Shown: positions 1 through 64,000 of the stretch, in pieces
How positions within the stretch are numbered: position 1 is the stretch's first letter
How the letters are laid out: each line of letters begins with the position of its first letter
Virus record (IMG/VR): IMGVR_UViG_3300028394_000072
Coordinates: 1 to 64,000 of that record
From: a virus
Reading direction: 5' to 3' (one strand)
Length of the DNA stretch: 64,000 nt
Notes under the pieces: generated by a model
What the model was told of the DNA's origin: nothing
What the model saw: only the letters and a program-made list of their open reading frames with translations
The model's database searches: none
Position numbers and translations under genes: made by a program

Positions 1-625
1 CTATTTTTTTATCGCTGCTAGTTCCTATGCTTTTTATAATCTCTATAGATTTATCTACAACTTCCTTTGTCCAATCAGAATAGCTAGGATCGAATCCTAT
101 TACATATAACCATTGTATATAATCTGATGTTCCGTCATATTTTTGAACTATTCTTCTAGCTATTTCTAAAACTTGCCCACTCCTTGTCTTTGGAAAATTT
201 GGAAATTGTGAGAAAAATATTGAATATGTAAAATCAGGTATACTTGCCCCGTTTAACTCTGCCCATGCTAAAAATTCAAGATCAAATTTATCCAGATACT
301 CCTCAATATCAATGAGCGGAATTGGCTCTTTTAGATCCTCATATTTAGGATCTTTTAATTTCTTCTCTAATGTAGGTGATTTTTCGCTCTCAAGCAATTT
401 AAAAGCTTTCGAAAATGCAGTCTTTAATAATTCTGAATTCCCCTTCCGGTGTAAGTTACCAAACGGTGTTTGTGCCTTATTGTTTACAGCTAAAACATAT
501 TGATCCGCAAGATATGTTGCAAAATCATCGACATCCTTTCCTGCAGGATCATAAGGTCCCTGAATCGATTGTCCAGAAAGCTTATTAGAAACATTAGTTA
601 TAAAAGAACTCCAATTTGCTGGCAT
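1..625 (-). CDS. Partial gene, unknown structural-region protein (C-terminus outside window)
   Basis: The frame opens with ATG at 625-623 (MPANWSSF...) and stays open for 208 codons to the left edge without a stop, so the C-terminus is missing. The visible part is soluble, with mixed charge and a helical look, and has no signal peptide or membrane segment. It begins 2 bases after the stop of the gp5-like spike gene, so it is the most distal visible gene of the baseplate unit. That context suggests a baseplate or tail role, but no family is recognised. Coding is supported by the uninterrupted frame and the tight spacing. Confidence 0.75.
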   Translation of the reverse strand, partial: MPANWSSFITNVSNKLSGQSIQGPYDPAGKDVDDFATYLADQYVLAVNNKAQTPFGNLHRKGNSELLKTAFSKAFKLLESEKSPTLEKKLKDPKYEDLKEPIPLIDIEEYLDKFDLEFLAWAELNGASIPDFTYSIFFSQFPNFPKTRSGQVLEIARRIVQKYDGTSDYIQWLYVIGFDPSYSDWTKEVVDKSIEIIKSIGTSSDKKI

Positions 626-627
626 CG

Positions 628-1329
628 TTATTTGGTTTTAGATACTTGACTTAAATGCTTAGGATCTGTCATAGGTACAATAGGTACACCAGAAGGTCCT
701 ACCCCAGTTGGGTGTGTATGGGCATTAAAGAAAGTTAGAAAGGTGCTTCCTAAAACTAGTTTCTCTATAGCGGCTTCCCCCAGCTCTATATTTTGAGATT
801 TTACAATCACTTTTTGCTTTGCCCCTTGTTTTTCCATTCTAACCTCGTCATCATTCAACTTTAAAACTATCCTAAGTTTCTCCTTATCCGTTCCAGCATT
901 TTGTGTATCAAGTTGAATAGTTGCATCACCGAGTTGAAAAACAAGACCTTTTTTTCTTGTGTATATCATCTTCAGAGTTCCTGGTTGAGCCTCCGAGTCA
1001 TAAATTAAAGCATGTGTACCCTCATATGAATTATCCTCCTTGAGTTCTGTCATAAGATCCTTAGAAATCTCCTTAATATACTGATAGCTTATCTTGTAAT
1101 AATTATTATCCTCAAAATGAACTGCTACGACAGAGCCTACTCTAGGTATGCTTATGTTGCCTCCGCCGAAATCTCCGCCAAAAGATAAACCTGCAATCTG
1201 TTCTGCCCAGGGCAAATCATCAGAAGGAATACCGTCAAATATACCAAAAACTTCTATTTTTGCTCTTCCTTGGTAAAGTGGATCTTCAATATCAACCACC
1301 TTACCAAGGTATGTTTTTTCACTTGGCAT
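628..1329 (-). CDS. gp5-like baseplate central spike/hub protein (OB-fold, no lysozyme domain)
   Basis: This 233-aa protein starts with a region typical of the T4 gp5/VgrG OB-fold: GKVVDIEDP near residues 9-17, then a GRAKIEVFG strand and a DLPWA motif at about residues 38-42. The C-terminus carries a FNAHTHPTGVGPSG stretch, common where gp5- and gpV-type spikes end. T4 gp5 is 575 aa with a central lysozyme domain. Here that domain is absent, so this is an OB fold plus a short spike. It probably caps the gp27-like hub and punctures the host envelope. It lies two genes downstream of the gp27-like gene and 2 bases from the 846-aa repeat protein. Confidence 0.85.
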   Translation of the reverse strand: MPSEKTYLGKVVDIEDPLYQGRAKIEVFGIFDGIPSDDLPWAEQIAGLSFGGDFGGGNISIPRVGSVVAVHFEDNNYYKISYQYIKEISKDLMTELKEDNSYEGTHALIYDSEAQPGTLKMIYTRKKGLVFQLGDATIQLDTQNAGTDKEKLRIVLKLNDDEVRMEKQGAKQKVIVKSQNIELGEAAIEKLVLGSTFLTFFNAHTHPTGVGPSGVPIVPMTDPKHLSQVSKTK

Positions 1330-1331
1330 AA

Positions 1332-3872
1332 TTATTCAAATTTTTCAGGACTAGGATTCATCCCACCTGTGCTAATATTATACTTATCTTTCGATTTTAA
1401 ATTTCCCATATCTAAAGGGTTTTCGACTATAAAATCTCCGCTCGTGTTCGGATAGGCTTTTCCTATATCTCCCCTTGATTTTCTACTCTCCGTTTCAGAT
1501 TTTTGGTAAACTGCATTAGGCTTTGTAGTGAATGTGTTTACTGCATCTCTAAGTTCCCCATTAGAAGCAATTTTTTGTGTTTGTGCATAAACAGGTCCTG
1601 CTTCTATAGTTGTTTGATTTGAATTTTTTACAGCATCAGGATAAACCTTTTGTTCAGTGAGTGGTATTGGATTTTGATTAGGTGGATATACATCGTCTGA
1701 TATTTGGGGATAAACTCTATCAGGTACACCTAGATCAGATCCAGGAACGTTGGAATAAGCATCACCTCCTGGATTAGTATAAACCCTATCGGGTACACCT
1801 AGGTCAGATCCGGGAACGTTGGAATAAGCATCACCTACTGGATTAGTGTAAACCCTATCGGGTACACCTAGAGCAGTTCCTGGTACATCACTATAAACGT
1901 CTCCACCTGGATTAGTGTAAACCCTATCGGGAACACCTAGAGCAGTTCCTGGTACATCACTATAAACGTCTCCACCAGGATTAGTATAAACCCTATCTGG
2001 TACACCTAAGTCTGTTCCAGGTACGCTAGTGTACGCGTCCCCGCCAGGTGCGGGATATACCCTATCGGGGACTCCTAAGTCTGCTCCAGGCACAGTAGCA
2101 TAGACGTCACCAGTGGGAACAGGATATACCCTATCAGGAACACCTAAATCAGTCCCAGGCACAGTAGCATAGACGTCACCCGTGGGAACAGGATATACCC
2201 TTCCTGGTACACCCAAATCTGTACCAGGTACTTCGTTGTAAGCATCACCCACTGGTGCGGTATAAACTCTATCAGGAACTCCTAAATCAGGTCCGGGTAC
2301 ACTCGTGTATGAGTCTCCCCCGGGTGCAGGGTAAACCCTACCTTGAATACCAGATACGCTGCTAACACCTAAATCTTGACCCGGTACTTTACCATATACG
2401 TCATCTGATACTTTTTTATAAACTCTCTGTGGCGGACCACCTAAACCTGCTGTTTGTGGATTAGGTAGCTCTGTCTTTTTGAATCCAGCATTAACATTAC
2501 CTAGTTGATCCAAGAATTGCTGAGCACTGTTAAATGATAAATTACCTAATACCTGGGAAGGATTCAAGCTATATATGTTACCAAGGGCTAGTGAGTCTAA
2601 GCCAGCAACATTAGGTTTTATGAAGCTTGCAACTCCTTCGTTAATAAGATCATTTAGTGAATTACTTAAAAAGTTAGTTAATAGCTCACCCCCCATAGAA
2701 AGAATATCACTACCTAAATTACTAGGATTTCTCTGAACCGATGATCTAGCTCCGTCCCAACTATCACCAAGAATCATCGGCTTACCGTCTTGTCTGATAT
2801 TTGGATATTGGTTTCTCATTCTGACCCTACCTACTATAATTCTGAATTTCTGTCCTACTGGTGTTGCTATGTCTGAACCCGCACTGATCTCAGTTGGAAT
2901 TGCTGTGCTCTCGCTGAAATCGAATTCACAATTTCTGCACTCAAAAACTATAACCGGCTTTATGCCCGATTGATCTTGTTGATTTCTAAACATAGACAAA
3001 TCATTATCTACTCCACCCCTATCTAGGACATTACCTACAAACGAATTAAATCCGCTTGCAGGATTTGTGTCTGATGATCCCCCGTTATTTTCGCTATTCT
3101 GTTCACCCGCAACATCTCCTATGTTTGTCCCTGGGTTATTGCCGGATCCAAGCATCGATGTTAAATTGTCTATCGTAGTTAAAGCAGCAGAAGATCCTAT
3201 AAGTCTAGATGTCTTGAAAAAATTACGTATTTCAGAAACGAAAATATACATAGTAAATTTTCTAAGGTTTCTTGGAACTAACTCTCTCATATTATCATAG
3301 TCAAAAGTTGCCTGATTATATAGATCTGCAAGAGCACTCATTCTCAAATTTAGAGACTCCAATGTGGTAAACTCTAAAGCCTTACTTGCAGTTCTTTGTG
3401 AGTTAAATTCACTACCAGACTCAGCAGCAAATCCCTTTCTTGATACCAAAGATAATTGATCTAATCCTGATATTGTCTGTAAAAACCAAGGTGAATTATT
3501 AAGTAAGTCAGTTAAACTATTTTTAAACTGTATAAGCATATCTGATCTTTTTCCTCCCCTAGGAAATTGTGCCTCCCTTTCTCTTAGATATGATGTTGCA
3601 GAATAAAAATTGATAGCTCCATTTGGTGTAGTCCTGTAGGAATACTGCGGTTGGCCGAAAGGATTATCTGAGCTAAATCCACTAGGAATATATGATGTTT
3701 CTCTAAAAAGAGGACTGGGAGGAAGACCGTCGTCATCTCTTATTGGGAGTGTACCGAAATCTATCACTATTTTAAATCCAAGATATGTTGGATCCTCGTA
3801 CTTTCCTTGTTTGGATAGCTTAAAGCCTTTTAAAAATAGACTCCTTAATTTATCTGTTGCTCCTAGTGACAT
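1332..3872 (-). CDS. Baseplate-region protein with nine tandem 23-residue repeats
   Basis: An 846-aa protein of unrecognised family. Residues 1 to about 480 are non-repetitive and Ser/Asn-rich. About residues 513-719 hold nine consecutive 23-residue units with the core VPGTDLGVPDRVY, flanked by two degenerate units. The last 100 or so residues are polar. Conserved Tyr, Asp, Pro and Gly in each unit suggest an extended or beta-type fibrous segment, not a coiled coil. Its place between the gp27-like hub and the gp5-like spike genes implies a baseplate or tail-tip role. No signal peptide or membrane segment is seen. A tail-fibre or tape-measure-like part is possible, but the function is not known. 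Confidence 0.8.
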   Translation of the reverse strand: MSLGATDKLRSLFLKGFKLSKQGKYEDPTYLGFKIVIDFGTLPIRDDDGLPPSPLFRETSYIPSGFSSDNPFGQPQYSYRTTPNGAINFYSATSYLREREAQFPRGGKRSDMLIQFKNSLTDLLNNSPWFLQTISGLDQLSLVSRKGFAAESGSEFNSQRTASKALEFTTLESLNLRMSALADLYNQATFDYDNMRELVPRNLRKFTMYIFVSEIRNFFKTSRLIGSSAALTTIDNLTSMLGSGNNPGTNIGDVAGEQNSENNGGSSDTNPASGFNSFVGNVLDRGGVDNDLSMFRNQQDQSGIKPVIVFECRNCEFDFSESTAIPTEISAGSDIATPVGQKFRIIVGRVRMRNQYPNIRQDGKPMILGDSWDGARSSVQRNPSNLGSDILSMGGELLTNFLSNSLNDLINEGVASFIKPNVAGLDSLALGNIYSLNPSQVLGNLSFNSAQQFLDQLGNVNAGFKKTELPNPQTAGLGGPPQRVYKKVSDDVYGKVPGQDLGVSSVSGIQGRVYPAPGGDSYTSVPGPDLGVPDRVYTAPVGDAYNEVPGTDLGVPGRVYPVPTGDVYATVPGTDLGVPDRVYPVPTGDVYATVPGADLGVPDRVYPAPGGDAYTSVPGTDLGVPDRVYTNPGGDVYSDVPGTALGVPDRVYTNPGGDVYSDVPGTALGVPDRVYTNPVGDAYSNVPGSDLGVPDRVYTNPGGDAYSNVPGSDLGVPDRVYPQISDDVYPPNQNPIPLTEQKVYPDAVKNSNQTTIEAGPVYAQTQKIASNGELRDAVNTFTTKPNAVYQKSETESRKSRGDIGKAYPNTSGDFIVENPLDMGNLKSKDKYNISTGGMNPSPEKFE
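1716..2336 (-). repeat. Nine in-frame 69-bp tandem repeats
   Basis: Nine 69-bp units code for the 23-residue repeats of the 846-aa protein. Some adjacent units are nearly identical at the DNA level; for example, the two units at about 1854-1991 give identical peptides. Others differ mostly at two or three variable residues. This looks like recent expansion or homogenisation by slippage or recombination within a coding frame. Confidence 0.9.
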
Positions 3873-3905
3873 TAATAGATTTAATTTTTATATTTATCTT
3901 ATTTT

Positions 3906-5465
3906 TTAAACTTCATTTTTAAGAATAGAAATAGGGAATGCCTTAGGAGCAGCTCCCGAAGAGTTAGCTTTCCATGTTCTTTTAGCTAATACTAAATGTT
4001 GCTTCATTCCCGCACTTCCTCTGTTCCAATATATTGACATAGAGAAAACGACATAATTACCAGACAAAAACTCATCTTTAGTTGGGCTCATTGAGGTATT
4101 ATTTTCTTTATTAGGTAGATCTCCAACATTCTGTTGTCTTATGCCTCCGCTCGAAACGTAAATAGCTACAGGGATAACCTGACCCCTATAGATTCCAGGA
4201 AAGAAATCAGTAAGCTCCACTTCTAGTGTTAGCTTTGTGCAATCGTTTATATTTATAAGATTCTGATATTTAGCATGAAGGTAATTCTTATGAACACCAC
4301 CATTATCAGAAACCTGGGTATTTAATACTCCAAGCCATTCTCTTCTTTTTTCTTCCTTGTATTCATTTCCTCTGGCTCTACCTTTTTGTAGAATAGCTCC
4401 TACACCAACATGCTCAGCTGTAATTGACTCTATTGGATAGCTAACATATTTTTGACCAGGATCATCATTTTCTGTATTTTCGTCATAGAATCCTATGTCG
4501 GTAATATAACCACTCCGATTTACATTATTACCTGCCCTAGAGGTTAAGGTATATCCATTTATAAAATAAGGCACTAAGCCAAATCCTACCCTATTAGTTA
4601 TAACCAAAGGTACAGTTTGAGCTGTTGGTGCGGTTCCCTCCGGAAGAGCAGCATCTATTTTATTACCCGCCGAGGTATATCCAGGTAAAATCCTAGCCTC
4701 TGCTTTAGGATCTTTATCAAATGCAAATTGAGATCCAAGGTTAACAAAATTAAGATTATAATAAGGATCTATCCAGCAATCATAAAAGCTAGTATCGTCG
4801 TCTTTATAAGATCTAAGTGAAACCTCCTGTATGAAATCATAATAAGAATAATTTGGACATATCCAAGTCATTTTATCCGCTAGCGATTTATCATTAGAAG
4901 AAAATCCCAGATTCAAATCTTGCGAGACCTCAAGCAGAGTATCGTGTGAATTTAAACTACTGAATGATTTTATTCGGTTTGTGTAAATTCCGGGTATTCT
5001 GCATTCTGCAACTATATTAAATCTTAAATTAATACCCTTCCCCTCAGGATCACTTCCAGATTCAGAGTATTTACTCGATACATCACTAGCAACATTTAGT
5101 ATATTAAAATCCATTCTTATTGGCTTATAGTAATCACCAGGTGCTCTCATGTAGAGAGAAACTATGTCTCCATCTTTAGGGTAATTCACTGATATAAATA
5201 TGCTTTCAGCTGCAATAAAAGAAAATCTGATGACTGGCATAAACCCACCAAGATCCATGTCAAATTTAGTAAGATATAGCGAAATATTATAACCGTTAAT
5301 CGAAATAAACGGCACATTTAATCCAGTAGATTTTTCTGCAGTTTCCCCTGAACTTCTTAATGAATTAACATCACTAGCTCCGTTAGCAAGGTCAGTCTGA
5401 ACTAGCTCGTCCAGCTTCATGTTGTTTAGTGCTGAACTAGATATAATTATAGAATCTCTTTCCAT
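3906..5465 (-). CDS. gp27-like baseplate hub protein (late control D family)
   Basis: A 519-aa protein. The middle region has the pattern seen in T4 gp27/P2 gpD-type hubs: a DTLLEVSQDLNLGFSSND segment, then MTWICPN and a YDFIQEVSLRSYKDDDTSFY segment at about residues 210-230. These proteins form the trimeric hub that joins the tube to the spike. T4 gp27 is 391 aa, so this one is longer. The start is chosen at MERDSII, 7 bases from the preceding gene's stop at 5472. The neighbouring LysM-type and gp5-like genes agree with a central baseplate cluster. Confidence 0.75.
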   Translation of the reverse strand: MERDSIIISSSALNNMKLDELVQTDLANGASDVNSLRSSGETAEKSTGLNVPFISINGYNISLYLTKFDMDLGGFMPVIRFSFIAAESIFISVNYPKDGDIVSLYMRAPGDYYKPIRMDFNILNVASDVSSKYSESGSDPEGKGINLRFNIVAECRIPGIYTNRIKSFSSLNSHDTLLEVSQDLNLGFSSNDKSLADKMTWICPNYSYYDFIQEVSLRSYKDDDTSFYDCWIDPYYNLNFVNLGSQFAFDKDPKAEARILPGYTSAGNKIDAALPEGTAPTAQTVPLVITNRVGFGLVPYFINGYTLTSRAGNNVNRSGYITDIGFYDENTENDDPGQKYVSYPIESITAEHVGVGAILQKGRARGNEYKEEKRREWLGVLNTQVSDNGGVHKNYLHAKYQNLININDCTKLTLEVELTDFFPGIYRGQVIPVAIYVSSGGIRQQNVGDLPNKENNTSMSPTKDEFLSGNYVVFSMSIYWNRGSAGMKQHLVLAKRTWKANSSGAAPKAFPISILKNEV

Positions 5466-5471
5466 TTATCT

Positions 5472-6062
5472 TTAGCTTGTCTGCGGTCTATTGAATCCTC
5501 CTCCGCCAGCATTCGGAGCGAATACAAAGAATCCTTTTTCCTTTAATATTGTCTTTTCCCCTGGTTGTAATACATTAGGTGGAAGATTAAGCTCGGGCTT
5601 ATTTTTTATTTTATCCTGTAAAAATTTCTTTCTGCCGTCACTCACTTTAAATTTTTTCTGCTCCTGATTTTTCTTGAATACGTTATTAGGATTTGTATTT
5701 GTATTAGAAGTAACCTGCTGATTCTGTATTTTCTTAACCCTAAAAGTTTCCTTTACCGTACTGGCATCAGGGATTGCTAAAGCCATACCCTCCTTTAAAG
5801 CAAAGGGATTACCTATTGCATTAAACTTTAATAGCGACCCAACCATACCGGGATCTCCCAGTTTAATAGCTGCTATTAGATCTGGTCTCATTTGATAATA
5901 CTCGGTAACAATAAAGAAAGAAGCTATCGATACAGGTAAGTTTTTATATGTTATAGAAGCTTTAGTTAAATCCCATATACCATAGGTTCCCGTTGTATTC
6001 AAATCAGTTTGAGGATTGAATACTGATTTATTCTGGGTGATGGTGTCTATTATTAATGCCAT
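5472..6062 (-). CDS. LysM-type baseplate protein (gp53-like)
   Basis: A 196-aa protein. Residues about 50-105 contain Y-Q-M-R-P-D-L followed by LLKFNAIGNPFALKEG and ALAIPD. This is the arrangement of the LysM-like module in T4 gp53 and other baseplate proteins (fixed-spacing NPF..., then ...IP). The C-terminal half is polar and Lys/Asn-rich and ends in a Gly-rich tail. In T4, gp53 is a wedge protein; here the gene sits next to the hub gene, so a hub-associated LysM protein of the P2 gpX kind is also possible. The family is fairly clear, the exact role less so. Confidence 0.6.
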   Translation of the reverse strand: MALIIDTITQNKSVFNPQTDLNTTGTYGIWDLTKASITYKNLPVSIASFFIVTEYYQMRPDLIAAIKLGDPGMVGSLLKFNAIGNPFALKEGMALAIPDASTVKETFRVKKIQNQQVTSNTNTNPNNVFKKNQEQKKFKVSDGRKKFLQDKIKNKPELNLPPNVLQPGEKTILKEKGFFVFAPNAGGGGFNRPQTS

Positions 6063-6072
6063 TTTATATTAA

Positions 6073-7944
6073 TTAATTTCCTTCCGGACCTAAAGTATCA
6101 GGTAAATTGTCAATCTGGCTATTCCATAAGCCGGTCGATAATGCTTGATCCGGGGTATCCTCGCTAAGTACGTTTCCTGCTACATCAGCAAATGCACCAA
6201 AGCTTTGTAAGTTAGCAGATGTTTTTTGAGTGCTATGATAAAGTCTTCCGTCCCCTCTATTGAATATGCTTTCAATCTCACCCCTTTCCCTGCTTCTTGC
6301 GTGTTTGAGTGTGAATGTTGCTTTCATAGTAGTTGGAAAATCATCAGGTCCTAGCGTGTCACCAAATCCAATAGTAACACCCTCGCATATTAAATTTCCA
6401 ATCATTGCAATAGGATTACATGGATTGCCTATAACTACATGCCATTCTCCTATTGGTGCTCCTGTTAAAAAGCTTAAAGGTGCTTGGTACTTCTCTATAA
6501 ATTCACCAGTCATAGCTGTTTTCAAGAATCTAGAAGCATCGTCGCCTAAAGCATTTGTTATTTCTGCTAGTGTATCTGATATATTATTTCCTGAATTTTT
6601 ACCCAATCTTGTATAGATCTCTTTTATCTTAGCAATCGATGCCTCGTCGGTTCCCCCTTGGTCTCCACCTACAGTTTCTGGTGTCTCCGATGAATCGCTA
6701 CCCCCTGTGACGTTAGCTATCTTGGATCCATAGGTAAGTAACCATCCCATAGGATCTTTATAGTATTCTTGAAGCCCCTCATCTCCACCAGGAAATCCTA
6801 TGGCAGGAAAGTTGCTGTTATATCTAATATCCGGAGTTAAAAAATTACCATAATTTGTACCGATCGATAAAAGATTACCCATTAAATCCAAAAAAGCAGC
6901 TTTACTATTAACCTCACCTATAGAACTTAATTCATATTCAAATATTAGGCTTAATCCATCCCACGTAAAACTAAGACCTGTACCTCTGGTATACCCATCG
7001 GTAACAACATCAACAGGGGTCCAGATATATTCCCCCATTATACCAGCTCTTTCCTTAGCAAGATCTCTTAGCCCCTTAGCTCTTATACCCTTAGATATTG
7101 TTTCATCCTCGTCAGTTGCAATCATGATTCCTTCAGAAAGAGCTGCAGTCGCATCAAAAGCATTACCCATGTCTTCAGATATTTTCTGCATAGCGCCGCC
7201 AAAAAATTTAATTGGGCCGTCTTGGAAAAATCCTTTCGAAAAAGCTTCCTGTGTTAATACAGCACCTTGGGAACTGGGGTTCCATGCTATGCCTGTACTA
7301 AATGTAATAAGCTCGGTTAGAGCATTTCCCGTATTACCTCCAAACCAGGTAACTGCCTGTGCAACAGGTCTTCCTGCTCCCCCTGCATGATATGATTCGC
7401 TGCTTTTAATACTATTCTTTTCGCCAGGTACAGAAAGATTATCCAAAACTGGTGTGGGAAATCTTCTCAGGGTTATCATATAGTTATTCGGGATAGTACC
7501 GTAGTATTTACAGTACAAGAAGTCTTTCCAGTAGTAAGGTGCAGAAAGTCCGCCTATTATTGATCCCTCAACGCTACCAAGAAGACCACTTAATATTCCA
7601 GTGTTCACGTCGGCTACTGATTCGAATGTTGCAGTTTCTCTAACAAGAAAACCCGCTGTTGGATTTTTAGATTGTATTGAAGATACCCTAGTGTTATAGT
7701 CGGAAGATTCTGATCTGTAATAAGCATCAATGAAATCGTTTCCCCCGCTTCCTAGAGAATAAAAAAGATATTGCCCATATTTTCCAGGATTCCTCTTAGA
7801 AGCCTCGTAGAATAAACTCCTGGCAGTTGGACCCTTATATGGATTATTAGAACCTAGATTGCTTGCTTCCGATATAATATCATTAGCAGTACCCTGAAGC
7901 GTTGCTTCATAGAGTAAACCAATCTTTTGCTTATCTGCTGGCAT
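6073..7944 (-). CDS. Large tail/baseplate structural protein, family not recognised
   Basis: A 623-aa soluble protein, rich in Gly, Ser and aromatics, as in virion proteins. Two segments look conserved: NNYMITLRRFPTP at about residues 152-164, and near the C-terminus a block running GEWHVVIGNP, MIGNLICEG, LGPDDFP and HARSRERGEIESIF. The latter resembles a module I associate with tail proteins of T4-like phages, but I cannot name it. It lies in the late unit running from the promoter at 11538-11554 to the spike gene. A tube-terminator, baseplate-wedge or hub-associated role is possible. Confidence 0.7.
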   Translation of the reverse strand: MPADKQKIGLLYEATLQGTANDIISEASNLGSNNPYKGPTARSLFYEASKRNPGKYGQYLFYSLGSGGNDFIDAYYRSESSDYNTRVSSIQSKNPTAGFLVRETATFESVADVNTGILSGLLGSVEGSIIGGLSAPYYWKDFLYCKYYGTIPNNYMITLRRFPTPVLDNLSVPGEKNSIKSSESYHAGGAGRPVAQAVTWFGGNTGNALTELITFSTGIAWNPSSQGAVLTQEAFSKGFFQDGPIKFFGGAMQKISEDMGNAFDATAALSEGIMIATDEDETISKGIRAKGLRDLAKERAGIMGEYIWTPVDVVTDGYTRGTGLSFTWDGLSLIFEYELSSIGEVNSKAAFLDLMGNLLSIGTNYGNFLTPDIRYNSNFPAIGFPGGDEGLQEYYKDPMGWLLTYGSKIANVTGGSDSSETPETVGGDQGGTDEASIAKIKEIYTRLGKNSGNNISDTLAEITNALGDDASRFLKTAMTGEFIEKYQAPLSFLTGAPIGEWHVVIGNPCNPIAMIGNLICEGVTIGFGDTLGPDDFPTTMKATFTLKHARSRERGEIESIFNRGDGRLYHSTQKTSANLQSFGAFADVAGNVLSEDTPDQALSTGLWNSQIDNLPDTLGPEGN

Positions 7945-7964
7945 TTTTAGCTATCACTATTTTT

Positions 7965-8294
7965 TTACAAATTGTGGATAGCATAATCTATTGTTTCTGG
8001 GAATTCCTCAAGAAACTCCTCCAAATTTGATTTAAAGTCAGGAGGCATGTTTCTATAGCAAACAAGTATACTATCACACTTGTTACTATATATTCCTTGA
8101 GTTATTTTATTACGAATTGAATGATTTAGTATAAATTCTGATTCTGGATTTAGATTAATCGTCTCATACCCAAGATCCCTTATTATTTTGGTTATGTCTA
8201 TAACATAGAAATCGCAAGAAAAATTTGATCTTTTCCTTGCTTCTTTTGGAGAGTTCTTGGAGATATAAAAATTAACATTAGTTCCTTTATCCAT
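7965..8294 (-). CDS. Small hypothetical protein (109 aa)
   Basis: A 109-aa soluble, acidic protein. It begins with MDKGTNVNFYISKNS and has alternating hydrophobic strands and helices (FYVIDITKIIRDLGYE, SILVCYRN), suggesting a compact alpha/beta fold. It is separated by 2 bases from the 92-aa gene, so the two are probably co-translated. No catalytic motif is seen. The function is unknown. Confidence 0.6.
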   Translation of the reverse strand: MDKGTNVNFYISKNSPKEARKRSNFSCDFYVIDITKIIRDLGYETINLNPESEFILNHSIRNKITQGIYSNKCDSILVCYRNMPPDFKSNLEEFLEEFPETIDYAIHNL

Positions 8295-8296
8295 TA

Positions 8297-8575
8297 TTAA
8301 CTATTTTCTATTTTGTCCCAATCTTTGCTTAATAGCATCGAATGAAAGCTATCATATTCGTTGGATTCGTTTCGGTAGGTAAATATTTCGTTATCTACAA
8401 TGCTATTAGGTGTTTCTTTCTTCTGATTGATTATCTGTTGATTCTTCATATCCTGTAAATTTTGTCTATGAATCTCGTTTCCTGCCTCTATGCTGGAAAA
8501 ATGTGAAAATTGTTTATTTGGCTTAAGTAAACCAAACTGTCTGAGTAGCTTTCTTCTCTCTCTTCTATTTTCCAT
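8297..8575 (-). CDS. Small hypothetical protein (92 aa)
   Basis: A 92-aa, highly charged, Asn/Gln-rich protein with a basic N-terminus (MENRRERRKLLRQFG) and no hydrophobic core long enough for a membrane segment. The Arg-rich start could bind nucleic acid or another virion protein. It is packed between the Nudix gene and the 109-aa gene. No family is recognised. Confidence 0.6.
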   Translation of the reverse strand: MENRRERRKLLRQFGLLKPNKQFSHFSSIEAGNEIHRQNLQDMKNQQIINQKKETPNSIVDNEIFTYRNESNEYDSFHSMLLSKDWDKIENS

Positions 8576-8591
8576 TTATAATTTATTTATT

Positions 8592-9179
8592 TTAGATATC
8601 TACGCTAAATCCTTTTGATTTACCAAAAGTTGAATCGTCTCTATTATAAAGATCCATGCCAACTACAAACTTAAAAAGTTTTAAAAATATTGCAGGGACA
8701 AATACGTCTTTTGCTTTAACCACGTAGTTAGCAGGAATGAAAATGAACTCTGATAATCTTTCCGATTCTGTCCCATCTGTCGTAGGAGTACCCCTTTCTA
8801 TTCCAGTGACATCAACACCAAAGCAAGGATGCTCCGCATCCACCATTTTAGAGGCCGTTACCGTGCCTAAAAAGTGCCACTTAGTGTTATCATCAATATC
8901 AAATCCTGACTCTTCTTTTAGCTCTCTTTTAGCTGTTTCTAGGAAGTCCGGATCTTCGTCTTCTGCGGTACCTGATATTAGGCTAATCGAATATCCACCT
9001 TCCCTAAAAGGATTTTTTTCTTTAAGAACTCCTAGCATTAAGGGTAGTCCTTGATCGTCAGTAATAAAAGGTAAAATCACTACAGATTCTACTGTTGATC
9101 TTATTCCTATTTTACCGTCTATCTCAACAACATCGAATCTTGGGGTTGTTAAAAGTATTTTTTCCTCAGGGTTATTCAT
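8592..9179 (-). CDS. Nudix hydrolase
   Basis: A 195-aa protein with a Nudix box at about residues 70-93 (GTAEDEDPDFLETAKRELKE followed by ESGF). The REL-x-EE-x-G core that binds the metal is intact; the spacing from the first Gly to Arg is one residue longer than canonical. The preceding beta-strand and the ADP-sugar-type spacing suggest a nucleoside-diphosphate-linked substrate such as ADP-ribose or a modified nucleotide; this is inference. The start overlaps the end of the upstream 222-aa gene by 8 bases, indicating coupled translation. It is unusual in being embedded in a late structural unit. Confidence 0.85.
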   Translation of the reverse strand: MNNPEEKILLTTPRFDVVEIDGKIGIRSTVESVVILPFITDDQGLPLMLGVLKEKNPFREGGYSISLISGTAEDEDPDFLETAKRELKEESGFDIDDNTKWHFLGTVTASKMVDAEHPCFGVDVTGIERGTPTTDGTESERLSEFIFIPANYVVKAKDVFVPAIFLKLFKFVVGMDLYNRDDSTFGKSKGFSVDI

Positions 9180-9840
9180 TGTCAGTTTCTTTATTATTTG
9201 TTACTAATGTTCTTTTATCTGATGCTCCAGGAGAAGGAGATTTAGATTTTTCCACCTTTTCGTAATAAGACTTTTTAATAGAATCAGCCAGAGAAGCTTT
9301 AATATCCTCTATATCTACTCCATCTAAAACAAAGTCTATAATTTCTCTTTCCGCATCTTCAAAAGAACCTGATAAAACTGTATAAAGATCCTTAGGAGGA
9401 AGATTCAATTTTATTTTAATTGAAACATCAACCATGTTCTTTTTCTGTTTCTTCAGTAGCTTATATATCGGAGAATCGTTTTGTGAGATTTTAGAATCTT
9501 CGTATATGATGGATGTAACCGTTGTCTGCTCATTCGGTCTCGTATGAATCTGCTGATTATTAACGGGAATGACCTGTGCAAGTTGTGCGGGTAGCATAAT
9601 CACATACTCATTAAGAAGCTCTGAATTTATTCTTTTCCCGCTCTGAAATTCTATAAATGAAATATCTCCATTTAATACGATGTCCTTGTATTTTTCATCG
9701 ATTCCAATGTCATCCCCTTTGATCCACTGGTAATCAAATGAGCTATAATGTGAGCGAGCATCATTTATTGTTTGTTCACTTATTTCCATTTTTTTCTTTT
9801 TTTTATTCCCCTTATTAAATAATGAAGATAATATCCCCAT
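9172..9840 (-). CDS. Hypothetical protein (222 aa)
   Basis: A 222-aa protein starting MGILSSLFNKG followed by a Lys run (residues 13-17). The middle is a mixed alpha/beta region with a hydrophobic core (EYVIMLPAQLAQVIPV). The C-terminal third looks helical and ends in a polar tail. The amphipathic start with a basic run could be a membrane- or capsid-binding peptide, though this is speculative. It overlaps the Nudix gene and is 4 bases from the 89-aa gene upstream. No family is recognised. Confidence 0.65.
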   Translation of the reverse strand: MGILSSLFNKGNKKKKKMEISEQTINDARSHYSSFDYQWIKGDDIGIDEKYKDIVLNGDISFIEFQSGKRINSELLNEYVIMLPAQLAQVIPVNNQQIHTRPNEQTTVTSIIYEDSKISQNDSPIYKLLKKQKKNMVDVSIKIKLNLPPKDLYTVLSGSFEDAEREIIDFVLDGVDIEDIKASLADSIKKSYYEKVEKSKSPSPGASDKRTLVTNNKETDNE

Positions 9841-9844
9841 AGCT

Positions 9845-10114
9845 TTACTTTTTATCAGATTTTTTAGTAATTGTTTCTAAAGTACTTTGGTTATATAATT
9901 CACCGAGGGATCTTATGTTGCTATAAAGATCTCCGGTGGTTATCCAGGAGGACTCACCTTTTTTACTTTTTCTCTTATCATATTTCCAGACCTCTATTAT
10001 ATTATCTAGATCCTTATCTGGATGCCGGGAATACTCTACCGCAGAATACCCTGGAATCTTACTTAAAGTAAGTCTTTCCCCATAGGGTAAAACAAAATTC
10101 TCATCTATCTCCAT
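9845..10114 (-). CDS. Small hypothetical protein (89 aa)
   Basis: An 89-aa charged protein with several aromatic residues (YSAVEYSRHPDKD, WKYDKRKSKKG). It contains no membrane segment or known motif. It is tightly spaced with the 222-aa gene downstream and 45 bases from the 313-aa gene upstream, and is part of the late unit leading into the baseplate genes. Confidence 0.55.
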   Translation of the reverse strand: MEIDENFVLPYGERLTLSKIPGYSAVEYSRHPDKDLDNIIEVWKYDKRKSKKGESSWITTGDLYSNIRSLGELYNQSTLETITKKSDKK

Positions 10115-10159
10115 ACCTAATTGTAGAAATCAGAAGAGTCTTTGTTTCGGTTTACGTAT

Positions 10160-11077
10160 TTATTCTTCTGGCATTTTTGCAGAGATCTCTTCAACTTTTC
10201 TTTTGTCGATGAATTCGGAAAGTAATGAAGCTATATTTTTTAGCATCTCTCTGTCTTGAGATCCTGAATCTACGGATCTTTTATAGTGGTTAAGTAAAGA
10301 CTCCTCATCAGAATTGCTCTGTATATCCATTGCTCTCCTAGTTAAATATTTAATATAAGGATCTGGATTTTTTACATCGCTAAAACCACAGGGAACTGTA
10401 ATTATGCCCATATCTTGAATTTTAAAAGAGGTTTTTTTATTTAGAGAATCGTTGTTTATATAAACACAAGGATGATGATCGCTAGAATTTAGATATATTT
10501 TAAATTCAGATAAAAGATCATCTTTAGATCTCTTTGATATCTCGATAAGCATTCCATTATCTAGTGTAGCATCCCAAATATAATCACCGCAGGATTCAAA
10601 TGATTCTATGGAACCAGGTATACCTATCAGATCCATAAGCAATTCTACATCGTCTTGTGCATTTTGTTTTATTCTATCTTGTCCTGTGGTTTTTGAATGT
10701 TCTAAGTGATTTGCAAATTCCTCGATAAAGTCATCCATTCTTGATTTGTTATCTTCTTTTGATATCCACTTCTTATTCGGATCTAAGTCTAATTCTATTA
10801 TAGCACCATCAGCATCTTTTTTAAATGAAATTGCGTCATTGGGTATCCAAACGTGATCAGATTCTTTGCCATCTGAATCGACATAGCATATAGCTATAGA
10901 TGTTCCATTTTTCTTAGGAATTATTATTTTATCTGAGGGTACTTCCTTTTCTCCAGCTGTTAAATCAATTGCGGATATAATATAACCACCGTCCCACGAA
11001 TCTTTAATCCCCGGGATCTGGTAAGATTGACCCTCGTTAATTTTATTCTTCTGAAAATCTTTAAATCCTAATACCAT
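10160..11077 (-). CDS. Hypothetical, putative internal virion protein with capsid-targeting-like N-terminus
   Basis: An unknown protein of 305 aa from the chosen start. An upstream ATG at 11101 would add 8 residues but overlap the previous gene by 20 bases. ATG at 11077, 5 bases after that gene's TAA, gives MVLGFKDFQKNKINEGQ. That resembles the T4 internal-protein capsid-targeting peptide (MKTYQEFIAE) with an I-x-E cleavage motif, and other proteins in this window share the pattern. The body is acidic and soluble, with a central DDVELLMDLIG segment. If the N-terminus is a targeting peptide, the protein would be packaged in the head and injected; this is inference. Confidence 0.65.
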   Translation of the reverse strand: MVLGFKDFQKNKINEGQSYQIPGIKDSWDGGYIISAIDLTAGEKEVPSDKIIIPKKNGTSIAICYVDSDGKESDHVWIPNDAISFKKDADGAIIELDLDPNKKWISKEDNKSRMDDFIEEFANHLEHSKTTGQDRIKQNAQDDVELLMDLIGIPGSIESFESCGDYIWDATLDNGMLIEISKRSKDDLLSEFKIYLNSSDHHPCVYINNDSLNKKTSFKIQDMGIITVPCGFSDVKNPDPYIKYLTRRAMDIQSNSDEESLLNHYKRSVDSGSQDREMLKNIASLLSEFIDKRKVEEISAKMPEE

Positions 11078-11081
11078 ATTA

Positions 11082-11522
11082 TTATACGTTATCGTTTCCA
11101 AAAGAAACCGTGATTTTAAAATTCTTTGGATCCGTAGATTTATTCATATCAATGGATAAATTACTGGGATAAGTAGGCATTACACTAGCAAGCTTTTCCA
11201 CATTAAGTTGGCTATAATCTATTGTTTTGCCCGGTATCAAATCTATATCAAATTGTTTATGCTCGTTCGGATAATCATCCACGCTAAACTCTAGCTCTAT
11301 TAGATCGATATTAAATACGAAATCATCAATACCTGATTTTTTAATTATCAGATCAATGCTATATTCAATAAAAGCTTTAGAATCGTCAATGTCGCTATAT
11401 TCCTCTGGTCTGTTAAAAAGATCGATTTCAATATATTTTAGTTCCGTGCCAAATGAGTAATCACCTCTAGAACTACCCTTCTTAGAAGAGCTAAATGCAG
11501 AATAGTCGTAAATTCTTCCCAC
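11082..11522 (-). CDS. Hypothetical protein (146 aa), first gene of a late unit
   Basis: A 146-aa acidic protein starting at GTG 11522 (MGRIYDYSAFSSSKKG). The first 20 residues are polar; the rest alternates strands rich in Ile, Asp and Phe (FNIDLIELEFSVDD), suggesting a beta-rich fold. It is the first gene after a GATATATA-type promoter at 11538-11554, whose motif ends 19 bases before the GTG. The genes from here to the spike gene at 628 follow in the same direction with short gaps. No family is recognised. Confidence 0.65.
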   Translation of the reverse strand: MGRIYDYSAFSSSKKGSSRGDYSFGTELKYIEIDLFNRPEEYSDIDDSKAFIEYSIDLIIKKSGIDDFVFNIDLIELEFSVDDYPNEHKQFDIDLIPGKTIDYSQLNVEKLASVMPTYPSNLSIDMNKSTDPKNFKITVSFGNDNV

Positions 11523-11537
11523 TTTTGTTAGATTTTT

Positions 11538-11554
11538 CTTCTATATATCCAATT
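11538..11554 (-). promoter_or_regulatory. Putative late promoter (TTGGATATATAGAAG)
   Basis: On the minus strand TTGGATATATA is centred about 25 bases upstream of the GTG start at 11522. It is one of ten near-identical motifs in front of structural units. It lies in the only divergent intergenic region of the window, opposite the plus-strand gene. Confidence 0.5.
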
Positions 11555-11570
11555 TACTATTTTTAATAGC

Positions 11571-11587
11571 AGGAATATATAATTAAG
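11571..11587 (+). promoter_or_regulatory. Putative promoter variant for the plus-strand gene (GGAATATATAA)
   Basis: GGAATATATAATTAAG on the plus strand lies about 25-40 bases before the ATG at 11611. It differs by one base from the minus-strand late motif GGATATATA (an extra A). It would drive the single rightward gene; support is only by resemblance and position. Confidence 0.35.
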
Positions 11588-11610
11588 TATACTAACTAAA
11601 TAATAAGGGT

Positions 11611-12339
11611 ATGTCAAAGAGCATAAGTCCTATATGGTTCCTTAGAGAGCCTATAGATCCGGAGCACAAAGAGTATGTGCTATTAGATTACTTAAAAGAA
11701 ACGAGTAAGGGGTTAAACAAGGAAAATTGTTACCCTATAATGAAAGAAATATCACGGATTGTAAAAATACTAAACGAATTTAGAAAGGATAAGATAATTA
11801 GTGAATCAGTCAAGAAGTCTCTAGGAAAAGAGGACAGAGAATATATCAATTCTTTTGTCCTTATTAATCTTCTACCAGAGCAAAGGGAAACACTAAATAT
11901 TATAATAGAAGACTCACTGGATACATTATATGATTATTCGGAGATATGTCTGGACATTTTAAAAGAAGAAGAATCTAAAATAAAAATATTTAGAATTCAA
12001 TCAAAATTTGATGACGCGGATAATCTAGTAAATTCAGGGATAGTTATTATCAGAAATATGGTAACAGATAAACTACTTAATTATTTCTTTAAATCAAACG
12101 TTAGAATGGAAACGCCAGATGGAGAAAAGGAGGTTTCAATTTTAAAAAAAATACACCTAAAAAATTCATTCTTCTCATTGAACTATGAGTATATCTACCA
12201 TGAGATACTAAATGAAATAAACACAGATAATAAATACTCGCCTAAATTCTATGTTGTTGAAATATACGAGAACTTTGAAGAAACATCAGAGATCTATAAG
12301 TTAGCTAAAGAGAAATTCATAGAACATATAGGGATATAA
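11611..12339 (+). CDS. Hypothetical protein (242 aa), the only plus-strand gene
   Basis: A 242-aa mostly helical, acidic and lysine-rich soluble protein (MSKSISPIWFLREPIDPEHKE...). The N-terminal WFLREPIDPEHKEY segment is the most distinctive part. It has no signal peptide, membrane helix or enzymatic motif that I recognise. The gene is isolated: a divergent promoter region lies on its left and a bidirectional hairpin terminator follows 11 bases after its stop. The A-rich leader (AATAATAAGGGTATG) matches the other starts. Its orientation implies expression control separate from the surrounding late genes. Confidence 0.8.
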   Translation: MSKSISPIWFLREPIDPEHKEYVLLDYLKETSKGLNKENCYPIMKEISRIVKILNEFRKDKIISESVKKSLGKEDREYINSFVLINLLPEQRETLNIIIEDSLDTLYDYSEICLDILKEEESKIKIFRIQSKFDDADNLVNSGIVIIRNMVTDKLLNYFFKSNVRMETPDGEKEVSILKKIHLKNSFFSLNYEYIYHEILNEINTDNKYSPKFYVVEIYENFEETSEIYKLAKEKFIEHIGI

Positions 12340-12349
12340 AGATCACAAA

Positions 12350-12371
12350 AAAAGAGCCTATTGGCTCTTTT
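12350..12371. terminator. Bidirectional intrinsic terminator
   Basis: A perfect 9-bp stem, AAAAGAGCC (12350-12358) with GGCTCTTTT (12363-12371), and a TATT loop. It is flanked by A-runs on the left and T-runs on the right, so it ends the plus-strand gene (stop 12339) and, on the other strand, the leftward unit ending at 12391. Confidence 0.9.
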
Positions 12372-12390
12372 TATTATAGAGTTATTCTTT

Positions 12391-12735
12391 TTAAAAATTA
12401 TTTAGTCTTTTAATAAAAGAATTGTTATCTAAAGACTCATTAGTATCCATATTAGCAATATTACCAAATCCTGCTACATCCATCATACCGGGTTTCCCGT
12501 TGAGATCTATTCTATAACCAGGTGAATCTATTTTAGATTGCTTAGCAAAAACTGCATCTGCATATCCTGCATAATCGTATGCTGGTTCTCTTTTTATTTT
12601 GGATTGTCCTGATTTTGAAGATATCTCGCCTGTCTGATTTTCACCAGAAAGAGGTTTGTATGTGTTATCATGCACTTTTGAAAGAAACTTCTTAAAATCT
12701 AAGATTTCCCTTTGTGTTACGTTTTGTATATTCAT
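12391..12735 (-). CDS. Small hypothetical, putative internal head protein
   Basis: A 114-aa polar protein, low in hydrophobic residues. It begins MNIQNVTQREILDFKKFLSK. The LDFKKFLSK part resembles the aromatic-x-x-aromatic core of the T4 capsid-targeting peptide, but the I/L-x-E site is not clearly present. It is the last gene of a two-gene late unit (promoter 13431-13447) that stops at the bidirectional terminator. The family is not recognised; an internal-protein role is only suggested by its neighbours. Confidence 0.6.
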   Translation of the reverse strand: MNIQNVTQREILDFKKFLSKVHDNTYKPLSGENQTGEISSKSGQSKIKREPAYDYAGYADAVFAKQSKIDSPGYRIDLNGKPGMMDVAGFGNIANMDTNESLDNNSFIKRLNNF

Positions 12736-12752
12736 GTTTTTAGTTTTTAATA

Positions 12753-13415
12753 TTAAGCTTCTTTTTTTCCAGTCAAAGAATTCCAGAAAGTTGAAAGATA
12801 ATCCATTGCTCCTTTATCAGAATTCGATTGTGATGCAGAGCTAGGGTTTCCGTAGAATTGTGATGCCTTATCTCTTGCAATACTAGAAAGCTGATTTTTG
12901 TCGGTATCACTTAGTGATGCTAAAGCATCTCTTCCGACAGATCCTTTTGCTCCTGGTCCTCCGAATGCTTCTATTAATGCGTTCTCAATTATAGCTTTTC
13001 CTTTTTCTGATTGTAATCCTTCTCTCAATGTTGAGTAAAGCCATCCGGTAGGTTTTATACCCATTTGGGTAGCTAAACTATCCAAACCTTTTCTTTGTAT
13101 AAACTCTTGTAAAGCTTTTGCCATTAGCGGAGCAAGATAATCAACGTTAGCTTTTTCCCCTGTTAATAATTCAGGGTAATCCTCAATCGGAATCTGATCT
13201 ACAACTTCCTGTACTATAACGGACATATTGGAGTTTTCTTCAACACCAATCTGTTCCATTAACTTAGCAGCAACCTTTTGCTTTATAGTTTTTCTTAGAC
13301 CCTCTCCGGCAAATCCAAGTAAGCCATTAAAGAATCCGCCTAAATCGCTAAACTGGAATGATTCGTTTGTTTCTCCATCCGAAAATGAATCAAAATTTTT
13401 AATAATTCTAGACAT
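12753..13415 (-). CDS. Hypothetical, putative internal head protein
   Basis: A 220-aa protein starting MSRIIKNFDSFSDGETNESF, which has the F-x-x-F...x-N-E pattern seen in other candidate capsid-targeted proteins here. The next ~50 residues (GGFFNGLLGFAGEGLRKTIK) are Gly/Phe-rich and amphipathic. The remainder is helical (YLAPLMAKALQEFIQ, WLYSTLREGLQ), and the end holds a second amphipathic segment (MDYLSTFWNSLTGK). Such amphipathic stretches are compatible with membrane interaction after injection. No family is recognised. It is the first gene after a strong late-type promoter. Confidence 0.65.
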   Translation of the reverse strand: MSRIIKNFDSFSDGETNESFQFSDLGGFFNGLLGFAGEGLRKTIKQKVAAKLMEQIGVEENSNMSVIVQEVVDQIPIEDYPELLTGEKANVDYLAPLMAKALQEFIQRKGLDSLATQMGIKPTGWLYSTLREGLQSEKGKAIIENALIEAFGGPGAKGSVGRDALASLSDTDKNQLSSIARDKASQFYGNPSSASQSNSDKGAMDYLSTFWNSLTGKKEA

Positions 13416-13430
13416 CTATATTCTTTTATT

Positions 13431-13447
13431 TTATCTATATATCCACA
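13431..13447 (-). promoter_or_regulatory. Putative late promoter (TGTGGATATATAGATAA)
   Basis: The minus-strand TGTGGATATATA motif ends 22 bases before the ATG at 13415. It lies in the 58-base gap after the asparagine synthetase-like gene, so it separates an early metabolic unit from a late head unit. Confidence 0.5.
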
Positions 13448-13473
13448 GAAGAATTATTAATCCAAGGGGTATG

Positions 13474-14880
13474 CTATATGTTGTCCAGAAAAAGATCCAC
13501 AGCTTTTTGTCTGTATTTAAGCTTATCCTCCTTGATCTCTGGATTTTTTAATGCCTCTTTCTTCCTATTGACAACAGAGTCGGGAAGCATTGGTCCGAAT
13601 GTGTCTTTTAGAATCTTTTTATCAGTTCTCCATTCGAGCGGAAGATGTAAAGCAAATCTAACTATATCAAGGTTTAAGAAGGGGCTTCTTAGCTCTAGAG
13701 TATGAGCCATAGACATCTTATCCAATCTAGGTAAATGATAATAAGACAGTTCATCAAATACATCAGATTGCTGGGAGTCATATTCATGTATTCTTGAATA
13801 TCCTCCAAATAGCTCATCAGATCCATCACCACTTAAAACTATTCTATAACCAGATTCTTTCTTAACTGCCTCAAATAAATGATACTGCGGGATCACTGAT
13901 CCTAAATCCACCGGTGTTTCATTCCATAGCGTGTATATAAGAGCATTCTTACTTGAATCCATACTATAGTCTAGAAAATTGACAGAAGTGCTTAAATGTG
14001 CGCTTAAATCGTTTACAAACGGTGTTTCCCCATTCTCTATAGTAAACCACGTAACCTTGGCATTCATTTCTTTTAGTACCCCTGCTATAATCGAAGAATC
14101 AAGACCCCCTGATACCAAAAGTGATATTGGGTAGTTCTTAGAGACAAGTCTATTTTTTACGCTCTCAAACATCTTATCCCACAGCCAACTCATGTGTGTC
14201 TCGTAATCTGCACCTTCTAGTTCGGATATTGGTGATTCCCATGTTCTGTAATAAGGACCATATGTTTGTTCAAATAGAGGAGACGCTATATTATAAAAAT
14301 AAAACGTATTAGGTAGAATCCTTTTAATCGATTTAATCGGTGTTCTGTTGTCCTTATTGTAACCCCATTTTCTGATAGCACTTATATAGGTTTCGTCTAG
14401 CTCATCCAATACAGTGGTAAGACCCTTGATCTCCGAACAAATCTCACCAAGATCATTCTTATAAAGGCATTTCTTTCCCAATGGATCAGTAAATGCGATT
14501 ACACTTCCTTTATTAGAATCGTATATTACTACCGCCCAAAATCCATCCCATGTTTGTATATGGGGTAAATATGCAGCAGCAAAGAATTCTAGATTTCCCC
14601 CTTTATATCCGCTGAATAAACTGCATAAATATTCCGTATCAGAAGAAAATGTATTCCTGTCATAATTAAATATTTCCCCATTGAACATCAAATACACACC
14701 GGGAGAAACTTCTCTTGGCTGATTCCATTCGTCACCATCGGATGTTTGTATAGGCAATCTATGATGACATAATGTAATCTTATCAAGTTCCTCTACAGAT
14801 CTTTCAATTCCCCTATGTTTTATCGTATCTAAAATTTCAGGATGTTTATCCGCTCTAGTTGTTAATAATATTCCGCACAT
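13474..14880 (-). CDS. asnB: Asparagine synthetase (glutamine-hydrolysing)-like enzyme
   Basis: A 468-aa two-domain enzyme. The N-terminal class II glutaminase domain starts Met-Cys2-Gly-Ile, with Cys2 as nucleophile after Met removal, and has FNGEIFNY at residues 66-73. The synthetase domain has the pyrophosphate loop SGGLDSS (257-263), then LSGDGSDELFGGY, and near the end DKMSMAHTLELRSPFLNLD, as in AsnB. E. coli AsnB is 554 aa, so this is a compact form. The usual RGPD signature reads RGIE, so substrate or regulation may differ. It starts 6 bases after the stop of the P-loop kinase gene. It could make asparagine, or amidate another carboxylate such as a modified nucleotide; the second idea is inference. 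Confidence 0.85.
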   Translation of the reverse strand: MCGILLTTRADKHPEILDTIKHRGIERSVEELDKITLCHHRLPIQTSDGDEWNQPREVSPGVYLMFNGEIFNYDRNTFSSDTEYLCSLFSGYKGGNLEFFAAAYLPHIQTWDGFWAVVIYDSNKGSVIAFTDPLGKKCLYKNDLGEICSEIKGLTTVLDELDETYISAIRKWGYNKDNRTPIKSIKRILPNTFYFYNIASPLFEQTYGPYYRTWESPISELEGADYETHMSWLWDKMFESVKNRLVSKNYPISLLVSGGLDSSIIAGVLKEMNAKVTWFTIENGETPFVNDLSAHLSTSVNFLDYSMDSSKNALIYTLWNETPVDLGSVIPQYHLFEAVKKESGYRIVLSGDGSDELFGGYSRIHEYDSQQSDVFDELSYYHLPRLDKMSMAHTLELRSPFLNLDIVRFALHLPLEWRTDKKILKDTFGPMLPDSVVNRKKEALKNPEIKEDKLKYRQKAVDLFLDNI

Positions 14881-14886
14881 GTTTTT

Positions 14887-15447
14887 TTAATTAAAAAGTA
14901 TATCCTCAAACATTGAACTAATATTGCTCACTGATTGATCGTCAAATTTATTTGTAATTGTCCATATTTTATGAAGTCCAGCTTCCTGAAACATAGATAT
15001 TACTTTCTCGTAAGTGTCTCTTTCTCTTGTATCTCCATCAATGTGATCCCACTGATCTTTGCTTCTATCGGACTTATCTGGATTTTCACCATTTATATAG
15101 ATTATAGTTATCTCGTCAAGAAGTGAGTATTTCTTAACTATCCCTATTTGATCCCTAGCTTCGTCTTCTGTTATTCTACCCTCAAGCAATCCCCACACTA
15201 AGACAGTTAATATTCCTCTATCATGTATGAATGATTCCCCGGGGATGTCCTTTGCTAACTGCATAAGCATAAACTCTTTACCTAATGAAAATGCATGTGC
15301 TTCTTTGCTATCCTCACTTTTTAGATTTAAGTCGGCAAAGAAATTGGCAAACTTAAACTGAAATCTTGGGATGCTAAAAGATTCTGAGATATATTCAGAT
15401 AAAAATGTCTTGCCTGAATTTCTTGGGCCTTCGAATACGTATACCAT
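14887..15447 (-). CDS. P-loop nucleotide kinase, thymidylate kinase-like
   Basis: A 186-aa protein from the chosen ATG at 15447. MVYVFEGPRNSGKT places a Walker A loop (GPRNSGKT) at residues 7-14, as in dTMP and deoxynucleoside kinases. A HDRGILT motif resembles the DR motif of that superfamily, and a WDHIDGDTRERD segment looks like a lid. The frame could also begin at ATG 15471 (8 residues earlier) or TTG 15492. The A-rich AAAAAGAAAT leader before 15447 favours the shorter form, but the promoter at 15490-15497 allows the ATG at 15471. It is co-transcribed with the asparagine synthetase-like gene. The substrate, a deoxynucleotide or DNA base, is not determined. Confidence 0.7.
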   Translation of the reverse strand: MVYVFEGPRNSGKTFLSEYISESFSIPRFQFKFANFFADLNLKSEDSKEAHAFSLGKEFMLMQLAKDIPGESFIHDRGILTVLVWGLLEGRITEDEARDQIGIVKKYSLLDEITIIYINGENPDKSDRSKDQWDHIDGDTRERDTYEKVISMFQEAGLHKIWTITNKFDDQSVSNISSMFEDILFN

Positions 15448-15489
15448 ATATTTCTTTTTATGGAGGAACATCGCACATGTTCCACCTAG

Positions 15490-15497
15490 CAAATATA
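15490..15497 (-). promoter_or_regulatory. Host-like promoter -7 box TATATTTG
   Basis: TATATTTG on the minus strand matches the Bacteroidota -7 element TANNTTTG. It lies 43 bases upstream of the kinase ATG at 15447 and just downstream of a terminator. Similar TATNTTTG boxes precede three other metabolism genes. Confidence 0.45.
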
Positions 15498-15521
15498 ATA
15501 AATTAGTACGGGGAAAGCACG

Positions 15522-15555
15522 AAAAACCCCGATCTTTATTAAAATCGGGGTTTTA
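15522..15555 (-). terminator. Intrinsic terminator
   Basis: A long GC-rich hairpin pairs AAAAACCCCGAT (15522-15533) with ATCGGGGTTTT (15544-15554) around a 10-base loop. Read leftward it ends in TTTTT. It follows the stop of the 825-aa gene (15557) directly, closing the internal head protein unit. Confidence 0.92.
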
Positions 15556-15556
15556 T

Positions 15557-18034
15557 TTATTTTGCGTCAATGTTGACGCATTTAAAAGGTGATTGCTGGG
15601 GTATCTCATCGAATGAAGTTGAATTCATTCTTTTAACGTGTGTTGCTATGCTAGGATAAATGTCAGCAGCTATATAATAGCAGTTATTACCTAGTATGTT
15701 TTTTATTCCACTATCAGACCCTTTCATGTTACTCAATGTACCAATTCCCTCAAGTGCAGATGACACCTGTCTTTTTGAAGTTGTTTTCCTTTTCTTAATA
15801 TCATCATACTCACCTACAATGATTTTAGATCCTGCATAAGTTAATAAAGGTCCGCTGTCCGAGTCATCTTCAGTTAGACCAAATATACTATCCTTAGATA
15901 TTCTTTTAGCTGTAGAAGATCCTAAAACATTATCATTAATCCATTTTATACAGCTTACAAATTTGCTTCCATCGAAGGTAACACAGTTAGCTATCATTAC
16001 GAGGAAGTTGTTGATAGCAACAAATTCTTCCTTACCTAAATCTGGGCTTCTGTCACTTTTTTGTAAAGCAATATTGAAAGCTCTAGATATATCGCTCTTA
16101 AGATTATCATAATCAATAAAAGGAATTTCTTTATTCTTGATAGACGATTCCATCATTTCAAAAGGTCCGGAAAGATCTAGATCATCATTATCTGAATTTT
16201 TATTAATTAATTGTTTTATACCATCATATCTAAACTGGGGTCTAATCATACCAAATGTTGTCCAGCCTTTAAGATAATTTCTAAGAAATTCCGTTGCGTC
16301 TTCGTTACCTAGTGTTTTAATCTGTCTAGTCTCTGCCCATTTATTCCAGTTGCATGGGGTTTTTAATGACGATGACCCTAGGTTGATATTATAAACTGCA
16401 CCTTTAGCAAAAAAGTATGAAAATTCTTCCGCTGGTTTAGCTTTATCTAAAGCTAAATTCCAATCTTTTATAAATTCTGTGCTGTAGGATGATTTAAGAG
16501 ATCCGTCCTGCTTAACAAAATCCTCAGACTCCACTTTTATATTATACTCAGATCTAAGCTTTTTAGCTAATCCCCGTACTCCTGACGCTGATTTTGCATC
16601 AGATGATCCAGATGATTTTTCTGGAGATGCTATTGCTACTTGAGCTTTGTATTGAACAGCTAGCTCCTTTTCGAAGTCAGAATTGTTGATAATGATTTTA
16701 CCCTCATTAACACTAGAGAATAATTCAGAAATACTTTTAACATATCCTGAATTAGATGTGCTCTCATGCATTTTTGTTCCTATCATGTGCAAAGCTGCAT
16801 TAATGGCTTTCCTATTCTTAGCTGAAACCCAATCAGAAGCAATTATATCAGTTAACAATGCTTGGTCTATCTGACCACTTGCATTTTTATTACCTGATAA
16901 TTTTTGGATAGTTGAGATAACAGAAGTTGTAGCTGGGCCATATTTTCCATTAGGACCTCCTTTAGATTTTATCAGCTTACCTGCAGAAGTTATACCGTCA
17001 CAAAGTGCAGTTTGAATAGCAAAGATTAATCCGCTTCCTTTTATCTTCTTATCAGAATCTGAATCCCCTCTTTTTAAAGGAAAAATAGCTTTAGCAGTTT
17101 CTACTTCTTTAACCTCATTTTCATCCTTGATAACCCTAACCGCTATTCCATACTGTGTCTTTGCTCTAGTCATAAGATCTAGTGCTTGACTAACTAAATT
17201 AGTAACATCAGAATATGTTGTATAAACTTCTTCATCATCCTCTAATTTTTGTAAAGACCTATTTGCTGTTTGGATCATAGTGTTGTTAAATTCTTCTTGG
17301 AATTTATCAACTTGCTTTTCTAATTCTTCAAGCATTTTTCTATCCTTGTCGCCACCATCTGTATTATCTAAAGTCTTTCTCTTCTCGTCAAGATCTAAAA
17401 ATGTTCTTTTCCAATCCCTTCCGTATCCTGATTTTTGATCTTTACCCTCAGAAGAACTTATTAAATTAGTAAGTAATTTTTTTAGATTATCAACTCTTCT
17501 TTTATACCCAGTGAAAATAGATTCATTTAGTATATCATCAAATTCAAATCCTTCGCTGTCATTTAGCTTTTCAGCTTCTTCTTCTGCTTGTTTAGCTATA
17601 TTGTCTATAGAATTCTGAAGTTTAGTTGTAGCCATCTTAAACTGCTTAAATATAACATCATCTTTAGATTTAGAAATTTCCGAAGTCCTATCAAGTGCTT
17701 CAGCAAATTTATATAAGCTCTCTAGATACAGTCTTTTAGCTTCAGCATATTTAGAATTTGCTAGATCATTATCGTCTGCGTAGTCGATCAATTTAGCGGT
17801 TAAAGATTTTACAGTTTTAGAACTTGCAACATCAGAAAGCTTAAGTCTAATAACATCGGGATTTCTATCTCTCTTAGGAGCTAGGTCAAAGGTTAATATC
17901 TTGAAAGCATTCAAAGCATTATCGCAAACCTTAACAAGCAAAGAATCTACTTGTTCATTTTCTAATAGCTTACTATAATACCCTTCTAATAGCTGTTTAG
18001 CTACCTGATTGTGAATATATGGATTATTGTTCAT
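15557..18034 (-). CDS. Large internal/scaffold-type head protein with peptidoglycan-binding-like segment
   Basis: An 825-aa, helical, Lys/Glu/Ser-rich protein without membrane segments. Candidate L-x-E or I-x-E prohead-protease sites include LLE near residues 15-17 and 24-26, and DILNES near residue 170. Around residues 340-400 a pattern like a PG-binding-1 module appears (GKYGPATTSVISTIQK then GQIDQALLTDI). The protein may be packaged in the head and bind or breach peptidoglycan on entry, but that is inference. It is the last gene of a four-gene unit with three coiled-coil proteins. No full-length family is recognised. Confidence 0.7.
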   Translation of the reverse strand: MNNNPYIHNQVAKQLLEGYYSKLLENEQVDSLLVKVCDNALNAFKILTFDLAPKRDRNPDVIRLKLSDVASSKTVKSLTAKLIDYADDNDLANSKYAEAKRLYLESLYKFAEALDRTSEISKSKDDVIFKQFKMATTKLQNSIDNIAKQAEEEAEKLNDSEGFEFDDILNESIFTGYKRRVDNLKKLLTNLISSSEGKDQKSGYGRDWKRTFLDLDEKRKTLDNTDGGDKDRKMLEELEKQVDKFQEEFNNTMIQTANRSLQKLEDDEEVYTTYSDVTNLVSQALDLMTRAKTQYGIAVRVIKDENEVKEVETAKAIFPLKRGDSDSDKKIKGSGLIFAIQTALCDGITSAGKLIKSKGGPNGKYGPATTSVISTIQKLSGNKNASGQIDQALLTDIIASDWVSAKNRKAINAALHMIGTKMHESTSNSGYVKSISELFSSVNEGKIIINNSDFEKELAVQYKAQVAIASPEKSSGSSDAKSASGVRGLAKKLRSEYNIKVESEDFVKQDGSLKSSYSTEFIKDWNLALDKAKPAEEFSYFFAKGAVYNINLGSSSLKTPCNWNKWAETRQIKTLGNEDATEFLRNYLKGWTTFGMIRPQFRYDGIKQLINKNSDNDDLDLSGPFEMMESSIKNKEIPFIDYDNLKSDISRAFNIALQKSDRSPDLGKEEFVAINNFLVMIANCVTFDGSKFVSCIKWINDNVLGSSTAKRISKDSIFGLTEDDSDSGPLLTYAGSKIIVGEYDDIKKRKTTSKRQVSSALEGIGTLSNMKGSDSGIKNILGNNCYYIAADIYPSIATHVKRMNSTSFDEIPQQSPFKCVNIDAK

Positions 18035-18048
18035 AATTTATTAATCTT

Positions 18049-18321
18049 TTAGTATATATTTTCTTTAGGCCCAGCAGCATCCTTACCCGTATTGTTCTTT
18101 TGTATTTCAGCTGAAAGCGTTTTCATCAAAACCGATATTTCCTGATATATTCCAGCCTGTTGGTTTATACTTGCTATCTCTGAAGCAGTATCTCCAGGTT
18201 TTTTAGAATTCTTAGCATTTTTAATTGCATCAAATTTTTGGGAAAGAGTTGTTTTTATTCCCTGTATTTTGGTCTCCCCGCTGTCTTCCTCGTTAATAAC
18301 GAATTCTCTATATTTAAGCAT
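18049..18321 (-). CDS. Small internal head protein with capsid-targeting-like N-terminus
   Basis: A 90-aa protein from the chosen start. An ATG at 18333 is possible, but the ATG at 18321 forms an ATGCTTAA overlap with the upstream stop codon and gives MLKYREFVINE. That is strikingly like the T4 internal-protein targeting sequence MKTYQEFIAE, with the I-x-E prohead-protease site. The rest is polar and helical (SQKFDAIKNAKNS, ISVLMKTLSAEIQK), as in small T4 internal proteins. Translation is probably coupled to the upstream 311-aa gene. The role as a packaged internal protein is inferred from this peptide. Confidence 0.65.
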   Translation of the reverse strand: MLKYREFVINEEDSGETKIQGIKTTLSQKFDAIKNAKNSKKPGDTASEIASINQQAGIYQEISVLMKTLSAEIQKNNTGKDAAGPKENIY

Positions 18322-19249
18322 ACTTTCTAGCAATTGTTATTTTAGATCTTAGATCTCTTATCTCATCCATATACTTCTCTCTAATCTCCTTTATTCTTTT
18401 AGAAGCTAGTTCTCTTGCTTGATCCGGACTGGCTGAATTTTCAACTTCTTTATTTAGGATGTCCCTTTCCATATCCATAGCAACATATCTGTCGTTCCTC
18501 TCTTTTAAAAGGAAAGAAACAAGTTTTTTTCCTTGAGCTGGAACGTATTCTTTTATAGCATTTGTAAATTCGACTAAAGGAAGTTTAGCTATGAATTCAA
18601 ACGAGGCATCGCTTTCATTCCCTGATTTAGTATAATTATCTGGACCTGATGTTGATTTAGTTGATCCTGATTTATCCTTAAATCTCTCCCCTGCTTCAAT
18701 GTCTTTAGTCATCAGGTTTCCGTACTTATTTCTGAAGTCAATATCTTTCTGCTTAGCTTTTAATAATGCTGCTTTATATTTAGAGTATAATGATCCAGAA
18801 AGCGAAGAATCTGCTAGGTTTTTAGCTCTCTTATACATCTCCTCAGCTATATCAGCATCAACTTTTGTTTTAAGCTTTTCCCAATATATTCTAACTCTTT
18901 TATTATCGCTTATGACATCTCTAACCTTAGTGAATATGCTTTCCGTCTTCTTCTCGTGAGATCTAGACTGAGCATCCATTAACTCATTATTTCTTTGAAT
19001 CAAACGATCGATTCTTTTTATCTCTGCAGGATCGCTTTTGGTTTGGGATCTTTCCAGATCTAACTTATCAATCTCCACGTTAATATCTTCCCATTTTTCA
19101 ACATATTCAAGCTCTGCTGATCTGTACTCATTAGCTAATTTATCTAGTGATTCTATACTTCCACCAAAAGTTCCACTTAGCCAGTTTTTTATAGTGTCGA
19201 ATATGCCAGCTTCATTTAAGCTGTCCCATTCTTTAAATTTTAAAGTCAT
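18314..19249 (-). CDS. Coiled-coil internal head protein with capsid-targeting-like N-terminus
   Basis: A 311-aa protein beginning MTLKFKEWDSLNEAGIF. The F-x-x-W...LNE pattern fits a targeting peptide followed by an L-x-E cleavage site after residue 13. The following GIFDTIKNWLSGTFGG resembles the segment after the equivalent NE site in the 382-aa neighbour, so the two are likely paralogues. The rest is long charged helices with coiled-coil character (residues about 40-200 and 240-300). It is 3 bases from the 382-aa gene and overlaps the 90-aa gene. No enzymatic motif is seen. Confidence 0.7.
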   Translation of the reverse strand: MTLKFKEWDSLNEAGIFDTIKNWLSGTFGGSIESLDKLANEYRSAELEYVEKWEDINVEIDKLDLERSQTKSDPAEIKRIDRLIQRNNELMDAQSRSHEKKTESIFTKVRDVISDNKRVRIYWEKLKTKVDADIAEEMYKRAKNLADSSLSGSLYSKYKAALLKAKQKDIDFRNKYGNLMTKDIEAGERFKDKSGSTKSTSGPDNYTKSGNESDASFEFIAKLPLVEFTNAIKEYVPAQGKKLVSFLLKERNDRYVAMDMERDILNKEVENSASPDQARELASKRIKEIREKYMDEIRDLRSKITIARKYA

Positions 19250-19251
19250 AC

Positions 19252-20400
19252 TTAGTTGTTTAGTTTATCTTTTGCAGTTCTTAATTTACTGGCGTCAATA
19301 TTACCCGAAGGAGTAACGAATACATCAGAAATTATTTTCTTAGTTCCTGAGTTTGCATCTTCACCATCAGCTATTCCTTGATTTATCATATTAGTTAACT
19401 TTGTGAACTCTTGCTCCTTGCTTAATGTCTTATCTATATCAGATTCAGTTTTGCCTAGATTCCTGAATAATTTTAATAGATTTTTCTTAGAATCCAAAGC
19501 TGAGCTAAGTTCAAGTAATTCAATCTTAGATTTTTCTATGTAAGATTTGCTAACCTTATCAGGATTAGCACCTATTCTTTTCTCCAATACTGTTAACTTT
19601 CTCTCGATATTTGCTCTTAAATCAGCAATATCTTTTTCAAGTTCCTTTTTTCTCTCGATGATATCTTTTCCTCTTCTCCCCGCAACCTTTTTCTTTTCCT
19701 TTTCCGAATCTAAGGAAAGGTCCTCCGTATCGGGTCCATTATCCTTCTTTTCTTCTTCCGATTTTTTATCCATTTGATCTTTCAGATTCTGAGCTTTCTC
19801 TTCTGCTTCTTTCTTTTTAGCATTAATCTTATCCTGAAACTTCTTGATGTCTACGTCGTCAGCTTTATCTCTAGCCAATTTATATTCAAGTTCAGCTAAT
19901 GCAATTTCATCGTCTGCTCTTCCTGCCTCGTAATACTCCCTCCTTCTAGTGTTATTATCAATAACCTTAGAGACGAAATCTTTTGCTTTTTTTATCTTAA
20001 GTGAATGCGACTTAATGAAAGTTTCAAACTCTTTTGTTTTAACTTCCCTTTCTCTTTCGACAGAGCTTATTTTTCCCTTGTCGTTTATTGAACTCAAACC
20101 ATCTATTTCAGATTCTAGTTTTTCAATATTTTCTTCGAAATTTGCTCTTTTCTCGATAGCATCAATTTCTAAATCTACAAGAAGCTTTCTTGCCTTATCG
20201 ATCATTCCTACCCTAGATAAAGAGCCTAAGAAAAACTTAGAAAGTGAATTTTTAAGGTAGTCTCCGAAGATGCCTTCGTTTACTGTGTGATTAGGTTCTG
20301 ATCTTTCTAGGGAAGCAAACTCCTCACTAAGTTCACGGTCTACAGTTTCTATCAGAGACTCGTATTTTTTAAAATCATTAAAAGATGGTAGATTCTTCAT
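19252..20400 (-). CDS. Coiled-coil internal head protein, paralogue of the downstream 311-aa protein
   Basis: A 382-aa, very charged protein dominated by coiled coil (Lys/Glu-rich, residues about 60-330). The N-terminus (MKNLPSFNDFKKYESLIE) has an aromatic-x-x-F core and an L-I-E site. A second site, HTVNEGIFGDYLKNSLSKFF at about residues 38-57, aligns with NEAGIFDTIKNWLSGTF in the next gene. It is the first gene of the internal-protein unit, read from the GATATATA promoter at 20421-20440. It probably forms part of the prohead core or is packaged; the exact function is unknown. Confidence 0.7.
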   Translation of the reverse strand: MKNLPSFNDFKKYESLIETVDRELSEEFASLERSEPNHTVNEGIFGDYLKNSLSKFFLGSLSRVGMIDKARKLLVDLEIDAIEKRANFEENIEKLESEIDGLSSINDKGKISSVEREREVKTKEFETFIKSHSLKIKKAKDFVSKVIDNNTRRREYYEAGRADDEIALAELEYKLARDKADDVDIKKFQDKINAKKKEAEEKAQNLKDQMDKKSEEEKKDNGPDTEDLSLDSEKEKKKVAGRRGKDIIERKKELEKDIADLRANIERKLTVLEKRIGANPDKVSKSYIEKSKIELLELSSALDSKKNLLKLFRNLGKTESDIDKTLSKEQEFTKLTNMINQGIADGEDANSGTKKIISDVFVTPSGNIDASKLRTAKDKLNN

Positions 20401-20420
20401 TACAAAACAATACTTTTTTT

Positions 20421-20440
20421 ATATTGTATATATCCAATTG
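20421..20440 (-). promoter_or_regulatory. Putative late promoter (CAATTGGATATATACAATAT)
   Basis: The minus-strand TTGGATATATA motif ends 29 bases before the ATG at 20400, after the terminator of the capsid gene. It would drive the four internal-protein genes down to 15557. Confidence 0.5.
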
Positions 20441-20470
20441 GAATTTTTATTCTTAACCAGGAAGCACAAA

Positions 20471-20498
20471 AAAACCCTAGGATAAATCCTAGGGTTTT
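20471..20498 (-). terminator. Intrinsic terminator after major capsid gene
   Basis: AAAACCCTAGGAT (20471-20483) pairs with ATCCTAGGGTTTT (20486-20498) in a near-perfect hairpin, with a T-run on leftward reading. It lies 19 bases past the major capsid stop codon. Confidence 0.92.
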
Positions 20499-20516
20499 AA
20501 TTATGCGTGAGTTAGA

Positions 20517-22238
20517 TTATGCTAAACCACCAGCAGGTACGTTAACAAAGAATGTTAAGTACATAGTTTCAGGTAACATACCAGCTTCAACTAATGCGTA
20601 TCTAGATTTAACTGCGATCTTAGGTGACATTGTTCCTTCAGAGATAGTCTGAATAGACTCTGCCATCATGTAAGGCATAAATTTGATACCTGGTTCATCG
20701 TCTCCACCTTTTCTTCCAACTAATACTCTTGTATCACTGTAGCTCATGTTTTGATCAACATATACAGTCATACCAGCAAGCGAACCTACAGGGTATAAAG
20801 TACCATTGTTTTGAGTTAAAGTGTTAGAGAATGGTGCGAAAGTGAATTGAGAGATATCTTGAAGTGCACTTGCAACTGCAGCGTTTGTAACGATGAAGTT
20901 AGCAGGACCTCTTCTACCTCTGTTAGCTACCACGTTACCAGCTGCAAGAATTCTTGAGAATAATCTTCTTTGTAAAGTTGATAAGTTCTCATATCCTCCT
21001 GATGCAGGACCTGCAGGGATTACCATTGTAGATGTAGTGTCGTCTTTCTTAACGTAAGCAGCTGTAGTTCCAGCACCACCACCAATAACTAAGTTAAGGT
21101 TAAGGTTTTGGTTTTCTACGCTTAAGAATTGTACGTGGTTAGACCATCCTAAAGCAAATGATCTTGAAAGGATGTGTTTGTTGATTGCTTGAGAAACCTC
21201 ATTAACCAATGCGTTCTCGATCATTGAAATAACATCGATACCGAATTGTTTGTTAAGATCCTGAATTTGCTCAGTTGTAACTGAAGCAGCAACTTGGAAA
21301 GTTTCAGCTTCTACGAACTTAGTGAAAGTCGAAAGACCCATTGAGTTGTAGTAAGTAGATTCTCCAACACCTCTTAACATTGGGTTGTAAGTTTTAGTAC
21401 CATCAACGTAAGGACCTTGGTAAGCATCGGTATTGTTAAATCCTGCTCCAGAGAAACCTTGGATATGATCTTCTAAAGCTTTAACTAATTGTGCAGTTCC
21501 AGCTGAGTTTTGAGTGTAGAATCCTGATCCACCAGCTCCAGTAACTACTTGTACAGGAGTACCGTTGAAGTAAGAAGCAACGTTAGAACCTGATGCTAAA
21601 GCAGTGATTTGGAAGATAGGGAAACCATCAATTCTTGATAGACCTACGAAAGTTAAAAGTAAAGTGCTGCTTACAGAAGCAGTAGCACCTACTGTGAAAG
21701 TTCCGGCAGTAGCACCAGTAGCACCAGGAGTACCTGCAGCAGTTTGGTAAACTGGGAATTTAATCATTGAAGGAGCAGAAGCTAACTGATCAGCAGCTGA
21801 ACTAGCAGCAGCAGCAGCTACTTTACCACCTGCGTATACGTAGTCTAAGTAAGACAGAATACCAGTTGGACCTGACATAGGGATAACAGGAACGATATCA
21901 AAACCTACAGTCTTCGCAGCTACCTGAATAGCTAATGGAAGTAATGAAGGGAATTTATCGCCTGAACCTTGCCAAGTGTTGTTGTAAAAACCAGCGTTTG
22001 CGCCAGTTGTTAAAGCAGCAGCACCACCAAATGATGCTCCTGGGAATGCTGGAGGAGCAACAGTACCCATACCGTTTACTACGCCTAGTGAGTTGTATGC
22101 ACCAGCAGATTCATTTAATGAATGGTAATGACAATATTTAGTCAACCATCCTTTTTTGTTCTCGTCTGTGATACCAGCCTTGCTCTCAATAAGAGGTGAC
22201 CAGGTTTCATAGATTTCTTGTTCGTTTATCAATTTCAT
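20517..22238 (-). CDS. Major capsid protein (gp23-like)
   Basis: A 573-aa protein with the T4 gp23 layout: an N-terminal prohead segment (INEQEIYETWSPLIES, WLTKYCHYHSLNES), then the mature shell domain starting near AGAYNSLG. LNE at residues 41-43 is a good L-x-E prohead-protease site, as in T4. FPSLLPLAIQVAAKTVGFDIV and SGPTGILSYLDY are typical of gp23. The C-terminal part has EMLP- and GMTVYVDQNM-type strands. A Gly/Ala/Thr-rich insertion at about residues 150-200 is probably surface exposed. Codon use is richer in GC-ending and A-ending preferred codons than neighbouring genes, as for a highly expressed gene. It follows the protease-scaffold gene. Confidence 0.95.
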   Translation of the reverse strand: MKLINEQEIYETWSPLIESKAGITDENKKGWLTKYCHYHSLNESAGAYNSLGVVNGMGTVAPPAFPGASFGGAAALTTGANAGFYNNTWQGSGDKFPSLLPLAIQVAAKTVGFDIVPVIPMSGPTGILSYLDYVYAGGKVAAAAASSAADQLASAPSMIKFPVYQTAAGTPGATGATAGTFTVGATASVSSTLLLTFVGLSRIDGFPIFQITALASGSNVASYFNGTPVQVVTGAGGSGFYTQNSAGTAQLVKALEDHIQGFSGAGFNNTDAYQGPYVDGTKTYNPMLRGVGESTYYNSMGLSTFTKFVEAETFQVAASVTTEQIQDLNKQFGIDVISMIENALVNEVSQAINKHILSRSFALGWSNHVQFLSVENQNLNLNLVIGGGAGTTAAYVKKDDTTSTMVIPAGPASGGYENLSTLQRRLFSRILAAGNVVANRGRRGPANFIVTNAAVASALQDISQFTFAPFSNTLTQNNGTLYPVGSLAGMTVYVDQNMSYSDTRVLVGRKGGDDEPGIKFMPYMMAESIQTISEGTMSPKIAVKSRYALVEAGMLPETMYLTFFVNVPAGGLA

Positions 22239-22261
22239 GATTTTAGTTGTTTTTTTTGTTT

Positions 22262-24226
22262 TTATCTTTTTGGAAATTTTTGCTCAAGTGCAGAAGCAAT
22301 ATAATTCATATAATCTGAAGAATATCCTTGTGGTTTTGCAGTCTCGGCTACATTTTCACTCTCGTCAAGTTTTTGTACTCCAACTGTTTTAGCTCCAAGC
22401 TGACGTGTTGACCAGAAATTTTTGATCTGATAAGGTGTATCTAAATTATAGAAGTTTGACTGAGCAACAATTGATTGCTGATGTCCTTCAGATAAAGATT
22501 CCCATACCGGAGCATATTCTGCTGGCATTTGGTCAATAAACTTAAGACCTGTTTTAGAGGTGTCTTCTGACTCGTTAAGAGTTGTTTCGTTAGCCTTTTG
22601 TGTTTCGGCTGATGTTCTTACTGCTTTAGCAGCTTCGTTGATATTTGAAGCGGTTTTTTGTGTCTTAACCGATTCTATTAATGAATCAATCTGTGAAGTT
22701 AGGTTCTCGTAGTTTCCAGCAAAGCCAGATTCGTTAAGACCTGCTTCTGCAGATAGATTTACATTTTCTATTAATGATTGCGTAGATCCTACAGGCAATT
22801 TGTTAGCAACTGATTCTGCAATATACTCACTGTAAGCAATACCTTTGTTTAATTTCTCCGCAATGTATTCTGAATAATCTAATCCTTTATTAACATTCTC
22901 TGCTAAATAATCAGAGTACTCAATGTTTTTGTTTAGATTCTCTGCAATGTATTCAGTGTATTCGATTCCGTTGTTTAATTTTTCTGCAACGTACTCAGTG
23001 TAAGCAATACCTTTATCTAAGCTTTCGCCAAGATATTCTGAATAAGCAATACCTTTATCTACGTTTTCTGCTAGATACTCAGAATATTGAACGCTTTGAT
23101 CTAATTTTTCTGCTAGGTATTTAGAATACTCGATGTTCTTATCTACGCTCTCAGCTACATACTCTGAATAAGAAATAGATTTGTCAACATTCTCAGCTAG
23201 ATATTTAGCATAAGAAATATTTTTGTCTAGATTTTCAGCTAAATATTTACTGTAGCTAATATTGCTATCTAAGTTTTCTGCAAGATATTCGCCATACTTA
23301 ATAGAATCTTCTAAATTCTCAGCTAAATATTCTGCATATTTTTCAAGCTTAGCAACTCTTTCCTCAAGAGCATCATTAGCTTTACTTAAATCTTCGGATT
23401 CGCTTAGCGATGTTTTTTGGGTTTTAGCCTCTGCGATAGCTGCTTTCATCGAATCCATTTCTTTTTTCAAGAATACTGAATACTGATTAAGCTCCTCCGC
23501 AGTAACAAATTCATTGTTCTCCATAAGGACTGATTTATTTTTATTGTCTGATTTATTCACGATTTTGTTGAATTCTTCGTTATTTTCAACTTTATATATC
23601 TTCAGTGAAGATTCTTTTTCGATACCTAAAGATTCATTTAAGCATTCTAATGAATTTAATATGCTATTATTTTTCATTGCTTGAAAATATTGAGATGTAA
23701 ACCCTTCACTCTCATATACTCTTTCAAGCTGAGCATCCTTAAATCCAGGATCTGCTACTAGATCATAGGTAAAAATTTTCTTAATCGCCACCTTCTTATC
23801 GTTGCCAACGGATCCAGCTGCTCTTGAAGAAATAGAAAGAGGAACACCAGCATCTACTAGATTCTTAGCTATTCTACCCGCTGGGGTATCAAGAAGCTTA
23901 ACCTTAATTTTAAGATCCCTATTGCTTTTGTCGTAGTTAAGATCTGTCACCATATGTGAGATATTCTTAAGTGATACGTCAAATTTCTCCGGATGATCTA
24001 ATTCTCCAACTAGTCTATTCTGAGATATCTTATCTTTTAAATAATCTAGGTGAGGTAGATATTCGCTCTCTTCGTAAATTCTATTGTTGTTGTTCTCTTT
24101 ACCGAAAACAGCAGCAATACCTTCCAGAACGTAATCATCTTTATCAGACTTTTTAGCTTCTAGAACGGAATTCTGTCTTTCGAGGATGAATACCATGTTT
24201 TCGTTTATTGATTGCAGTTGTGGCAT
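22262..24226 (-). CDS. Prohead protease fused to scaffold protein (gp21-gp22-like)
   Basis: A 654-aa protein. Residues about 25-175 look like the T4 gp21 prohead protease (peptidase family S80): VLEGIAAVFGKEN, then VGELDHPE with the likely catalytic His, and AGVPLSISSRAAG with the likely catalytic Ser. The rest is scaffold-like: a coiled coil, then 13 tandem 14-residue units of the form YSEYLAENLDKNIS, then an acidic tail. T4 encodes protease (212 aa) and scaffold (269 aa) separately; here they are fused directly before the capsid gene, in the T4 order 21-22-23. Each repeat contains an L/I/V-A/G-E motif matching the protease's own cleavage rule. It is read from the promoter at 24251-24270. 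Confidence 0.85.
   Translation of the reverse strand: MPQLQSINENMVFILERQNSVLEAKKSDKDDYVLEGIAAVFGKENNNNRIYEESEYLPHLDYLKDKISQNRLVGELDHPEKFDVSLKNISHMVTDLNYDKSNRDLKIKVKLLDTPAGRIAKNLVDAGVPLSISSRAAGSVGNDKKVAIKKIFTYDLVADPGFKDAQLERVYESEGFTSQYFQAMKNNSILNSLECLNESLGIEKESSLKIYKVENNEEFNKIVNKSDNKNKSVLMENNEFVTAEELNQYSVFLKKEMDSMKAAIAEAKTQKTSLSESEDLSKANDALEERVAKLEKYAEYLAENLEDSIKYGEYLAENLDSNISYSKYLAENLDKNISYAKYLAENVDKSISYSEYVAESVDKNIEYSKYLAEKLDQSVQYSEYLAENVDKGIAYSEYLGESLDKGIAYTEYVAEKLNNGIEYTEYIAENLNKNIEYSDYLAENVNKGLDYSEYIAEKLNKGIAYSEYIAESVANKLPVGSTQSLIENVNLSAEAGLNESGFAGNYENLTSQIDSLIESVKTQKTASNINEAAKAVRTSAETQKANETTLNESEDTSKTGLKFIDQMPAEYAPVWESLSEGHQQSIVAQSNFYNLDTPYQIKNFWSTRQLGAKTVGVQKLDESENVAETAKPQGYSSDYMNYIASALEQKFPKR
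22795..23345 (-). repeat. Thirteen 42-bp coding repeats in the scaffold domain
   Basis: Thirteen consecutive units of 14 codons with consensus Y-S-E-Y-L-A-E-N-L-D-K-x-I-x. The fixed 14-residue period equals two heptads. All 13 units carry [LIV]-[AG]-E, and 11 of them begin it with L or I. DNA copies are diverged, so the array is old and kept by selection on protein. Confidence 0.9.
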
Positions 24227-24250
24227 GTTTTTATACTACTTTTTTATGTT

Positions 24251-24270
24251 TATTATATATCGACAGAAAA
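24251..24270 (-). promoter_or_regulatory. Putative late promoter (CTGTCGATATATAATA)
   Basis: The minus-strand TCGATATATAA motif lies about 30 bases upstream of the protease-scaffold ATG at 24226. It would drive the protease-scaffold and capsid genes. Confidence 0.5.
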
Positions 24271-24284
24271 AATTATTTTTTTGC

Positions 24285-26903
24285 TTATTCATATTTTATT
24301 CTATCCTTTGTCTGCTCAACAAATCTTTTAGCAAGTTCAAAGGCTTCACCATCTGTCACCCTATATTTTCTTGTTTTATCTCCAAAAGCAGCATATCTGT
24401 TTTTAAACTTAACCTCTGTAGTATCCCCCTTATCGTCAAAAAATTCTTTTGCAAAAGTTATTGTTTTCCAATTTTCTATCTTAAGTGCCTCCTTATCCCT
24501 TGTGGTTAATATGGTATCAAAGAGATTGACACCTCCAGGCAATTGTGTGTCTTTTATAACTGTAGAATTTTTTCTATCCTTAATATCAACGTCTTTGGCA
24601 TTAGTTTTTATATAATAATCATCCGCCTTGATATCTACCTCTTTTTCCTTATCCTTATCCTTATCATTATTAGAGTCATCAGCATCTTGAACCTCATCTT
24701 TGACAACTGGTTTAATCTCTTCTTTCTTTTCTACGTAATTATAAAGTCCTCTTTTAGTTTCTTCCAGCATCTCATCGGTATTAGGCTCAATCTCAATTGA
24801 ATCACCATTTCTAGCCTCCCAGTCGATAGGATCTAATAAGAAGTTGGTAAAATCACCCGTCTCATATTTTCCTCTAAGCTTAGGATCTGCATAATCCCTC
24901 TCTACAACAATATAGATTGCTATTTCTGCAGGTCCGCTTTTTTGTTCAGAAGTTAGATCTATCATTTGTGATCCTTTAGAATCCATATCATCCGTTCCTT
25001 CTACCGAATTTCCGCTTACTGTTTTAGTCTGAACGTTTTCGTCTTCTAATACAGGATACCCTTGTTTCTTAAAGTCCGAGAATTTAGTTATTACCTGAGA
25101 CGATGTATTTAAGTTATCATTAACCTCTACCTCTACCTTCTCTTCATCCTCAACAGGTTTTTGTTCAGCAGTTTCTATTTTATTTTCAGTCTCTCTTGAT
25201 AAGGTAACTCCAAAAATCCTATCAAGATCAGCAGAAGAATATTTAGATAATTCCTCAGTGGTTACTTTTTTACCAACAACATTTATTATATTATCCTCAG
25301 AGTCACTGAAATGAAACTCATACGATTCTGGTGCATCCGGATCAGATATCAATAATGTTCCAGACGAATTATCAAACTCGGACTCAAATAATTCCCAATC
25401 ACATGAACCTTGGTAATTAAACAGAGCATTAAGATCATTCTCGATAGATAACATTTTAAAATCAAGATCTTCATTATCGAAATAGCCTCTTTCTACCACA
25501 TCACTATTATCAAATGAGATTAAAGTTAGATCATACTTTGATATTTGCTTCTGTACTTCTTTCGAGTTGATCTGGCTTAATATGAATACTGATTCGGATC
25601 CTGTATCTGCAACCTTTACTATCTCCATCGTTGTTCTAGTCTCATTGCTGAATAAGAATGAAACAGCCATTCCCCATCCTCCAGCAGGTTGTGACCAACA
25701 TACGGTGATGGGCACACCAATCTTTATTGATTTTGGATCGAATGATTCTTTAGCAAAATCATCGACGTTTCCTAATCTAGGAGCTTGATTTCCACTATAC
25801 CAATTCCAAGTTGATCCGACAGCATTAATAGCTAAAAGTGCCCAACCTATCGGATTTGTCAATTCAGCTGCTTTAACAAGACTTCCTGCGGCTTTAGCTC
25901 CAGTAACAAATCCTTTGACCATACCTAAAGATTTTGCTGCTATACCTGCATTCTGCATTCTGCCCAATGATCTCTGGAGTTTAGCTCCTTCTACCCCGGC
26001 CTTTCCTATCTTACTCCAGAATGAAACTGCTTTCATTGGATTTACTGCGCTCCAAATTCCCTTTATACCTTTACTGGCTTTAGTAAGCAGGCTAGCTGAT
26101 TTTACTGCAGTCTTTCCTGTTCTTAGAAACTTTATTGCTTTCCAACCTCTTCTTAGAACAATTGCACCACCTAAATATTTAAGGCTAGCAAATATTGCGG
26201 TTCCTGCTACAGCATAAGTAGCTACTTTAATACCAGTATTAAGTGCGTCCTTTGCTAAACCAGGTCCAGTAGAATCTTCATCTACTTTTCCAGTTAGTTT
26301 TCTGTCACTGATGTCAAACAACATAAACTTAGAGTTTTTGTTATTTGTCTCTAGAGGCATCATCTTATAGGCATCTAATGTCTCAATTAGATTAGCCCCA
26401 GACTCCTGATCTTCCAGACAAAGAAAAACAGCTTTTGAATTTCCTGGTGTCTGGCTCTTAACAATAAATTCACTATCCAATTTTCCGTCCGCCTCTAATT
26501 TATTATAGGCAAAGTGGAATTTTACAACCTTTTCCTCTTCTGACTTAGTATTGGCAGCATCTTCAAATACTGAATTGGAAATGAAATCACCAAATTTAGA
26601 TACCCTTCCTTCTGGCTGAAATTCATTAGATTCCCTTAATGCTTTTTGCATAGAGTAACCGCTGCCTCCTAAAGATTCCCTAATTATCTCAGAAATATCC
26701 CCGTAGTTTGGTATTTCTTCGGAATCAGCAACCCATTCGCTAGGGTTTTTATCCAACCAATTTTTAAAGTCTGATGAGTATGCCCACCACTGAAAGTCTT
26801 CGAGTGATTGACTTGTTGCTCCCTCCATTTTAATAGGTATAGTAAACATGGGGAAATCGTTTCCTCTAGCATATTTACCGTCTGTTGCTAATAATATTAT
26901 CAT
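24285..26903 (-). CDS. Large virion-type protein with central membrane-active segment
   Basis: An 872-aa protein with three parts. Residues 1 to about 215 are a soluble acidic domain with QWWAYSSDF and FLCLEDQESG. Residues about 215-370 are cationic, Gly/Ala-rich and hydrophobic (KVATYAVAGTAIFASLKYLG, GWALLAINAVGS), with several possible membrane helices. Residues about 380-872 are very acidic, with an Asp/Lys-rich linker near 730. This layout suggests a protein that inserts in membranes, for example a pilot or ejection protein; that is inference. It ends 59 bases before the protease-scaffold start and follows the nucleotidyltransferase gene by 8 bases. The family is not recognised. Confidence 0.7.
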   Translation of the reverse strand: MIILLATDGKYARGNDFPMFTIPIKMEGATSQSLEDFQWWAYSSDFKNWLDKNPSEWVADSEEIPNYGDISEIIRESLGGSGYSMQKALRESNEFQPEGRVSKFGDFISNSVFEDAANTKSEEEKVVKFHFAYNKLEADGKLDSEFIVKSQTPGNSKAVFLCLEDQESGANLIETLDAYKMMPLETNNKNSKFMLFDISDRKLTGKVDEDSTGPGLAKDALNTGIKVATYAVAGTAIFASLKYLGGAIVLRRGWKAIKFLRTGKTAVKSASLLTKASKGIKGIWSAVNPMKAVSFWSKIGKAGVEGAKLQRSLGRMQNAGIAAKSLGMVKGFVTGAKAAGSLVKAAELTNPIGWALLAINAVGSTWNWYSGNQAPRLGNVDDFAKESFDPKSIKIGVPITVCWSQPAGGWGMAVSFLFSNETRTTMEIVKVADTGSESVFILSQINSKEVQKQISKYDLTLISFDNSDVVERGYFDNEDLDFKMLSIENDLNALFNYQGSCDWELFESEFDNSSGTLLISDPDAPESYEFHFSDSEDNIINVVGKKVTTEELSKYSSADLDRIFGVTLSRETENKIETAEQKPVEDEEKVEVEVNDNLNTSSQVITKFSDFKKQGYPVLEDENVQTKTVSGNSVEGTDDMDSKGSQMIDLTSEQKSGPAEIAIYIVVERDYADPKLRGKYETGDFTNFLLDPIDWEARNGDSIEIEPNTDEMLEETKRGLYNYVEKKEEIKPVVKDEVQDADDSNNDKDKDKEKEVDIKADDYYIKTNAKDVDIKDRKNSTVIKDTQLPGGVNLFDTILTTRDKEALKIENWKTITFAKEFFDDKGDTTEVKFKNRYAAFGDKTRKYRVTDGEAFELAKRFVEQTKDRIKYE

Positions 26904-26910
26904 TGTATTT

Positions 26911-27720
26911 TTATTTTTCTGTGTATATTTTATCGTAAGACTCGGAATTTACATCTATTAACTTTTCTATATATCCCTCGTTTCTAAGCTTCTTAAATGT
27001 TAAATTCCCTATAGAGAACTCACCATCTTTACTTAATCCCTCTTTTCTCATCTTCATAATTTTCTCTTTCAGCTTAGTACTTCTCTTATAAAGCTCTTTT
27101 GCATTGTGTGGTAGAACTGAAGAAGCTACTAGTCTAGTGTGAAGCTGCTCAATCTCGTATGCCATAGCCTCGAATTTTTTATTCACATCCTTCTCGTCTA
27201 TCTCTGGCGGATCAAATACTGGGTTCTTTATCCATTCATTATTCATTAGAGAAAATAATCCAGATGCTGTGTGGGGTTCTTTTGCATCCTGTACATATAG
27301 CTCAACATCATATCCTCTAATTGATATATTATGTCTTAGATTCCAAATGAATCTTATTCCATCTAAAGCTGATTTAAGTATTTGCGGATTGTCGTCATCG
27401 ACACCTTCGAGGTTAACTATTACATGAACGTCAAGATCCGATAACCCCGTGTAATTGAAATTGGCTAGTGATCCGGTTAATTGAATATCAACTATATCCT
27501 TTTCCTTAAGTATATCATCAAATTTTTCAAAGAATTCACCTGCTATCCTAAGAAGTTTTTTTCTAACCCTCTGGTCTAATGTCCATTCAATATCATCTCC
27601 CTTGGTTTTCTTAGTCCAAAAAATAGGGTTTAGCTCATCGTGATAGAATGGATTTACCTGTCTCTCTAGTATAGGAGAAGATAAGTTAATGTAATTTTTA
27701 TAAGATAATACTGAACCCAC
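26911..27720 (-). CDS. Nucleotidyltransferase (DNA polymerase beta-like fold)
   Basis: A 269-aa protein starting at GTG 27720. Residues 83-100 hold the family signature GSLANFNYTGLSDLDVHV: a Gly-Ser turn followed by the metal-binding Asp95-x-Asp97. A later VELYV strand can supply the third acid. Such enzymes move a nucleotide onto a protein, RNA or small molecule; the target here is unknown. The N-terminus (VLSYKNYINLSSPILERQ) has a Tyr-x-x-Tyr core and an I-L-E motif, so it may carry a head-targeting peptide and be injected, like T4 Alt, although Alt is an unrelated ADP-ribosyltransferase. It is read from a GATATATA motif inside the terminator hairpin just upstream. Confidence 0.75.
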   Translation of the reverse strand: MGSVLSYKNYINLSSPILERQVNPFYHDELNPIFWTKKTKGDDIEWTLDQRVRKKLLRIAGEFFEKFDDILKEKDIVDIQLTGSLANFNYTGLSDLDVHVIVNLEGVDDDNPQILKSALDGIRFIWNLRHNISIRGYDVELYVQDAKEPHTASGLFSLMNNEWIKNPVFDPPEIDEKDVNKKFEAMAYEIEQLHTRLVASSVLPHNAKELYKRSTKLKEKIMKMRKEGLSKDGEFSIGNLTFKKLRNEGYIEKLIDVNSESYDKIYTEK

Positions 27721-27725
27721 AAAAA

Positions 27726-27759
27726 AAAGCTTTTCTTGTATATATCAAAGAAAAGCTTT
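27726..27759 (-). terminator. Terminator whose loop carries a late-type promoter motif
   Basis: AAAGCTTTTCTT (27726-27737) pairs with AAGAAAAGCTTT (27748-27759), and the leftward reading ends in an 8-T run. It terminates the exonuclease gene ending at 27783. The loop reads TGATATATAC on the minus strand, the same core as the late promoter. Confidence 0.85.
27735..27750 (-). promoter_or_regulatory. Putative late promoter in terminator loop (CTTTGATATATACAAG)
   Basis: The minus-strand TTGATATATA core ends 18 bases before the GTG start at 27720 and occupies the loop of the preceding terminator. It shares the core and spacing of the other late-type motifs. Confidence 0.45.
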
Positions 27760-27782
27760 AGATGTTATTATAAACTGAATAT

Positions 27783-28490
27783 TTAGCTAGGGAAGCATAC
27801 CTTTAGCATAACTTCCATTACTGTACTAACATCGAGTTCACAGTACGTTTTAATGTTTTCATAGTCTTTATCAACCCAGAATGAATCATTTACTTTGGAC
27901 CCGTCCATTATTCCCTTAGGTGATTCTATACCAAGAGAACAAGAAAGAAGATCAAGGCTTAAGTATTTTTGATGTGTCCAGCTACCGAAAGCAAACACGT
28001 CTGATGTATCAACATACGGAATCTCCCATGGCTTCTTGTCCCAGATTCTAATATTTGCTGGAGGATTGATTCCATTATAGACCATTCTTTTACCTAAGCA
28101 TGGAACGTCAAATCCTTTTATATTATGACCGCACAACTTCCAATTTTTTGAAGCTGCATTATTAAGCACCTTAGCTGTTTTAGTTAGAATGTCATGTTCA
28201 TCATCTCCATAAAAAGATGCGAATCTCACCTCCCCAGTATCGGTAAATGATCCAAAGGAAACACACACAACACGAGAAAATTCAGGCTCTAATCCAGCCT
28301 TTTGTTTATAGATAGCTTCTGGGTCCTCAGCAGATAATGATGGATATGCTCCAAGATAATATGCTTCCCTCTTTTTCCATAGCTGCCATAAACGGGGATT
28401 AGCATCATGTAATGTTTCGAGATCCTTATAAAGAGCTGCGGTCTCAACATCAAAATAAAGATATTTATAAATGTCTTCTTTTTTAAACAT
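27783..28490 (-). CDS. 3'-5' exonuclease, DEDDy family (PolB-associated type)
   Basis: A 235-aa protein with all DEDDy exonuclease motifs: YFDVETA (Asp14 and Glu16), CGHNIKGFDVP (second Asp), and YCELDVSTV near residue 218 (Tyr...Asp). It resembles stand-alone exonucleases related to the proofreading domain of family B polymerases. It probably trims 3' ends in replication or repair. It has its own TATCTTTG box just upstream and is closed by the terminator at 27726-27759. The ATG at 28490 follows an A-rich leader. Confidence 0.85.
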   Translation of the reverse strand: MFKKEDIYKYLYFDVETAALYKDLETLHDANPRLWQLWKKREAYYLGAYPSLSAEDPEAIYKQKAGLEPEFSRVVCVSFGSFTDTGEVRFASFYGDDEHDILTKTAKVLNNAASKNWKLCGHNIKGFDVPCLGKRMVYNGINPPANIRIWDKKPWEIPYVDTSDVFAFGSWTHQKYLSLDLLSCSLGIESPKGIMDGSKVNDSFWVDKDYENIKTYCELDVSTVMEVMLKVCFPS

Positions 28491-28504
28491 AATTTGGTTT
28501 TTTA

Positions 28505-28512
28505 CAAAGATA
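28505..28512 (-). promoter_or_regulatory. Host-like promoter -7 box TATCTTTG
   Basis: TATCTTTG on the minus strand lies 14 bases before the exonuclease ATG at 28490 and matches TANNTTTG. The implied mRNA leader is very short (about 10 bases), as for the other three boxes of this class. Confidence 0.45.
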
Positions 28513-28535
28513 ATAGAATATCGCGGGAATAAAAA

Positions 28536-29435
28536 TTATTTCTTCGAATTTTTATTTATTACTATAGGGGGAAGAGATTTATGATCCATTCTGTATTTTA
28601 AGCATGCATCTTCTCTTGCTGGGGATTCTATGATTACGTCTATATCCAAGCCGAATGTTGGTATCCTTCTTTTGAGGTATTCTGATTGCTTTGGTATAGA
28701 TGGTATTCCATAAGCATCACATTCTTGTGACTCTGAATGTATAAATACAGGTTTTTGCCCAGCCTTCCAGGTTGAGCAGGAAAGAAAAAGGGCTTCTCTT
28801 ATACTAAGTCCACCATCATTAAACTGATGTGGCAATAGCCTAAAACATATTGGAATATTAGATCTGTAGTAAATACCAGATAGAAGATCAGTAACTGAGA
28901 AAAGACTGGGTTTGTCATCATTAACAACACAAAGTTTAGAAACGACTGTACTGTCCATCTCCGATAATCTCTCACAAAAGAGATCCATAGTATTTCTTCT
29001 ATTTCCATAAGCTGATCCAACTCTAACCATTATAGACGGGTAGTTAATCCCAATTAAATCCAGAATGCTAGATAGTCTGGATAGTAACGATATTGTAGAG
29101 CTCTTAATATTATCTAATTGCGTACCTAAAAAATACTCCCTGTTTATACATAGAAATATTCTGAGATCATTTTTAGTTATTGCCGAATTTATCTCGTCGA
29201 TTATATTCGATACAGCGGATTCCTCCTCTATTACTTCATTAAAGAAATTTGGTGAAAATTTAAAATTACATACATCTATACATGTGATCTCTATATCGAG
29301 CTCAAGATTTAATTTTATATTATCTCTAATTACACAGAGAAACTCCTCATATGAATTTATCGGGTAGTTTATATCATATGATTCAGAGTGTGGACCTATA
29401 TAAGATAATTTCGGTGGCGTTTGTCCTAATATCAT
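28536..29435 (-). CDS. UvdE-like TIM-barrel protein with altered metal-site residues
   Basis: A 299-aa protein whose second half follows the UV damage endonuclease pattern: MVRVGSAYGNRRNTMDLFCERL (usual HxGG...G), LCVVNDDKPS (usual LENDD), PICFRLLPHQF (usual FDxHH), EALFLSCSTWK and KPVFIHSES. The barrel and order are kept, but several expected metal ligands are replaced: the His of HxGG by Arg, the Glu of LEND by Val, and the Asp of FDxHH by Arg. It may bind damaged DNA, act with other ligands, or have lost nuclease activity. It lies at the end of the replication and repair cluster. Confidence 0.6.
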   Translation of the reverse strand: MILGQTPPKLSYIGPHSESYDINYPINSYEEFLCVIRDNIKLNLELDIEITCIDVCNFKFSPNFFNEVIEEESAVSNIIDEINSAITKNDLRIFLCINREYFLGTQLDNIKSSTISLLSRLSSILDLIGINYPSIMVRVGSAYGNRRNTMDLFCERLSEMDSTVVSKLCVVNDDKPSLFSVTDLLSGIYYRSNIPICFRLLPHQFNDGGLSIREALFLSCSTWKAGQKPVFIHSESQECDAYGIPSIPKQSEYLKRRIPTFGLDIDVIIESPAREDACLKYRMDHKSLPPIVINKNSKK

Positions 29436-29485
29436 TTAATCTTTTTAAGATTGTACTGATAAAAGTATTTTTAGTTTCTGTTAAA

Positions 29486-29974
29486 TTAGCCCCCGGTTGT
29501 TTCCAGTCCTAACTCGGACGAATTATAAACAGTTTTAGAATTATATCCTTTATCAACGATTTCGCTGTTTTTGTATTTGGTTTTTGTGGAAATGTTACCG
29601 TGTTCACCACCTTCTGCAAACTTAACTGTATTACCCTTAATCTCTATAACTCTTTCAGTCTTTTTACCTTTATTATAAACTTGAATGAAATATCTATAGC
29701 CTATATTATTAGGATTTCTGAATGCTCTAACAATAACACCAGTTACTTTGTCCTTTGAATCTAACGGTTCAGCTATTACCACATCACCTATCTTATATTC
29801 GTCGCCCTTTACATTGGTTGGCATATTGGGGTCAGTACCGACAGAAATTGATAAATCGCTAAAAGGTTTATAGTTTATTTTTAGGACGCCATTAGCTCCT
29901 CCATAACCATAGGTATCACCAAAAGCTCCGCTTTCTCCACCAAAGTCCTCGTTTATTGATTTAATATACTTCAT
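29486..29974 (-). CDS. Hypothetical, putative internal protein with capsid-targeting-like N-terminus
   Basis: A 162-aa protein from ATG 29974, which lies 5 bases after the upstream stop. A longer frame from 30004 would overlap that gene. The chosen start gives MKYIKSINEDFGGES, close to the T4 internal-protein peptide MKTYQEFIAE with an I-x-E site. Then follows a Gly/Tyr-rich linker (GDTYGYGGANG) and a small beta-rich domain with a KOW/SH3-like look (YKIGDVVIAEPLD, VTGVIVRAF). It sits inside the replication unit, which is unusual for a head protein. The function is unknown. Confidence 0.6.
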   Translation of the reverse strand: MKYIKSINEDFGGESGAFGDTYGYGGANGVLKINYKPFSDLSISVGTDPNMPTNVKGDEYKIGDVVIAEPLDSKDKVTGVIVRAFRNPNNIGYRYFIQVYNKGKKTERVIEIKGNTVKFAEGGEHGNISTKTKYKNSEIVDKGYNSKTVYNSSELGLETTGG

Positions 29975-29978
29975 TATG

Positions 29979-30536
29979 CTATTTATCTTCGGAGGCCTCG
30001 CCATTCTGAAGCGCTAGAAGATCTTTTATTTTTGTAGCTAATTCAAAATTCTCTGTATCGATTGCTTTTTTAAGCATTGCTTCCAGTCTGATAATATCGG
30101 ATTCATCCTTTGTTATATCATTTTTTTCTGTATTGCCTATTACATGAATTCTTTGTGGCGAATAAATAACTTCCAAGCTAGAATCAAATCTTATATTTAA
30201 TCCCGCTTTTATATCACCTCTAGAAGGTTCATCGTCTTCATCATCATAGTCGTCATCACTTAATTCTACCCATTCCCCATTAACCCAGAATATCATCCAA
30301 GGTCCATAGAAAAGCTCGGCCACATCATTATCGATAGCATAGTTAAGCAACATCTTCAGCTCAGATTTAATGTCATTTTTATTTAAAGTATCTGAAAATA
30401 CCTTTCTCTTAATACCAGGGATTACTGATGTTCCCTCGCCTACCCCTATCTTAAAGCATTTATTAACCCCGATAATAGAGTCCCAATCCAAGCTGGAAAT
30501 AACCTTGTCAATTAGTTTATTATTCGGTTTCTTCAT
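29979..30536 (-). CDS. Hypothetical protein with C-terminal UVR-like motif
   Basis: A 185-aa acidic protein. The middle has a beta-rich region (LFYGPWMIFWVNGEWVEL) and an Asp/Glu-rich stretch around residue 98. The C-terminal ~28 residues, RLEAMLKKAIDTENFELATK then IKDLL, match the two-helix UVR motif (the UvrB-UvrC or ClpC/McsA interaction hairpin): acidic, FE-x-A, then basic. It may therefore bind a UVR partner or a Clp-type ATPase of the host; this is inference. It is downstream of the gp62-like gene in the replication cluster. Confidence 0.6.
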   Translation of the reverse strand: MKKPNNKLIDKVISSLDWDSIIGVNKCFKIGVGEGTSVIPGIKRKVFSDTLNKNDIKSELKMLLNYAIDNDVAELFYGPWMIFWVNGEWVELSDDDYDDEDDEPSRGDIKAGLNIRFDSSLEVIYSPQRIHVIGNTEKNDITKDESDIIRLEAMLKKAIDTENFELATKIKDLLALQNGEASEDK

Positions 30537-30549
30537 TTCTTATATATTT

Positions 30550-30969
30550 CTATTTTTGAAGCCCTGCCTGGTCTGATATATCAGATACCCAAGAAGCATA
30601 TTTAGCTGGATAAAAATTCTTAATAGTTTCTATGTCTCTTTTGGATACCCTATATTTATCTCTTATGAAAGATTCTATTAATTCTGACGCTTTAACCTCC
30701 TCTATCTTAATTCCTTCAGATTTCTTAGTCTTTGTATATAACCAAACTGGGGGTTTGGAAAACCTTGCTGAAAGAGTTCCGTGCCACCAATCTACCACCG
30801 GTGCGGGTACGATTTTCATCTTATTGAACTGATTTGCTTGAACGGGGAATTGTATAGACATTATCCTGTTGATCATAAAAAAGTTTCTAGACTTATCTAT
30901 TTTACCAACAGCTTTCCATTCGTTTGCTTTGTTATTAAAAATAAGTTTTATAATATCAAATAATTGCAT
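30550..30969 (-). CDS. Possible clamp-loader small subunit (gp62-like)
   Basis: A 139-aa protein. Its segment NFFMINRIMSIQFP...ANQFNKM resembles T4 gp62 and relatives, where a short helix is followed by N-x-x-x-S-x-FP and AxxxN. A WWHGTLSARFSKPPVWLY block follows, resembling the R-x-RF-x-KW block of that family. In T4, gp62 partners gp44 to load the sliding clamp; gp44 here is three genes away. The similarity is short, so this is a tentative call. The position, just below RNase H and the clamp loader ATPase, supports a replication role. Confidence 0.45.
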   Translation of the reverse strand: MQLFDIIKLIFNNKANEWKAVGKIDKSRNFFMINRIMSIQFPVQANQFNKMKIVPAPVVDWWHGTLSARFSKPPVWLYTKTKKSEGIKIEEVKASELIESFIRDKYRVSKRDIETIKNFYPAKYASWVSDISDQAGLQK

Positions 30970-30975
30970 AGTGTA

Positions 30976-32124
30976 TTATTTTAAGAAATTTTCAAATGGA
31001 TCAAATCCTTTAGGCTGGACTGGGGTAACTATCCATTCTGTTCCGTCTAATATTTTTATTCTATCCAGTGTTACTGATTTTTTTTCTAGCTTAATCCCTC
31101 TTGTTGTTTCCATTTTACATGAGAAAGAAACATTCTCCGGTATCACAATGTTATCTAACCACATAAGTTTGGTATTTCTTAAAAAATTATTCTTTACCTT
31201 TATCCTATTTTCTGTGCTATCAACTCCCTTGCATATCTTTAGAATTAATGGGGATATCCAATTTAAAAAATCATCATCACCAACTAATGATTTTATCGAT
31301 AAATTTTTCCATTCCGATTCGATTAGTAAATCATAGATTTTCTCTGCACTCTTTGGGGTAAACCTAGTAATCTTTCCTGCGTTTTCAAATTCCCATACGC
31401 TGGGTACAGAATCACCCTTGTCACCTATTAATATCTTATTGAATATAAACGGAAAGCTGTCTATCTCTTCTATATCAACTTTCTTTAAGAAATCTTTGAG
31501 TCTTTCTTTCTCGGGAGAAATAGTAGATCCCATATTAAATATGCTTACCTCACTTTTTGTTTCGTCTAGCCAATTTTTCTTCCATCCTTTAGGTACCGAA
31601 AGTACATTATTTTTAGAATTATTGTTCCAGGTTGCTGTCCAGATATCAGGCCCTTTCATTCTAGCAAGCTGATGTAAATCTTTATCACCACTTATTATAA
31701 TACAGCTTTCCCCTATATCGTTGAATTTTTCTGACCAATATAAAAGAAGATCATCGCCTTCTGCTCCCTCCACTTTAGAAAAAATAAATCCCATTTTTTC
31801 TAGGTGAGTTCCAAACGCCTGCATGAGATCAAAGAAAATTGACCAGTCTACATTTTCATCCTTTACCCTTCCCGATTTATATCCGCCATCTTCAATTTCT
31901 ACGTCCTTTCTCCAACTTCTACTATCTGATGCAAAAACTAATCTTCCCCCTATAGGTAGCATCTTCAGTGATGAGCATAAATCAGTAGCAATTTTTCTAA
32001 TAAACATAGATTGATCTGATTTGCTTTTCAGTACTTTCCCTGGATCTACGTTAGATCCATATCCTGCAAATACCCCAAATGTTTTATGGAATATGTAGTT
32101 GCCATCTATCAGTATATTAATCAT
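30976..32124 (-). CDS. rnh: 5'-3' exonuclease / RNase H of the FEN-1 family (T4 RNase H-like)
   Basis: A 382-aa protein with the FEN-type acidic motifs in order: LIDGNYIFHKTF at the start, ASDSRSWRKD...YKSGR near residues 65-85, VEGAEGDDLLLYW (about 117-129), IISGDKDLHQL (about 142-152) and KILIGDKGDSVPSV (helix-hairpin-helix region). It removes RNA primers and flaps during lagging-strand synthesis. It is longer than T4 RNase H (305 aa). The start overlaps the end of the guanylate kinase gene by 8 bases, so the two are co-translated with the clamp loader. Confidence 0.88.
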   Translation of the reverse strand: MINILIDGNYIFHKTFGVFAGYGSNVDPGKVLKSKSDQSMFIRKIATDLCSSLKMLPIGGRLVFASDSRSWRKDVEIEDGGYKSGRVKDENVDWSIFFDLMQAFGTHLEKMGFIFSKVEGAEGDDLLLYWSEKFNDIGESCIIISGDKDLHQLARMKGPDIWTATWNNNSKNNVLSVPKGWKKNWLDETKSEVSIFNMGSTISPEKERLKDFLKKVDIEEIDSFPFIFNKILIGDKGDSVPSVWEFENAGKITRFTPKSAEKIYDLLIESEWKNLSIKSLVGDDDFLNWISPLILKICKGVDSTENRIKVKNNFLRNTKLMWLDNIVIPENVSFSCKMETTRGIKLEKKSVTLDRIKILDGTEWIVTPVQPKGFDPFENFLK

Positions 32125-32644
32125 TTCCTCCTCCTATTTTTTCTAATACCTCATCTATTGTGAAGTTTGGGTTTGTTATTATACAGTCAAAATCAGAAAA
32201 GTTTTTAAAATCTTCCCTGTCTGCTTGAATTCTTCTCTCCGATTTATCTGCGTCGTTTCTTCCTGCTAGTCTTTCCCTTAATGTATGTTCGTCAATATCG
32301 ATGAACATTATAAGTGACTCTTTTCTATCTTCAGGTTTAAGTTTTTCTATTCCAGAAGGGGTCATTATAAAAAGATTAGCTCTATAGAATTCATCAAGAG
32401 ACGTTCCATAGAACCAGCTATTAAATTCGACCCATTCATAAAATTCGCCCCTCCCAATCATTTCCGTAGCCTTATCGTAAGTAATAAAGTAATAATCTAC
32501 ACCATTGAATTCACCCTCTCTTGGAGGTCTAGATGTATGCGAAACTGAATATATTAGATCTTTCCCCTTTAGAAGTTTAACTAAATGATCCTTCCCAGAT
32601 CCTCCTTTTCCTGCTATTATTATTCTTCTCCAACTATCTTTCAT
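32117..32644 (-). CDS. gmk: Guanylate kinase-like enzyme
   Basis: A 175-aa protein with Walker A AGKGGSGKD (residues 11-19) and the GMP-binding region SHTSRPPREGEFNGVDYYFI, then FYEWVEFNSWFYGTS, all typical of guanylate kinase. A lid Arg segment (RRIQADREDF) follows. It converts GMP or dGMP to the diphosphate and would raise dGTP precursor supply. It is flanked by clamp loader (1 base away) and RNase H (8-base overlap). A T4 gp1-type multi-substrate kinase is unlikely, given the clear GMP-site match. Confidence 0.9.
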   Translation of the reverse strand: MKDSWRRIIIAGKGGSGKDHLVKLLKGKDLIYSVSHTSRPPREGEFNGVDYYFITYDKATEMIGRGEFYEWVEFNSWFYGTSLDEFYRANLFIMTPSGIEKLKPEDRKESLIMFIDIDEHTLRERLAGRNDADKSERRIQADREDFKNFSDFDCIITNPNFTIDEVLEKIGGGND

Positions 32645-32645
32645 A

Positions 32646-33590
32646 TCAATCGGTTAGTTTCTGTATTTGAAACACGAGTGATAATAAAGAAACAATAGGG
32701 TCTATAACTTGAGTCCTTTGAGCTTGATGTTCTGCAACCAATACGATGACAGCAGGAATTATCTTCTTTAATTCAGGTTTATTATTGATTATCCAATTTA
32801 TAAACTCCTCGCCAAGTGCAGACATTACCTCATCAACCTTTCCGTTATATTCACCTACTATATTTTGATAATTTTTAACAGGATCTTTCGATGTTGTTAT
32901 GAGGGTATATAAATCCTCGTATGACCAGCCAAGCTCATTTATTTTTGCAGAATCTACTTTCTTTATACCTTCAATCATCCATGTTTGAACCTTGTTAAGA
33001 GCTGATCTAAAATCAGGATAATAATTCTTCTGAAACTCAACAAGAGATTCGGAATCTATTTCAATCCCAATTTTTCCAAGAATCAACCCTATTCTTTTAT
33101 TCCATTCTGCTTTTAATTCCTCCTCCTCGTTACTATTTACAGGGTTGAAATCAATAAGTTCAAAACGGCTTTGGATTGCATCAGGAACCTTATTGATATA
33201 GTTACATGTAGCAATGAATCTAGCATTGCCAGCGAACTTTTCGACTGTTCCCCTTAGTGCTTTATAGAATTGGTCGGAAGCTCCGTCAAACTCATCTAAA
33301 ATAACTATTTTTTTAGATGATTTTCCATCCATTACAGAAATGGTAGAACAGAAGTCATTTATTTTTACTCTGATAGTTTCTACCGAGCTCTCGTCGGAGA
33401 CATTTATAAATATACTAGGATAGCCGTTAGCTAAGATTTTGGCAAGAGTTGTTTTGCCACATCCAGGAGGTCCGCTTAAAAGTACGTTATGACCTAGGCC
33501 ATTCGTAAAAAGATTCGATATCCTATGAGGGAGAATCATATGCTTAAGCTCCTTTGGTCTAAGCTTTTCTGTTAAAAGTTCCTGTATCAT
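32646..33590 (-). CDS. Sliding-clamp loader large subunit (gp44-like AAA+ ATPase)
   Basis: A 314-aa AAA+ protein like T4 gp44 and RFC small subunits: the N-terminal LTEKLRPKEL motif, Walker A GPPGCGKTT at residues 40-48, Walker B KIVILDEFDG, sensor 1 ARFIATCNY, and the QSRF arginine finger. The C-terminal domain (YEDLYTLITTSKDP...) forms the collar. It loads the gp45-type clamp on primer-template DNA. T4 gp44 is 319 aa, so the length matches. It lies 33 bases downstream of ligase. Confidence 0.95.
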   Translation of the reverse strand: MIQELLTEKLRPKELKHMILPHRISNLFTNGLGHNVLLSGPPGCGKTTLAKILANGYPSIFINVSDESSVETIRVKINDFCSTISVMDGKSSKKIVILDEFDGASDQFYKALRGTVEKFAGNARFIATCNYINKVPDAIQSRFELIDFNPVNSNEEEELKAEWNKRIGLILGKIGIEIDSESLVEFQKNYYPDFRSALNKVQTWMIEGIKKVDSAKINELGWSYEDLYTLITTSKDPVKNYQNIVGEYNGKVDEVMSALGEEFINWIINNKPELKKIIPAVIVLVAEHQAQRTQVIDPIVSLLSLVFQIQKLTD

Positions 33591-33623
33591 ATTGTTTCTA
33601 TAGTTAAAAAATGAAGTTGTTTC

Positions 33624-34970
33624 TTAAAATTTCGAAGAAAGATCGTCTGAAGAATCTTTGTCCTGTCTAATGTCTACAAAACGTGGTAAGAAAAGAGATC
33701 TATTCTCGTGCTTATCTGTAATAGTGACGTTATATAAAACTGCTGCGATTTTTCCAATGTGTGAATCGGGATCTTTACTTAAAGATTGTAAATCAAGATC
33801 AGTGAATCCTGATCCAACTTTAACATTAAGTGTCTTCGAAGCATCAGTCATAATAAATCCACCGATATAACCTTCTCTTTTACCTTCACCAGGATACCAT
33901 CCTGTAATTTCAAGGTCACATTCATTAACCTCTTTGAACTTAACCCAGGATTTGGACCTTTTGCATTCATAAGCACCGTTGTCTTTACAGATAACACCCT
34001 CGCCGCCAATATCTACGATTTTTTTATAAATTGCAGGGACTTCGCCAGGATCAGAAAGCTCCCACATCTGGGCAAGCTTAACTGGTGATTCATCGGATAA
34101 TCCATTGGTAATTTTTTCTAAAGTGTGTCTCCTATCAATATACTCTAAAACACCAACTCCTTTATCTAAGGTTACAAGTTCATCGAAATCAAAAACATTA
34201 AATAAAAATCCACTCTCTATATTAACACTGGCTGTTCCCTTTAGTATTTGTGTCACCTTACCGCTAACTGACTTTCTATTTAAGTCTGTTAATTCGCCGT
34301 CAAAAAACCAATTACCAGATAAACCTGAGTTTATCATACAAAGTTTTAAATCGAAAGTTATCTTAGGGAAGCAAGAGGCATTAAGCTCATTGAATGCCCG
34401 GGTAAAATATGTTATCTCACCATTTTTATATACTGCAATCACACGGACGCCATCATATTTTTCCTCACAATAGATTTTGTCCCATTTATCGATTGTTGAA
34501 TGATCGTCGGTAGCTAGCATTAAGGAAGGATCTGGGATTAGCTCTCTAGAAAGTGCCTTATTAATTAGCTTTGCTCCAATCCCTATGTTCATTCTCTTGG
34601 TTAATATCTTCATAAGAGTCTTGCGGAGTTCTTCGTCTTCGCTTTCAACCTCTGATAATTTAGAGGATAATAATGTTTCCGCTCTAGATCTTAGCGAATC
34701 GTTTGCAGCGGGTGCTTTCTTTAAATCTTCAACCAAATCTTTAAACTCCTCCCATAAATTAGGATTATGCTCTTTACACTGGGGTGGGAAATTTAGCTTA
34801 TGCAGCTTAGTAGTAACAAAAGGATTAAAGCATGTATCCAGGATATACTCCATTTGAGGATTTATTGACTCCTTAATTAATACCTGTTTTGCTTTTTGCG
34901 AGCCATCACCTGTTAGAGATTCTACTACCTTTAGAATCTTAATACTGTTTACCATTTCATCAAATTTCAT
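33624..34970 (-). CDS. ATP-dependent DNA ligase (T4 gp30-like)
   Basis: A 448-aa ligase. The adenylated Lys171 lies in EEKYDGVR; other nucleotidyltransferase motifs follow: WFFDGEL (motif III), NVFDFDEL, GEGVICKD (motif IV) and KRSKSWVKFKE (motif V). A C-terminal OB domain contains YPGEGKREGYIGGF. The N-terminal helical DNA-binding domain covers residues 1 to about 140. T4 ligase is 487 aa. It seals nicks in phage DNA. It is the first gene of the replication unit, read from a TATATTTG box just upstream. Confidence 0.95.
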   Translation of the reverse strand: MKFDEMVNSIKILKVVESLTGDGSQKAKQVLIKESINPQMEYILDTCFNPFVTTKLHKLNFPPQCKEHNPNLWEEFKDLVEDLKKAPAANDSLRSRAETLLSSKLSEVESEDEELRKTLMKILTKRMNIGIGAKLINKALSRELIPDPSLMLATDDHSTIDKWDKIYCEEKYDGVRVIAVYKNGEITYFTRAFNELNASCFPKITFDLKLCMINSGLSGNWFFDGELTDLNRKSVSGKVTQILKGTASVNIESGFLFNVFDFDELVTLDKGVGVLEYIDRRHTLEKITNGLSDESPVKLAQMWELSDPGEVPAIYKKIVDIGGEGVICKDNGAYECKRSKSWVKFKEVNECDLEITGWYPGEGKREGYIGGFIMTDASKTLNVKVGSGFTDLDLQSLSKDPDSHIGKIAAVLYNVTITDKHENRSLFLPRFVDIRQDKDSSDDLSSKF

Positions 34971-34987
34971 ATATTGTATATTTTCTA

Positions 34988-34995
34988 CAAATATA
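34988..34995 (-). promoter_or_regulatory. Host-like promoter -7 box TATATTTG
   Basis: TATATTTG on the minus strand lies 17 bases upstream of the ligase ATG at 34970, at the head of the replication gene cluster. It matches TANNTTTG. Confidence 0.45.
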
Positions 34996-35063
34996 ACGAA
35001 TGATAACGGTTAAAAAAAATTATTCCTGATAATTTCGGAAAGAAAATTAGTACAATGGCGAAG

Positions 35064-35192
35064 GGTATTTAATATCTTCTATTTCACATTTTAACCATAC
35101 TGTATTGAGTCATACGGTATATTGAAGGTGTTATGCTGATATAATGAGTAGAGTCGCTTATAACTGACTATAAGCTGTATTAAGAAAATACC
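35064..35192. ncRNA. Candidate structured RNA between portal and ligase genes
   Basis: The largest gene-free stretch near here (34971-35191) folds well on paper. An outer stem GGTATTT (35064-35070) pairs with AAATACC (35186-35192). Inside are three hairpins: ATACTGTA/TACGGTAT (35097-35104 with 35113-35120), TTAT/ATAA (35131-35134 with 35141-35144), and GCTTATA/TATAAGC (35156-35162 with 35169-35175). The loop of the first contains AGTCA, and TGACT (35165-35169) overlaps the loop of the third, so a kissing contact is possible. No ORF of note is present. The strand is not determined; it may be a 3' element of the portal mRNA or a separate small RNA. Confidence 0.3.
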
Positions 35193-36805
35193 TATAAGGT
35201 TACCTCAGGTGCTTCTTCTTCCGCACCTTCAGCTGGAGCAGCTTCTCCTTCAGCGGCTTCAGCTTTAGGAGCTTCTTTTGCCTCTTTTTTCTTGTAAGAT
35301 TCGTTAGCTGCTAATTGATCTGGTGTTAATCCAAGGAATCTTTGAATAAGATAATCATTATCAAAATATGCTTTTTCCTCTTCCCCTGCTTTAACCTTAA
35401 GTTCTCCTAGGCCTTTGATGAATTCACTTCTTTTAGAAAAATTGGTTAATTGAACCATTTCTTCAAATTCACTTTCCCTATGAAAATCTAATCCAAGATT
35501 TGTTTTAAAGCTTCTATCCCTAGATAGTTCAGGAAAATCTAAACACATCTGAATGTATAAAGGTTTTACTAATATCTCTTGAAATATCGATCTTAATCTT
35601 CTTAGAAATTTCTCAAATCTTATCTCATCTCTTTCCAATTGATCTATTCCTGTTTGATAGTTAACTGGACCAGAAGCTCTGGATGCAAACCTAGCATAAG
35701 GTATCTTTGAATCCATTTTAAGCTTGTTATAGAAATAAAGAACATTATCCATAACGTTGAAATCAGGTCCGCTTGGATTAAGTGACTCAATTTGAGGTGA
35801 TTGTCCATTCTGTTCCGGGAATAGATAGTTTTTATAAAACTGAACCTTAGGTCTTCCGTTAACCGTTAATTCTCCCGATGCGTCATTAATTGAGATATCT
35901 TCCTTATAGTTTGACATTAGCTGTCCTAAAGTTTGCATCGCTTTTTGAGGTGATTGGCTTCCGGTAGGTATAATAAATTTAAGTCTATAAGAAGCATTCA
36001 TAACATTCCAGATTATTCTGGAATTTTCCATGATTCTAAGGATGTTATACGATCTAACTAATCTCTCAATATAGCTAACCCTAGATACACTGTTTCCTTT
36101 AGCATAAGAGATATAGACAATCTGCTCGTTTGTAAGCTTCCTGGTCATTTGTGGATTCTTAGGATACTGAATCCAAAATTGCTGATATTCATTCTCTCCG
36201 ATTTTTTCAACCGCTGGCTGAAGTGAAGAAGCATCCAATTCTTTGAATCCTATTATCTCCTTACCCTTATTATCATAGATAATCTCGAAAGCAAGAAATC
36301 CATCTATTAGGAATTGTTTAAAATACTGCCATCCTAGTATAGAATTCTGAAATCCAAAAACGTTATAAATCCTGTTATAGTGATCGGCTATTTTATCCTT
36401 TACCTTTTCCTTAATATCTAGATTAACGAAAGAAGGATTAGCAAAATAATTTCTATCGTCGTATGTGATAGATTCGTCTGTAATAGTATCAAGTATAAAT
36501 TCAATTTCTCCATTTAGTGAAAATTTTCTTAAAAAGTTTCTTTTTTCTATATAATCCTTATCGAAATAAGCAATATATTTTCTTACCTTGGTATCCTGAT
36601 AGGAAGCTGTCCAATAGAAAGCATCATCCTGGGTAAATCCAGTCCCCTGCTGAGAGAAAGCTCCTTCTGTTTTACCTATGGCCTGAGAGTTTCTAACGAC
36701 CATATCATCATACTGCATACCAAACTTGGAAACCTTTCCTAGGTTCCTTATTATGTTGCCTAGAGCTGACTCGTTAGGTCTTAAAAAATCTAAAAATCCT
36801 GCCAT
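35192..36805 (-). CDS. Portal protein, copy 1 (gp20-like)
   Basis: A 537-aa T4 gp20-type portal. Conserved blocks include NSQAIGKTEGAF, YFDKDYIEKRNFLRKFS, GWQYFKQFLIDGFLAFEIIYD, YISYAKGNSVSRVSYIERL, RIIWNVMNASYRLKF and the tunnel/clip-region ELTVNGRPKVQFYKNYLFP. The C-terminus is an Ala/Glu-rich tail. T4 gp20 is 524 aa. It forms the dodecameric ring at the packaging vertex. It is directly preceded by a second full-length paralogue (9-base gap). Both copies keep the conserved blocks, so neither looks like a decaying duplicate. Confidence 0.93.
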   Translation of the reverse strand: MAGFLDFLRPNESALGNIIRNLGKVSKFGMQYDDMVVRNSQAIGKTEGAFSQQGTGFTQDDAFYWTASYQDTKVRKYIAYFDKDYIEKRNFLRKFSLNGEIEFILDTITDESITYDDRNYFANPSFVNLDIKEKVKDKIADHYNRIYNVFGFQNSILGWQYFKQFLIDGFLAFEIIYDNKGKEIIGFKELDASSLQPAVEKIGENEYQQFWIQYPKNPQMTRKLTNEQIVYISYAKGNSVSRVSYIERLVRSYNILRIMENSRIIWNVMNASYRLKFIIPTGSQSPQKAMQTLGQLMSNYKEDISINDASGELTVNGRPKVQFYKNYLFPEQNGQSPQIESLNPSGPDFNVMDNVLYFYNKLKMDSKIPYARFASRASGPVNYQTGIDQLERDEIRFEKFLRRLRSIFQEILVKPLYIQMCLDFPELSRDRSFKTNLGLDFHRESEFEEMVQLTNFSKRSEFIKGLGELKVKAGEEEKAYFDNDYLIQRFLGLTPDQLAANESYKKKEAKEAPKAEAAEGEAAPAEGAEEEAPEVTL

Positions 36806-36814
36806 TTCTTATTT

Positions 36815-38425
36815 TTATAATGTTACTTGGGTTGATTTTTCTTCTCCCTCTTCACCCTTCTCTCCGCCTTCTTTATCCTCTGACTTTTTCTTTTCCTTCG
36901 CTTTTCTATCCATGACCTCTCTATTTGCAATGATATCTTGTCTAGACATACCAAGGAATGTTTCGATAAGAAATGCAGTAGAGAAATAAGGCTTTTCCTC
37001 ATCACCAACTAATCCGGACATAGCAGTAACAGATTCTTTTCTTTTGTTGATCACGTCCATTTCCTGATTAATCTTAAATGGATTATCAGAAAAGTAGTCA
37101 AGTCCCATTTGACTTTTAAACATGAAATCTTTTTCTAAATGTGTATATTTCTTAGCCATCTGAATCCAGAGTGGTTTAACTAATATCTCTTGGAATACAG
37201 ATCTTAATCTTTCGATAAATTTGGCAAACCTTATCTCCTCCTTGTCCAATCCTTCTGCACCGTTAGAGTAGGGAGAAGTATTACCCCCGTCGGGTGTATG
37301 AAATCTAGAGGGCGGAACTTTCGATTCCTGGACAAACTTATCAAAGAAATATGATAAAGGTGCGGGATCATTAAGATTTGGTCCTTCTGTATTAACTGGC
37401 TCGATAGTAGGTGTACCGTTAACCCCAGAAGGCATCAGATAGTTCTTATAGAACTGTATCTTAGGTTTACCGTCTACCAGTAATTCTCCGCTATCATCAT
37501 TTAGCTGAATGTCTTCCTTATAAATACTCATAAGTTCTCCTAAAGTCTGCATACCTTTTTGAGGAGATTTAGTACCAATAGGAACTGTCATCTTTAGTCT
37601 GAATGAAGAATTCATTACTGACCATATAATTCTGGTATATTCTATAATCCTTAGAATATTATAGGGCCTAATTAATCTCTCAATGTAACTTACTCTAGAT
37701 ATAGAGTTTCCCTTAGCGTATGAAATGTAAATTATTTGTGGATCGTAAAGTACTCTTCTCCTTTTTGGGTCCTGAGGAAATTGTGTCCAGGTATTAATAA
37801 AGGTACCGTCTATTTGTTTCTCAACCGATGGTACAATAGTAACAGAATCTAATTCTTTGAATCCTACGATATACTTACCGTCATCATCATATATGATCTC
37901 AAAGCATAAAAATCCATCAACTAAAAACTGTCTGAAGTATTGCCATCCTGTTATATCATCACTGAATCCCCATATATCATAAAGCTTCTTGTAATTCTCA
38001 TATAACTCATCTTTAAGTTTCTCATTGATATTAGTTATATCAATAAAATCAGGGTATGCAAAAAAGTTAGCCGGATCATAAGATATAGCCTCATCGCATA
38101 TAGTATCTAGTACCCATTCTATTTCGGGATTAAGCGAGAATTTTCTTAAATAATCTCTTTTACCCTTATAATCTTTATCGAAATATGAAATGAATTGTCT
38201 TGTAGTAATATCCTGCTTCGCTAATGTCCAAAGCATGCTTTCATCTTCTACATTAGCCTTATTCTTGTTTAAGAATGCAGCTTCAGTTACACCAACTGCT
38301 TGTGAATTTCTGATGACCATGTCATCATATTTCATACCAAAAGTGCTTAGCTTTCTCACCGATTCCCTAATCCTCTGTATAACAGGAGATTGGGATGGAT
38401 CATTATTATCTACAAAACCGGCCAT
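36815..38425 (-). CDS. Portal protein, copy 2 (gp20-like paralogue)
   Basis: A 536-aa protein homologous end to end with copy 1. Shared blocks include KYDDMVIRNSQAVG, RDYLRKFSLNPEIEWVLDTI, GWQYFRQFLVDGFLCFEIIYD, YISYAKGNSISRVSYIERL, SPQKGMQTLGELMS and KPKIQFYKNYLMP. The C-terminal tail is Glu/Lys/Gly-rich, not Ala-rich. Both begin MAGF, and both end in TL after a charged tail. The strong conservation with no broken motif suggests that both are made, raising the chance of a mixed ring or stage-specific use. It is the upstream copy, following the 201-aa gene. Confidence 0.93.
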   Translation of the reverse strand: MAGFVDNNDPSQSPVIQRIRESVRKLSTFGMKYDDMVIRNSQAVGVTEAAFLNKNKANVEDESMLWTLAKQDITTRQFISYFDKDYKGKRDYLRKFSLNPEIEWVLDTICDEAISYDPANFFAYPDFIDITNINEKLKDELYENYKKLYDIWGFSDDITGWQYFRQFLVDGFLCFEIIYDDDGKYIVGFKELDSVTIVPSVEKQIDGTFINTWTQFPQDPKRRRVLYDPQIIYISYAKGNSISRVSYIERLIRPYNILRIIEYTRIIWSVMNSSFRLKMTVPIGTKSPQKGMQTLGELMSIYKEDIQLNDDSGELLVDGKPKIQFYKNYLMPSGVNGTPTIEPVNTEGPNLNDPAPLSYFFDKFVQESKVPPSRFHTPDGGNTSPYSNGAEGLDKEEIRFAKFIERLRSVFQEILVKPLWIQMAKKYTHLEKDFMFKSQMGLDYFSDNPFKINQEMDVINKRKESVTAMSGLVGDEEKPYFSTAFLIETFLGMSRQDIIANREVMDRKAKEKKKSEDKEGGEKGEEGEEKSTQVTL

Positions 38426-38458
38426 TTAGTATATTTTTAGTTATTCTAGTTACGAAAC

Positions 38459-39064
38459 TCAAATTAATTTCGATTGGTATTCCTTATATATCCCTGCTAT
38501 ATCTAAGCCCTCTACTTGAGATTTTCTAAGATATGGTATTTTATACCAGTCATCTAGATCTAAAATGCTGATTTCCCTTATGAATGTTGTCTTAAATCCG
38601 AAGACTGAATACTCATATCCCGTACCCAAAAGAATTTTTTTAAGATTTATATTTGTTAAAGGCAGTGGGGTTATTGCTCCACCTTTTGTGTAATGATTTT
38701 GGTTTTTCTCTATGATGCTAGTAAAGTTATCATAGATCTTACCTAATATTTTCACTCTATATTCGGGAGGAGTTACTATTAAATCTATACCGGAGAGTAT
38801 AATCCCATTTTCTTTTGTCTGGTAAGAATCAGTACATAGCACTATGGGATTTCTGTCTATAAACTTTCTTTTCTCTGTGACCTCGCTGTCTGTAGGATAG
38901 GGAAAGGAGTATATCTCGCCAGGGATAAACGGGGGTGAGAATTTCTTCTCCGATTTCCCGCCTTGGAAATACTTTTCTGTAAATATATCATCGGTATTCC
39001 TTACAAGATCTGCAATACTGGGAAATTCTTTTTTATATTCTAATACTAATTCTGAATAGGTCAT
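38459..39064 (-). CDS. Conserved T4-like virion-region protein, function unknown
   Basis: A 201-aa soluble protein. It has the pattern FIPGEIYSFPYPT ... DRNPIVLCTDS ... ILSGIDLIVTPPEYR, similar to a module seen in many T4-like phage proteins (G-x-x-Y-x-F-x-Y, then P-L/I-V-L, then G-x-N/D-L-x-x-x-P-P-x-x-R). I cannot assign a name. It sits between head completion (gp4-like) and portal genes. Its start overlaps the gp4-like stop by 4 bases (ATGA), indicating coupled translation. A head or neck assembly role is likely by context only. Confidence 0.65.
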   Translation of the reverse strand: MTYSELVLEYKKEFPSIADLVRNTDDIFTEKYFQGGKSEKKFSPPFIPGEIYSFPYPTDSEVTEKRKFIDRNPIVLCTDSYQTKENGIILSGIDLIVTPPEYRVKILGKIYDNFTSIIEKNQNHYTKGGAITPLPLTNINLKKILLGTGYEYSVFGFKTTFIREISILDLDDWYKIPYLRKSQVEGLDIAGIYKEYQSKLI

Positions 39065-39546
39065 CTACTTTTAAATAGAAATTTTTCATCGACCACACCG
39101 AATCTAAACCCTCTTTTTTCTGCCCATTCCTTTGCTGCTTTGAATTTTGCCTGATTTGTTATCCATACCTGCATACTGTGATTATATGACTTTAACTTAG
39201 CAAGAGTCATAGCTCCTTCGTAGATGGGCTTTTGTGTTTGTCTTTCGGGTTTTATTTCGATAATCCACTCTTGCTCTTCTTCAGATTCTTTGAGTACCTT
39301 TATATAGAAATCCACATTATAATCATGTTCTTTCTTATCCAGTGGATTGAAATACTTAATTGCTATAGGTTCGGAACTCCATTTTAATATAGAATCATTG
39401 GTATCGCAATAAACACAAAAACGATATTCCCAGGAAGACCTGTATATTATATTATGGAGGTCACCAATATACTTTTCTGGCTTAGATGGCTCAAATTTTC
39501 CAGATTTATAATCACCATTAGGCTTTACCTTCTTTATATCGGTCAT
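39061..39546 (-). CDS. Head completion nuclease (gp4-like)
   Basis: A 161-aa protein like T4 gp4 (gp50/gp65): FEPSKPEKYIGDLHNIIYRS, SWEYRFCVYCD, ILKWSSEPIAI, then DYNVDFYIKV and WIIEIKP. The VDF...EIK pair is a PD-(D/E)xK nuclease core. T4 gp4 is about 150 aa and is needed to finish filled heads so that tails can join. It is placed between the late sigma factor and portal genes. Confidence 0.88.
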   Translation of the reverse strand: MTDIKKVKPNGDYKSGKFEPSKPEKYIGDLHNIIYRSSWEYRFCVYCDTNDSILKWSSEPIAIKYFNPLDKKEHDYNVDFYIKVLKESEEEQEWIIEIKPERQTQKPIYEGAMTLAKLKSYNHSMQVWITNQAKFKAAKEWAEKRGFRFGVVDEKFLFKSR

Positions 39547-39557
39547 TCGGATTAGGA

Positions 39558-39917
39558 TTAAACGTTATAAGTGTTATCGTCACCAGTTATATAACTGAAT
39601 GGTATCATCTTAGGACTTTTCGGAGGATGTAGTTTCTTCCATCCTTTTGCAAATCCATTCTTAGCTATTTGAGTAAAATAAGCAAATGGATTATTAGATT
39701 TTTCCGGATTGAATCTGTCCCAGTATTTACAAAGATCCTCCATAGCAAATGCCATGCAATCCTCTTTGTCTTCCGGATCCTTATAAGCCATTTTTTTAGA
39801 TATACCTTGTATCATAAGGTTAAACATTCTTATGGTCTCGGGGGTAAGTTTACCCAATTTTTTTGATTCTATAACAGCGACAATAAGTTCACTATTTCTA
39901 ACATATTCTTTTGCCAT
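39558..39917 (-). CDS. Late sigma factor (gp55-like)
   Basis: A 119-aa protein with a sigma region 2-type segment close to T4 gp55: KEDCMAFAMEDLCKYWDRFN followed by PEKSNNPFAYFTQIAKNGFA. T4 gp55 has the same DPQKSSNPFAYFTQI motif. T4 gp55 is 185 aa, so this is a reduced form; a C-terminal clamp- or flap-binding tail is less obvious (ends in SYITGDDNTYNV). It would direct host RNA polymerase to late promoters, plausibly the GATATATA motif found here. It is followed directly by the gp4-like gene. Confidence 0.85.
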   Translation of the reverse strand: MAKEYVRNSELIVAVIESKKLGKLTPETIRMFNLMIQGISKKMAYKDPEDKEDCMAFAMEDLCKYWDRFNPEKSNNPFAYFTQIAKNGFAKGWKKLHPPKSPKMIPFSYITGDDNTYNV

Positions 39918-39988
39918 TAATTTTTTATATTTTTTAAGGTTGGTATTACTCTTTCTAGTAGAAAAAAGGTAAATTATTTCAAAAAAAA

Positions 39989-40012
39989 GAACGTAGCCTA
40001 TTGTCTACGTTC
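39989..40012 (-). terminator. Intrinsic terminator
   Basis: GAACGTAG (39989-39996) pairs with CTACGTTC (40005-40012) around an 8-base loop; the leftward reading continues with an 8-T run. It lies 18 bases after the TAG that closes the frameshifted extension of the 766-aa gene, but about 170 bases after its zero-frame stop. Confidence 0.9.
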
Positions 40013-40029
40013 CCTGATTGTTTTTAATA

Positions 40030-40188
40030 CTATTTGGAGTCTTCTTTTGTATCTTCTTCCTCTTCTTGTTCTTCTTGTTCTTTCCCTGTTGGGGCTTTAC
40101 TTAATTTTCCTGCGGAAGAATCTACGAATTTTTTTCCCGGTGCGTTCTGATTTTCTGCCTTAGGAGCAAAATAGAAGTTGCGGCTTAG
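40030..40188 (-). CDS. Probable -1 frameshift extension of the 766-aa head protein
   Basis: In the -1 frame relative to the upstream gene there is an open stretch of 52 codons ending at TAG (40030-40032). Its product starts LSRNFYFAPKAENQN, continues APGKKFVDSSAGKLSKAPTG and ends in a Glu-rich tail. It has no ATG, GTG or TTG start. The upstream frame ends with the codons AAA AAC TAA preceded by A, which is the classic A_AAA_AAC slippery site (40188-40194). A weak hairpin (GCAA/TTGC) follows a few bases later. The extension ends next to the terminator. A one-base miscount in the 9-A run would give the same fusion, so either recoding or sequence error must be considered; translation of this frame seems likely in both. 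Confidence 0.65.
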   Translation of the reverse strand, partial: LSRNFYFAPKAENQNAPGKKFVDSSAGKLSKAPTGKEQEEQEEEEDTKEDSK

Positions 40189-42485
40189 TTTTTTTTTAAA
40201 TCGTCTGCTTCGTCTAGGTTGTATCCAATTTCGTCATTTACTTCGAAATCGATATCACCTTCTGTTCCAGGAGCTTCAGCTAGATTCATAAATTTATCCA
40301 GAGAAGTTAAGTGTTTTTTTTCTTTCGTAGATTTTCCAGATTCGTTTACTGTTAGGTTGTAACCGTGCATATGATCTAATTTCATTCCGATCTCGTCGTC
40401 TTCGCCTTTAGGTGCTTTAGTAAATCCGTGTCCGTCTGCAAATGTTTTCAATAAAGCTTTTTGTTCTTCCTCGCTTAATGCAGATTTATTTAGATTTCTT
40501 GAAATCTCATCTGATTCTTTAACTTCACCGCCTTCTTCTTCACCTTTAGAATCGTCATTTTTTTCTGCTGCTTGACTTAAAGCCTCTTCTAAATCAGAAA
40601 TCTCGTTAACTAAAAAGTCTGAAGTTTTACCAGTATCTAAAAGAATAGTGAATCTACCCGAAGATCCATCTACGGATATGATCTTCCCCGTTTCTCCTGA
40701 TTCCTTAACCTTGATGTAATCCCCAATGTTGAATTTCTCATCTTCAGATAGGGTTTCGATCTCAGGAGTGATTTCAGCTTTATCTAATTCAATATTGATT
40801 TGATTCCATTTTTCTCTTAGTACTGAAAGTTCGCTATTAAGTAAAGAATGTGCGGTCTTCATTTCTTTTGAAGCAGCATATAATGGATTGTTTTCCATTA
40901 AGCTCTCAATTTTATTGATTTGATCTTCCACACTAGAAATATTTTCTAATACTTTAGTTCTGTCATTAATCATAATAGACTTAAGTTTTTGCTCTCCGTC
41001 TAAGAATTCTGTTAATCCTTCAGCGATATCATATCTTAAGTAATCCTTAACCATTTTAACTGCCTGAGATCCATTTACTTTGTAAATTGAATTCTCTCTC
41101 ATTCCCTCGTTAATTCTCTGAAGATAAATCTCGTTATTCCATTTAATAAGGTTGATTGCTACTCCTTCGTAAATATTGGAAGTTATATTTTTAGCAAAAT
41201 CTAATTCAACGATATTAGAGAAGTTTACATAAAGATTAAGGATATCATTAACTACCTGAGATTCATTAACAGCAAAGTGAGATGCTGATTCTAATCCTAA
41301 TACTTTACCTAATTCTCCAACGCTTCTAAAGTTTAATTTTGATTTACCTAGGTAAACAGATACACTTTCATTTTCTTCTACTAAGCTAACATATTTCTTA
41401 CCTAATTGAATTAGGATACCATTTTCGTTAATTCTAACATAAGATCTAACCGATGCGTTTACCAATCCGATATAATCAGATGGAACTGAACCAATTTCTT
41501 TTGTACTTAATTTTCTAAAAGATTCACCTTGAGCTTCAAATAAGCTGTTACCTATTGCAAAGATAGTCTTATCCCCTTCAATTAAGATCGGTGAGTAAAT
41601 TCTGCCTACTTTTGATTCACCTTGAGCATTAACAGGGATTTCTAATTTTCTAGTATCAGCTGCTTCATTAACATTTAAGTAATTGATTAAATTTCTAACA
41701 ACCGGATTGAAAGACCATTTAGTAATTTCTTTAGATAATAAACCAGAAGATTTACCTTCTGAAATTAACCAGTTGTTTAATGACTCGCTAAGCTCAGAAT
41801 AAAAGCTATTATTTCCACTTTGCTTAATAGATTCTAAAACTTTAGAAACCTCTATCTCTCTAGCGAATTTAGTAGATTTCTCTTTTAATCCCTCAATCAA
41901 AGGTAAAACTGTAACGTCCCATTTGAATGATTCTAATTCAGCAATAAAGTTATCAATTACTGCAAATTCAGGTACGTTTTTATTTACGATGATATTTGCA
42001 TATTGTTCACAAACAATTTTAACTTTAGGGTATTCGTATATAGAAAGACCTCTTAGATCGTTAATTGATTCTAAAACTCCTAGATTTTTTAATCCCTGAG
42101 CATCAACAAAAGATTTAGCGCTATCATCATTCGAAGCTAAATTATTTAAGCTTTCTAATAATGAATTGCTAGTATCCTCTTTCTTTTCGTTATCTAAATA
42201 TGAACCAGCATTATTTAAAGATGGATTAGCTTTTAGTCCTCCCCATGATTCCATTAAAGATGATGCTGCTTTTTTAGAAGCCCCCATCTGTTCGCTCTTT
42301 ATTGATTCCCAGTGATTTTTTAATTCTGGTGTTGCTTCTATATCTGAAGCTTGCTCGTTAAGAGCAGCAAGAACTTGGCTTTCGCTCATTTCAGATGATC
42401 CGTTAAGATAGCTTTCGCATATCTGTCTAACCTCTGGCGATTTTGTTAGTTCTTTTAGTTTTTTAACTTGGTTTATAAAATCCAT
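40185..42485 (-). CDS. Large head-type protein (766 aa), probable frameshift product of 818 aa
   Basis: A 766-aa, largely helical, Ser/Glu/Asn-rich protein without membrane segments. It has many short L/I-x-E motifs, with a late example, FMNLAEAPG, near residue 735. A KOW-like segment (FNIGDYIKVKESGETGKI) lies at about residues 590-607. The composition resembles internal head or core proteins, but no family is recognised. It is a one-gene late unit: GATATATA promoter at 42505-42520 and terminator at 39989-40012. The zero-frame stop follows a strong -1 slippery site, and a fused C-terminal extension is likely. Confidence 0.75.
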   Translation of the reverse strand: MDFINQVKKLKELTKSPEVRQICESYLNGSSEMSESQVLAALNEQASDIEATPELKNHWESIKSEQMGASKKAASSLMESWGGLKANPSLNNAGSYLDNEKKEDTSNSLLESLNNLASNDDSAKSFVDAQGLKNLGVLESINDLRGLSIYEYPKVKIVCEQYANIIVNKNVPEFAVIDNFIAELESFKWDVTVLPLIEGLKEKSTKFAREIEVSKVLESIKQSGNNSFYSELSESLNNWLISEGKSSGLLSKEITKWSFNPVVRNLINYLNVNEAADTRKLEIPVNAQGESKVGRIYSPILIEGDKTIFAIGNSLFEAQGESFRKLSTKEIGSVPSDYIGLVNASVRSYVRINENGILIQLGKKYVSLVEENESVSVYLGKSKLNFRSVGELGKVLGLESASHFAVNESQVVNDILNLYVNFSNIVELDFAKNITSNIYEGVAINLIKWNNEIYLQRINEGMRENSIYKVNGSQAVKMVKDYLRYDIAEGLTEFLDGEQKLKSIMINDRTKVLENISSVEDQINKIESLMENNPLYAASKEMKTAHSLLNSELSVLREKWNQINIELDKAEITPEIETLSEDEKFNIGDYIKVKESGETGKIISVDGSSGRFTILLDTGKTSDFLVNEISDLEEALSQAAEKNDDSKGEEEGGEVKESDEISRNLNKSALSEEEQKALLKTFADGHGFTKAPKGEDDEIGMKLDHMHGYNLTVNESGKSTKEKKHLTSLDKFMNLAEAPGTEGDIDFEVNDEIGYNLDEADDLKKN

Positions 42486-42504
42486 GGTCTTTTGTTTTTT
42501 TAAT

Positions 42505-42520
42505 CTTTTTATATATCCAC
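42505..42520 (-). promoter_or_regulatory. Putative late promoter (GTGGATATATAAAAAG)
   Basis: The minus-strand GTGGATATATAA motif lies about 26 bases before the ATG at 42485. It is one of the best matches to the shared late-type motif. Confidence 0.5.
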
Positions 42521-42569
42521 GTTATGGATAGAAACTTTTTACTATATATTTAAACTGTGTCGAATTTTA

Positions 42570-43055
42570 TCACTTACACACTAAGATTTCTAATTTAATA
42601 TCTATGTCAGAATGTGTATTACAGAAAACTATGCCTCCTAGGTCTGAATATACCCCAGGTTTAGATAGAAGCCATCCCTCGTAAATTGAATCAGTAGCTG
42701 ATATTCTTTTTCCCGAAAGCACCATTAATTCACCCATATAATATGTATTTCCCAGATAAGTCCATTCGAGATATTTTCTTGACTCCACTGTAGTTGACGG
42801 AAATATAGCTTTTACTCCTAAGAACGAAACATATCCAAGATCGTCTCCTATATCTGTTTGCTGAAGAAGAAAACATTTTCCTGCTTTTAATGTAACCCTA
42901 CTTTTACTAAAAGATACGGTTTCTTCTAGGAGATCCCTCATATCTAGGTAAATTGGTAGCTTCATGCTATTACCCTCATCTAATACAAGGCTGCCTCTAT
43001 AGAATCTGAATCCCGTTCCTTCGTCATATGGGCATATTATTGGTTTAGTTGCCAT
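42570..43055 (-). CDS. Virion-type protein, paralogue of the upstream 224-aa protein
   Basis: A 161-aa beta-rich protein. Its C-terminal half (KYLEWTYLGNTYYMGELMVLSG...GWLL...GGIVFCN...KLEILV) aligns with the 224-aa product of the next gene. It lacks that protein's Gly-rich N-terminal extension. The compact, strand-rich sandwich suggests a capsid decoration, head fibre or neck protein. The family is not recognised. It is 4 bases from its paralogue. Confidence 0.65.
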   Translation of the reverse strand: MATKPIICPYDEGTGFRFYRGSLVLDEGNSMKLPIYLDMRDLLEETVSFSKSRVTLKAGKCFLLQQTDIGDDLGYVSFLGVKAIFPSTTVESRKYLEWTYLGNTYYMGELMVLSGKRISATDSIYEGWLLSKPGVYSDLGGIVFCNTHSDIDIKLEILVCK

Positions 43056-43059
43056 TTTA

Positions 43060-43734
43060 TTAGTTAGCTGTTATTATAGTCAATTTAACCGTCTTTGACG
43101 TTGGGTTACTAAAGGATAGCCCACCATTTCCGATATTGGCTGGACCTGTGTGTCCGTATGTAGAGAACGGATCTAAATCCCATCCTTTCCAATGAAGATC
43201 TTTTTTTATGGCTCCGGTTAGAACCATAAATTTACCCATTATATTTCTGGAGTTTCCTTTATAGTCCCAAAATAGGATTCTCTCATCGGCTTTAGATTCT
43301 GGTAGATAATATGCTCTTGCTACTATCATTGATGCTTCTCCTAAAGTTCCTTCAAAAGAACCTGGGTCTATGTTAACAGAGTTTAAAGGTCCTATTGTAA
43401 AAGTTTGTTTCTGAAAATCTGAAAAATCTTGAAGTGGATGGAAAAAGGATGCAATGTCAAGATAATCTAAAGTATCAGCTTTTTGTGTAACCACCAATGA
43501 TTCTTTTACAAATCTAAGCTCTGGTTTTTCGTTAAATTCTCTAAATGTAGCTTCTATTCTAAGTAAAGAATCCCTATTAATCGCTAGATTAGTATAGAGA
43601 GTATCGAATCCCCCTGTTGTTCCTGACATGGGGTTCAGCGGATATCCTGCAGATCCACCTGCTATTTGATTCCCGCCGTCGCTAAAAGCAGATCCCCCGT
43701 CAAAGTTATATGATGCTATGTCTTGATCTGCCAC
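43060..43734 (-). CDS. Virion-type protein, paralogue of the downstream 161-aa protein
   Basis: A 224-aa protein. The first ~50 residues are Gly/Ser/Ala-rich, as at the base of a fibre. Residues about 110-224 are beta-rich and share with the 161-aa neighbour the order W-x-Y-x-GN...MG-x-x-MVL-x-G...GW-x-L...GG-x-x-F-x-N...KL-x-I. It is probably a surface or neck structural protein. It is preceded by the four-helix membrane protein gene (7-base gap). The function is not identified. Confidence 0.65.
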   Translation of the reverse strand: MADQDIASYNFDGGSAFSDGGNQIAGGSAGYPLNPMSGTTGGFDTLYTNLAINRDSLLRIEATFREFNEKPELRFVKESLVVTQKADTLDYLDIASFFHPLQDFSDFQKQTFTIGPLNSVNIDPGSFEGTLGEASMIVARAYYLPESKADERILFWDYKGNSRNIMGKFMVLTGAIKKDLHWKGWDLDPFSTYGHTGPANIGNGGLSFSNPTSKTVKLTIITAN

Positions 43735-43741
43735 CTTTAAA

Positions 43742-44422
43742 TTAATTTATTTTTGTCGGATCCATTTCAACCGCTGTGTTATATCTTCCTGCATTTAATG
43801 ATTCTACAATTTCGCCAACTGGTTCCTCTGACTCGTTTGAATCACCCCCATCGACAACTTCACCTATTTTTTCTTCCAGTTCCTCGATTTTTTCCTCTAG
43901 CTCTTCGACTTTATTATCTAGTGCCTCCTCTATTTTTTCTTCGAGTATAGCTTCTATTTTATCTTCAGTTTCAGACTGGACTGCTTCATCAGTGGGCTTT
44001 ATGTAATCAACCAAAGATTTAATAAACCCCAGAGCAACAATAGGTAGAATTGCTCCACTAACTATCGAGAGGACCCTTTTTTGATATATGAGATCCTCTT
44101 CAGTTAGACCAAATAATTCTATCCAACCCTGAAAATTAGCCAGGTGCGTGTATGCGTAATATGTGTTACCCATAGCTTGCATAAGGGTCAATAATATAAA
44201 AAGACCCCAAACTATACCCTTATTCATCTTTTCGAGTGTAATTATCGAAGCAAGTGAAGCTGCAGCACCAATCTCGAAAGCCACTGCTAAACTTACAGCT
44301 AACCAATCTGGATTGGATAGCTTAAAGAAGTCTATTACGTGTATTGTCGAGATTACTGAAACAAGTAAGTACAGTGTAACAAATGTACCTATTATAAAAT
44401 AGCCCGTTGTTTTCTTTCCCAT
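43742..44422 (-). CDS. Four-helix membrane protein with acidic coiled-coil tail
   Basis: A 226-aa protein with four strong transmembrane helices (about residues 7-33, 39-64, 69-92 and 114-140), followed by a very acidic Glu-rich coiled coil (about 150-190) and a polar tail. It has no signal peptide beyond the first helix. The coiled tail could oligomerise in the cytoplasm or bind a partner. Adjacent to a possible i-spanin-like protein, it may belong to a lysis or membrane-remodelling module; a holin is possible but unproven. Its start overlaps the end of the 99-aa gene by 1 base (TAATG). Confidence 0.65.
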   Translation of the reverse strand: MGKKTTGYFIIGTFVTLYLLVSVISTIHVIDFFKLSNPDWLAVSLAVAFEIGAAASLASIITLEKMNKGIVWGLFILLTLMQAMGNTYYAYTHLANFQGWIELFGLTEEDLIYQKRVLSIVSGAILPIVALGFIKSLVDYIKPTDEAVQSETEDKIEAILEEKIEEALDNKVEELEEKIEELEEKIGEVVDGGDSNESEEPVGEIVESLNAGRYNTAVEMDPTKIN

Positions 44423-44721
44423 TATTTAGAATTTTCAAGTTTTTTAATTTCAAGATCTATTTCAGATTGGCGATTAACATCCATGATTTTTCTGTCCGTA
44501 GATTGAATCATTCTTTTTTCTGCTTTTAGACCTTCGATCTCAATAATCTTATTTAGCTCGTTTTTAGTGCAAAGAGAATCCATATAAGAGCTTTGGATTT
44601 TAGAATTTTTCTCTAGTCTATCTAGGTCTCTGTTTACTCCGCATTGTCTCAATAGGATGATAAGGGTTAAAAATAGGGTGATAGCCCAAGAATAACTTTT
44701 AATTTTTTCTATCGTTTTCAT
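44422..44721 (-). CDS. Small single-pass membrane protein, i-spanin-like layout
   Basis: A 99-aa protein with one N-terminal transmembrane helix (WAITLFLTLIILL, about residues 12-24), then a cysteine-containing turn and a long charged helix with coiled-coil character. N-in membrane anchor plus periplasmic coil is the layout of inner-membrane spanins, but no outer-membrane lipoprotein partner is recognised here. It is the first gene after the promoter at 44734-44760 and is translationally coupled with the four-helix protein. Confidence 0.55.
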   Translation of the reverse strand: MKTIEKIKSYSWAITLFLTLIILLRQCGVNRDLDRLEKNSKIQSSYMDSLCTKNELNKIIEIEGLKAEKRMIQSTDRKIMDVNRQSEIDLEIKKLENSK

Positions 44722-44733
44722 ATAGCTGTTTTT

Positions 44734-44760
44734 ATTTCTTTATATATATCTATAGTAAAA
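44734..44760 (-). promoter_or_regulatory. Putative late promoter (ATAGATATATATAAAG)
   Basis: The minus-strand AGATATATATAAAG motif lies about 15-30 bases before the ATG at 44721. It is a slightly diverged copy of the late-type motif. Confidence 0.4.
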
Positions 44761-44768
44761 TGCAACAA

Positions 44769-44797
44769 AAAACCGATCCTTAAAAAGAACCGGTTTT
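44769..44797 (-). terminator. Intrinsic terminator
   Basis: AAAACCG (44769-44775) pairs with CGGTTTT (44791-44797), with weaker inner CTT/AAG pairing, followed by a T-run on leftward reading. It follows the stop codon at 44824 and precedes the next unit. Confidence 0.75.
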
Positions 44798-44823
44798 TAT
44801 ATGATTTTTTTTTGTTTATTAAA

Positions 44824-45354
44824 TTATCCTAAAGAAACCCCTTGCATAGCAGCACCTAATTGCTGTTCGAGGTCTTTAATCTCAGAAACATCTTTCTTAG
44901 CATCATTTAAAGCCTGATCGAATGGTTTATATAATTCAATAAAGGTTTCAGCGCTTTTAAGTCCTTTACCTCTACCTTTAGAGATAAAATAATGACTTGC
45001 TTCTAGGGGTAAAGCAGACATATAAATAACCTGATTCTTTACTCCCTCTTTTTTAATTTTCTGAATTTGCTTACTTACTTCTCTAACCCCTAGAGCTTCA
45101 GTAGAATTCCATTCAGCCTCATTAGTCATGTAATCCTCATATTTAGCTAAAAGCTCTTGACTAAATGTTATTGCATAAACTTTAGTTTTAATTTCTTCCT
45201 TTCTAGATTTGATTTGGGATTCTAAAGACTCAACGAGATCCTTATCGATAGAAAAACCGCTCTCTTGGTTTATAGTATCGAAGTCAATTGAAGCAGATGC
45301 TCCGGGTCCGTTTTGAAGTTCTAATGTAGTTTCTTCTAATTTTTGCTTTGCCAT
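44824..45354 (-). CDS. Hypothetical protein (176 aa)
   Basis: A 176-aa soluble protein. The N-terminus is acidic and unordered in character, and the rest is helical with alternating charge (ESLESQIKSRKEEIKTKVYA, KDLEQQLGAAMQG). A central KNQVIYMSALPLEASHYF block looks conserved. There is no known motif, signal or membrane segment. It is the last gene before the terminator at 44769-44797 and has more optimal codon use than neighbours, which may indicate high expression. Confidence 0.65.
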   Translation of the reverse strand: MAKQKLEETTLELQNGPGASASIDFDTINQESGFSIDKDLVESLESQIKSRKEEIKTKVYAITFSQELLAKYEDYMTNEAEWNSTEALGVREVSKQIQKIKKEGVKNQVIYMSALPLEASHYFISKGRGKGLKSAETFIELYKPFDQALNDAKKDVSEIKDLEQQLGAAMQGVSLG

Positions 45355-45403
45355 ATTATTTTTTTGTATTTATTTATTTTAGTTGTTTTTGTGTGATTGT
45401 TTC

Positions 45404-46213
45404 CTAATCAATAGAAAAAATATCAAAATCTACCCTATTGTCATTAAGATATGCTCTAAGAGGCTCCCTCAAATCTTTTGTCTTATATACTTTCGCAGGA
45501 CCTTCTGGCCCAATATGGCAAAGAAATCCGTCCTGGGTCTCTATATTTGCTTCCTCCTCTAATATCAATCTATATAGACTAATCTGAATGGAATATTCAT
45601 TATGATTGTTTTCATATAGATGAGAAAAAGGTCTAAGTAATTTTTTATATCTACCCTTGGGATGCTCGTCATGTTTAAAATCCCCGTTCGTTTTCCAATC
45701 TCCAATCAGTAAAAATGGCTTATCGTGTTCTTCCGACCAAAAAAGAAATGGCTGATCTATAGTTCCAGCTAATCTCCATCTTCTAGAAAATATTTTTAGC
45801 TCCGATTTAAGTGGCAATAAAACGCTTAGTCTTTTATCGTGGATCTCCATGAACTTTTCAATTCTTTCCCTTAATATCTCATCATCAGGAATAATTGGGG
45901 CTTTACCGCTCCAAAAGTCTTCTATCCATTTATGAACTCTAGTGCCCAAGCTATTAGCTACGTCCGCCTTACCCTGCCATTCATTAAGAACTACTGAAAC
46001 ATCAACACCTCTTTCGTCTGCCTTTCTTTTAGACCAATATTCCCTGTCAAAAGGAACTTTAAATGTTTTAAGAAATGTTGTTACTGAATCAAACTTTGAA
46101 GAGTTATATCTGTATACGTGTGATGGTTCATCGAAAGTAAACCCACGATCATCGAATATCTCTAGCTTTATCTCTATCTCTTTTTTAGCGCTTATTAGTC
46201 TAGAATCCATCAA
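45404..46213 (-). CDS. PD-(D/E)xK exonuclease, RecB/Cas4-like
   Basis: A 269-aa nuclease with the RecB/Cas4 order: a His94-containing helix (TRVHKWIEDFW), then AGTIDQP with Asp153, a GDWKTN strand with Asp172-x-Lys174, and the downstream YSIQISLYRLIL helix with the Q-x-x-x-Y motif. It probably degrades or processes DNA ends in replication or recombination; no cysteines for an iron-sulphur cluster are visible. It overlaps the 148-aa gene by 4 bases. It belongs to the dCMP deaminase-sigma factor unit. Confidence 0.8.
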   Translation of the reverse strand: MMDSRLISAKKEIEIKLEIFDDRGFTFDEPSHVYRYNSSKFDSVTTFLKTFKVPFDREYWSKRKADERGVDVSVVLNEWQGKADVANSLGTRVHKWIEDFWSGKAPIIPDDEILRERIEKFMEIHDKRLSVLLPLKSELKIFSRRWRLAGTIDQPFLFWSEEHDKPFLLIGDWKTNGDFKHDEHPKGRYKKLLRPFSHLYENNHNEYSIQISLYRLILEEEANIETQDGFLCHIGPEGPAKVYKTKDLREPLRAYLNDNRVDFDIFSID

Positions 46214-46656
46214 AACAAATTAATTAGGTAACTTGCATTTGCTATAGTAAATACAAGTAAGAAAATTTCTAGTATAAATCTAAATATCCATATCCAGCTC
46301 AATTCTCTAAAAACGTATTGGTAAACTACCAGGTAGGACTCCTCGTCGGTTCCTTTAATTGGTTCTATCCATAGAGTTATTAGTTCCTCTATGTTAATAG
46401 CCTTGAAGTATTGATTTATGGGCTTTATCTCGTTCATAACAAAAGAAGGTCTTGCTTCTTTTGGTAGATCTGCAGAAAATAGAACCTCTGGGGGTAGATT
46501 TACCACAGTATAGATTCGGCCAAACCAATCTATTCTCATTCCCTTCCTTGTCCAGATTGGGGACTTTCCCAACTCTTCTTTTATAATCTTAAGATAATCC
46601 CTATATAATTTGATATCTTTATAAACTTTAAAAAATTTTAATATAGCTAGCCACAT
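46210..46656 (-). CDS. Hypothetical protein with C-terminal membrane anchor
   Basis: A 148-aa protein: a soluble basic N-terminal half (residues 1 to about 110, including WTRKGMRIDWFGRIYTVVNLPP), then one strong hydrophobic helix near the C-terminus (about 125-145, FRFILEIFLLVFTIANASYL). This is the layout of a tail-anchored protein. It lies between the sigma factor and nuclease genes and overlaps the latter by 4 bases. The function is unknown. Confidence 0.6.
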   Translation of the reverse strand: MWLAILKFFKVYKDIKLYRDYLKIIKEELGKSPIWTRKGMRIDWFGRIYTVVNLPPEVLFSADLPKEARPSFVMNEIKPINQYFKAINIEELITLWIEPIKGTDEESYLVVYQYVFRELSWIWIFRFILEIFLLVFTIANASYLINLF

Positions 46657-46690
46657 ATTTTTGCTTTATGTTTTATATGAGAATTACACA

Positions 46691-47323
46691 TTAATGTTTC
46701 CCCTCCATCTTTTTTTTGATCCTACCCCTTGCTCTTCTTATTCGAGTAGCGATAGATCTTTTCTTAATGCCATACTTTTCTGCTATGTCCTTGTATTTCA
46801 TACCATTAATCTCTCTGTCAATCATAATATCTCTATAGGTATCAGGTAAAGATCTTATTTCATCTAAAACGGACTCATAAACAGAGTCAATGGTATTTTC
46901 CTCGCTAAAGAATCCATATGCTGGATCATCCTCAATAGTATAAAATCCACCTATTTCTCCTATTGTGTTTTTAGAAGAAAGGTACTCTAAATCACCATCC
47001 TCATGAGCTATTAATCTCTTTCTAGATTTCAGAAGTAATAGCGATTCATTTCTTGCTATGTTATAACACCATGTGGAAAAATTACCTCTCTCCATATCAT
47101 ATTGATCTATCTTTAGCCATATCTTGGACATGGTATTAAGAAAAGAATCCTCTGCTAATTCCATATTTTTTAGAATCAAAAAACAATGGTTGGATACACC
47201 AGGTTTAAGTCTGTTAAATAAATCACTGAATGACTTGTCTGTTTTATTTAGAATGAAATCCTCTGCTAATGTCTGAATGTTTGTCTCTTTAATCTCCTTT
47301 ACTTCTCTGTGTTCTTTTTGCAT
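46691..47323 (-). CDS. ECF-type RNA polymerase sigma factor
   Basis: A 210-aa protein with sigma region 2 (LFNRLKPGVSNHCFLILKN, AEDSFLNTMSKIWLKIDQYD, GNFSTWCYNIARNESL) and region 4 (LPDTYRDIMIDREINGMKYK then DIAEKYGIKKRSIATRIRRA, a helix-turn-helix). It resembles bacterial group 4 sigma factors more than T4 gp55. It is the second sigma-like factor in the window and probably reads a different promoter class (middle or late genes). It lies 2 bases from dCMP deaminase in an early-type unit. Confidence 0.85.
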   Translation of the reverse strand: MQKEHREVKEIKETNIQTLAEDFILNKTDKSFSDLFNRLKPGVSNHCFLILKNMELAEDSFLNTMSKIWLKIDQYDMERGNFSTWCYNIARNESLLLLKSRKRLIAHEDGDLEYLSSKNTIGEIGGFYTIEDDPAYGFFSEENTIDSVYESVLDEIRSLPDTYRDIMIDREINGMKYKDIAEKYGIKKRSIATRIRRARGRIKKKMEGKH

Positions 47324-47325
47324 AT

Positions 47326-47931
47326 TTAGATTTGGTCAAATTGGTTAATTTTATATAATTCTATTCCAGCCTCTATTAGAAATGGAAGTGAATCTGGTTT
47401 TCTATAAACTTCTGAAAAAACTACTCTTTTTATTCCCGATTGTATTATCAATTTAGAACATTCAAAGCAGGGGGAAAGAGTTACATATATTGTAGATCCA
47501 TCGGAACTTTGGGTACTCTTTGCAAGTTTTGTTATCGCGTTTGCTTCCGCATGAAGGACGTAGGGTAATGTAGCCATATTCTCATCCTCACAGATATTAG
47601 GAAATCCAGTTGGTGATCCATTATAGCCATCAGAAATTATTGATTTATCCTTTACCATTAAGCATCCCACCTGCATTCTTTTACAGTGAGAATTTTTTCC
47701 CCATGTATTAGCCATTTGTAAATAGATAAGATCGTTTTTCATTGCCTTTGAATTTTCCCCATATAATGGGCTTTTTTGAATGGCATCGGAATGATCCCAG
47801 GAAATGTCAAAAGTTTTTCCTATTTTTTTGACGCTCCAATTATTTATGCTAAGGAAATCTGGATTGGAGAAATCAAAATCTTCTGAAACTATTTCTCGTC
47901 CTGAATAATGTGATAGTATAGATAACTCCAT
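47326..47931 (-). CDS. dCMP deaminase
   Basis: A 201-aa zinc deaminase. HAEANAI (His127, Glu129) and PCFEC (Cys155, Cys158) form the zinc and catalytic site; KRMQVGCLMV, DGYNGSP and CEDEN (the allosteric/zinc region of phage dCMP deaminases) agree with the T4 Cd type. About 60 extra residues precede the domain. It converts dCMP to dUMP for dTTP synthesis. It is the first gene after the TATGTTTG box at 47948-47955. Confidence 0.92.
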   Translation of the reverse strand: MELSILSHYSGREIVSEDFDFSNPDFLSINNWSVKKIGKTFDISWDHSDAIQKSPLYGENSKAMKNDLIYLQMANTWGKNSHCKRMQVGCLMVKDKSIISDGYNGSPTGFPNICEDENMATLPYVLHAEANAITKLAKSTQSSDGSTIYVTLSPCFECSKLIIQSGIKRVVFSEVYRKPDSLPFLIEAGIELYKINQFDQI

Positions 47932-47947
47932 TAGTTTATAATTTCTG

Positions 47948-47955
47948 CAAACATA
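47948..47955 (-). promoter_or_regulatory. Host-like promoter -7 box TATGTTTG
   Basis: TATGTTTG on the minus strand lies 16 bases before the dCMP deaminase ATG at 47931 and matches TANNTTTG, the Bacteroidota -7 element. A T-rich stretch sits about 20 bases further upstream. Confidence 0.45.
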
Positions 47956-47995
47956 ATAAAATTGTACGAGGAAAAAAAATATTTTACGATATTTT

Positions 47996-49750
47996 TTAGA
48001 TCCTTCTAGAATCTGGTCTAAATGGTTGATCTATTGCTGAAACTGTTAACGGTCCTTCAAGAAGTCCTGCTATTCTGGTAAGTGCATTTTTTATATCCTG
48101 CATATCACTATTACTTCCTAATCCATTATTACCAGATGCTGGTGTTTCTGATTTTTTATCGGTTCCAGATTTATCTGCAGCTGATTTCATTAAATCTGCG
48201 GATGGCTTTGTTTCTGCTGCCTTTGTTTCCTCTGGTGCTTCCTTATCTTTAGCTGCTTCTTTCTTTGCTAAAGGGTTAAGCTTTTTAACGTTATTTACTA
48301 AAGAAGGTGTTTCACCTATTTTAGATGCTGCCGAGGTTTCAGTAATCTTTTTACCGAGATCAGTTTTAGTTTCTTCCTTCTTTGAAAAGACCCCCTTTAA
48401 TCCACCTTTCTTATCTATAACCCCTTTAAGAGCTCCGAGACCTTTTTTAGCAAATGGACTTGCAGCGCCAAGACTTTCCGTTGCTTTATCTGCAGCGGAA
48501 AATAAAGCATCCTCTGCGCCTCCTCCTATTTTAGAAAGTAACGAAGATACTTTAGTCTCTTTCTTAACATCCTCTGCGCCTCCTCCTATTTTAGAAAGTA
48601 GCGAAGATCCTTTAGTCTCTTTCTTAGGACCTTCCTCAGCACTCTTTTCCTTTTTCCTCTTCTTAGGATTTACTACTTCTTCAGATTTTTTAAGTTCATC
48701 GGTTTTCTCTTTAGTTCCAGAGTCTAGAGTATCCGGTAGATTTTCTAATTTAGAATCGCTCTTATCCGATTTACCTAAGACTTGCTCTGCTGATTTATCC
48801 TCCGATTTTTCCTTGCTAATAAGTGATTGCGTAGCTAGAAGTTTAGCTTTAGCTACCGCTAGCGAATTATAATAATCTTTATCCTTAGATAAATTCTTTA
48901 ATATAGCGACCCATGTATTACTCCTATTATTTAGATCCTCCCCACTCAATTTATTTTTTATCTCGAGATCTAAAGCCTCTTTCTCAATCTTAGTAATCTC
49001 ACCATCTATTCCATCCTTTCCTTTACCGATTAACGAATATAGGGTTTCTACGATCTCACCTGTAGATTTTCTTGAATTATCGTCTTTAGCATTATCCTGA
49101 GCTTCTTCATACTTCTCAAGCAATCCACTTAAATTCATATTTATGCCCTCGGAATCTATTAATCCCGGATCACTTGGATTACCAAAAAAGTTTAGACTAC
49201 CTTCTTTGCTATTCTTTAAAAGAGAACTAAACTCGGGAACGTTTTTTAATCCTTCCATTAGATCCTTAACGTTAATTGGGATAACACCAGCACCCTTTGG
49301 TAACTTAACTACCTCCGGACCATTTTCACCAACCAAATATTTGCCTTCTTTCTTAGCAACCCCACCTTCCTGAAATGCTTTAATTATTCCCTTTAATCCC
49401 CCCGCGATATTACTGAAATCCTTATTTGGCCCTTCTCCGCCTTTAGAAACAGATCCTTTTGCCATTTCTGCTATTTTTCCCATAAGTGGGCCTTTCTCGC
49501 CAAGTAGTCCACTGATAGCTTTGGTAAGATCCTTTATTGCTCCTTCACCCTTCTCACTTTCTTTAGGATTAGCCGTAGAAGCCTTATTAGAGGTCGTAGC
49601 TGACTCCTTTTCGCTTTTTGTAGATTTATCCGTTGATGATATAAGGGACTCTGTAGCGGAAGTATTTTTCTTAATAGACTCAGCTAGAGAATTTATATTC
49701 CTGCCAAGGTCGGCTATTTGGGAAAATAATTTTTGATTAGGATCTGCCAT
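47996..49750 (-). CDS. Tape-measure-like tail protein
   Basis: A 584-aa, Lys/Ser/Gly-rich protein. The segment FQEGGVAKKEGKYLVGENGP then EVVKLPKGAGVIPI (about residues 127-160) is a module common in phage tape-measure proteins. Low-complexity helical and Lys/Glu-rich regions follow, with a near-perfect 20-residue duplication near residue 390. T4 gp29, the tape measure, is 590 aa, so the length fits. It follows the tube and gp26/51 genes, the usual tube-chaperone-tape order. Few membrane-type segments are present, so another baseplate-hub role is not excluded. Confidence 0.6.
   Translation of the reverse strand: MADPNQKLFSQIADLGRNINSLAESIKKNTSATESLISSTDKSTKSEKESATTSNKASTANPKESEKGEGAIKDLTKAISGLLGEKGPLMGKIAEMAKGSVSKGGEGPNKDFSNIAGGLKGIIKAFQEGGVAKKEGKYLVGENGPEVVKLPKGAGVIPINVKDLMEGLKNVPEFSSLLKNSKEGSLNFFGNPSDPGLIDSEGINMNLSGLLEKYEEAQDNAKDDNSRKSTGEIVETLYSLIGKGKDGIDGEITKIEKEALDLEIKNKLSGEDLNNRSNTWVAILKNLSKDKDYYNSLAVAKAKLLATQSLISKEKSEDKSAEQVLGKSDKSDSKLENLPDTLDSGTKEKTDELKKSEEVVNPKKRKKEKSAEEGPKKETKGSSLLSKIGGGAEDVKKETKVSSLLSKIGGGAEDALFSAADKATESLGAASPFAKKGLGALKGVIDKKGGLKGVFSKKEETKTDLGKKITETSAASKIGETPSLVNNVKKLNPLAKKEAAKDKEAPEETKAAETKPSADLMKSAADKSGTDKKSETPASGNNGLGSNSDMQDIKNALTRIAGLLEGPLTVSAIDQPFRPDSRRI
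48508..48627 (-). repeat. Two tandem 60-bp repeats in the tape-measure-like gene
   Basis: Two adjacent 60-bp copies (48508-48567, 48568-48627) differ at only a few bases and code for the 20-residue unit KKETKVSSLLSKIGGGAEDV twice. The near identity indicates a recent duplication. Confidence 0.9.
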
Positions 49751-49788
49751 TTAATTTGGTTATTATCTCTATATATTTCTTAATAAGA

Positions 49789-50022
49789 TTACTTACCAAA
49801 ACTAAACAACTCTTTGACCCCGCTTTTAGCTTTCGCCTCTGCATTTTCAACTTCTATGGCATCATTGAGCTTATCTATCCATATCTGATATTCGTAGAAA
49901 GGTATGCTTTCTATCCAATCAGGATCCAGACTATGCTCCTTCCATAATCTAAACTTGATATCAAAGAAGTTCTCTAAAGATATCTGAAATAACGAAAAGA
50001 GATCTGATCCCGTAGGGAAAGT
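49789..50022 (-). CDS. gp51-like frame reached by frameshift from the gp26-like gene
   Basis: An open frame of 77 codons in the +1 (equivalent to -2) frame overlaps the last ~60 bases of the gp26-like gene and ends at TAA 49789-49791. It has no ATG or GTG and only a very late TTG. The product, FRLWKEHSLDPDWIESIPFY followed by EYQIWIDKLN, resembles gp51-type chaperone sequence. Two shift sites are visible: CCC_T (50014-50017) for a +1 slip, and CTT_TTC in TCTCTTTTC (49994-49999), where both tRNAs can re-pair two bases back. The fused protein would be a G/GT-type tail assembly chaperone. A sequencing indel would explain it equally. Confidence 0.7.
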   Translation of the reverse strand, partial: TFPTGSDLFSLFQISLENFFDIKFRLWKEHSLDPDWIESIPFYEYQIWIDKLNDAIEVENAEAKAKSGVKELFSFGK

Positions 50023-51058
50023 TTATTCTAGCGGTGACCTCCATATCACCGCATACTGGGCACTTTTGTTTTACCTCTAGCTTCGTTCCCACTTTGATTT
50101 TCTGAGCAAGCTCAAAATACAAGCTAAATTCTTCTTTGGTCCAATAATCGCTTTCTCTCATTCTGGAAAGGATCCTTTGGAAATTTAGATCCCTCCATTC
50201 GCTAAACATGAAAGGCGCTATATCAAGAAATCCATCATCAATATCAATATTTTTCTTAGCACATTCTGTTATGAATGAAGTTATTTCCTGGGTTACCCCT
50301 ATACTAGGAATGTATAGTTCAACAGTCTTATCAAGTTTTTTAATGGTAAAAACAAAACCTCTGGTCTCTTCACTATAATACTTAGCAATATTTTCGTCAA
50401 GTTCATAAGAACTTAGTACGCCAGTTCTGAGTTCTATACCTTCATTGAAGGGACATTCTGGTGTTTGGTTGCATGATTTTTGCGGCTTAAGGATAATAGA
50501 GTTCTCGCCTTTAACGAACGTAAGATCTCTAATAGCCATGATTATAAAGAATCTATCTTCTTGCTTAAGATCTTTATAAGAAACCACCCCTTCTCCCGAA
50601 AATTCCATCCGAGAGCATCGATCTATTATGTGAGTTAATTTTTCCTCTATGTCCAATTGATCATCTTCATCGATTGTGGAGAAATGTCTTATCTCTCTAA
50701 CCTCAGCAGCTCTAATAGCAATTTTAGTTCCGTCCGGATAATATTTACCTTCCGATGGTAATATCCCAACCGGTATATTTTTCCAACCCATCTCTAATGA
50801 TATAGGTTTATTTACACTTTGAGCTTTACCTAAGGAAGCTAATTGTTGATCATATTGTATCTGATCGATCTTTGGTTGAACCGGTTGGGGAATAGCCTGC
50901 TGAACTTGTTGTTGAATTTGTTCAGTTCTAGCGGATAGCTCCTGTACCTGCGACACCACATTGGTTTCCTTTGCAATAGGCTGGGGATCATCATATTCTA
51001 TACCCCCCGCAATTTCCTTTCTCTTAAGAATCTCTTCTGGTGAAATATTATTATCCAT
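49961..51058 (-). CDS. gp26-like baseplate hub / tail assembly chaperone
   Basis: A 365-aa protein. Residues about 20-75 are Gln-rich. The main domain has GILPSEGKYYPDGTKIAIRA, REIRHFSTID, LTHIIDRCSR, QEDRFFIIMAIRDLTF and CNQTPECPF, then a CPVCGD zinc-type pair near residue 338; this is the T4 gp26 (PF12322-type) layout. T4 gp26 is about 208 aa. It lies between the tail tube and tape-measure genes, where tail assembly chaperones are normally found. A GTTATATAA variant of the late motif lies about 20 bases upstream. The zero frame stops at 49961; a frameshifted, longer product is likely. Confidence 0.75.
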   Translation of the reverse strand: MDNNISPEEILKRKEIAGGIEYDDPQPIAKETNVVSQVQELSARTEQIQQQVQQAIPQPVQPKIDQIQYDQQLASLGKAQSVNKPISLEMGWKNIPVGILPSEGKYYPDGTKIAIRAAEVREIRHFSTIDEDDQLDIEEKLTHIIDRCSRMEFSGEGVVSYKDLKQEDRFFIIMAIRDLTFVKGENSIILKPQKSCNQTPECPFNEGIELRTGVLSSYELDENIAKYYSEETRGFVFTIKKLDKTVELYIPSIGVTQEITSFITECAKKNIDIDDGFLDIAPFMFSEWRDLNFQRILSRMRESDYWTKEEFSLYFELAQKIKVGTKLEVKQKCPVCGDMEVTARINFPYGIRSLFVISDIFRELL

Positions 51059-51095
51059 TATTTAATCGTTTTTCTTATTATATAACAAAAAACAA

Positions 51096-51124
51096 AAAAG
51101 GAGACAAATTAATCGTCCCCTTTT
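51096..51124 (-). terminator. Intrinsic terminator after tail-tube genes
   Basis: AAAAGGAGAC (51096-51105) pairs with GTCCCCTTTT (51115-51124) with one mismatch; on leftward reading a T-rich run follows. It lies 23 bases past the stop of the second tube gene. Confidence 0.85.
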
Positions 51125-51146
51125 GCATTTAATTTAAAATATATTA

Positions 51147-51722
51147 TTACATAAACAAATCTTCCCAGTAATCACATATCCATGATGTGGTTACAGTGTA
51201 GATAGCTGGATTTTCGTAATCTAACTGCATATCATTAATGGCAGTACTGATAAAGCAAGAAGGTATTCTAATTCTTCTAAAAACATCCCCTCTTTTATTA
51301 AATATCGAGATAACCATAGAACCAACATAATCGCTTTTAATACCCATCGCACCTGTTAGTGGATTGTATATTAAGTCGCTCCATTGTCTAAGTATCTTAT
51401 AAACACTCATTGAATTTACGTCATTTAAGTTAACCTCAAATTCCATACTTAATGTCATATCACTAGTAGTAGGCTCACCTGCAGCATATCTTCTTTGAGC
51501 AAACTTATAAGTTTGTTCAACGTTCCCGTTTGCTAAAATATCTACGGCCAAACCAGTTATAGATTTAACCTGCTGAGCTAAAATTGATTCCCCTTTAAAA
51601 GTCGTGCTAGCATCTACTATTCCCGACGGTGGCGTGATCAAAACCTCAAATTGGTTAAGATATACCGGTTCGTAGTTGTTTATCGCGGCTTTAGAGTTTG
51701 TATAATGTGGTAAACCTGCCAT
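51147..51722 (-). CDS. Tail tube protein, copy 2 (gp19-like)
   Basis: A 191-aa protein of the T4 gp19 family. It shares with copy 1 the start MAGLPHYTNSKAAINNYEPV, the YLNQFEVLITPP strand, YKFAQRRYAAGEP, FEVNLNDVNSM, RQWSDLIYNPLTGAMGIKSD and FNKRGDVFRRI. T4 gp19 is 163 aa and stacks in hexameric rings inside the sheath. It lies 16 bases downstream of copy 1, directly before the terminator. Both copies keep all conserved blocks, so a mixed tube or specialised end ring is possible. Confidence 0.9.
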   Translation of the reverse strand: MAGLPHYTNSKAAINNYEPVYLNQFEVLITPPSGIVDASTTFKGESILAQQVKSITGLAVDILANGNVEQTYKFAQRRYAAGEPTTSDMTLSMEFEVNLNDVNSMSVYKILRQWSDLIYNPLTGAMGIKSDYVGSMVISIFNKRGDVFRRIRIPSCFISTAINDMQLDYENPAIYTVTTSWICDYWEDLFM

Positions 51723-51738
51723 TTATTTTTTTATTTTT

Positions 51739-52293
51739 TTATAAGAATAAATCATCCCAGTAATCAACTGCCCAAGTCATATCATCTATTTTAAATATAT
51801 CAGTTGAGGTGTAATTAAGATTCATTTCACTTATTGCCTTAGTGGGATAGCAGTCTCTGCATGTTATTCTTCTGAAAACGTCTCCTTGTTTATTAAAGAT
51901 AGAAACTACGATAGTACCTGTATAGTCATTCTTAAGACCCATTGCTCCTGTTAATGGATTATAGATCAAATCACTCCATTGTCTCAATGTTTTAAAAACG
52001 TACATTGAGTTGTCGTCATTTAAGTTTACTGTGAAGCTTAAACTTAAATCCAGATAGGTATTATCAGGTTTAGCTCCAGCATAATTTCTTTTAGCAAACT
52101 TATACTTTTGAGTAACTAGTCCTGGGTTTTTATCTAAGGTAAGTCCACCAACCTTTGACACGTGCTGAAGAAGTATCTCTCCACCAGCAACAGCAGAAGG
52201 AGGTATAATAGTAACCTCAAACTGGTTCAGATAAACAGGTTCGTATTTGTTTATTGCTGATAATGAATTTTGATAATGTGATAGTCCTGCCAT
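51739..52293 (-). CDS. Tail tube protein, copy 1 (gp19-like)
   Basis: A 184-aa protein of the T4 gp19 family, with MAGLSHYQNSLSAINKYEPV, YLNQFEVTIIPP, KYKFAKRNYAGAKP, LSFTVNLNDDNSMYV, RQWSDLIYNPLTGAMGLKND and FNKQGDVFRRI. It lies 46 bases after the sheath stop, matching the T4 order 18-19. It is similar in nearly every block to copy 2; copy 2 has an insertion after the first strand pair (STTFKGES). This is likely the main tube subunit because of its position, though that is inference. Confidence 0.92.
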   Translation of the reverse strand: MAGLSHYQNSLSAINKYEPVYLNQFEVTIIPPSAVAGGEILLQHVSKVGGLTLDKNPGLVTQKYKFAKRNYAGAKPDNTYLDLSLSFTVNLNDDNSMYVFKTLRQWSDLIYNPLTGAMGLKNDYTGTIVVSIFNKQGDVFRRITCRDCYPTKAISEMNLNYTSTDIFKIDDMTWAVDYWDDLFL

Positions 52294-52339
52294 ATTCAGT
52301 TTATATTTATCTTAGTTGCCTAAAAGGCTCCAATTCGCA

Positions 52340-55300
52340 TTATACGAATTGAATAAAGCCTCCCGCTGCTATACCACCTGTTCTGGTAACAGTAATTCTA
52401 TTTATGAACTTCTGTATACCTCTAGCAGGTTCGATGATAACGTCTATGATTCCCATATTCATATCAATGATTGCTGGAGTGTTATTAGAAGCATCCATAA
52501 CAGTTTGGTAGTTGTATATTCCACCGCCTGCTCTAACGCCATCTAGGTAGTTATCAACTAATGTTTTAATTTCAAGTCTAATTGAATCGTCATTAAAATC
52601 AAATAGGTAGTTAGAAAGAATTGACTGAACGTCTGTTTCGATACTTATTAAAAGGTCTCTTACGTGAACTAAGTTGAATGCAGAGTTAACTTGTTGATAA
52701 GCAGTTTGGTTACCAAAGATAACTACCCCAATCCCTCTTCTTTTGATGATCGGGTTAATACCGAATGGTTCAAGATTTCCTCTGTCCTCATCGGTAAAGT
52801 CATATTCAACACCCACGATATTACCGCCTCCGCTTAGTATACCTCTTTTTTGACCTGCGATAATTGCATAAGGTTCTCCAGTAGCAAATTTTCTAACAAA
52901 GTTATTAGATACCATAGCAGCTGGTGGTACGTTTATATTTCTATTAGATTCTCTGATAGTGATATAAGGAGCGTAGAATGCAGCAAATTTAGATCCCTCT
53001 GCTTCACTAGGTAAACTGAAAGTATATGAAGGATTTAAAGATAGGTTACCCCCGTCAGCTATATAAGCAGTATTTAAACTTGGATAAGGATTAACAGCTG
53101 TAGGTGCGTTGGTAAATCTAGGATCCGTACTCTTCTGAAACTGTTCCATAGAAGGCGCATTGATAAGAGCAAGCGATTGCTGTCTAATCATTGCTAATCT
53201 ACTTAATTGATATTTAGAGTTAGGTAAAATTTGTCCAGAGAATGTATCTACTACGTATCTGAATGATATAACGTCCTTAGAAGCTAATGTCTGAGCAATA
53301 TTTGTATCATACATAACATCTAGTATGGTAGAAACCCTAGCATCAGTTCCGTTAGGTCTATGTGATTCTTTCATGGTAAATCCAGAGAGATAAGTGAAAT
53401 CAAAAGATCTTGTAAATTGAGATATCGATGAGAATTTCTGAACTCTTGACATATTACCATTTCCTGAATAATAAAGAACTGGTCTAGCACATGTTGCTTT
53501 ATAGGTTCCTGATGTAGTCGTAGAAGCAACTTTAGTGATCTTAGCTAATCTGCTTTGTTGATTGCCTGTTTCAGGTACGCAGATGTCAAGGTCAGTACAT
53601 ACTACCAAATCTCCAACCGACATAGGTACGTTTCCGTTTGCATCTTCTGTTATGTAGAATGATGTTGTGTCTATTCTAGTACAATCTACGAATTCATTAA
53701 TCGATCCCTCTTGAGAAATTATATCGAATTTTTGCGATGATACCGCAGTACCGATATTATCAGAAGCATATGTTGCAGCGAATAATGCTATGTTATTTAT
53801 AGTATTACCAGCTAAAGAAACGTTTGTGTGGGATCTTGTGTTAACGTAGTTGAATTGATCCCTATCTACTGTGTTTTCGAAAGTAAGGTAATTTACGCTT
53901 GTTCCCGCAGAGTTTAGCCAAATAATATCTCCGTCCATTATTTCGGTATATTTAACATTCTGGAATAATGTTGATGCGTTATAAGCTTGGAGAACTCTTG
54001 AGGTTCCAGTTGTAGCATTCGGACCGGTTACCCCATTAGGCGTAGGTACGTTGCTAACTAAATCTAGATAATCTGAATTACCGAATTGATAAGCGCTAGT
54101 GTAAAAAGGTTTAGCACTTCCTGAAGCTCCTGTATTATATGAGGTTACCTTATAAACAGGAGATACTGTTATACCTTGAGATCTATAGTAAGATGTATCT
54201 AATGGATGGCTAAAGAATATTCTAAGCTCGTTATTAACGTCTTTAGTTCCAGTAACTTTAAGTTTAACCAAATCATGTAAAGAGAATTGGTTGATTAATG
54301 CTCCAGTTGCACCGGAGATACCTTCAACTATACCCATTATGTATTTCTGGTCATCCGAAGAGTTAACAGTTAAGAAAGATTTTAGCTCATTCTTCTGTGT
54401 TGCATTTAATAAATAACCCGCAGTTCCACCTGTTCCTGATGTTTGGAGATAATGTAATCCCGCGTCATAAGCAGAAGAATCGTAAGGAGCAAAAGCTTGG
54501 TAAACAACTCCTGCTGTTGTACCTGCGTTGATTGCGAATAAAGTACCTGCTTTCATACCGGATGTGTATCCAGTAGCTCCTGTAGGACCCGCAAATCCAC
54601 CAGCTCCAGTAACACCTATTACATTTTGTGTGTAAAGGTAATCTGCAACTAATGCCTGGTCATAACTTAGGAAGTTAATTGTAGGATTAGCTAAATCCCT
54701 GTCTCCCGATAATTCATCAATCAGGTGATTACCTACTAAATCTATTGTGTATGGATTAGTACAAATATTATCAAATGCTTCTTCGTCAATAGCACAGAAT
54801 AAACCTGTTGCTGGCGAATTAGAATTTACTAAGGTTTGTATGTATTGATTAACACCATTAAGATCCACGAAGTCTGGAATTATACATCCTGTTACTGAGG
54901 TAACTATATTAACATCCTGTTGGCTAAGGAATGAATCAATTTGGCTTTTTATGAATCCGTTATTAGTAAAGTAGCTAGACCATTTTGGATCTAAAGCTAA
55001 AGCTGCATAATTTGTCCAATCCCCAGATACTGCTATTACATCAATGAAATAATCTGAAATATAGTCGTAAGGGTGCATGAAAGTAGGAACGTTATTAGCT
55101 CCATACCAATCTAGTGCAAAAATATCAAAACCTTTTAAAGGTTTTGAAGAGTCAGTAGACTTTCTAGTAATCACACTGATAGGGGTTTTACCCAAGTTAG
55201 TTAAAGCAAATAGCTTTCCTGTGTCAGGTGTACTTAATGTAGCTAAGAAATATTTTGTATCTGCGTACCAGAATCTTTCTTTATTATAGTAAGATGAATA

Positions 55301-55690
55301 TAACTCAGAAGTTACCACTCCGTTATATTGCTCGGTATCAAGAGAGTATGCTCTATATGTAACCTCATCTGCACTTCCAGTATCTGTGTCATTATTAAGC
55401 TTCAATAAATTTAAACCGAAAACCGGTCCAGTATTTAAACAGGTTAATATCGATCGGTGGAAGAAAGACCCCTTATTTTCTAAGGATCTATCAATGTCTC
55501 CAAACACAGAGATCATAGTAGTAGGATCAGGAATGTATACAGGAGTATTGAAAGGTCCCTTATTAGAGAAACCCACAACCAATCTAATCGTTTGAGATGT
55601 TAGGATAACGCTTTGTGACGCGTCGAATTCAAGAGTATAAACCCCTGAGGCTTTAAACTGTGAATAGTCTATTTTAACCTTATTTGCCAT
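52340..55690 (-). CDS. Tail sheath protein (gp18-like), enlarged
   Basis: A 1116-aa contractile sheath subunit. The N-terminal FKASGVYTLEFDASQSV and RLVVGFSNKGPFNTPVYIPD and the C-terminal third (SEAEGSKFAAFYAPYITIRE, NVPPAAMVSNNFV, RGIGVVIFGNQTAYQ, ARGIQKFINRITVTR) fit T4 gp18, whose 659 aa are much shorter. The extra ~450 residues lie in the middle and include a Gly/Thr-rich stretch with GPTGATG; they probably form surface domains on the outside of the tail. The late promoter at 55715-55740 precedes it. It is followed by the two tube genes, as in T4. Confidence 0.93.
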   Translation of the reverse strand: MANKVKIDYSQFKASGVYTLEFDASQSVILTSQTIRLVVGFSNKGPFNTPVYIPDPTTMISVFGDIDRSLENKGSFFHRSILTCLNTGPVFGLNLLKLNNDTDTGSADEVTYRAYSLDTEQYNGVVTSELYSSYYNKERFWYADTKYFLATLSTPDTGKLFALTNLGKTPISVITRKSTDSSKPLKGFDIFALDWYGANNVPTFMHPYDYISDYFIDVIAVSGDWTNYAALALDPKWSSYFTNNGFIKSQIDSFLSQQDVNIVTSVTGCIIPDFVDLNGVNQYIQTLVNSNSPATGLFCAIDEEAFDNICTNPYTIDLVGNHLIDELSGDRDLANPTINFLSYDQALVADYLYTQNVIGVTGAGGFAGPTGATGYTSGMKAGTLFAINAGTTAGVVYQAFAPYDSSAYDAGLHYLQTSGTGGTAGYLLNATQKNELKSFLTVNSSDDQKYIMGIVEGISGATGALINQFSLHDLVKLKVTGTKDVNNELRIFFSHPLDTSYYRSQGITVSPVYKVTSYNTGASGSAKPFYTSAYQFGNSDYLDLVSNVPTPNGVTGPNATTGTSRVLQAYNASTLFQNVKYTEIMDGDIIWLNSAGTSVNYLTFENTVDRDQFNYVNTRSHTNVSLAGNTINNIALFAATYASDNIGTAVSSQKFDIISQEGSINEFVDCTRIDTTSFYITEDANGNVPMSVGDLVVCTDLDICVPETGNQQSRLAKITKVASTTTSGTYKATCARPVLYYSGNGNMSRVQKFSSISQFTRSFDFTYLSGFTMKESHRPNGTDARVSTILDVMYDTNIAQTLASKDVISFRYVVDTFSGQILPNSKYQLSRLAMIRQQSLALINAPSMEQFQKSTDPRFTNAPTAVNPYPSLNTAYIADGGNLSLNPSYTFSLPSEAEGSKFAAFYAPYITIRESNRNINVPPAAMVSNNFVRKFATGEPYAIIAGQKRGILSGGGNIVGVEYDFTDEDRGNLEPFGINPIIKRRGIGVVIFGNQTAYQQVNSAFNLVHVRDLLISIETDVQSILSNYLFDFNDDSIRLEIKTLVDNYLDGVRAGGGIYNYQTVMDASNNTPAIIDMNMGIIDVIIEPARGIQKFINRITVTRTGGIAAGGFIQFV

Positions 55691-55714
55691 TATTTTTTAA
55701 GATATTTTTTGCTT

Positions 55715-55740
55715 CTTTACTATATATCGAAATAGAAAGT
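55715..55740 (-). promoter_or_regulatory. Putative late promoter (TTTCGATATATAGTAAAG)
   Basis: The minus-strand TTCGATATATAG motif lies about 36 bases before the sheath ATG at 55690, between the terminase C-terminal gene and the sheath. It would drive sheath and both tubes up to the terminator at 51096-51124. Confidence 0.5.
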
Positions 55741-55763
55741 AGAATATTAGATCAATTGAATCT

Positions 55764-57695
55764 TCAGAGCAATTTATTGAAATCACCATAGCTTCTTCCA
55801 TCTTTAGTCAAAGGACCTTTGTTTCCGTATCCGTATTCATCATTTTCTGTTGCAATCCCAGCTTCGAGCTTTGCTGTTATTAGTTGTTTGTATTCATTGT
55901 CAAGTTCATCAAAGACATCACCGACCATTTGGTTGAAATCATATCCATCAAAAAGACCCGGTAGATTCACTAAAGTCATTGCTACGTCATCATGTCCGGT
56001 CTGGCTAGAATATGTTCCCCTGTTATTAAGACCGAATGTAAATAGTTCAGGAATTGTCCATTTCTTATCATTTACTAAGATTTTACCCTCCCTTATTAAA
56101 CTTCTAAGAAGTTCACAGTACTTCATCTTGTTTTTTTCATTGTATTTAATACCGGGTTTTAGAATCCGAGCAGACTCTGAGTGTTTTGTAAATAAAAACA
56201 TCTCATCATAATAATCATCATCAGTCATTAGTTTTTCATAAAGCAATTCACCCTTAAAATTCATCTCAATAGCTAATTTAGTTCTATCTATGCTTACAAC
56301 TTTTACTAATCCTCTTAATAGCTTAACCAGCTCCTCTAATTTTATCTCATTATCTCTAAAAACCCCAACCTGTACAAGTCCGAAGAAATCCGACTCATCT
56401 TCAAATTCCTCTATTGCTTCTATTACTTTTTTAGGTAAGGGGGTAACCTTGAATATATTAACAACAGTAAAATCACCTTTTATTCCTGCGCTTATATCAA
56501 CAGAAAAAACGAACTTCTTCCCAGGGGAATTTGCGTTATCTAAGTTAAACTTAGGATGCCATAGGAGTTTTTCGTAATTAAGACTTTCCTCGTAATGTAA
56601 GCAATCTATCTCTCTCCATTCATATTCAACTTCATTAGACTTAATTTTTTTAAGCTCATTGGAGCCTAAAAGTAAAGATGAAGAGCTTAAGAATTGGTTA
56701 CCGTATTCCTGATTGAAGAGTTCCTCGCTTCCAAGGTTACCTATTTCCAGTTGTTTCCATGCTTCGTCTCTTCCTGGAACTTGCCACCAATCAACCCTTA
56801 TTGGATTAAAACTATTCTCTCCAGTGAGAGCACCCTGGTAAATCTCATAGAATTTATTCATTCCATTCGGAGTGGATGTTATGATTATTCTAGATACCTT
56901 TGATGATGATACAGTAGGATACGTAGATCTAAAGAATGCTTCAATAAAGTTAGTATTAATATGAGCAAACTCATCCATATAAAGGAAGTGTATAGTAAAA
57001 CCGATACCTGATGTTTTAGTTGTAGTTTTAGCTAGAATTCTACATCCGTTATCAAATCTCATTGACATCACGTTATTAACTATCATTCCTGGTTTAAGAA
57101 AGAACGGAAGGCCTTTTATAATCGCCTTGATCTTATCCATTAACTCCTCTGCAGTATCGCCAACATTGGCTAGAATCATCGCATTTTTATCATGATTGAA
57201 TAAGAGATACCAAACAAGTATAATAGATGAAGTTATCGAGTTATGCGACAATATATTATTCGTATAATATCTATGGTCTGGGTGATCTATGGATAAATCC
57301 ACCATAGAAACAGGGATACCAGTATTTTCTATATACTTAACTCTAGAAGGACCCGTTCTTGTCATTAATAAATCTCCAGGATTTAATTCTTTTACCAAAA
57401 TCTCATTGTTGTTCTCATCAAATAGAATATGTATATCGGCACAATCTAAATGATCCCCATTTTCAAGTTCGATAAACCAAACATCATAAGGCTGGGTTTC
57501 TAAATACTTGAACGCCTTAACGTAACCGCTATCTGATAAAACCTTAGTGCTTATATCATACTCAGCTATTATCTTTTTATCCGGATCATCTTGGTCAAGA
57601 TCCAAATGTGAAAACTCATAGGTCTCTATTAAACTTATGAGTTTAAGTATGGTTTTTTTGAGTAATCTTTTTATTTTGGACTTATGTTTTTCCAT
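55764..57695 (-). CDS. Large terminase, C-terminal half with C-intein (gp17-like)
   Basis: A 643-aa protein. Residues 1-152 are the C-terminal part of a split intein: a VLSDSGYVKAF strand, LENGDHLDCADIH (block B-type), LNPGDLLMTRTG, and the end block VDLSIDHPDHRYYTNNILSHN (residues 132-152), followed by Ser153. Residues 153-643 are the large terminase body: Walker B LYMDEFAHI, RuvC-type nuclease FSVDISAGIKGDFT, AIEMNFKGELL and GHDDVAMTLV. Joined to the N-terminal half, the extein is 613 aa, like T4 gp17 (610). It overlaps the endonuclease gene by 14 bases. Confidence 0.93.
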   Translation of the reverse strand: MEKHKSKIKRLLKKTILKLISLIETYEFSHLDLDQDDPDKKIIAEYDISTKVLSDSGYVKAFKYLETQPYDVWFIELENGDHLDCADIHILFDENNNEILVKELNPGDLLMTRTGPSRVKYIENTGIPVSMVDLSIDHPDHRYYTNNILSHNSITSSIILVWYLLFNHDKNAMILANVGDTAEELMDKIKAIIKGLPFFLKPGMIVNNVMSMRFDNGCRILAKTTTKTSGIGFTIHFLYMDEFAHINTNFIEAFFRSTYPTVSSSKVSRIIITSTPNGMNKFYEIYQGALTGENSFNPIRVDWWQVPGRDEAWKQLEIGNLGSEELFNQEYGNQFLSSSSLLLGSNELKKIKSNEVEYEWREIDCLHYEESLNYEKLLWHPKFNLDNANSPGKKFVFSVDISAGIKGDFTVVNIFKVTPLPKKVIEAIEEFEDESDFFGLVQVGVFRDNEIKLEELVKLLRGLVKVVSIDRTKLAIEMNFKGELLYEKLMTDDDYYDEMFLFTKHSESARILKPGIKYNEKNKMKYCELLRSLIREGKILVNDKKWTIPELFTFGLNNRGTYSSQTGHDDVAMTLVNLPGLFDGYDFNQMVGDVFDELDNEYKQLITAKLEAGIATENDEYGYGNKGPLTKDGRSYGDFNKLL

Positions 57696-58821
57696 ATATG
57701 AAATCTATACATTTTTTTATTTCCCCTCTAGAATCTTTTCTGTAATCTGATTCCCATATAGTTAAAACTTCGTAACCGTGATTATTTGCAGCATCTATTT
57801 TGGATTTATCATATTCCCATATATCATTAGCAGAAATCATTTTTACCCTATTTATATATTCGGCTTCATATAACTGAGGATTGCAGTGCCAATAATCACC
57901 GTTAAATTCTATTATTTTTTTAATAGTATTAAATGTTAAATCATATTTATATGCATTTCCATTCTTAGTTTTTATGAACTTTTCTTTTTTACCATATAGT
58001 ATACAATTATCAATTTTTAATAATCTTGTAATATCAATTAAGGTCAGTATTAATTCATCAGCAATCATAGATCTGCCTCCTCCTATATGTGTATTTTCGT
58101 TAAATACTTTAGATTTCCACAGTTTCTGCCTATCTAACCATATTTTTTTACCCTCAATTTCTCCATGGTTTTCTATACATATATCAAGTGAAAAAGTTTT
58201 TTGTTTCTTTGAAACTGTTAAAATTGCATCCTCCTCGGTCATGCCTTTATTCATCCAGTATTCTTTTTTTACCCACGACACAACCTTAGTTTCCATTAAT
58301 TTTTCAGCCGCTAATTTCTTGGCAGATTCAATTGATATATTTGGATCCTTCTTTAGGTAAAAATCTGGGCTAAATGGGGAAACAGATCTTCTTTTCTCGT
58401 CAGTGGTCTTTGATTTGTGCATTGGATTATTCTCGCCAGAATATAAATTACTTAATCTAGCCCGATGTTTGGGTTCTCTCATTCTAGCACCTGCATTTTT
58501 TGAACCGGCAGTTATTGAAGATGTTAACTTCTCTGACATGGTCAAAAACCCAGGGAATAAAAGTTTATATGATTCTGCATTGTGCTCAGGATGATATTTT
58601 TTTAGGTGCTGCCCAGTTACAGAACCAACGGGGGATCCGCATATCTGACAGATCACGTAATCAACATTTATTATTCCTGACTCTAATAACTCATTTTCTT
58701 TTTTCTTCCTGTCATGTTCAATTCTACAATTTTTGCTACAGAAATGAGATATATTGGCTCTTGTTAGATATTTTATATCGCAATATTTACAGACTTTTTC
58801 TACTTCCACCCTTTGTTTCAT
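57682..58821 (-). CDS. Free-standing Vsr-like (EDxHD) homing endonuclease
   Basis: A 379-aa protein lying exactly between the two terminase halves. The N-terminal zinc fingers are VCKYCDIKYLTRANISHFCS and CQICGSPVGS...HLKKYHPEH. A NUMOD3-like part (GENNPMHKSKTTDEKRR) follows. The C-terminal nuclease (AYKYDLTFNTIKKIIEFNGD, then YWHCNP, IWEYDKSK and GYEVLTIWESDY) fits the Vsr-like EDxHD family. It probably cuts uninterrupted terminase genes and promotes spread of the split-intein insertion. It starts 40 bases after the N-half stop with its own GATATATA motif, and the downstream half overlaps its 3' end. Confidence 0.9.
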   Translation of the reverse strand: MKQRVEVEKVCKYCDIKYLTRANISHFCSKNCRIEHDRKKKENELLESGIINVDYVICQICGSPVGSVTGQHLKKYHPEHNAESYKLLFPGFLTMSEKLTSSITAGSKNAGARMREPKHRARLSNLYSGENNPMHKSKTTDEKRRSVSPFSPDFYLKKDPNISIESAKKLAAEKLMETKVVSWVKKEYWMNKGMTEEDAILTVSKKQKTFSLDICIENHGEIEGKKIWLDRQKLWKSKVFNENTHIGGGRSMIADELILTLIDITRLLKIDNCILYGKKEKFIKTKNGNAYKYDLTFNTIKKIIEFNGDYWHCNPQLYEAEYINRVKMISANDIWEYDKSKIDAANNHGYEVLTIWESDYRKDSRGEIKKCIDFIYGKT

Positions 58822-58830
58822 AATAATATT

Positions 58831-58850
58831 TATATATTATATATCGCCAA
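58831..58850 (-). promoter_or_regulatory. Putative late promoter for the homing endonuclease (TTGGCGATATATAATATATA)
   Basis: The minus-strand GGCGATATATAAT motif ends 21 bases before the ATG at 58821, within the gap left by the split terminase. It would also give transcription of the C-terminal terminase half downstream. Confidence 0.5.
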
Positions 58851-58860
58851 GTCAAAAAAG

Positions 58861-59361
58861 TTACAATAAATTATATAAATAATATAATAAACTTTTACAT
58901 TTTTCTAATATTGTTATATTATTTGATGGTTTTAGCTTATTTATTGCTATATTATTGCCATTTGTGTCAATTATCTGGCTATTATTTAAAAGACATTTAC
59001 CAACCTGTCTAGGGGCTAGGAATATATTAAATCTATTTGCCTGATATTCTCTAAGTACAGAACTTTGATAATCCCTAAGCTTGATATAATTTAAACCCTC
59101 ATCTGTCATTACCTGGCAGTATTTAGAGAAATATGTAACATCTTCCGCACATTTTCTCATCTCGAGAATCTCTTCGTTAGTATACTCCCAAAGTATATTT
59201 GGTTTTTTTAGATCAGGATTTCCGTCATGAAATGGGTTATCCACTTCTTTGTAATCTAATCCCTCTTCATCGATTTTTCTAAGAAGTTCATTTACTCTTT
59301 CTGTGCTCCAATAGCTACTTTCTGATTGGGCTTCCTCTTTTTGTACTGCTTCTGAAAACAT
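58861..59361 (-). CDS. Large terminase, N-terminal half with N-intein (gp17-like)
   Basis: A 166-aa protein. Residues 1-122 are the terminase N-terminus: YFSKYCQVMTDEGLNYIKLR, DYQSSVLREYQ, and the Walker A start LAPRQVGK. The intein begins at Cys123 (CLLNNSQIIDTNGNNIAINK) and runs 44 residues to the stop. The insertion is inside the P-loop, immediately before its Ser/Thr; splicing with the C-half (starting Ser153) would restore a VGKS loop. A 44-residue N-intein with the other ~150 residues on the C-half is an atypical split position. It starts 2 bases after the small terminase stop. Confidence 0.93.
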   Translation of the reverse strand: MFSEAVQKEEAQSESSYWSTERVNELLRKIDEEGLDYKEVDNPFHDGNPDLKKPNILWEYTNEEILEMRKCAEDVTYFSKYCQVMTDEGLNYIKLRDYQSSVLREYQANRFNIFLAPRQVGKCLLNNSQIIDTNGNNIAINKLKPSNNITILEKCKSLLYYLYNLL

Positions 59362-59362
59362 A

Positions 59363-60142
59363 TTATTCTATTATATCGTCCTCGATAATGAAGTTGCTTT
59401 GATCTTCCTCGTCGTCTTGCGGACGGAATTTATCATCAATCAATTTTTTTTCTCTCGCATTAACAACGGAGTTAGGATCAAGTTCTATAGGTTTAACATC
59501 AATAACCTCGTTTCCTAGTATATCTCTAAGACCCTCCATTATACCTCTTGTTCCCCTAGATCTTATACCAGCTCCATCCGTATTAGAAGGATAGAAACTA
59601 TTACCCTCGCCCGTCTGATTTTGGTCCATAACTACTCCACCTGAATGTTTCTTTACTTCAAGTTCTGCATTTACCCTTTTATAGCTCTGCTCCATTTTCT
59701 CAAGGTAAGCCTGATAATCCTTGGGCATTTGCATTATTTGAGATTGAAGCTGAGCAAGCACCTCAAAAATTCTAGGATGCATGTTTCCTAAATCTATCTC
59801 TTCTAGTAATTTAGTGATCGCATGTTGAGCAGATTTCATCTGAAACATCATCGATGAAACGTTCATAGCATCAACTTTTTTCTTAACATCAAGAAATTCT
59901 ACGTGCCCGTGAGCGTCAGGATCTACATAGAATTTTGCTACTGAATCCATTAAAAATCTGGCCTCTGTTAAAGCACTGAGCTTCTCGTCGGCAAAATTCA
60001 TGAGTTCTGATGTTTTTAATCTCGGAAGGTCTCCAGAATCTAAAGAAATTGAATCCAGAGATTCTTCCATTATTATGGCATCTAGATTTTCTTTTATTTT
60101 CTCCTGTATTACCTTCTCTGGTTTAGGTTTTCTTCTTGGCAT
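59363..60142 (-). CDS. Small terminase (gp16-like)
   Basis: A 259-aa protein with a central all-helical core of coiled-coil type (SELMNFADEKLSALTEARFL, then MKSAQHAITKLLEEI and PKDYQAYLEKMEQSYKRVN). The polar N-terminus is Lys-rich and the C-terminal tail is long and acidic. T4 gp16 is 164 aa. The gp16-like ring stimulates the large terminase; the location directly before it supports the call, as sequence alone is weakly conserved. The C-terminus is unusually acidic. Confidence 0.75.
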   Translation of the reverse strand: MPRRKPKPEKVIQEKIKENLDAIIMEESLDSISLDSGDLPRLKTSELMNFADEKLSALTEARFLMDSVAKFYVDPDAHGHVEFLDVKKKVDAMNVSSMMFQMKSAQHAITKLLEEIDLGNMHPRIFEVLAQLQSQIMQMPKDYQAYLEKMEQSYKRVNAELEVKKHSGGVVMDQNQTGEGNSFYPSNTDGAGIRSRGTRGIMEGLRDILGNEVIDVKPIELDPNSVVNAREKKLIDDKFRPQDDEEDQSNFIIEDDIIE

Positions 60143-60145
60143 ATT

Positions 60146-62635
60146 TTATCTGTTTCTAGCGAACTTAGGTATGTTCAGCAATGGTTTAGCATTATCAATT
60201 ATGTGTGCTAGTTGCGAATCCCTTACTGTGTTTTGATTTAAAACAGTAGATTGGGTATCAACATCTATCATATTTTTAAATAGTCTTATATTACTTAGAT
60301 ATATCGGACCTGTGAATATTTTATAGGCATTTGTTTCTGTTCCATAGAATGGACTTGCTTTATCTGTGTTAATATTAGAAGGTGCGGCAAATAATATAGG
60401 CTCAGTAAACATTCTAACTTCCTCGTGTAGCTTTTTTAATTTACTAGATTGCTCGTTCGGATTAACAGGATCGTAGGTCATCCCCCATATGTTAGCTGCT
60501 ATCTGTTTATATGTATTAGAAATATTAACAACTACGCCATACCATTCCCCGTATTCTGGTGTAAATTGTAAAGGAGAATTTATGATCATACTATTAAGTC
60601 TTATAACCAAGCTCCCCTGGTCTAAGAAAGGATTAGTATTTTCGTCCATTACTCCTGAGTGTATTAGATCTACTCTCATACCCTTCATGTCAGAATTAGC
60701 GTCTAAATAAAGACCGCTTATTAAATTTCTACTTTGTGCTTTTTGTACTTTCCAAACTATAGTTCCCTCTGAGAAAGTGGTTGAGTTATTTTTGACAGTA
60801 AATCTATACTCGTCAATAACTGATAAAACCTCATATCCACCAGAGTGTAGCTTATCAGCTCTTATTGCAACATAGCCTTCGGGATTTGTAGCATAGGTTT
60901 CCCATCTTTCTAATCTATGTCTATTGGGATAAGTACTTAAATATAAATAATCAGAATCAGAGTTCTCTAGGGTTGCATTTAATATCGGATAACCTCTTTT
61001 AGTCATCTTTGTGTTATCGTAGAAATCTCTTAAAGTGAACCAACAAGTGTATGCTAATTCCTCATTATCTCTTAATAAAGGAAGTGACTTATATCTAACA
61101 GCATTCTTATATCTGCTAGGATCGAATATAAATTCAGGTGTATCAGAAAAAGCTTCACTTAGATCATAATAGTTATTTAAAACTATTGTCCAGTTATTAT
61201 TAAGATCGTATTCGATTATCGGAAGATCATTATAAACATAAGATCTGATAGGATCCTGAGACATCTGTGTTATTGTGGTAGCGTACTGTTGTGGCTTAGA
61301 AGACTTTAGCTCCTCAGATTTAACTTCTTCTCCGAATAACTCCTGAGTAGTTACCGCTATTCCTTCTAGTTCCTCCTTGTATGCAGGATCTTGAAAATAT
61401 GTATTACTTCTAGGACTGTATTTCTGTAGCTCTATTTTAAAATAAACCGGAGCATTCATGAAATCCCTGAATAAATAAGTTGAATTTATTTCGTAAATTC
61501 TATTAGTTATAGGGAAGTAAAGAATATCTCTCTTTCTAGGTTGTGATCCTTTACCAAATATGCTTTCAAAATATTTTCTATCTATTTGAATTTCAAAAGG
61601 ATTTTCAAACTGAAGTCCAAAAGGATCATAATTTATTTTATTATCAGGAAATTGATTTTGGGGAACTAGTATTTTAACACATTTCTCATCAACAACATTG
61701 AAAAGAGTGTATTCTCTAAGAATAACATCTTTACCCCTTCCCTGAGGCTGTACAGAATAATAGTTTGCTTCTAATCCAAAAACTTTATTAACCATCTGGC
61801 TTAAATCCTGATAAAGATTTAAAGCTTTATTTACTGCATAAGGATTGAATGTGAAATTACAATCACTAAATATAACGGGTCTAGTTGAAACCTCATTAGA
61901 ACATATTAGTGCAGGTTTTGATATAACTTTCTCTGGTGTAGGAGCATATTCAAGATCAAGTTCAAATTGAACTATCACTATGCTAGGATCTATTGGTTCG
62001 TCTGTATTATAGATTAATGTGCCATCATCATTGACAAGGACAGAGGTAAATCTGAATTCGGGGTAGAACTTATTATTGGGATCTAAAGTTATTTCAAAAA
62101 GATCCGAGAATTCGTTTGTTAATCCTCCTAAAGCTGTTCCTACATTTGTCCAAAGAGACCATGTTTTTCCGTCTATGCTATATCTGAAATCTATAGCGAT
62201 ATCATCAGCATCTAATATAGATCCCGAATTATTACTGTTTCCTGTATCAATTATCCATCCCTTAAATTTAGTGACATATGTAAATGGATTATCCCACGAT
62301 AGAACCCTATAATTACCTATATACGTGAAGTTTAAGGCACTATCTAGCTGTTCTATTCTGGTATTATAGTAATCAATGCTATCGCAAGGCTTGTAGTAAG
62401 TTTTGCCCTCTATTACAACTGTGTGATATCCTTCACATCCTATTTGTAATGCTCTAGCTTTTGCAGATTCTGGGGTAGCAAAAAGATTATCTACTGAAGA
62501 TTTTTTAATCTTATCAGTATTCTGCAACCCGTCATGATATTTATATCTTATATCGGTAAGATCGTATTGCTCCCCGCTTCCGTTATAAACTGGGGTTCCT
62601 TTCTTAGGAAACTTGTCCTCTGGGTTAAAACTCAT
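60146..62635 (-). CDS. Large neck/head structural protein, part gp14-like
   Basis: An 829-aa protein, rich in Tyr, Asn and Pro, typical of virion components. A central block, FGKGSQPRKRDILYFP then ITNRIYEINSTYLFRDFMNA and PVYFKIELQKYSPRSNTYF (about residues 360-410), resembles T4 gp14-type neck proteins (R-x-x-D-x-x-Y-x-P...R-x-F/Y-E-I...F-x-x-x-L-x-x-Y). The C-terminal half has beta-sandwich-like parts that could bind carbohydrates. Its place before the terminases matches neck genes in T4. The gp14 similarity is partial, so the role is tentative. The promoter is at 62655-62668. Confidence 0.55.
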   Translation of the reverse strand: MSFNPEDKFPKKGTPVYNGSGEQYDLTDIRYKYHDGLQNTDKIKKSSVDNLFATPESAKARALQIGCEGYHTVVIEGKTYYKPCDSIDYYNTRIEQLDSALNFTYIGNYRVLSWDNPFTYVTKFKGWIIDTGNSNNSGSILDADDIAIDFRYSIDGKTWSLWTNVGTALGGLTNEFSDLFEITLDPNNKFYPEFRFTSVLVNDDGTLIYNTDEPIDPSIVIVQFELDLEYAPTPEKVISKPALICSNEVSTRPVIFSDCNFTFNPYAVNKALNLYQDLSQMVNKVFGLEANYYSVQPQGRGKDVILREYTLFNVVDEKCVKILVPQNQFPDNKINYDPFGLQFENPFEIQIDRKYFESIFGKGSQPRKRDILYFPITNRIYEINSTYLFRDFMNAPVYFKIELQKYSPRSNTYFQDPAYKEELEGIAVTTQELFGEEVKSEELKSSKPQQYATTITQMSQDPIRSYVYNDLPIIEYDLNNNWTIVLNNYYDLSEAFSDTPEFIFDPSRYKNAVRYKSLPLLRDNEELAYTCWFTLRDFYDNTKMTKRGYPILNATLENSDSDYLYLSTYPNRHRLERWETYATNPEGYVAIRADKLHSGGYEVLSVIDEYRFTVKNNSTTFSEGTIVWKVQKAQSRNLISGLYLDANSDMKGMRVDLIHSGVMDENTNPFLDQGSLVIRLNSMIINSPLQFTPEYGEWYGVVVNISNTYKQIAANIWGMTYDPVNPNEQSSKLKKLHEEVRMFTEPILFAAPSNINTDKASPFYGTETNAYKIFTGPIYLSNIRLFKNMIDVDTQSTVLNQNTVRDSQLAHIIDNAKPLLNIPKFARNR

Positions 62636-62640
62636 TATTT

Positions 62641-62668
62641 AGTGGATATCTTTTCTTTATATATCCAC
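62641..62668. repeat. 9-bp inverted repeat overlapping a late-type promoter
   Basis: AGTGGATAT (62641-62649) is the exact reverse complement of ATATCCACT (62660-62668), separated by 10 bases. One arm lies within the promoter motif and the other close to the start codon at 62635. It could be an operator or an mRNA leader hairpin. Confidence 0.7.
62655..62668 (-). promoter_or_regulatory. Putative late promoter (GTGGATATATAAAG)
   Basis: The minus-strand GTGGATATATAA motif ends about 25 bases before the ATG at 62635. It is identical in its first 12 bases to the motif at 42505-42520 and would drive the neck protein and terminase genes. Confidence 0.5.
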
Positions 62669-62687
62669 TTAAATAAATAAGAGAAGC

Positions 62688-63869
62688 TTAGACTTCTTCA
62701 GAAGTCCATTCGATAACGGATTGAAATACACGTTCTGGTGTTATTGATTTAGTACATTCAAAATGTCTATCTGTGTCCTTATGCTCAGGACACCACAACC
62801 AATCACCTCTATCGAACTTATGTTCAACTTTATTGAAGCATCCATGGCAAACATCGGTGTTTATTATTCTGAGAGTTTTGTCAGAGAATTCACAAAAGGG
62901 TTGGGTGAAACCTGAGATCACAACAACGGGAACGTCTAAGCCCCAGGCCAGCCACGAAAGACCTGAACTTACACCAACGAAGAATTCACAATTAAGCATA
63001 TCGCTTATTCTGTCCTCTATTGGCCTATCACCAGTTCTATCAATCACATTAGAAAAATGATTTCCCTGTTTATGAATTACAACAACTTCATATCCTATAC
63101 TTTTAAATAGATCAATAAGCTGCTGCCATCCTCCGGGATAATTCCAATGTTTTGCAGCAGCAGTAGATTCTGTTCCGATACAAATGTATTTTTTATCCGA
63201 AGGGGTTTCATTTATTGCTTTCTTTAATCTTGGTCTGATCTCACCGATATATTCTAGTCCTAATATATCTGATGCAACTTTCTGCAGCGGGCATAATCTA
63301 GGATCAACTTTATGATGATTAATATCGGTTTCTTGATACCATCCAATTCCAACTAAAACGTCAATATTATCCTCTCTATATCCTGGGTGTTTGAATTTAA
63401 GAACATCATATTGTCCTTCGAATAGGTGATTCCAGAAAGTAGTGATTGTTATATCCGAACAGTTATGAACCTCTGCGAATCTATTAACATAAGGGACCCA
63501 AGCTAAAGTGTCACCAAGTGAACTGCTTTCTAAAGAAATTATCACTTTACCCGATCTTATCTTTTTAAAAAGGTTGAATTCATGAACCTGCTCACCATTC
63601 TTGTCATAAACAAATATCGTTACATCATCAATCCATCTTCTGTATGCGTAGCAGAAATGACCTGTAATTATCTGGGAAGAGTATATTACAGAACCCGATG
63701 CGTCTTTTATATGTACTGTATACGGTTCAACATTAAAATCTCCAAAGTCTATAGTTACTTTAGGCGATTGATCAAACTGGGCTCTTATCTTTACCTTATG
63801 TTTAAATATAGGGTAATCTGACTTTTTTACGTCATCATAGATAGCTATTGATTCCTTGTGTATCTGCAT
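62688..63869 (-). CDS. TibC-like protein O-glycosyltransferase (GT9 family)
   Basis: A 393-aa protein. From about residue 105 it has a GT-B heptosyltransferase (GT9) body: SLESSSLGDTLAWVPYVNRF, YICIGTESTAAAKHWNYPGG, VVIHKQGN, and FFVGVSSGLSWLAWGLDVPV (donor-site Ser/Gly). Near the C-terminus four Cys (341, 344, 360 and 372, starting CHGCFN and including WLWCPEH and FECT) match the iron-finger of TibC-type heptosyltransferases, which glycosylate autotransporters. The ~100 N-terminal residues are a beta-rich domain. It could glycosylate a phage virion protein or a host surface protein. It lies 7 bases after the partial gene at the right edge. Confidence 0.8.
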   Translation of the reverse strand: MQIHKESIAIYDDVKKSDYPIFKHKVKIRAQFDQSPKVTIDFGDFNVEPYTVHIKDASGSVIYSSQIITGHFCYAYRRWIDDVTIFVYDKNGEQVHEFNLFKKIRSGKVIISLESSSLGDTLAWVPYVNRFAEVHNCSDITITTFWNHLFEGQYDVLKFKHPGYREDNIDVLVGIGWYQETDINHHKVDPRLCPLQKVASDILGLEYIGEIRPRLKKAINETPSDKKYICIGTESTAAAKHWNYPGGWQQLIDLFKSIGYEVVVIHKQGNHFSNVIDRTGDRPIEDRISDMLNCEFFVGVSSGLSWLAWGLDVPVVVISGFTQPFCEFSDKTLRIINTDVCHGCFNKVEHKFDRGDWLWCPEHKDTDRHFECTKSITPERVFQSVIEWTSEEV

Positions 63870-63876
63870 TGATCAT

Positions 63877-64000
63877 TTATTTTTTAATAAACCCGAGTAT
63901 TTCTAAAATCTGATAAATATTCTTCGAATCATCATCAGTCATATAATAAGCATCTTCGTTGTTATTATATGAGCCCGAATAGGTTGGTAAATCCCTAAAT
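63877..64000 (-). CDS. Partial gene at right edge, unknown (N-terminus outside window)
   Basis: Forty codons of a leftward frame enter from the right edge and stop with TAA at 63877-63879. The visible end reads DLPTYSGSYNNNEDAYYMTD and then SKNIYQILEILGFIKK. It is acidic and soluble, with no motif. Spacing to the glycosyltransferase start is 7 bases, so the two are in the same unit and the frame is probably genuine. Confidence 0.6.
   Translation of the reverse strand, partial: FRDLPTYSGSYNNNEDAYYMTDDDSKNIYQILEILGFIKK

What the first reader, a model, noticed from the sequence alone, without database searches (positions are those of the whole stretch)
55764..59361. Fractured large terminase: atypically split intein in the P-loop with a free-standing homing endonuclease between the halves
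The N-half stops 44 residues after an intein-type Cys that sits inside the Walker A loop (LAPRQVGK then CLLNNSQ). The C-half begins with the remaining ~152 intein residues (ends ILSHN) and then continues with Ser and the terminase body. Between them is a complete Vsr-like EDxHD endonuclease gene with NUMOD3 and zinc-finger modules. The exteins add to 613 aa, like T4 gp17. This matches the known 'fractured gene' arrangement of split inteins with stand-alone homing endonucleases. The early break point (44 aa plus 152 aa) belongs to the rare atypical class, of which terminase examples are known from metagenomes. Terminase activity, and so DNA packaging, would depend on trans-splicing of two proteins.
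Basis: partly seen in the sequence, partly recalled or inferred. Interest (0 to 1): 0.9.

Follow-up and report, generated by a model that had tools for sequence, protein, structure and literature searches.

The report
Phage packaging motor split by intein
A phage's DNA-packaging motor is encoded as two separate proteins that a self-excising protein element should stitch together, with a DNA-cutting gene that probably spreads the element sitting between them; the arrangement is a known kind, but the element is cut at a place I did not find described, and relatives show it with and without the cutter and in one piece.

Summary
The reading is right. The large terminase (gp17-like) is two ORFs: 122 extein + 44 intein residues, and 152 intein + 491 extein residues. 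A 379-aa Vsr/EDxHD-fold endonuclease lies between them. A relative 98.7-99.2% identical over 9.5 kb has the exact empty site. In another relative the element is 97-99% identical while the flanking genes are 84-89%: it has moved between phages. A profile made without near kin still scores the window at 9e-50. The intein family matches gp41-1, VidaL and CatC, and the predicted fold is Hint. Of 80 loci found with the endonuclease, 78 carry this C-intein. What differs from described cases is the split point: in the loop of an extra helical hairpin after alpha-1, with a 44-residue N-part, where a 2026 paper gives 15-37 residues and two positions (PMC13014065, passages). Relatives include split inteins without the nuclease and contiguous forms; isolated Campylobacter phages of one genus show three such states. 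Splicing itself is inferred. New variant of a known kind.

The parts
58861..59361 (-). TerL N-half ORF, 166 aa with stop
   Evidence: PHROG 5989 and 36964 large terminase
58996..59361 (-). N-extein, 122 aa, ends ...APRQVGK
   Evidence: directly joined to the C-extein in empty-site relatives such as L005
58864..58995 (-). Intein N-part, 44 aa, begins with Cys1; residues about 29-44 correspond to the first hairpin helix
   Evidence: helix from the model of the contiguous homologue L036
57682..58821 (-). Free-standing homing endonuclease ORF, 379 aa; its last 14 nt overlap the C-half start
   Evidence: Vsr TIGR00632 E 0.002, below cut-off; fold of Vsr and I-Bth0305I
58726..58791 (-). Putative zinc-binding CxxC...CxxxC region of the endonuclease (residues 11-32)
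   Evidence: C28 and C32 invariant, C11 and C14 nearly invariant among 19 aligned proteins
58369..58437 (-). NUMOD3-like GENNPMHKSKTT...SPFS stretch of the endonuclease (by inspection)
   Evidence: NUMOD3 in 4 of 19 aligned proteins; not matched in the window's own protein
57685..58068 (-). Nuclease domain (residues 252-379), Vsr/EDxHD-like fold
   Evidence: VIA Z 11.6 to Vsr 1cw0, Z 10.0 to I-Bth0305I 3r3p
55764..57695 (-). TerL C-half ORF, 643 aa with stop
   Evidence: Pfam Terminase_6N 3.4e-12, PHROG 2 and 36964
57240..57695 (-). Intein C-part, 152 aa, ends ILSHN; block B region CADIHILF
   Evidence: profile without near kin 9.1e-50
57612..57665 (-). Second hairpin helix (C-half residues about 11-28), conserved KK..L..I...E
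   Evidence: H47-64 of the L036 model
55767..57239 (-). C-extein, 491 aa, begins with Ser+1 (SITSS)
57240..58995 (-). Whole insertion, 1756 bp, at the Walker A codons GGT AAA | TCx
   Evidence: exact empty site in L005 at 98.7-99.2% identity

Best explanation
The locus is a mobile split intein with a free-standing homing endonuclease, inserted in the Walker A loop of a T4 gp17-like large terminase. The two precursors (166 and 643 aa) are made separately. The 44-residue N-part docks on the 152-residue C-part, helped by pairing of two helices that form one hairpin in the model of an unsplit relative. The complete Hint domain then splices by the standard route (Cys1, block B His, C-terminal His-Asn, Ser+1), giving a 613-aa terminase with an intact P-loop (VGK-SITSS). 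The endonuclease cuts the intein-free allele, and repair copies the whole 1756-bp element. Shown here: gene layout, homology of both halves, exact empty site in relatives, Hint and Vsr/EDxHD-like folds (predicted), conserved catalytic residues, constraint on the C-part and endonuclease, and horizontal movement of the element. Inferred: splicing activity, hairpin docking, and cleavage of the empty site.
For: Layout and exteins; both halves terminase. Exact empty site: L005 (C-extein 491 of 491 identical, 98.7-99.2% nt). Movement: L004 versus window N-intein 99.3, HEN 97.9, C-intein 96.7% nt, exteins and sheath 84.0-88.8%; dS 0.04, 0.07, 0.14 against 0.95 in the C-extein. Intein presence needs 9 changes on a TerL tree of 52 chosen rows, at least 7 forced (quick tree). 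Intein identity: profile A5 hits gp41-1 2e-12, VidaL 4.7e-12, CatC 5.5e-9; 34 of 39 members hit Pfam Intein_splicing at E <= 0.1; model of the contiguous homologue pLDDT 89.9, VIA Z 19.5 NpuDnaB, 19.1 gp41-1, 18.9 VidaL; a profile without the window's clade scores the window 9.1e-50. ADxH, the block F Asp and the terminal Asn are invariant in 39 rows; the penultimate His is nearly so. HEN. Association: of 80 HEN loci 76 match the window's C-intein and 78 the family profile.
Against: No splicing or cleavage data exist for this sequence. The window's two halves alone reach no Pfam or NCBIfam intein model, and PF14890 finds nothing in the record at E <= 10. The N-intein is weakly conserved: 34-39% identity to the five kin aligned; pN/pS 0.43/0.55 against L006. 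The block B Thr that I recall as usual is Ala here. A5 was built partly from the loci later counted, and the 80 loci include near-copies. The joined window intein itself was not modelled; the docking role of the hairpin is only an inference. A PDB sequence-profile search with the HEN family found nothing at E <= 1. The record is a 68.6-kb fragment, so a second TerL elsewhere cannot be excluded.
Confidence: 0.89

Rival explanations
1. The intein is dead and the terminase gene is broken or decaying; the phage uses another TerL or is defective.
For: No single-sequence intein profile hit; weak conservation of the N-part; the record is a fragment.
Against: C-extein dN/dS about 0 against L005 and 0.03 against L004; C-intein 0.08 and HEN 0.14 against L004 (few changes in the element). 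Catalytic residues invariant or nearly so in 39 rows. One Terminase_6N match in the record. The same two-ORF layout is kept in lineages with 68-74% C-intein identity.
Confidence: 0.05
2. The two halves act as a two-subunit terminase without splicing.
For: Both halves are intact ORFs.
Against: The break lies inside the Walker A motif and each half carries intein sequence at the junction; in 68 of 80 relatives the two exteins are joined in frame, and contiguous intein forms exist.
Confidence: 0.03
3. The insertion is removed at RNA level (group I or II intron carrying the endonuclease).
For: Vsr/EDxHD-like endonucleases also occur in introns (PMC12350094, PMC3943268, passages); ICP1 splices its terL transcript (PMC10448857, passages).
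Against: No Rfam intron match in 55500-60200 at E <= 1; the one hit is an implausible microRNA, E 0.58. Both insertion ends encode conserved intein ends in frame with the exteins, and L036 is open in frame throughout.
Confidence: 0.02
4. Assembly or frameshift artefact.
For: Metagenomic contig.
Against: Same layout in the separate contigs L002, L003 and L004 and in diverged relatives, and a fractured TerL in the isolate Campylobacter phage F379.
Confidence: 0.01

Closest known systems
Fractured genes: split inteins with stand-alone EDxHD homing endonucleases (Dassa et al. 2009, in the reference lists of PMC11766414, PMC13014065 and PMC12350094; the paper itself is not held and its content is recalled)
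   Same: Gene broken in two by a split intein, endonuclease gene between the halves, endonuclease of the Vsr/EDxHD kind
   Different: As I recall, those inteins were mostly split near the C-terminal end; here the split is early and within a predicted helical hairpin
Atypically split TerL inteins AceL-TerL and GOS-TerL (PMC11766414, PMC13014065, passages)
   Same: Terminase host (taken from the names; recalled), short N-part; the family profile matches CatC, engineered from their consensus
   Different: N-parts of 25 and 37 aa (consensus Cat-TerL 30 + 104), split after alpha-1; here 44 + 152 with an extra hairpin carrying the split
VidaL split intein (6vgv)
   Same: Second-best sequence match of the family profile (4.7e-12), best Foldseek match (5.5e-9), VIA Z 18.9; short N-part
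   Different: 16-aa N-part, split after beta-2 (PMC13014065, passages)
Campylobacter Firehammervirus TerL loci: CP220 (contiguous intein), F379 (split, endonuclease between), CJLB-12 (frames unjoined, no endonuclease)
   Same: TerL P-loop intein, fractured with an endonuclease gene in F379
   Different: Inserted three residues earlier (RQ|SSK), endonuclease only weakly T5orf172-like (E 0.004, below cut-off), no long hairpin seen in the sequence
I-Bth0305I (3r3p) and Vsr (1cw0)
   Same: Fold of the nuclease domain, VIA Z 10.0 and 11.6
   Different: 20 and 17% identity; the DNA-binding part was not compared; target not tested

Membership tests
Intein (class 1, Hint fold) | Hint fold of the reassembled domain | tested here: met
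   AF2 of the contiguous homologue L036, pLDDT 89.9; VIA Z 19.5 to NpuDnaB, 18.9 to VidaL. The window's own joined halves were not modelled.
Intein (class 1, Hint fold) | Cys/Ser at position 1, block B His, C-terminal His-Asn, Cys/Ser/Thr at +1 | tested here: met
   Window: C1, CADIH, LSHN, S+1. Among 39 rows ADxH and Asn invariant, His nearly so (L103 has LSLN).
Intein (class 1, Hint fold) | Match of the sequence itself to a curated intein profile | tested here: not met
   Window halves: none at E <= 1 in Pfam or NCBIfam. Family: 34 of 39 members match PF14890 at E <= 0.1. A curated-profile hit is usual but does not define an intein, so I keep the assignment on fold, motif and family evidence.
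Intein (class 1, Hint fold) | Host protein reads on uninterrupted when the insert is absent | tested here: met
   68 of 80 TerL relatives adjoin exactly in frame; L005 at 98.7-99.2% nt
Intein (class 1, Hint fold) | Splicing activity | not testable with these tools
   needs expression
Atypically split intein | Short N-part, block B in the C-part | tested here: met
   44 + 152 aa, CADIH in the C-half
Atypically split intein | N-part of 15-37 aa, split after beta-2 or after alpha-1 (what has been observed so far, according to PMC13014065) | tested here: not met
   44 aa; split maps to the loop (residues 43-46) between helices 28-42 and 47-64 of the L036 model, after the alpha-1-like helix 18-22. 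This is a range of known cases, not a definition; therefore filed as a new variant.
Fractured gene with stand-alone homing endonuclease | Endonuclease ORF between the two halves | tested here: met
   an endonuclease also in 7 of 10 intein-bearing loci (L002-L004, L012-L014, L019; in L012 the N-half is beyond the contig end), absent in L006, L059 and L036
EDxHD / Vsr-like homing endonuclease | Vsr-like nuclease fold | tested here: met
   TIGR00632 E 0.002, below its cut-off; Foldseek 1cw0 6.6e-3, 3r3p 0.10; VIA Z 11.6 and 10.0
EDxHD / Vsr-like homing endonuclease | The EDxHD residues themselves, matched to I-Bth0305I | not tested
   D294, E305, H312 and E357 are invariant in 19 aligned proteins, but were not mapped residue by residue; a PDB profile search by sequence gave nothing at E <= 1
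EDxHD / Vsr-like homing endonuclease | Cleaves the intein-free allele | not testable with these tools
   inferred from the empty site and the L004 pattern

The most novel reading that the evidence does not exclude
This is a third natural split position for inteins: the loop of a helical hairpin grafted onto the Hint domain, where the two half-hairpins, one on each precursor, recognise each other and replace the missing covalent link. In its wider family the element moves both ways between states: contiguous, split with the nuclease, split after loss of the nuclease, rejoined, and even contiguous with the nuclease gene written in a second reading frame.
Probability: 0.55. Interest if true: 0.75.

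Novelty: new variant of a known kind. Interest (0 to 1): 0.62.

Why it matters
How split inteins arise, and whether splitting can be undone, has few natural series to work from, as far as I know. Here relatives carry the empty site, the split form with nuclease, the split form without it and the contiguous form, and isolated Campylobacter phages show three states: against F379, CP220 is 95-97% and CJLB-12 95-99.5% identical around the site. That makes the question testable. The hairpin-split pairs are also a possible source of new protein-ligation tools, and DNA packaging in these phages would depend on joining two proteins.

Tried and rejected
Late promoter in front of the endonuclease: the motif TATAAATA (recalled as the T4 late promoter) occurs 14 times in the window against 13.7 expected, so the copy at 58827-58834 means nothing. 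Rfam intron: none. PDB sequence profile of the endonuclease: no match at E <= 1; the fold comparison was used instead. The first attempt to align N-halves with the contiguous intein misplaced them (A3); A5 left them out. Re-fusion of L036 as proven: not claimed. The AU test does not reject a tree in which the nine split rows exclude L036 (p 0.231); only the splitness of the wider family favours re-fusion. Length correlation between N-part and C-part over 35 loci is not significant (rho 0.23, p 0.18, computed with the wrong value for L105). The claim is only that the 4 loci with N-parts of 34-40 aa have short C-heads and the 31 with 42 or more have long ones; the script put L105 on the wrong side because it took an earlier GDIH for block B (sequence), which I corrected by eye. 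Three of the four short ones are close in the tree and the fourth (L116) was left out of it, so they are not independent. Rows dropped from the C-intein tree before counting: ten near-identical copies, L116, L138, L122, L123, and the loci without a matched TerL N-half except L012, L157 and L165. The TerL tree used 36 of the 68 clean empty loci, chosen by hand. The stop count set aside 20 loci whose endonuclease shares the frame of the C-half. Extra DNA-binding domains of the endonuclease were not searched beyond Pfam, NCBIfam and PHROGs. No paper with split intein, split site and helical hairpin was found in the held library, which lacks most subscription papers and the 2009 and 2014 originals.
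Full report
What is there. On the minus strand the window holds, in order, a head-closure gene (60146-62635, PHROG 679), a gene without a PHROG match (59363-60142) in the place of a small terminase, the TerL N-half, an endonuclease gene, the TerL C-half and the tail sheath gene (52340-55690). The N-half is 122 terminase residues followed by 44 intein residues; the C-half is 152 intein residues followed by 491 terminase residues. Both halves match the same large-terminase PHROGs. The record is a 68,644-base virus contig without a name.

Empty site. A search of IMG/VR with the C-half kept the best 80 of 317 TerL loci. In 68 the two exteins adjoin exactly in frame with no insert, L018 has no insert but a frame slip, 10 carry the intein and L021 starts inside the C-extein. 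Many of these contigs are near-copies. The closest empty relative, L005 on a 348,582-base contig, has the same 491-residue C-extein and is 99.2% identical upstream and 98.7% downstream. The insertion is 1756 bp between GGTAAA and TCx, that is between Lys and Ser of Walker A.

Mobility. L004 is 84.0-88.8% identical to the window in the exteins and sheath gene but 99.3% in the N-intein, 97.9% in the endonuclease and 96.7% in the C-intein. Synonymous divergence is 0.95 in the C-extein against 0.04, 0.07 and 0.14 in the three parts of the element. On a TerL tree of 52 chosen rows (16 with intein, 36 empty), intein presence needs 9 changes, at least 7 forced by well-supported branches; it is a quick tree with some long branches. 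This is what homing predicts.

Intein identity. Alone, the window's halves match no Pfam or NCBIfam intein model. The family does: 34 of 39 aligned members reach Pfam Intein_splicing at E <= 0.1, the best at 2.5e-10, and their profile hits gp41-1 (2e-12), VidaL (4.7e-12), CatC (5.5e-9) and NrdJ-1 (6e-4) in the PDB. A profile made from 31 rows without the window's clade scores the window at 9.1e-50. ADxH, the block F Asp and the final Asn are invariant in 39 rows.

Where it is split. L036 carries the same intein in one open frame. Its model (pLDDT 89.9) has the order strand 7-9, strand 15-17, helix 18-22, helix 28-42, loop 43-46, helix 47-64, then the long strands; residues 21-30 are the least sure (pLDDT 64). 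The fold is Hint (VIA Z 19.5 to NpuDnaB, 1.4 A over 126 residues). By the alignments the window's N-half ends at the end of helix 28-42 and its C-half begins in the loop. The N-tail (K..LY..Y) and the C-head (KK..L..I...E) are among the conserved positions of the two parts. Of 35 TerL loci with both halves, the 4 with N-parts of 34-40 residues have short C-heads, and the 31 with N-parts of 42 or more have long ones (L105 corrected by eye; the 4 are not shown to be independent; lengths themselves do not correlate, rho 0.23, p 0.18). PMC13014065 (passages) gives 15-37 residues for natural atypical N-parts, and two split positions, after beta-2 or after alpha-1. The present position fits neither exactly: it lies after a further helix.

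The endonuclease. The window protein matches Vsr TIGR00632 at 0.002, below its cut-off. Among 19 aligned proteins, the window's included, 15 match MTES_1575, 8 DUF559, 4 NUMOD3 and 1 Vsr at E <= 0.1. The model (pLDDT 85.8, pTM 0.39, so domain packing is unsure) has a nuclease domain that aligns with Vsr 1cw0 (Z 11.6) and with I-Bth0305I 3r3p (Z 10.0, 96 of 97 residues, 2.8 A). A scan with it kept the best 80 of 264 loci; 76 match the window's own C-intein and 78 the family profile (the profile was built in part from these loci, and near-copies are among them). Eight hosts without a matched TerL N-half were tested: 5 are DnaB-like helicases, 2 clamp loaders, 1 a TerL.

States of the element. 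L006 and L059: split with no endonuclease, 42 bases between the N-stop and the C-start. L036 and L126: contiguous, L126 with the endonuclease in front of the gene. L111 and L112: endonuclease on the other strand. L156: contiguous frame that stays open through a 319-codon endonuclease gene in another frame; 0 stops, against at least 7 in each of 20,000 synonymous recodings and at least 10 in each of 58 other loci. Contiguous rows lie apart on the C-intein tree, but the direction, fusion or split, is not settled (AU p 0.231).

Isolates. Of the 2,496 GenBank phage records, 12 were fetched (6 Campylobacter phages, 6 others). Campylobacter phage F379 has a fractured TerL with an endonuclease between the halves, CP220, CP20 and WX1 a contiguous intein, and CJLB-12, 99.5% identical to F379 downstream of the site and 95.3% upstream, lacks the endonuclease and has the frames unjoined; a sequencing error in CJLB-12 is not excluded. 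The Ackermannviridae LIMEstone1 and Kuja carry a contiguous intein at the same GK|T site. The 462-kb record LR756500 has a split form with an endonuclease and hairpin-like ends.

Known or new. Split inteins with a free-standing endonuclease (Dassa 2009; not held, recalled, and cited in papers read in passages) and atypically split TerL inteins (PMC11766414, passages) are known. [quoted passage not shown] So this is a variant: split position and hairpin are what differ. PMC11855218 (outline and abstract) describes an out-of-frame HNH gene in an in-frame insert without intein, the nearest precedent I found for L156. I found no paper on a hairpin split site in one search.

Verdict. Observation confirmed, interpretation supported, activity untested.

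Noticed in passing
L156:1774-3127: TerL intein frame stays open through a 319-codon endonuclease gene in another frame: 0 stops against a mean of 19.8 in synonymous recodings (minimum 7 of 20,000) and at least 10 in 58 other loci. One contig only; the next endonuclease relatives are 44% identical or less, and the open frames listed did not show it again.
   Followed up: partly
L111, L112: Endonuclease gene lies on the opposite strand between the two TerL halves.
   Followed up: no
L119, L121: TerL with the split intein at Walker A and a second, contiguous mini-intein near Walker B.
   Followed up: no
L239, L241, L242: Campylobacter Firehammervirus TerL in three states: split with endonuclease (F379), contiguous (CP220), frames unjoined without endonuclease (CJLB-12).
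   Followed up: partly
L110, L118, L127, L136, L143, L148, L152: The same endonuclease-intein pair sits in DnaB-like helicases and clamp loaders, just before the S/T of what looks like the P-loop.
   Followed up: partly
L237 (LR756500): C-intein ends LSSQ before Thr instead of LSHN; L103 ends LSLN.
   Followed up: no
L097, L103, L104: TerL C-part carries an extra stretch of roughly 80-100 residues near C-extein residue 160, without visible intein ends.
   Followed up: no
L102: Two similar unknown ORFs follow the endonuclease between the TerL halves.
   Followed up: no
window 57690-57740, 58822-58862: A-rich leaders without a clear Shine-Dalgarno before the endonuclease and C-half starts, also in the relatives shown.
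   Followed up: no
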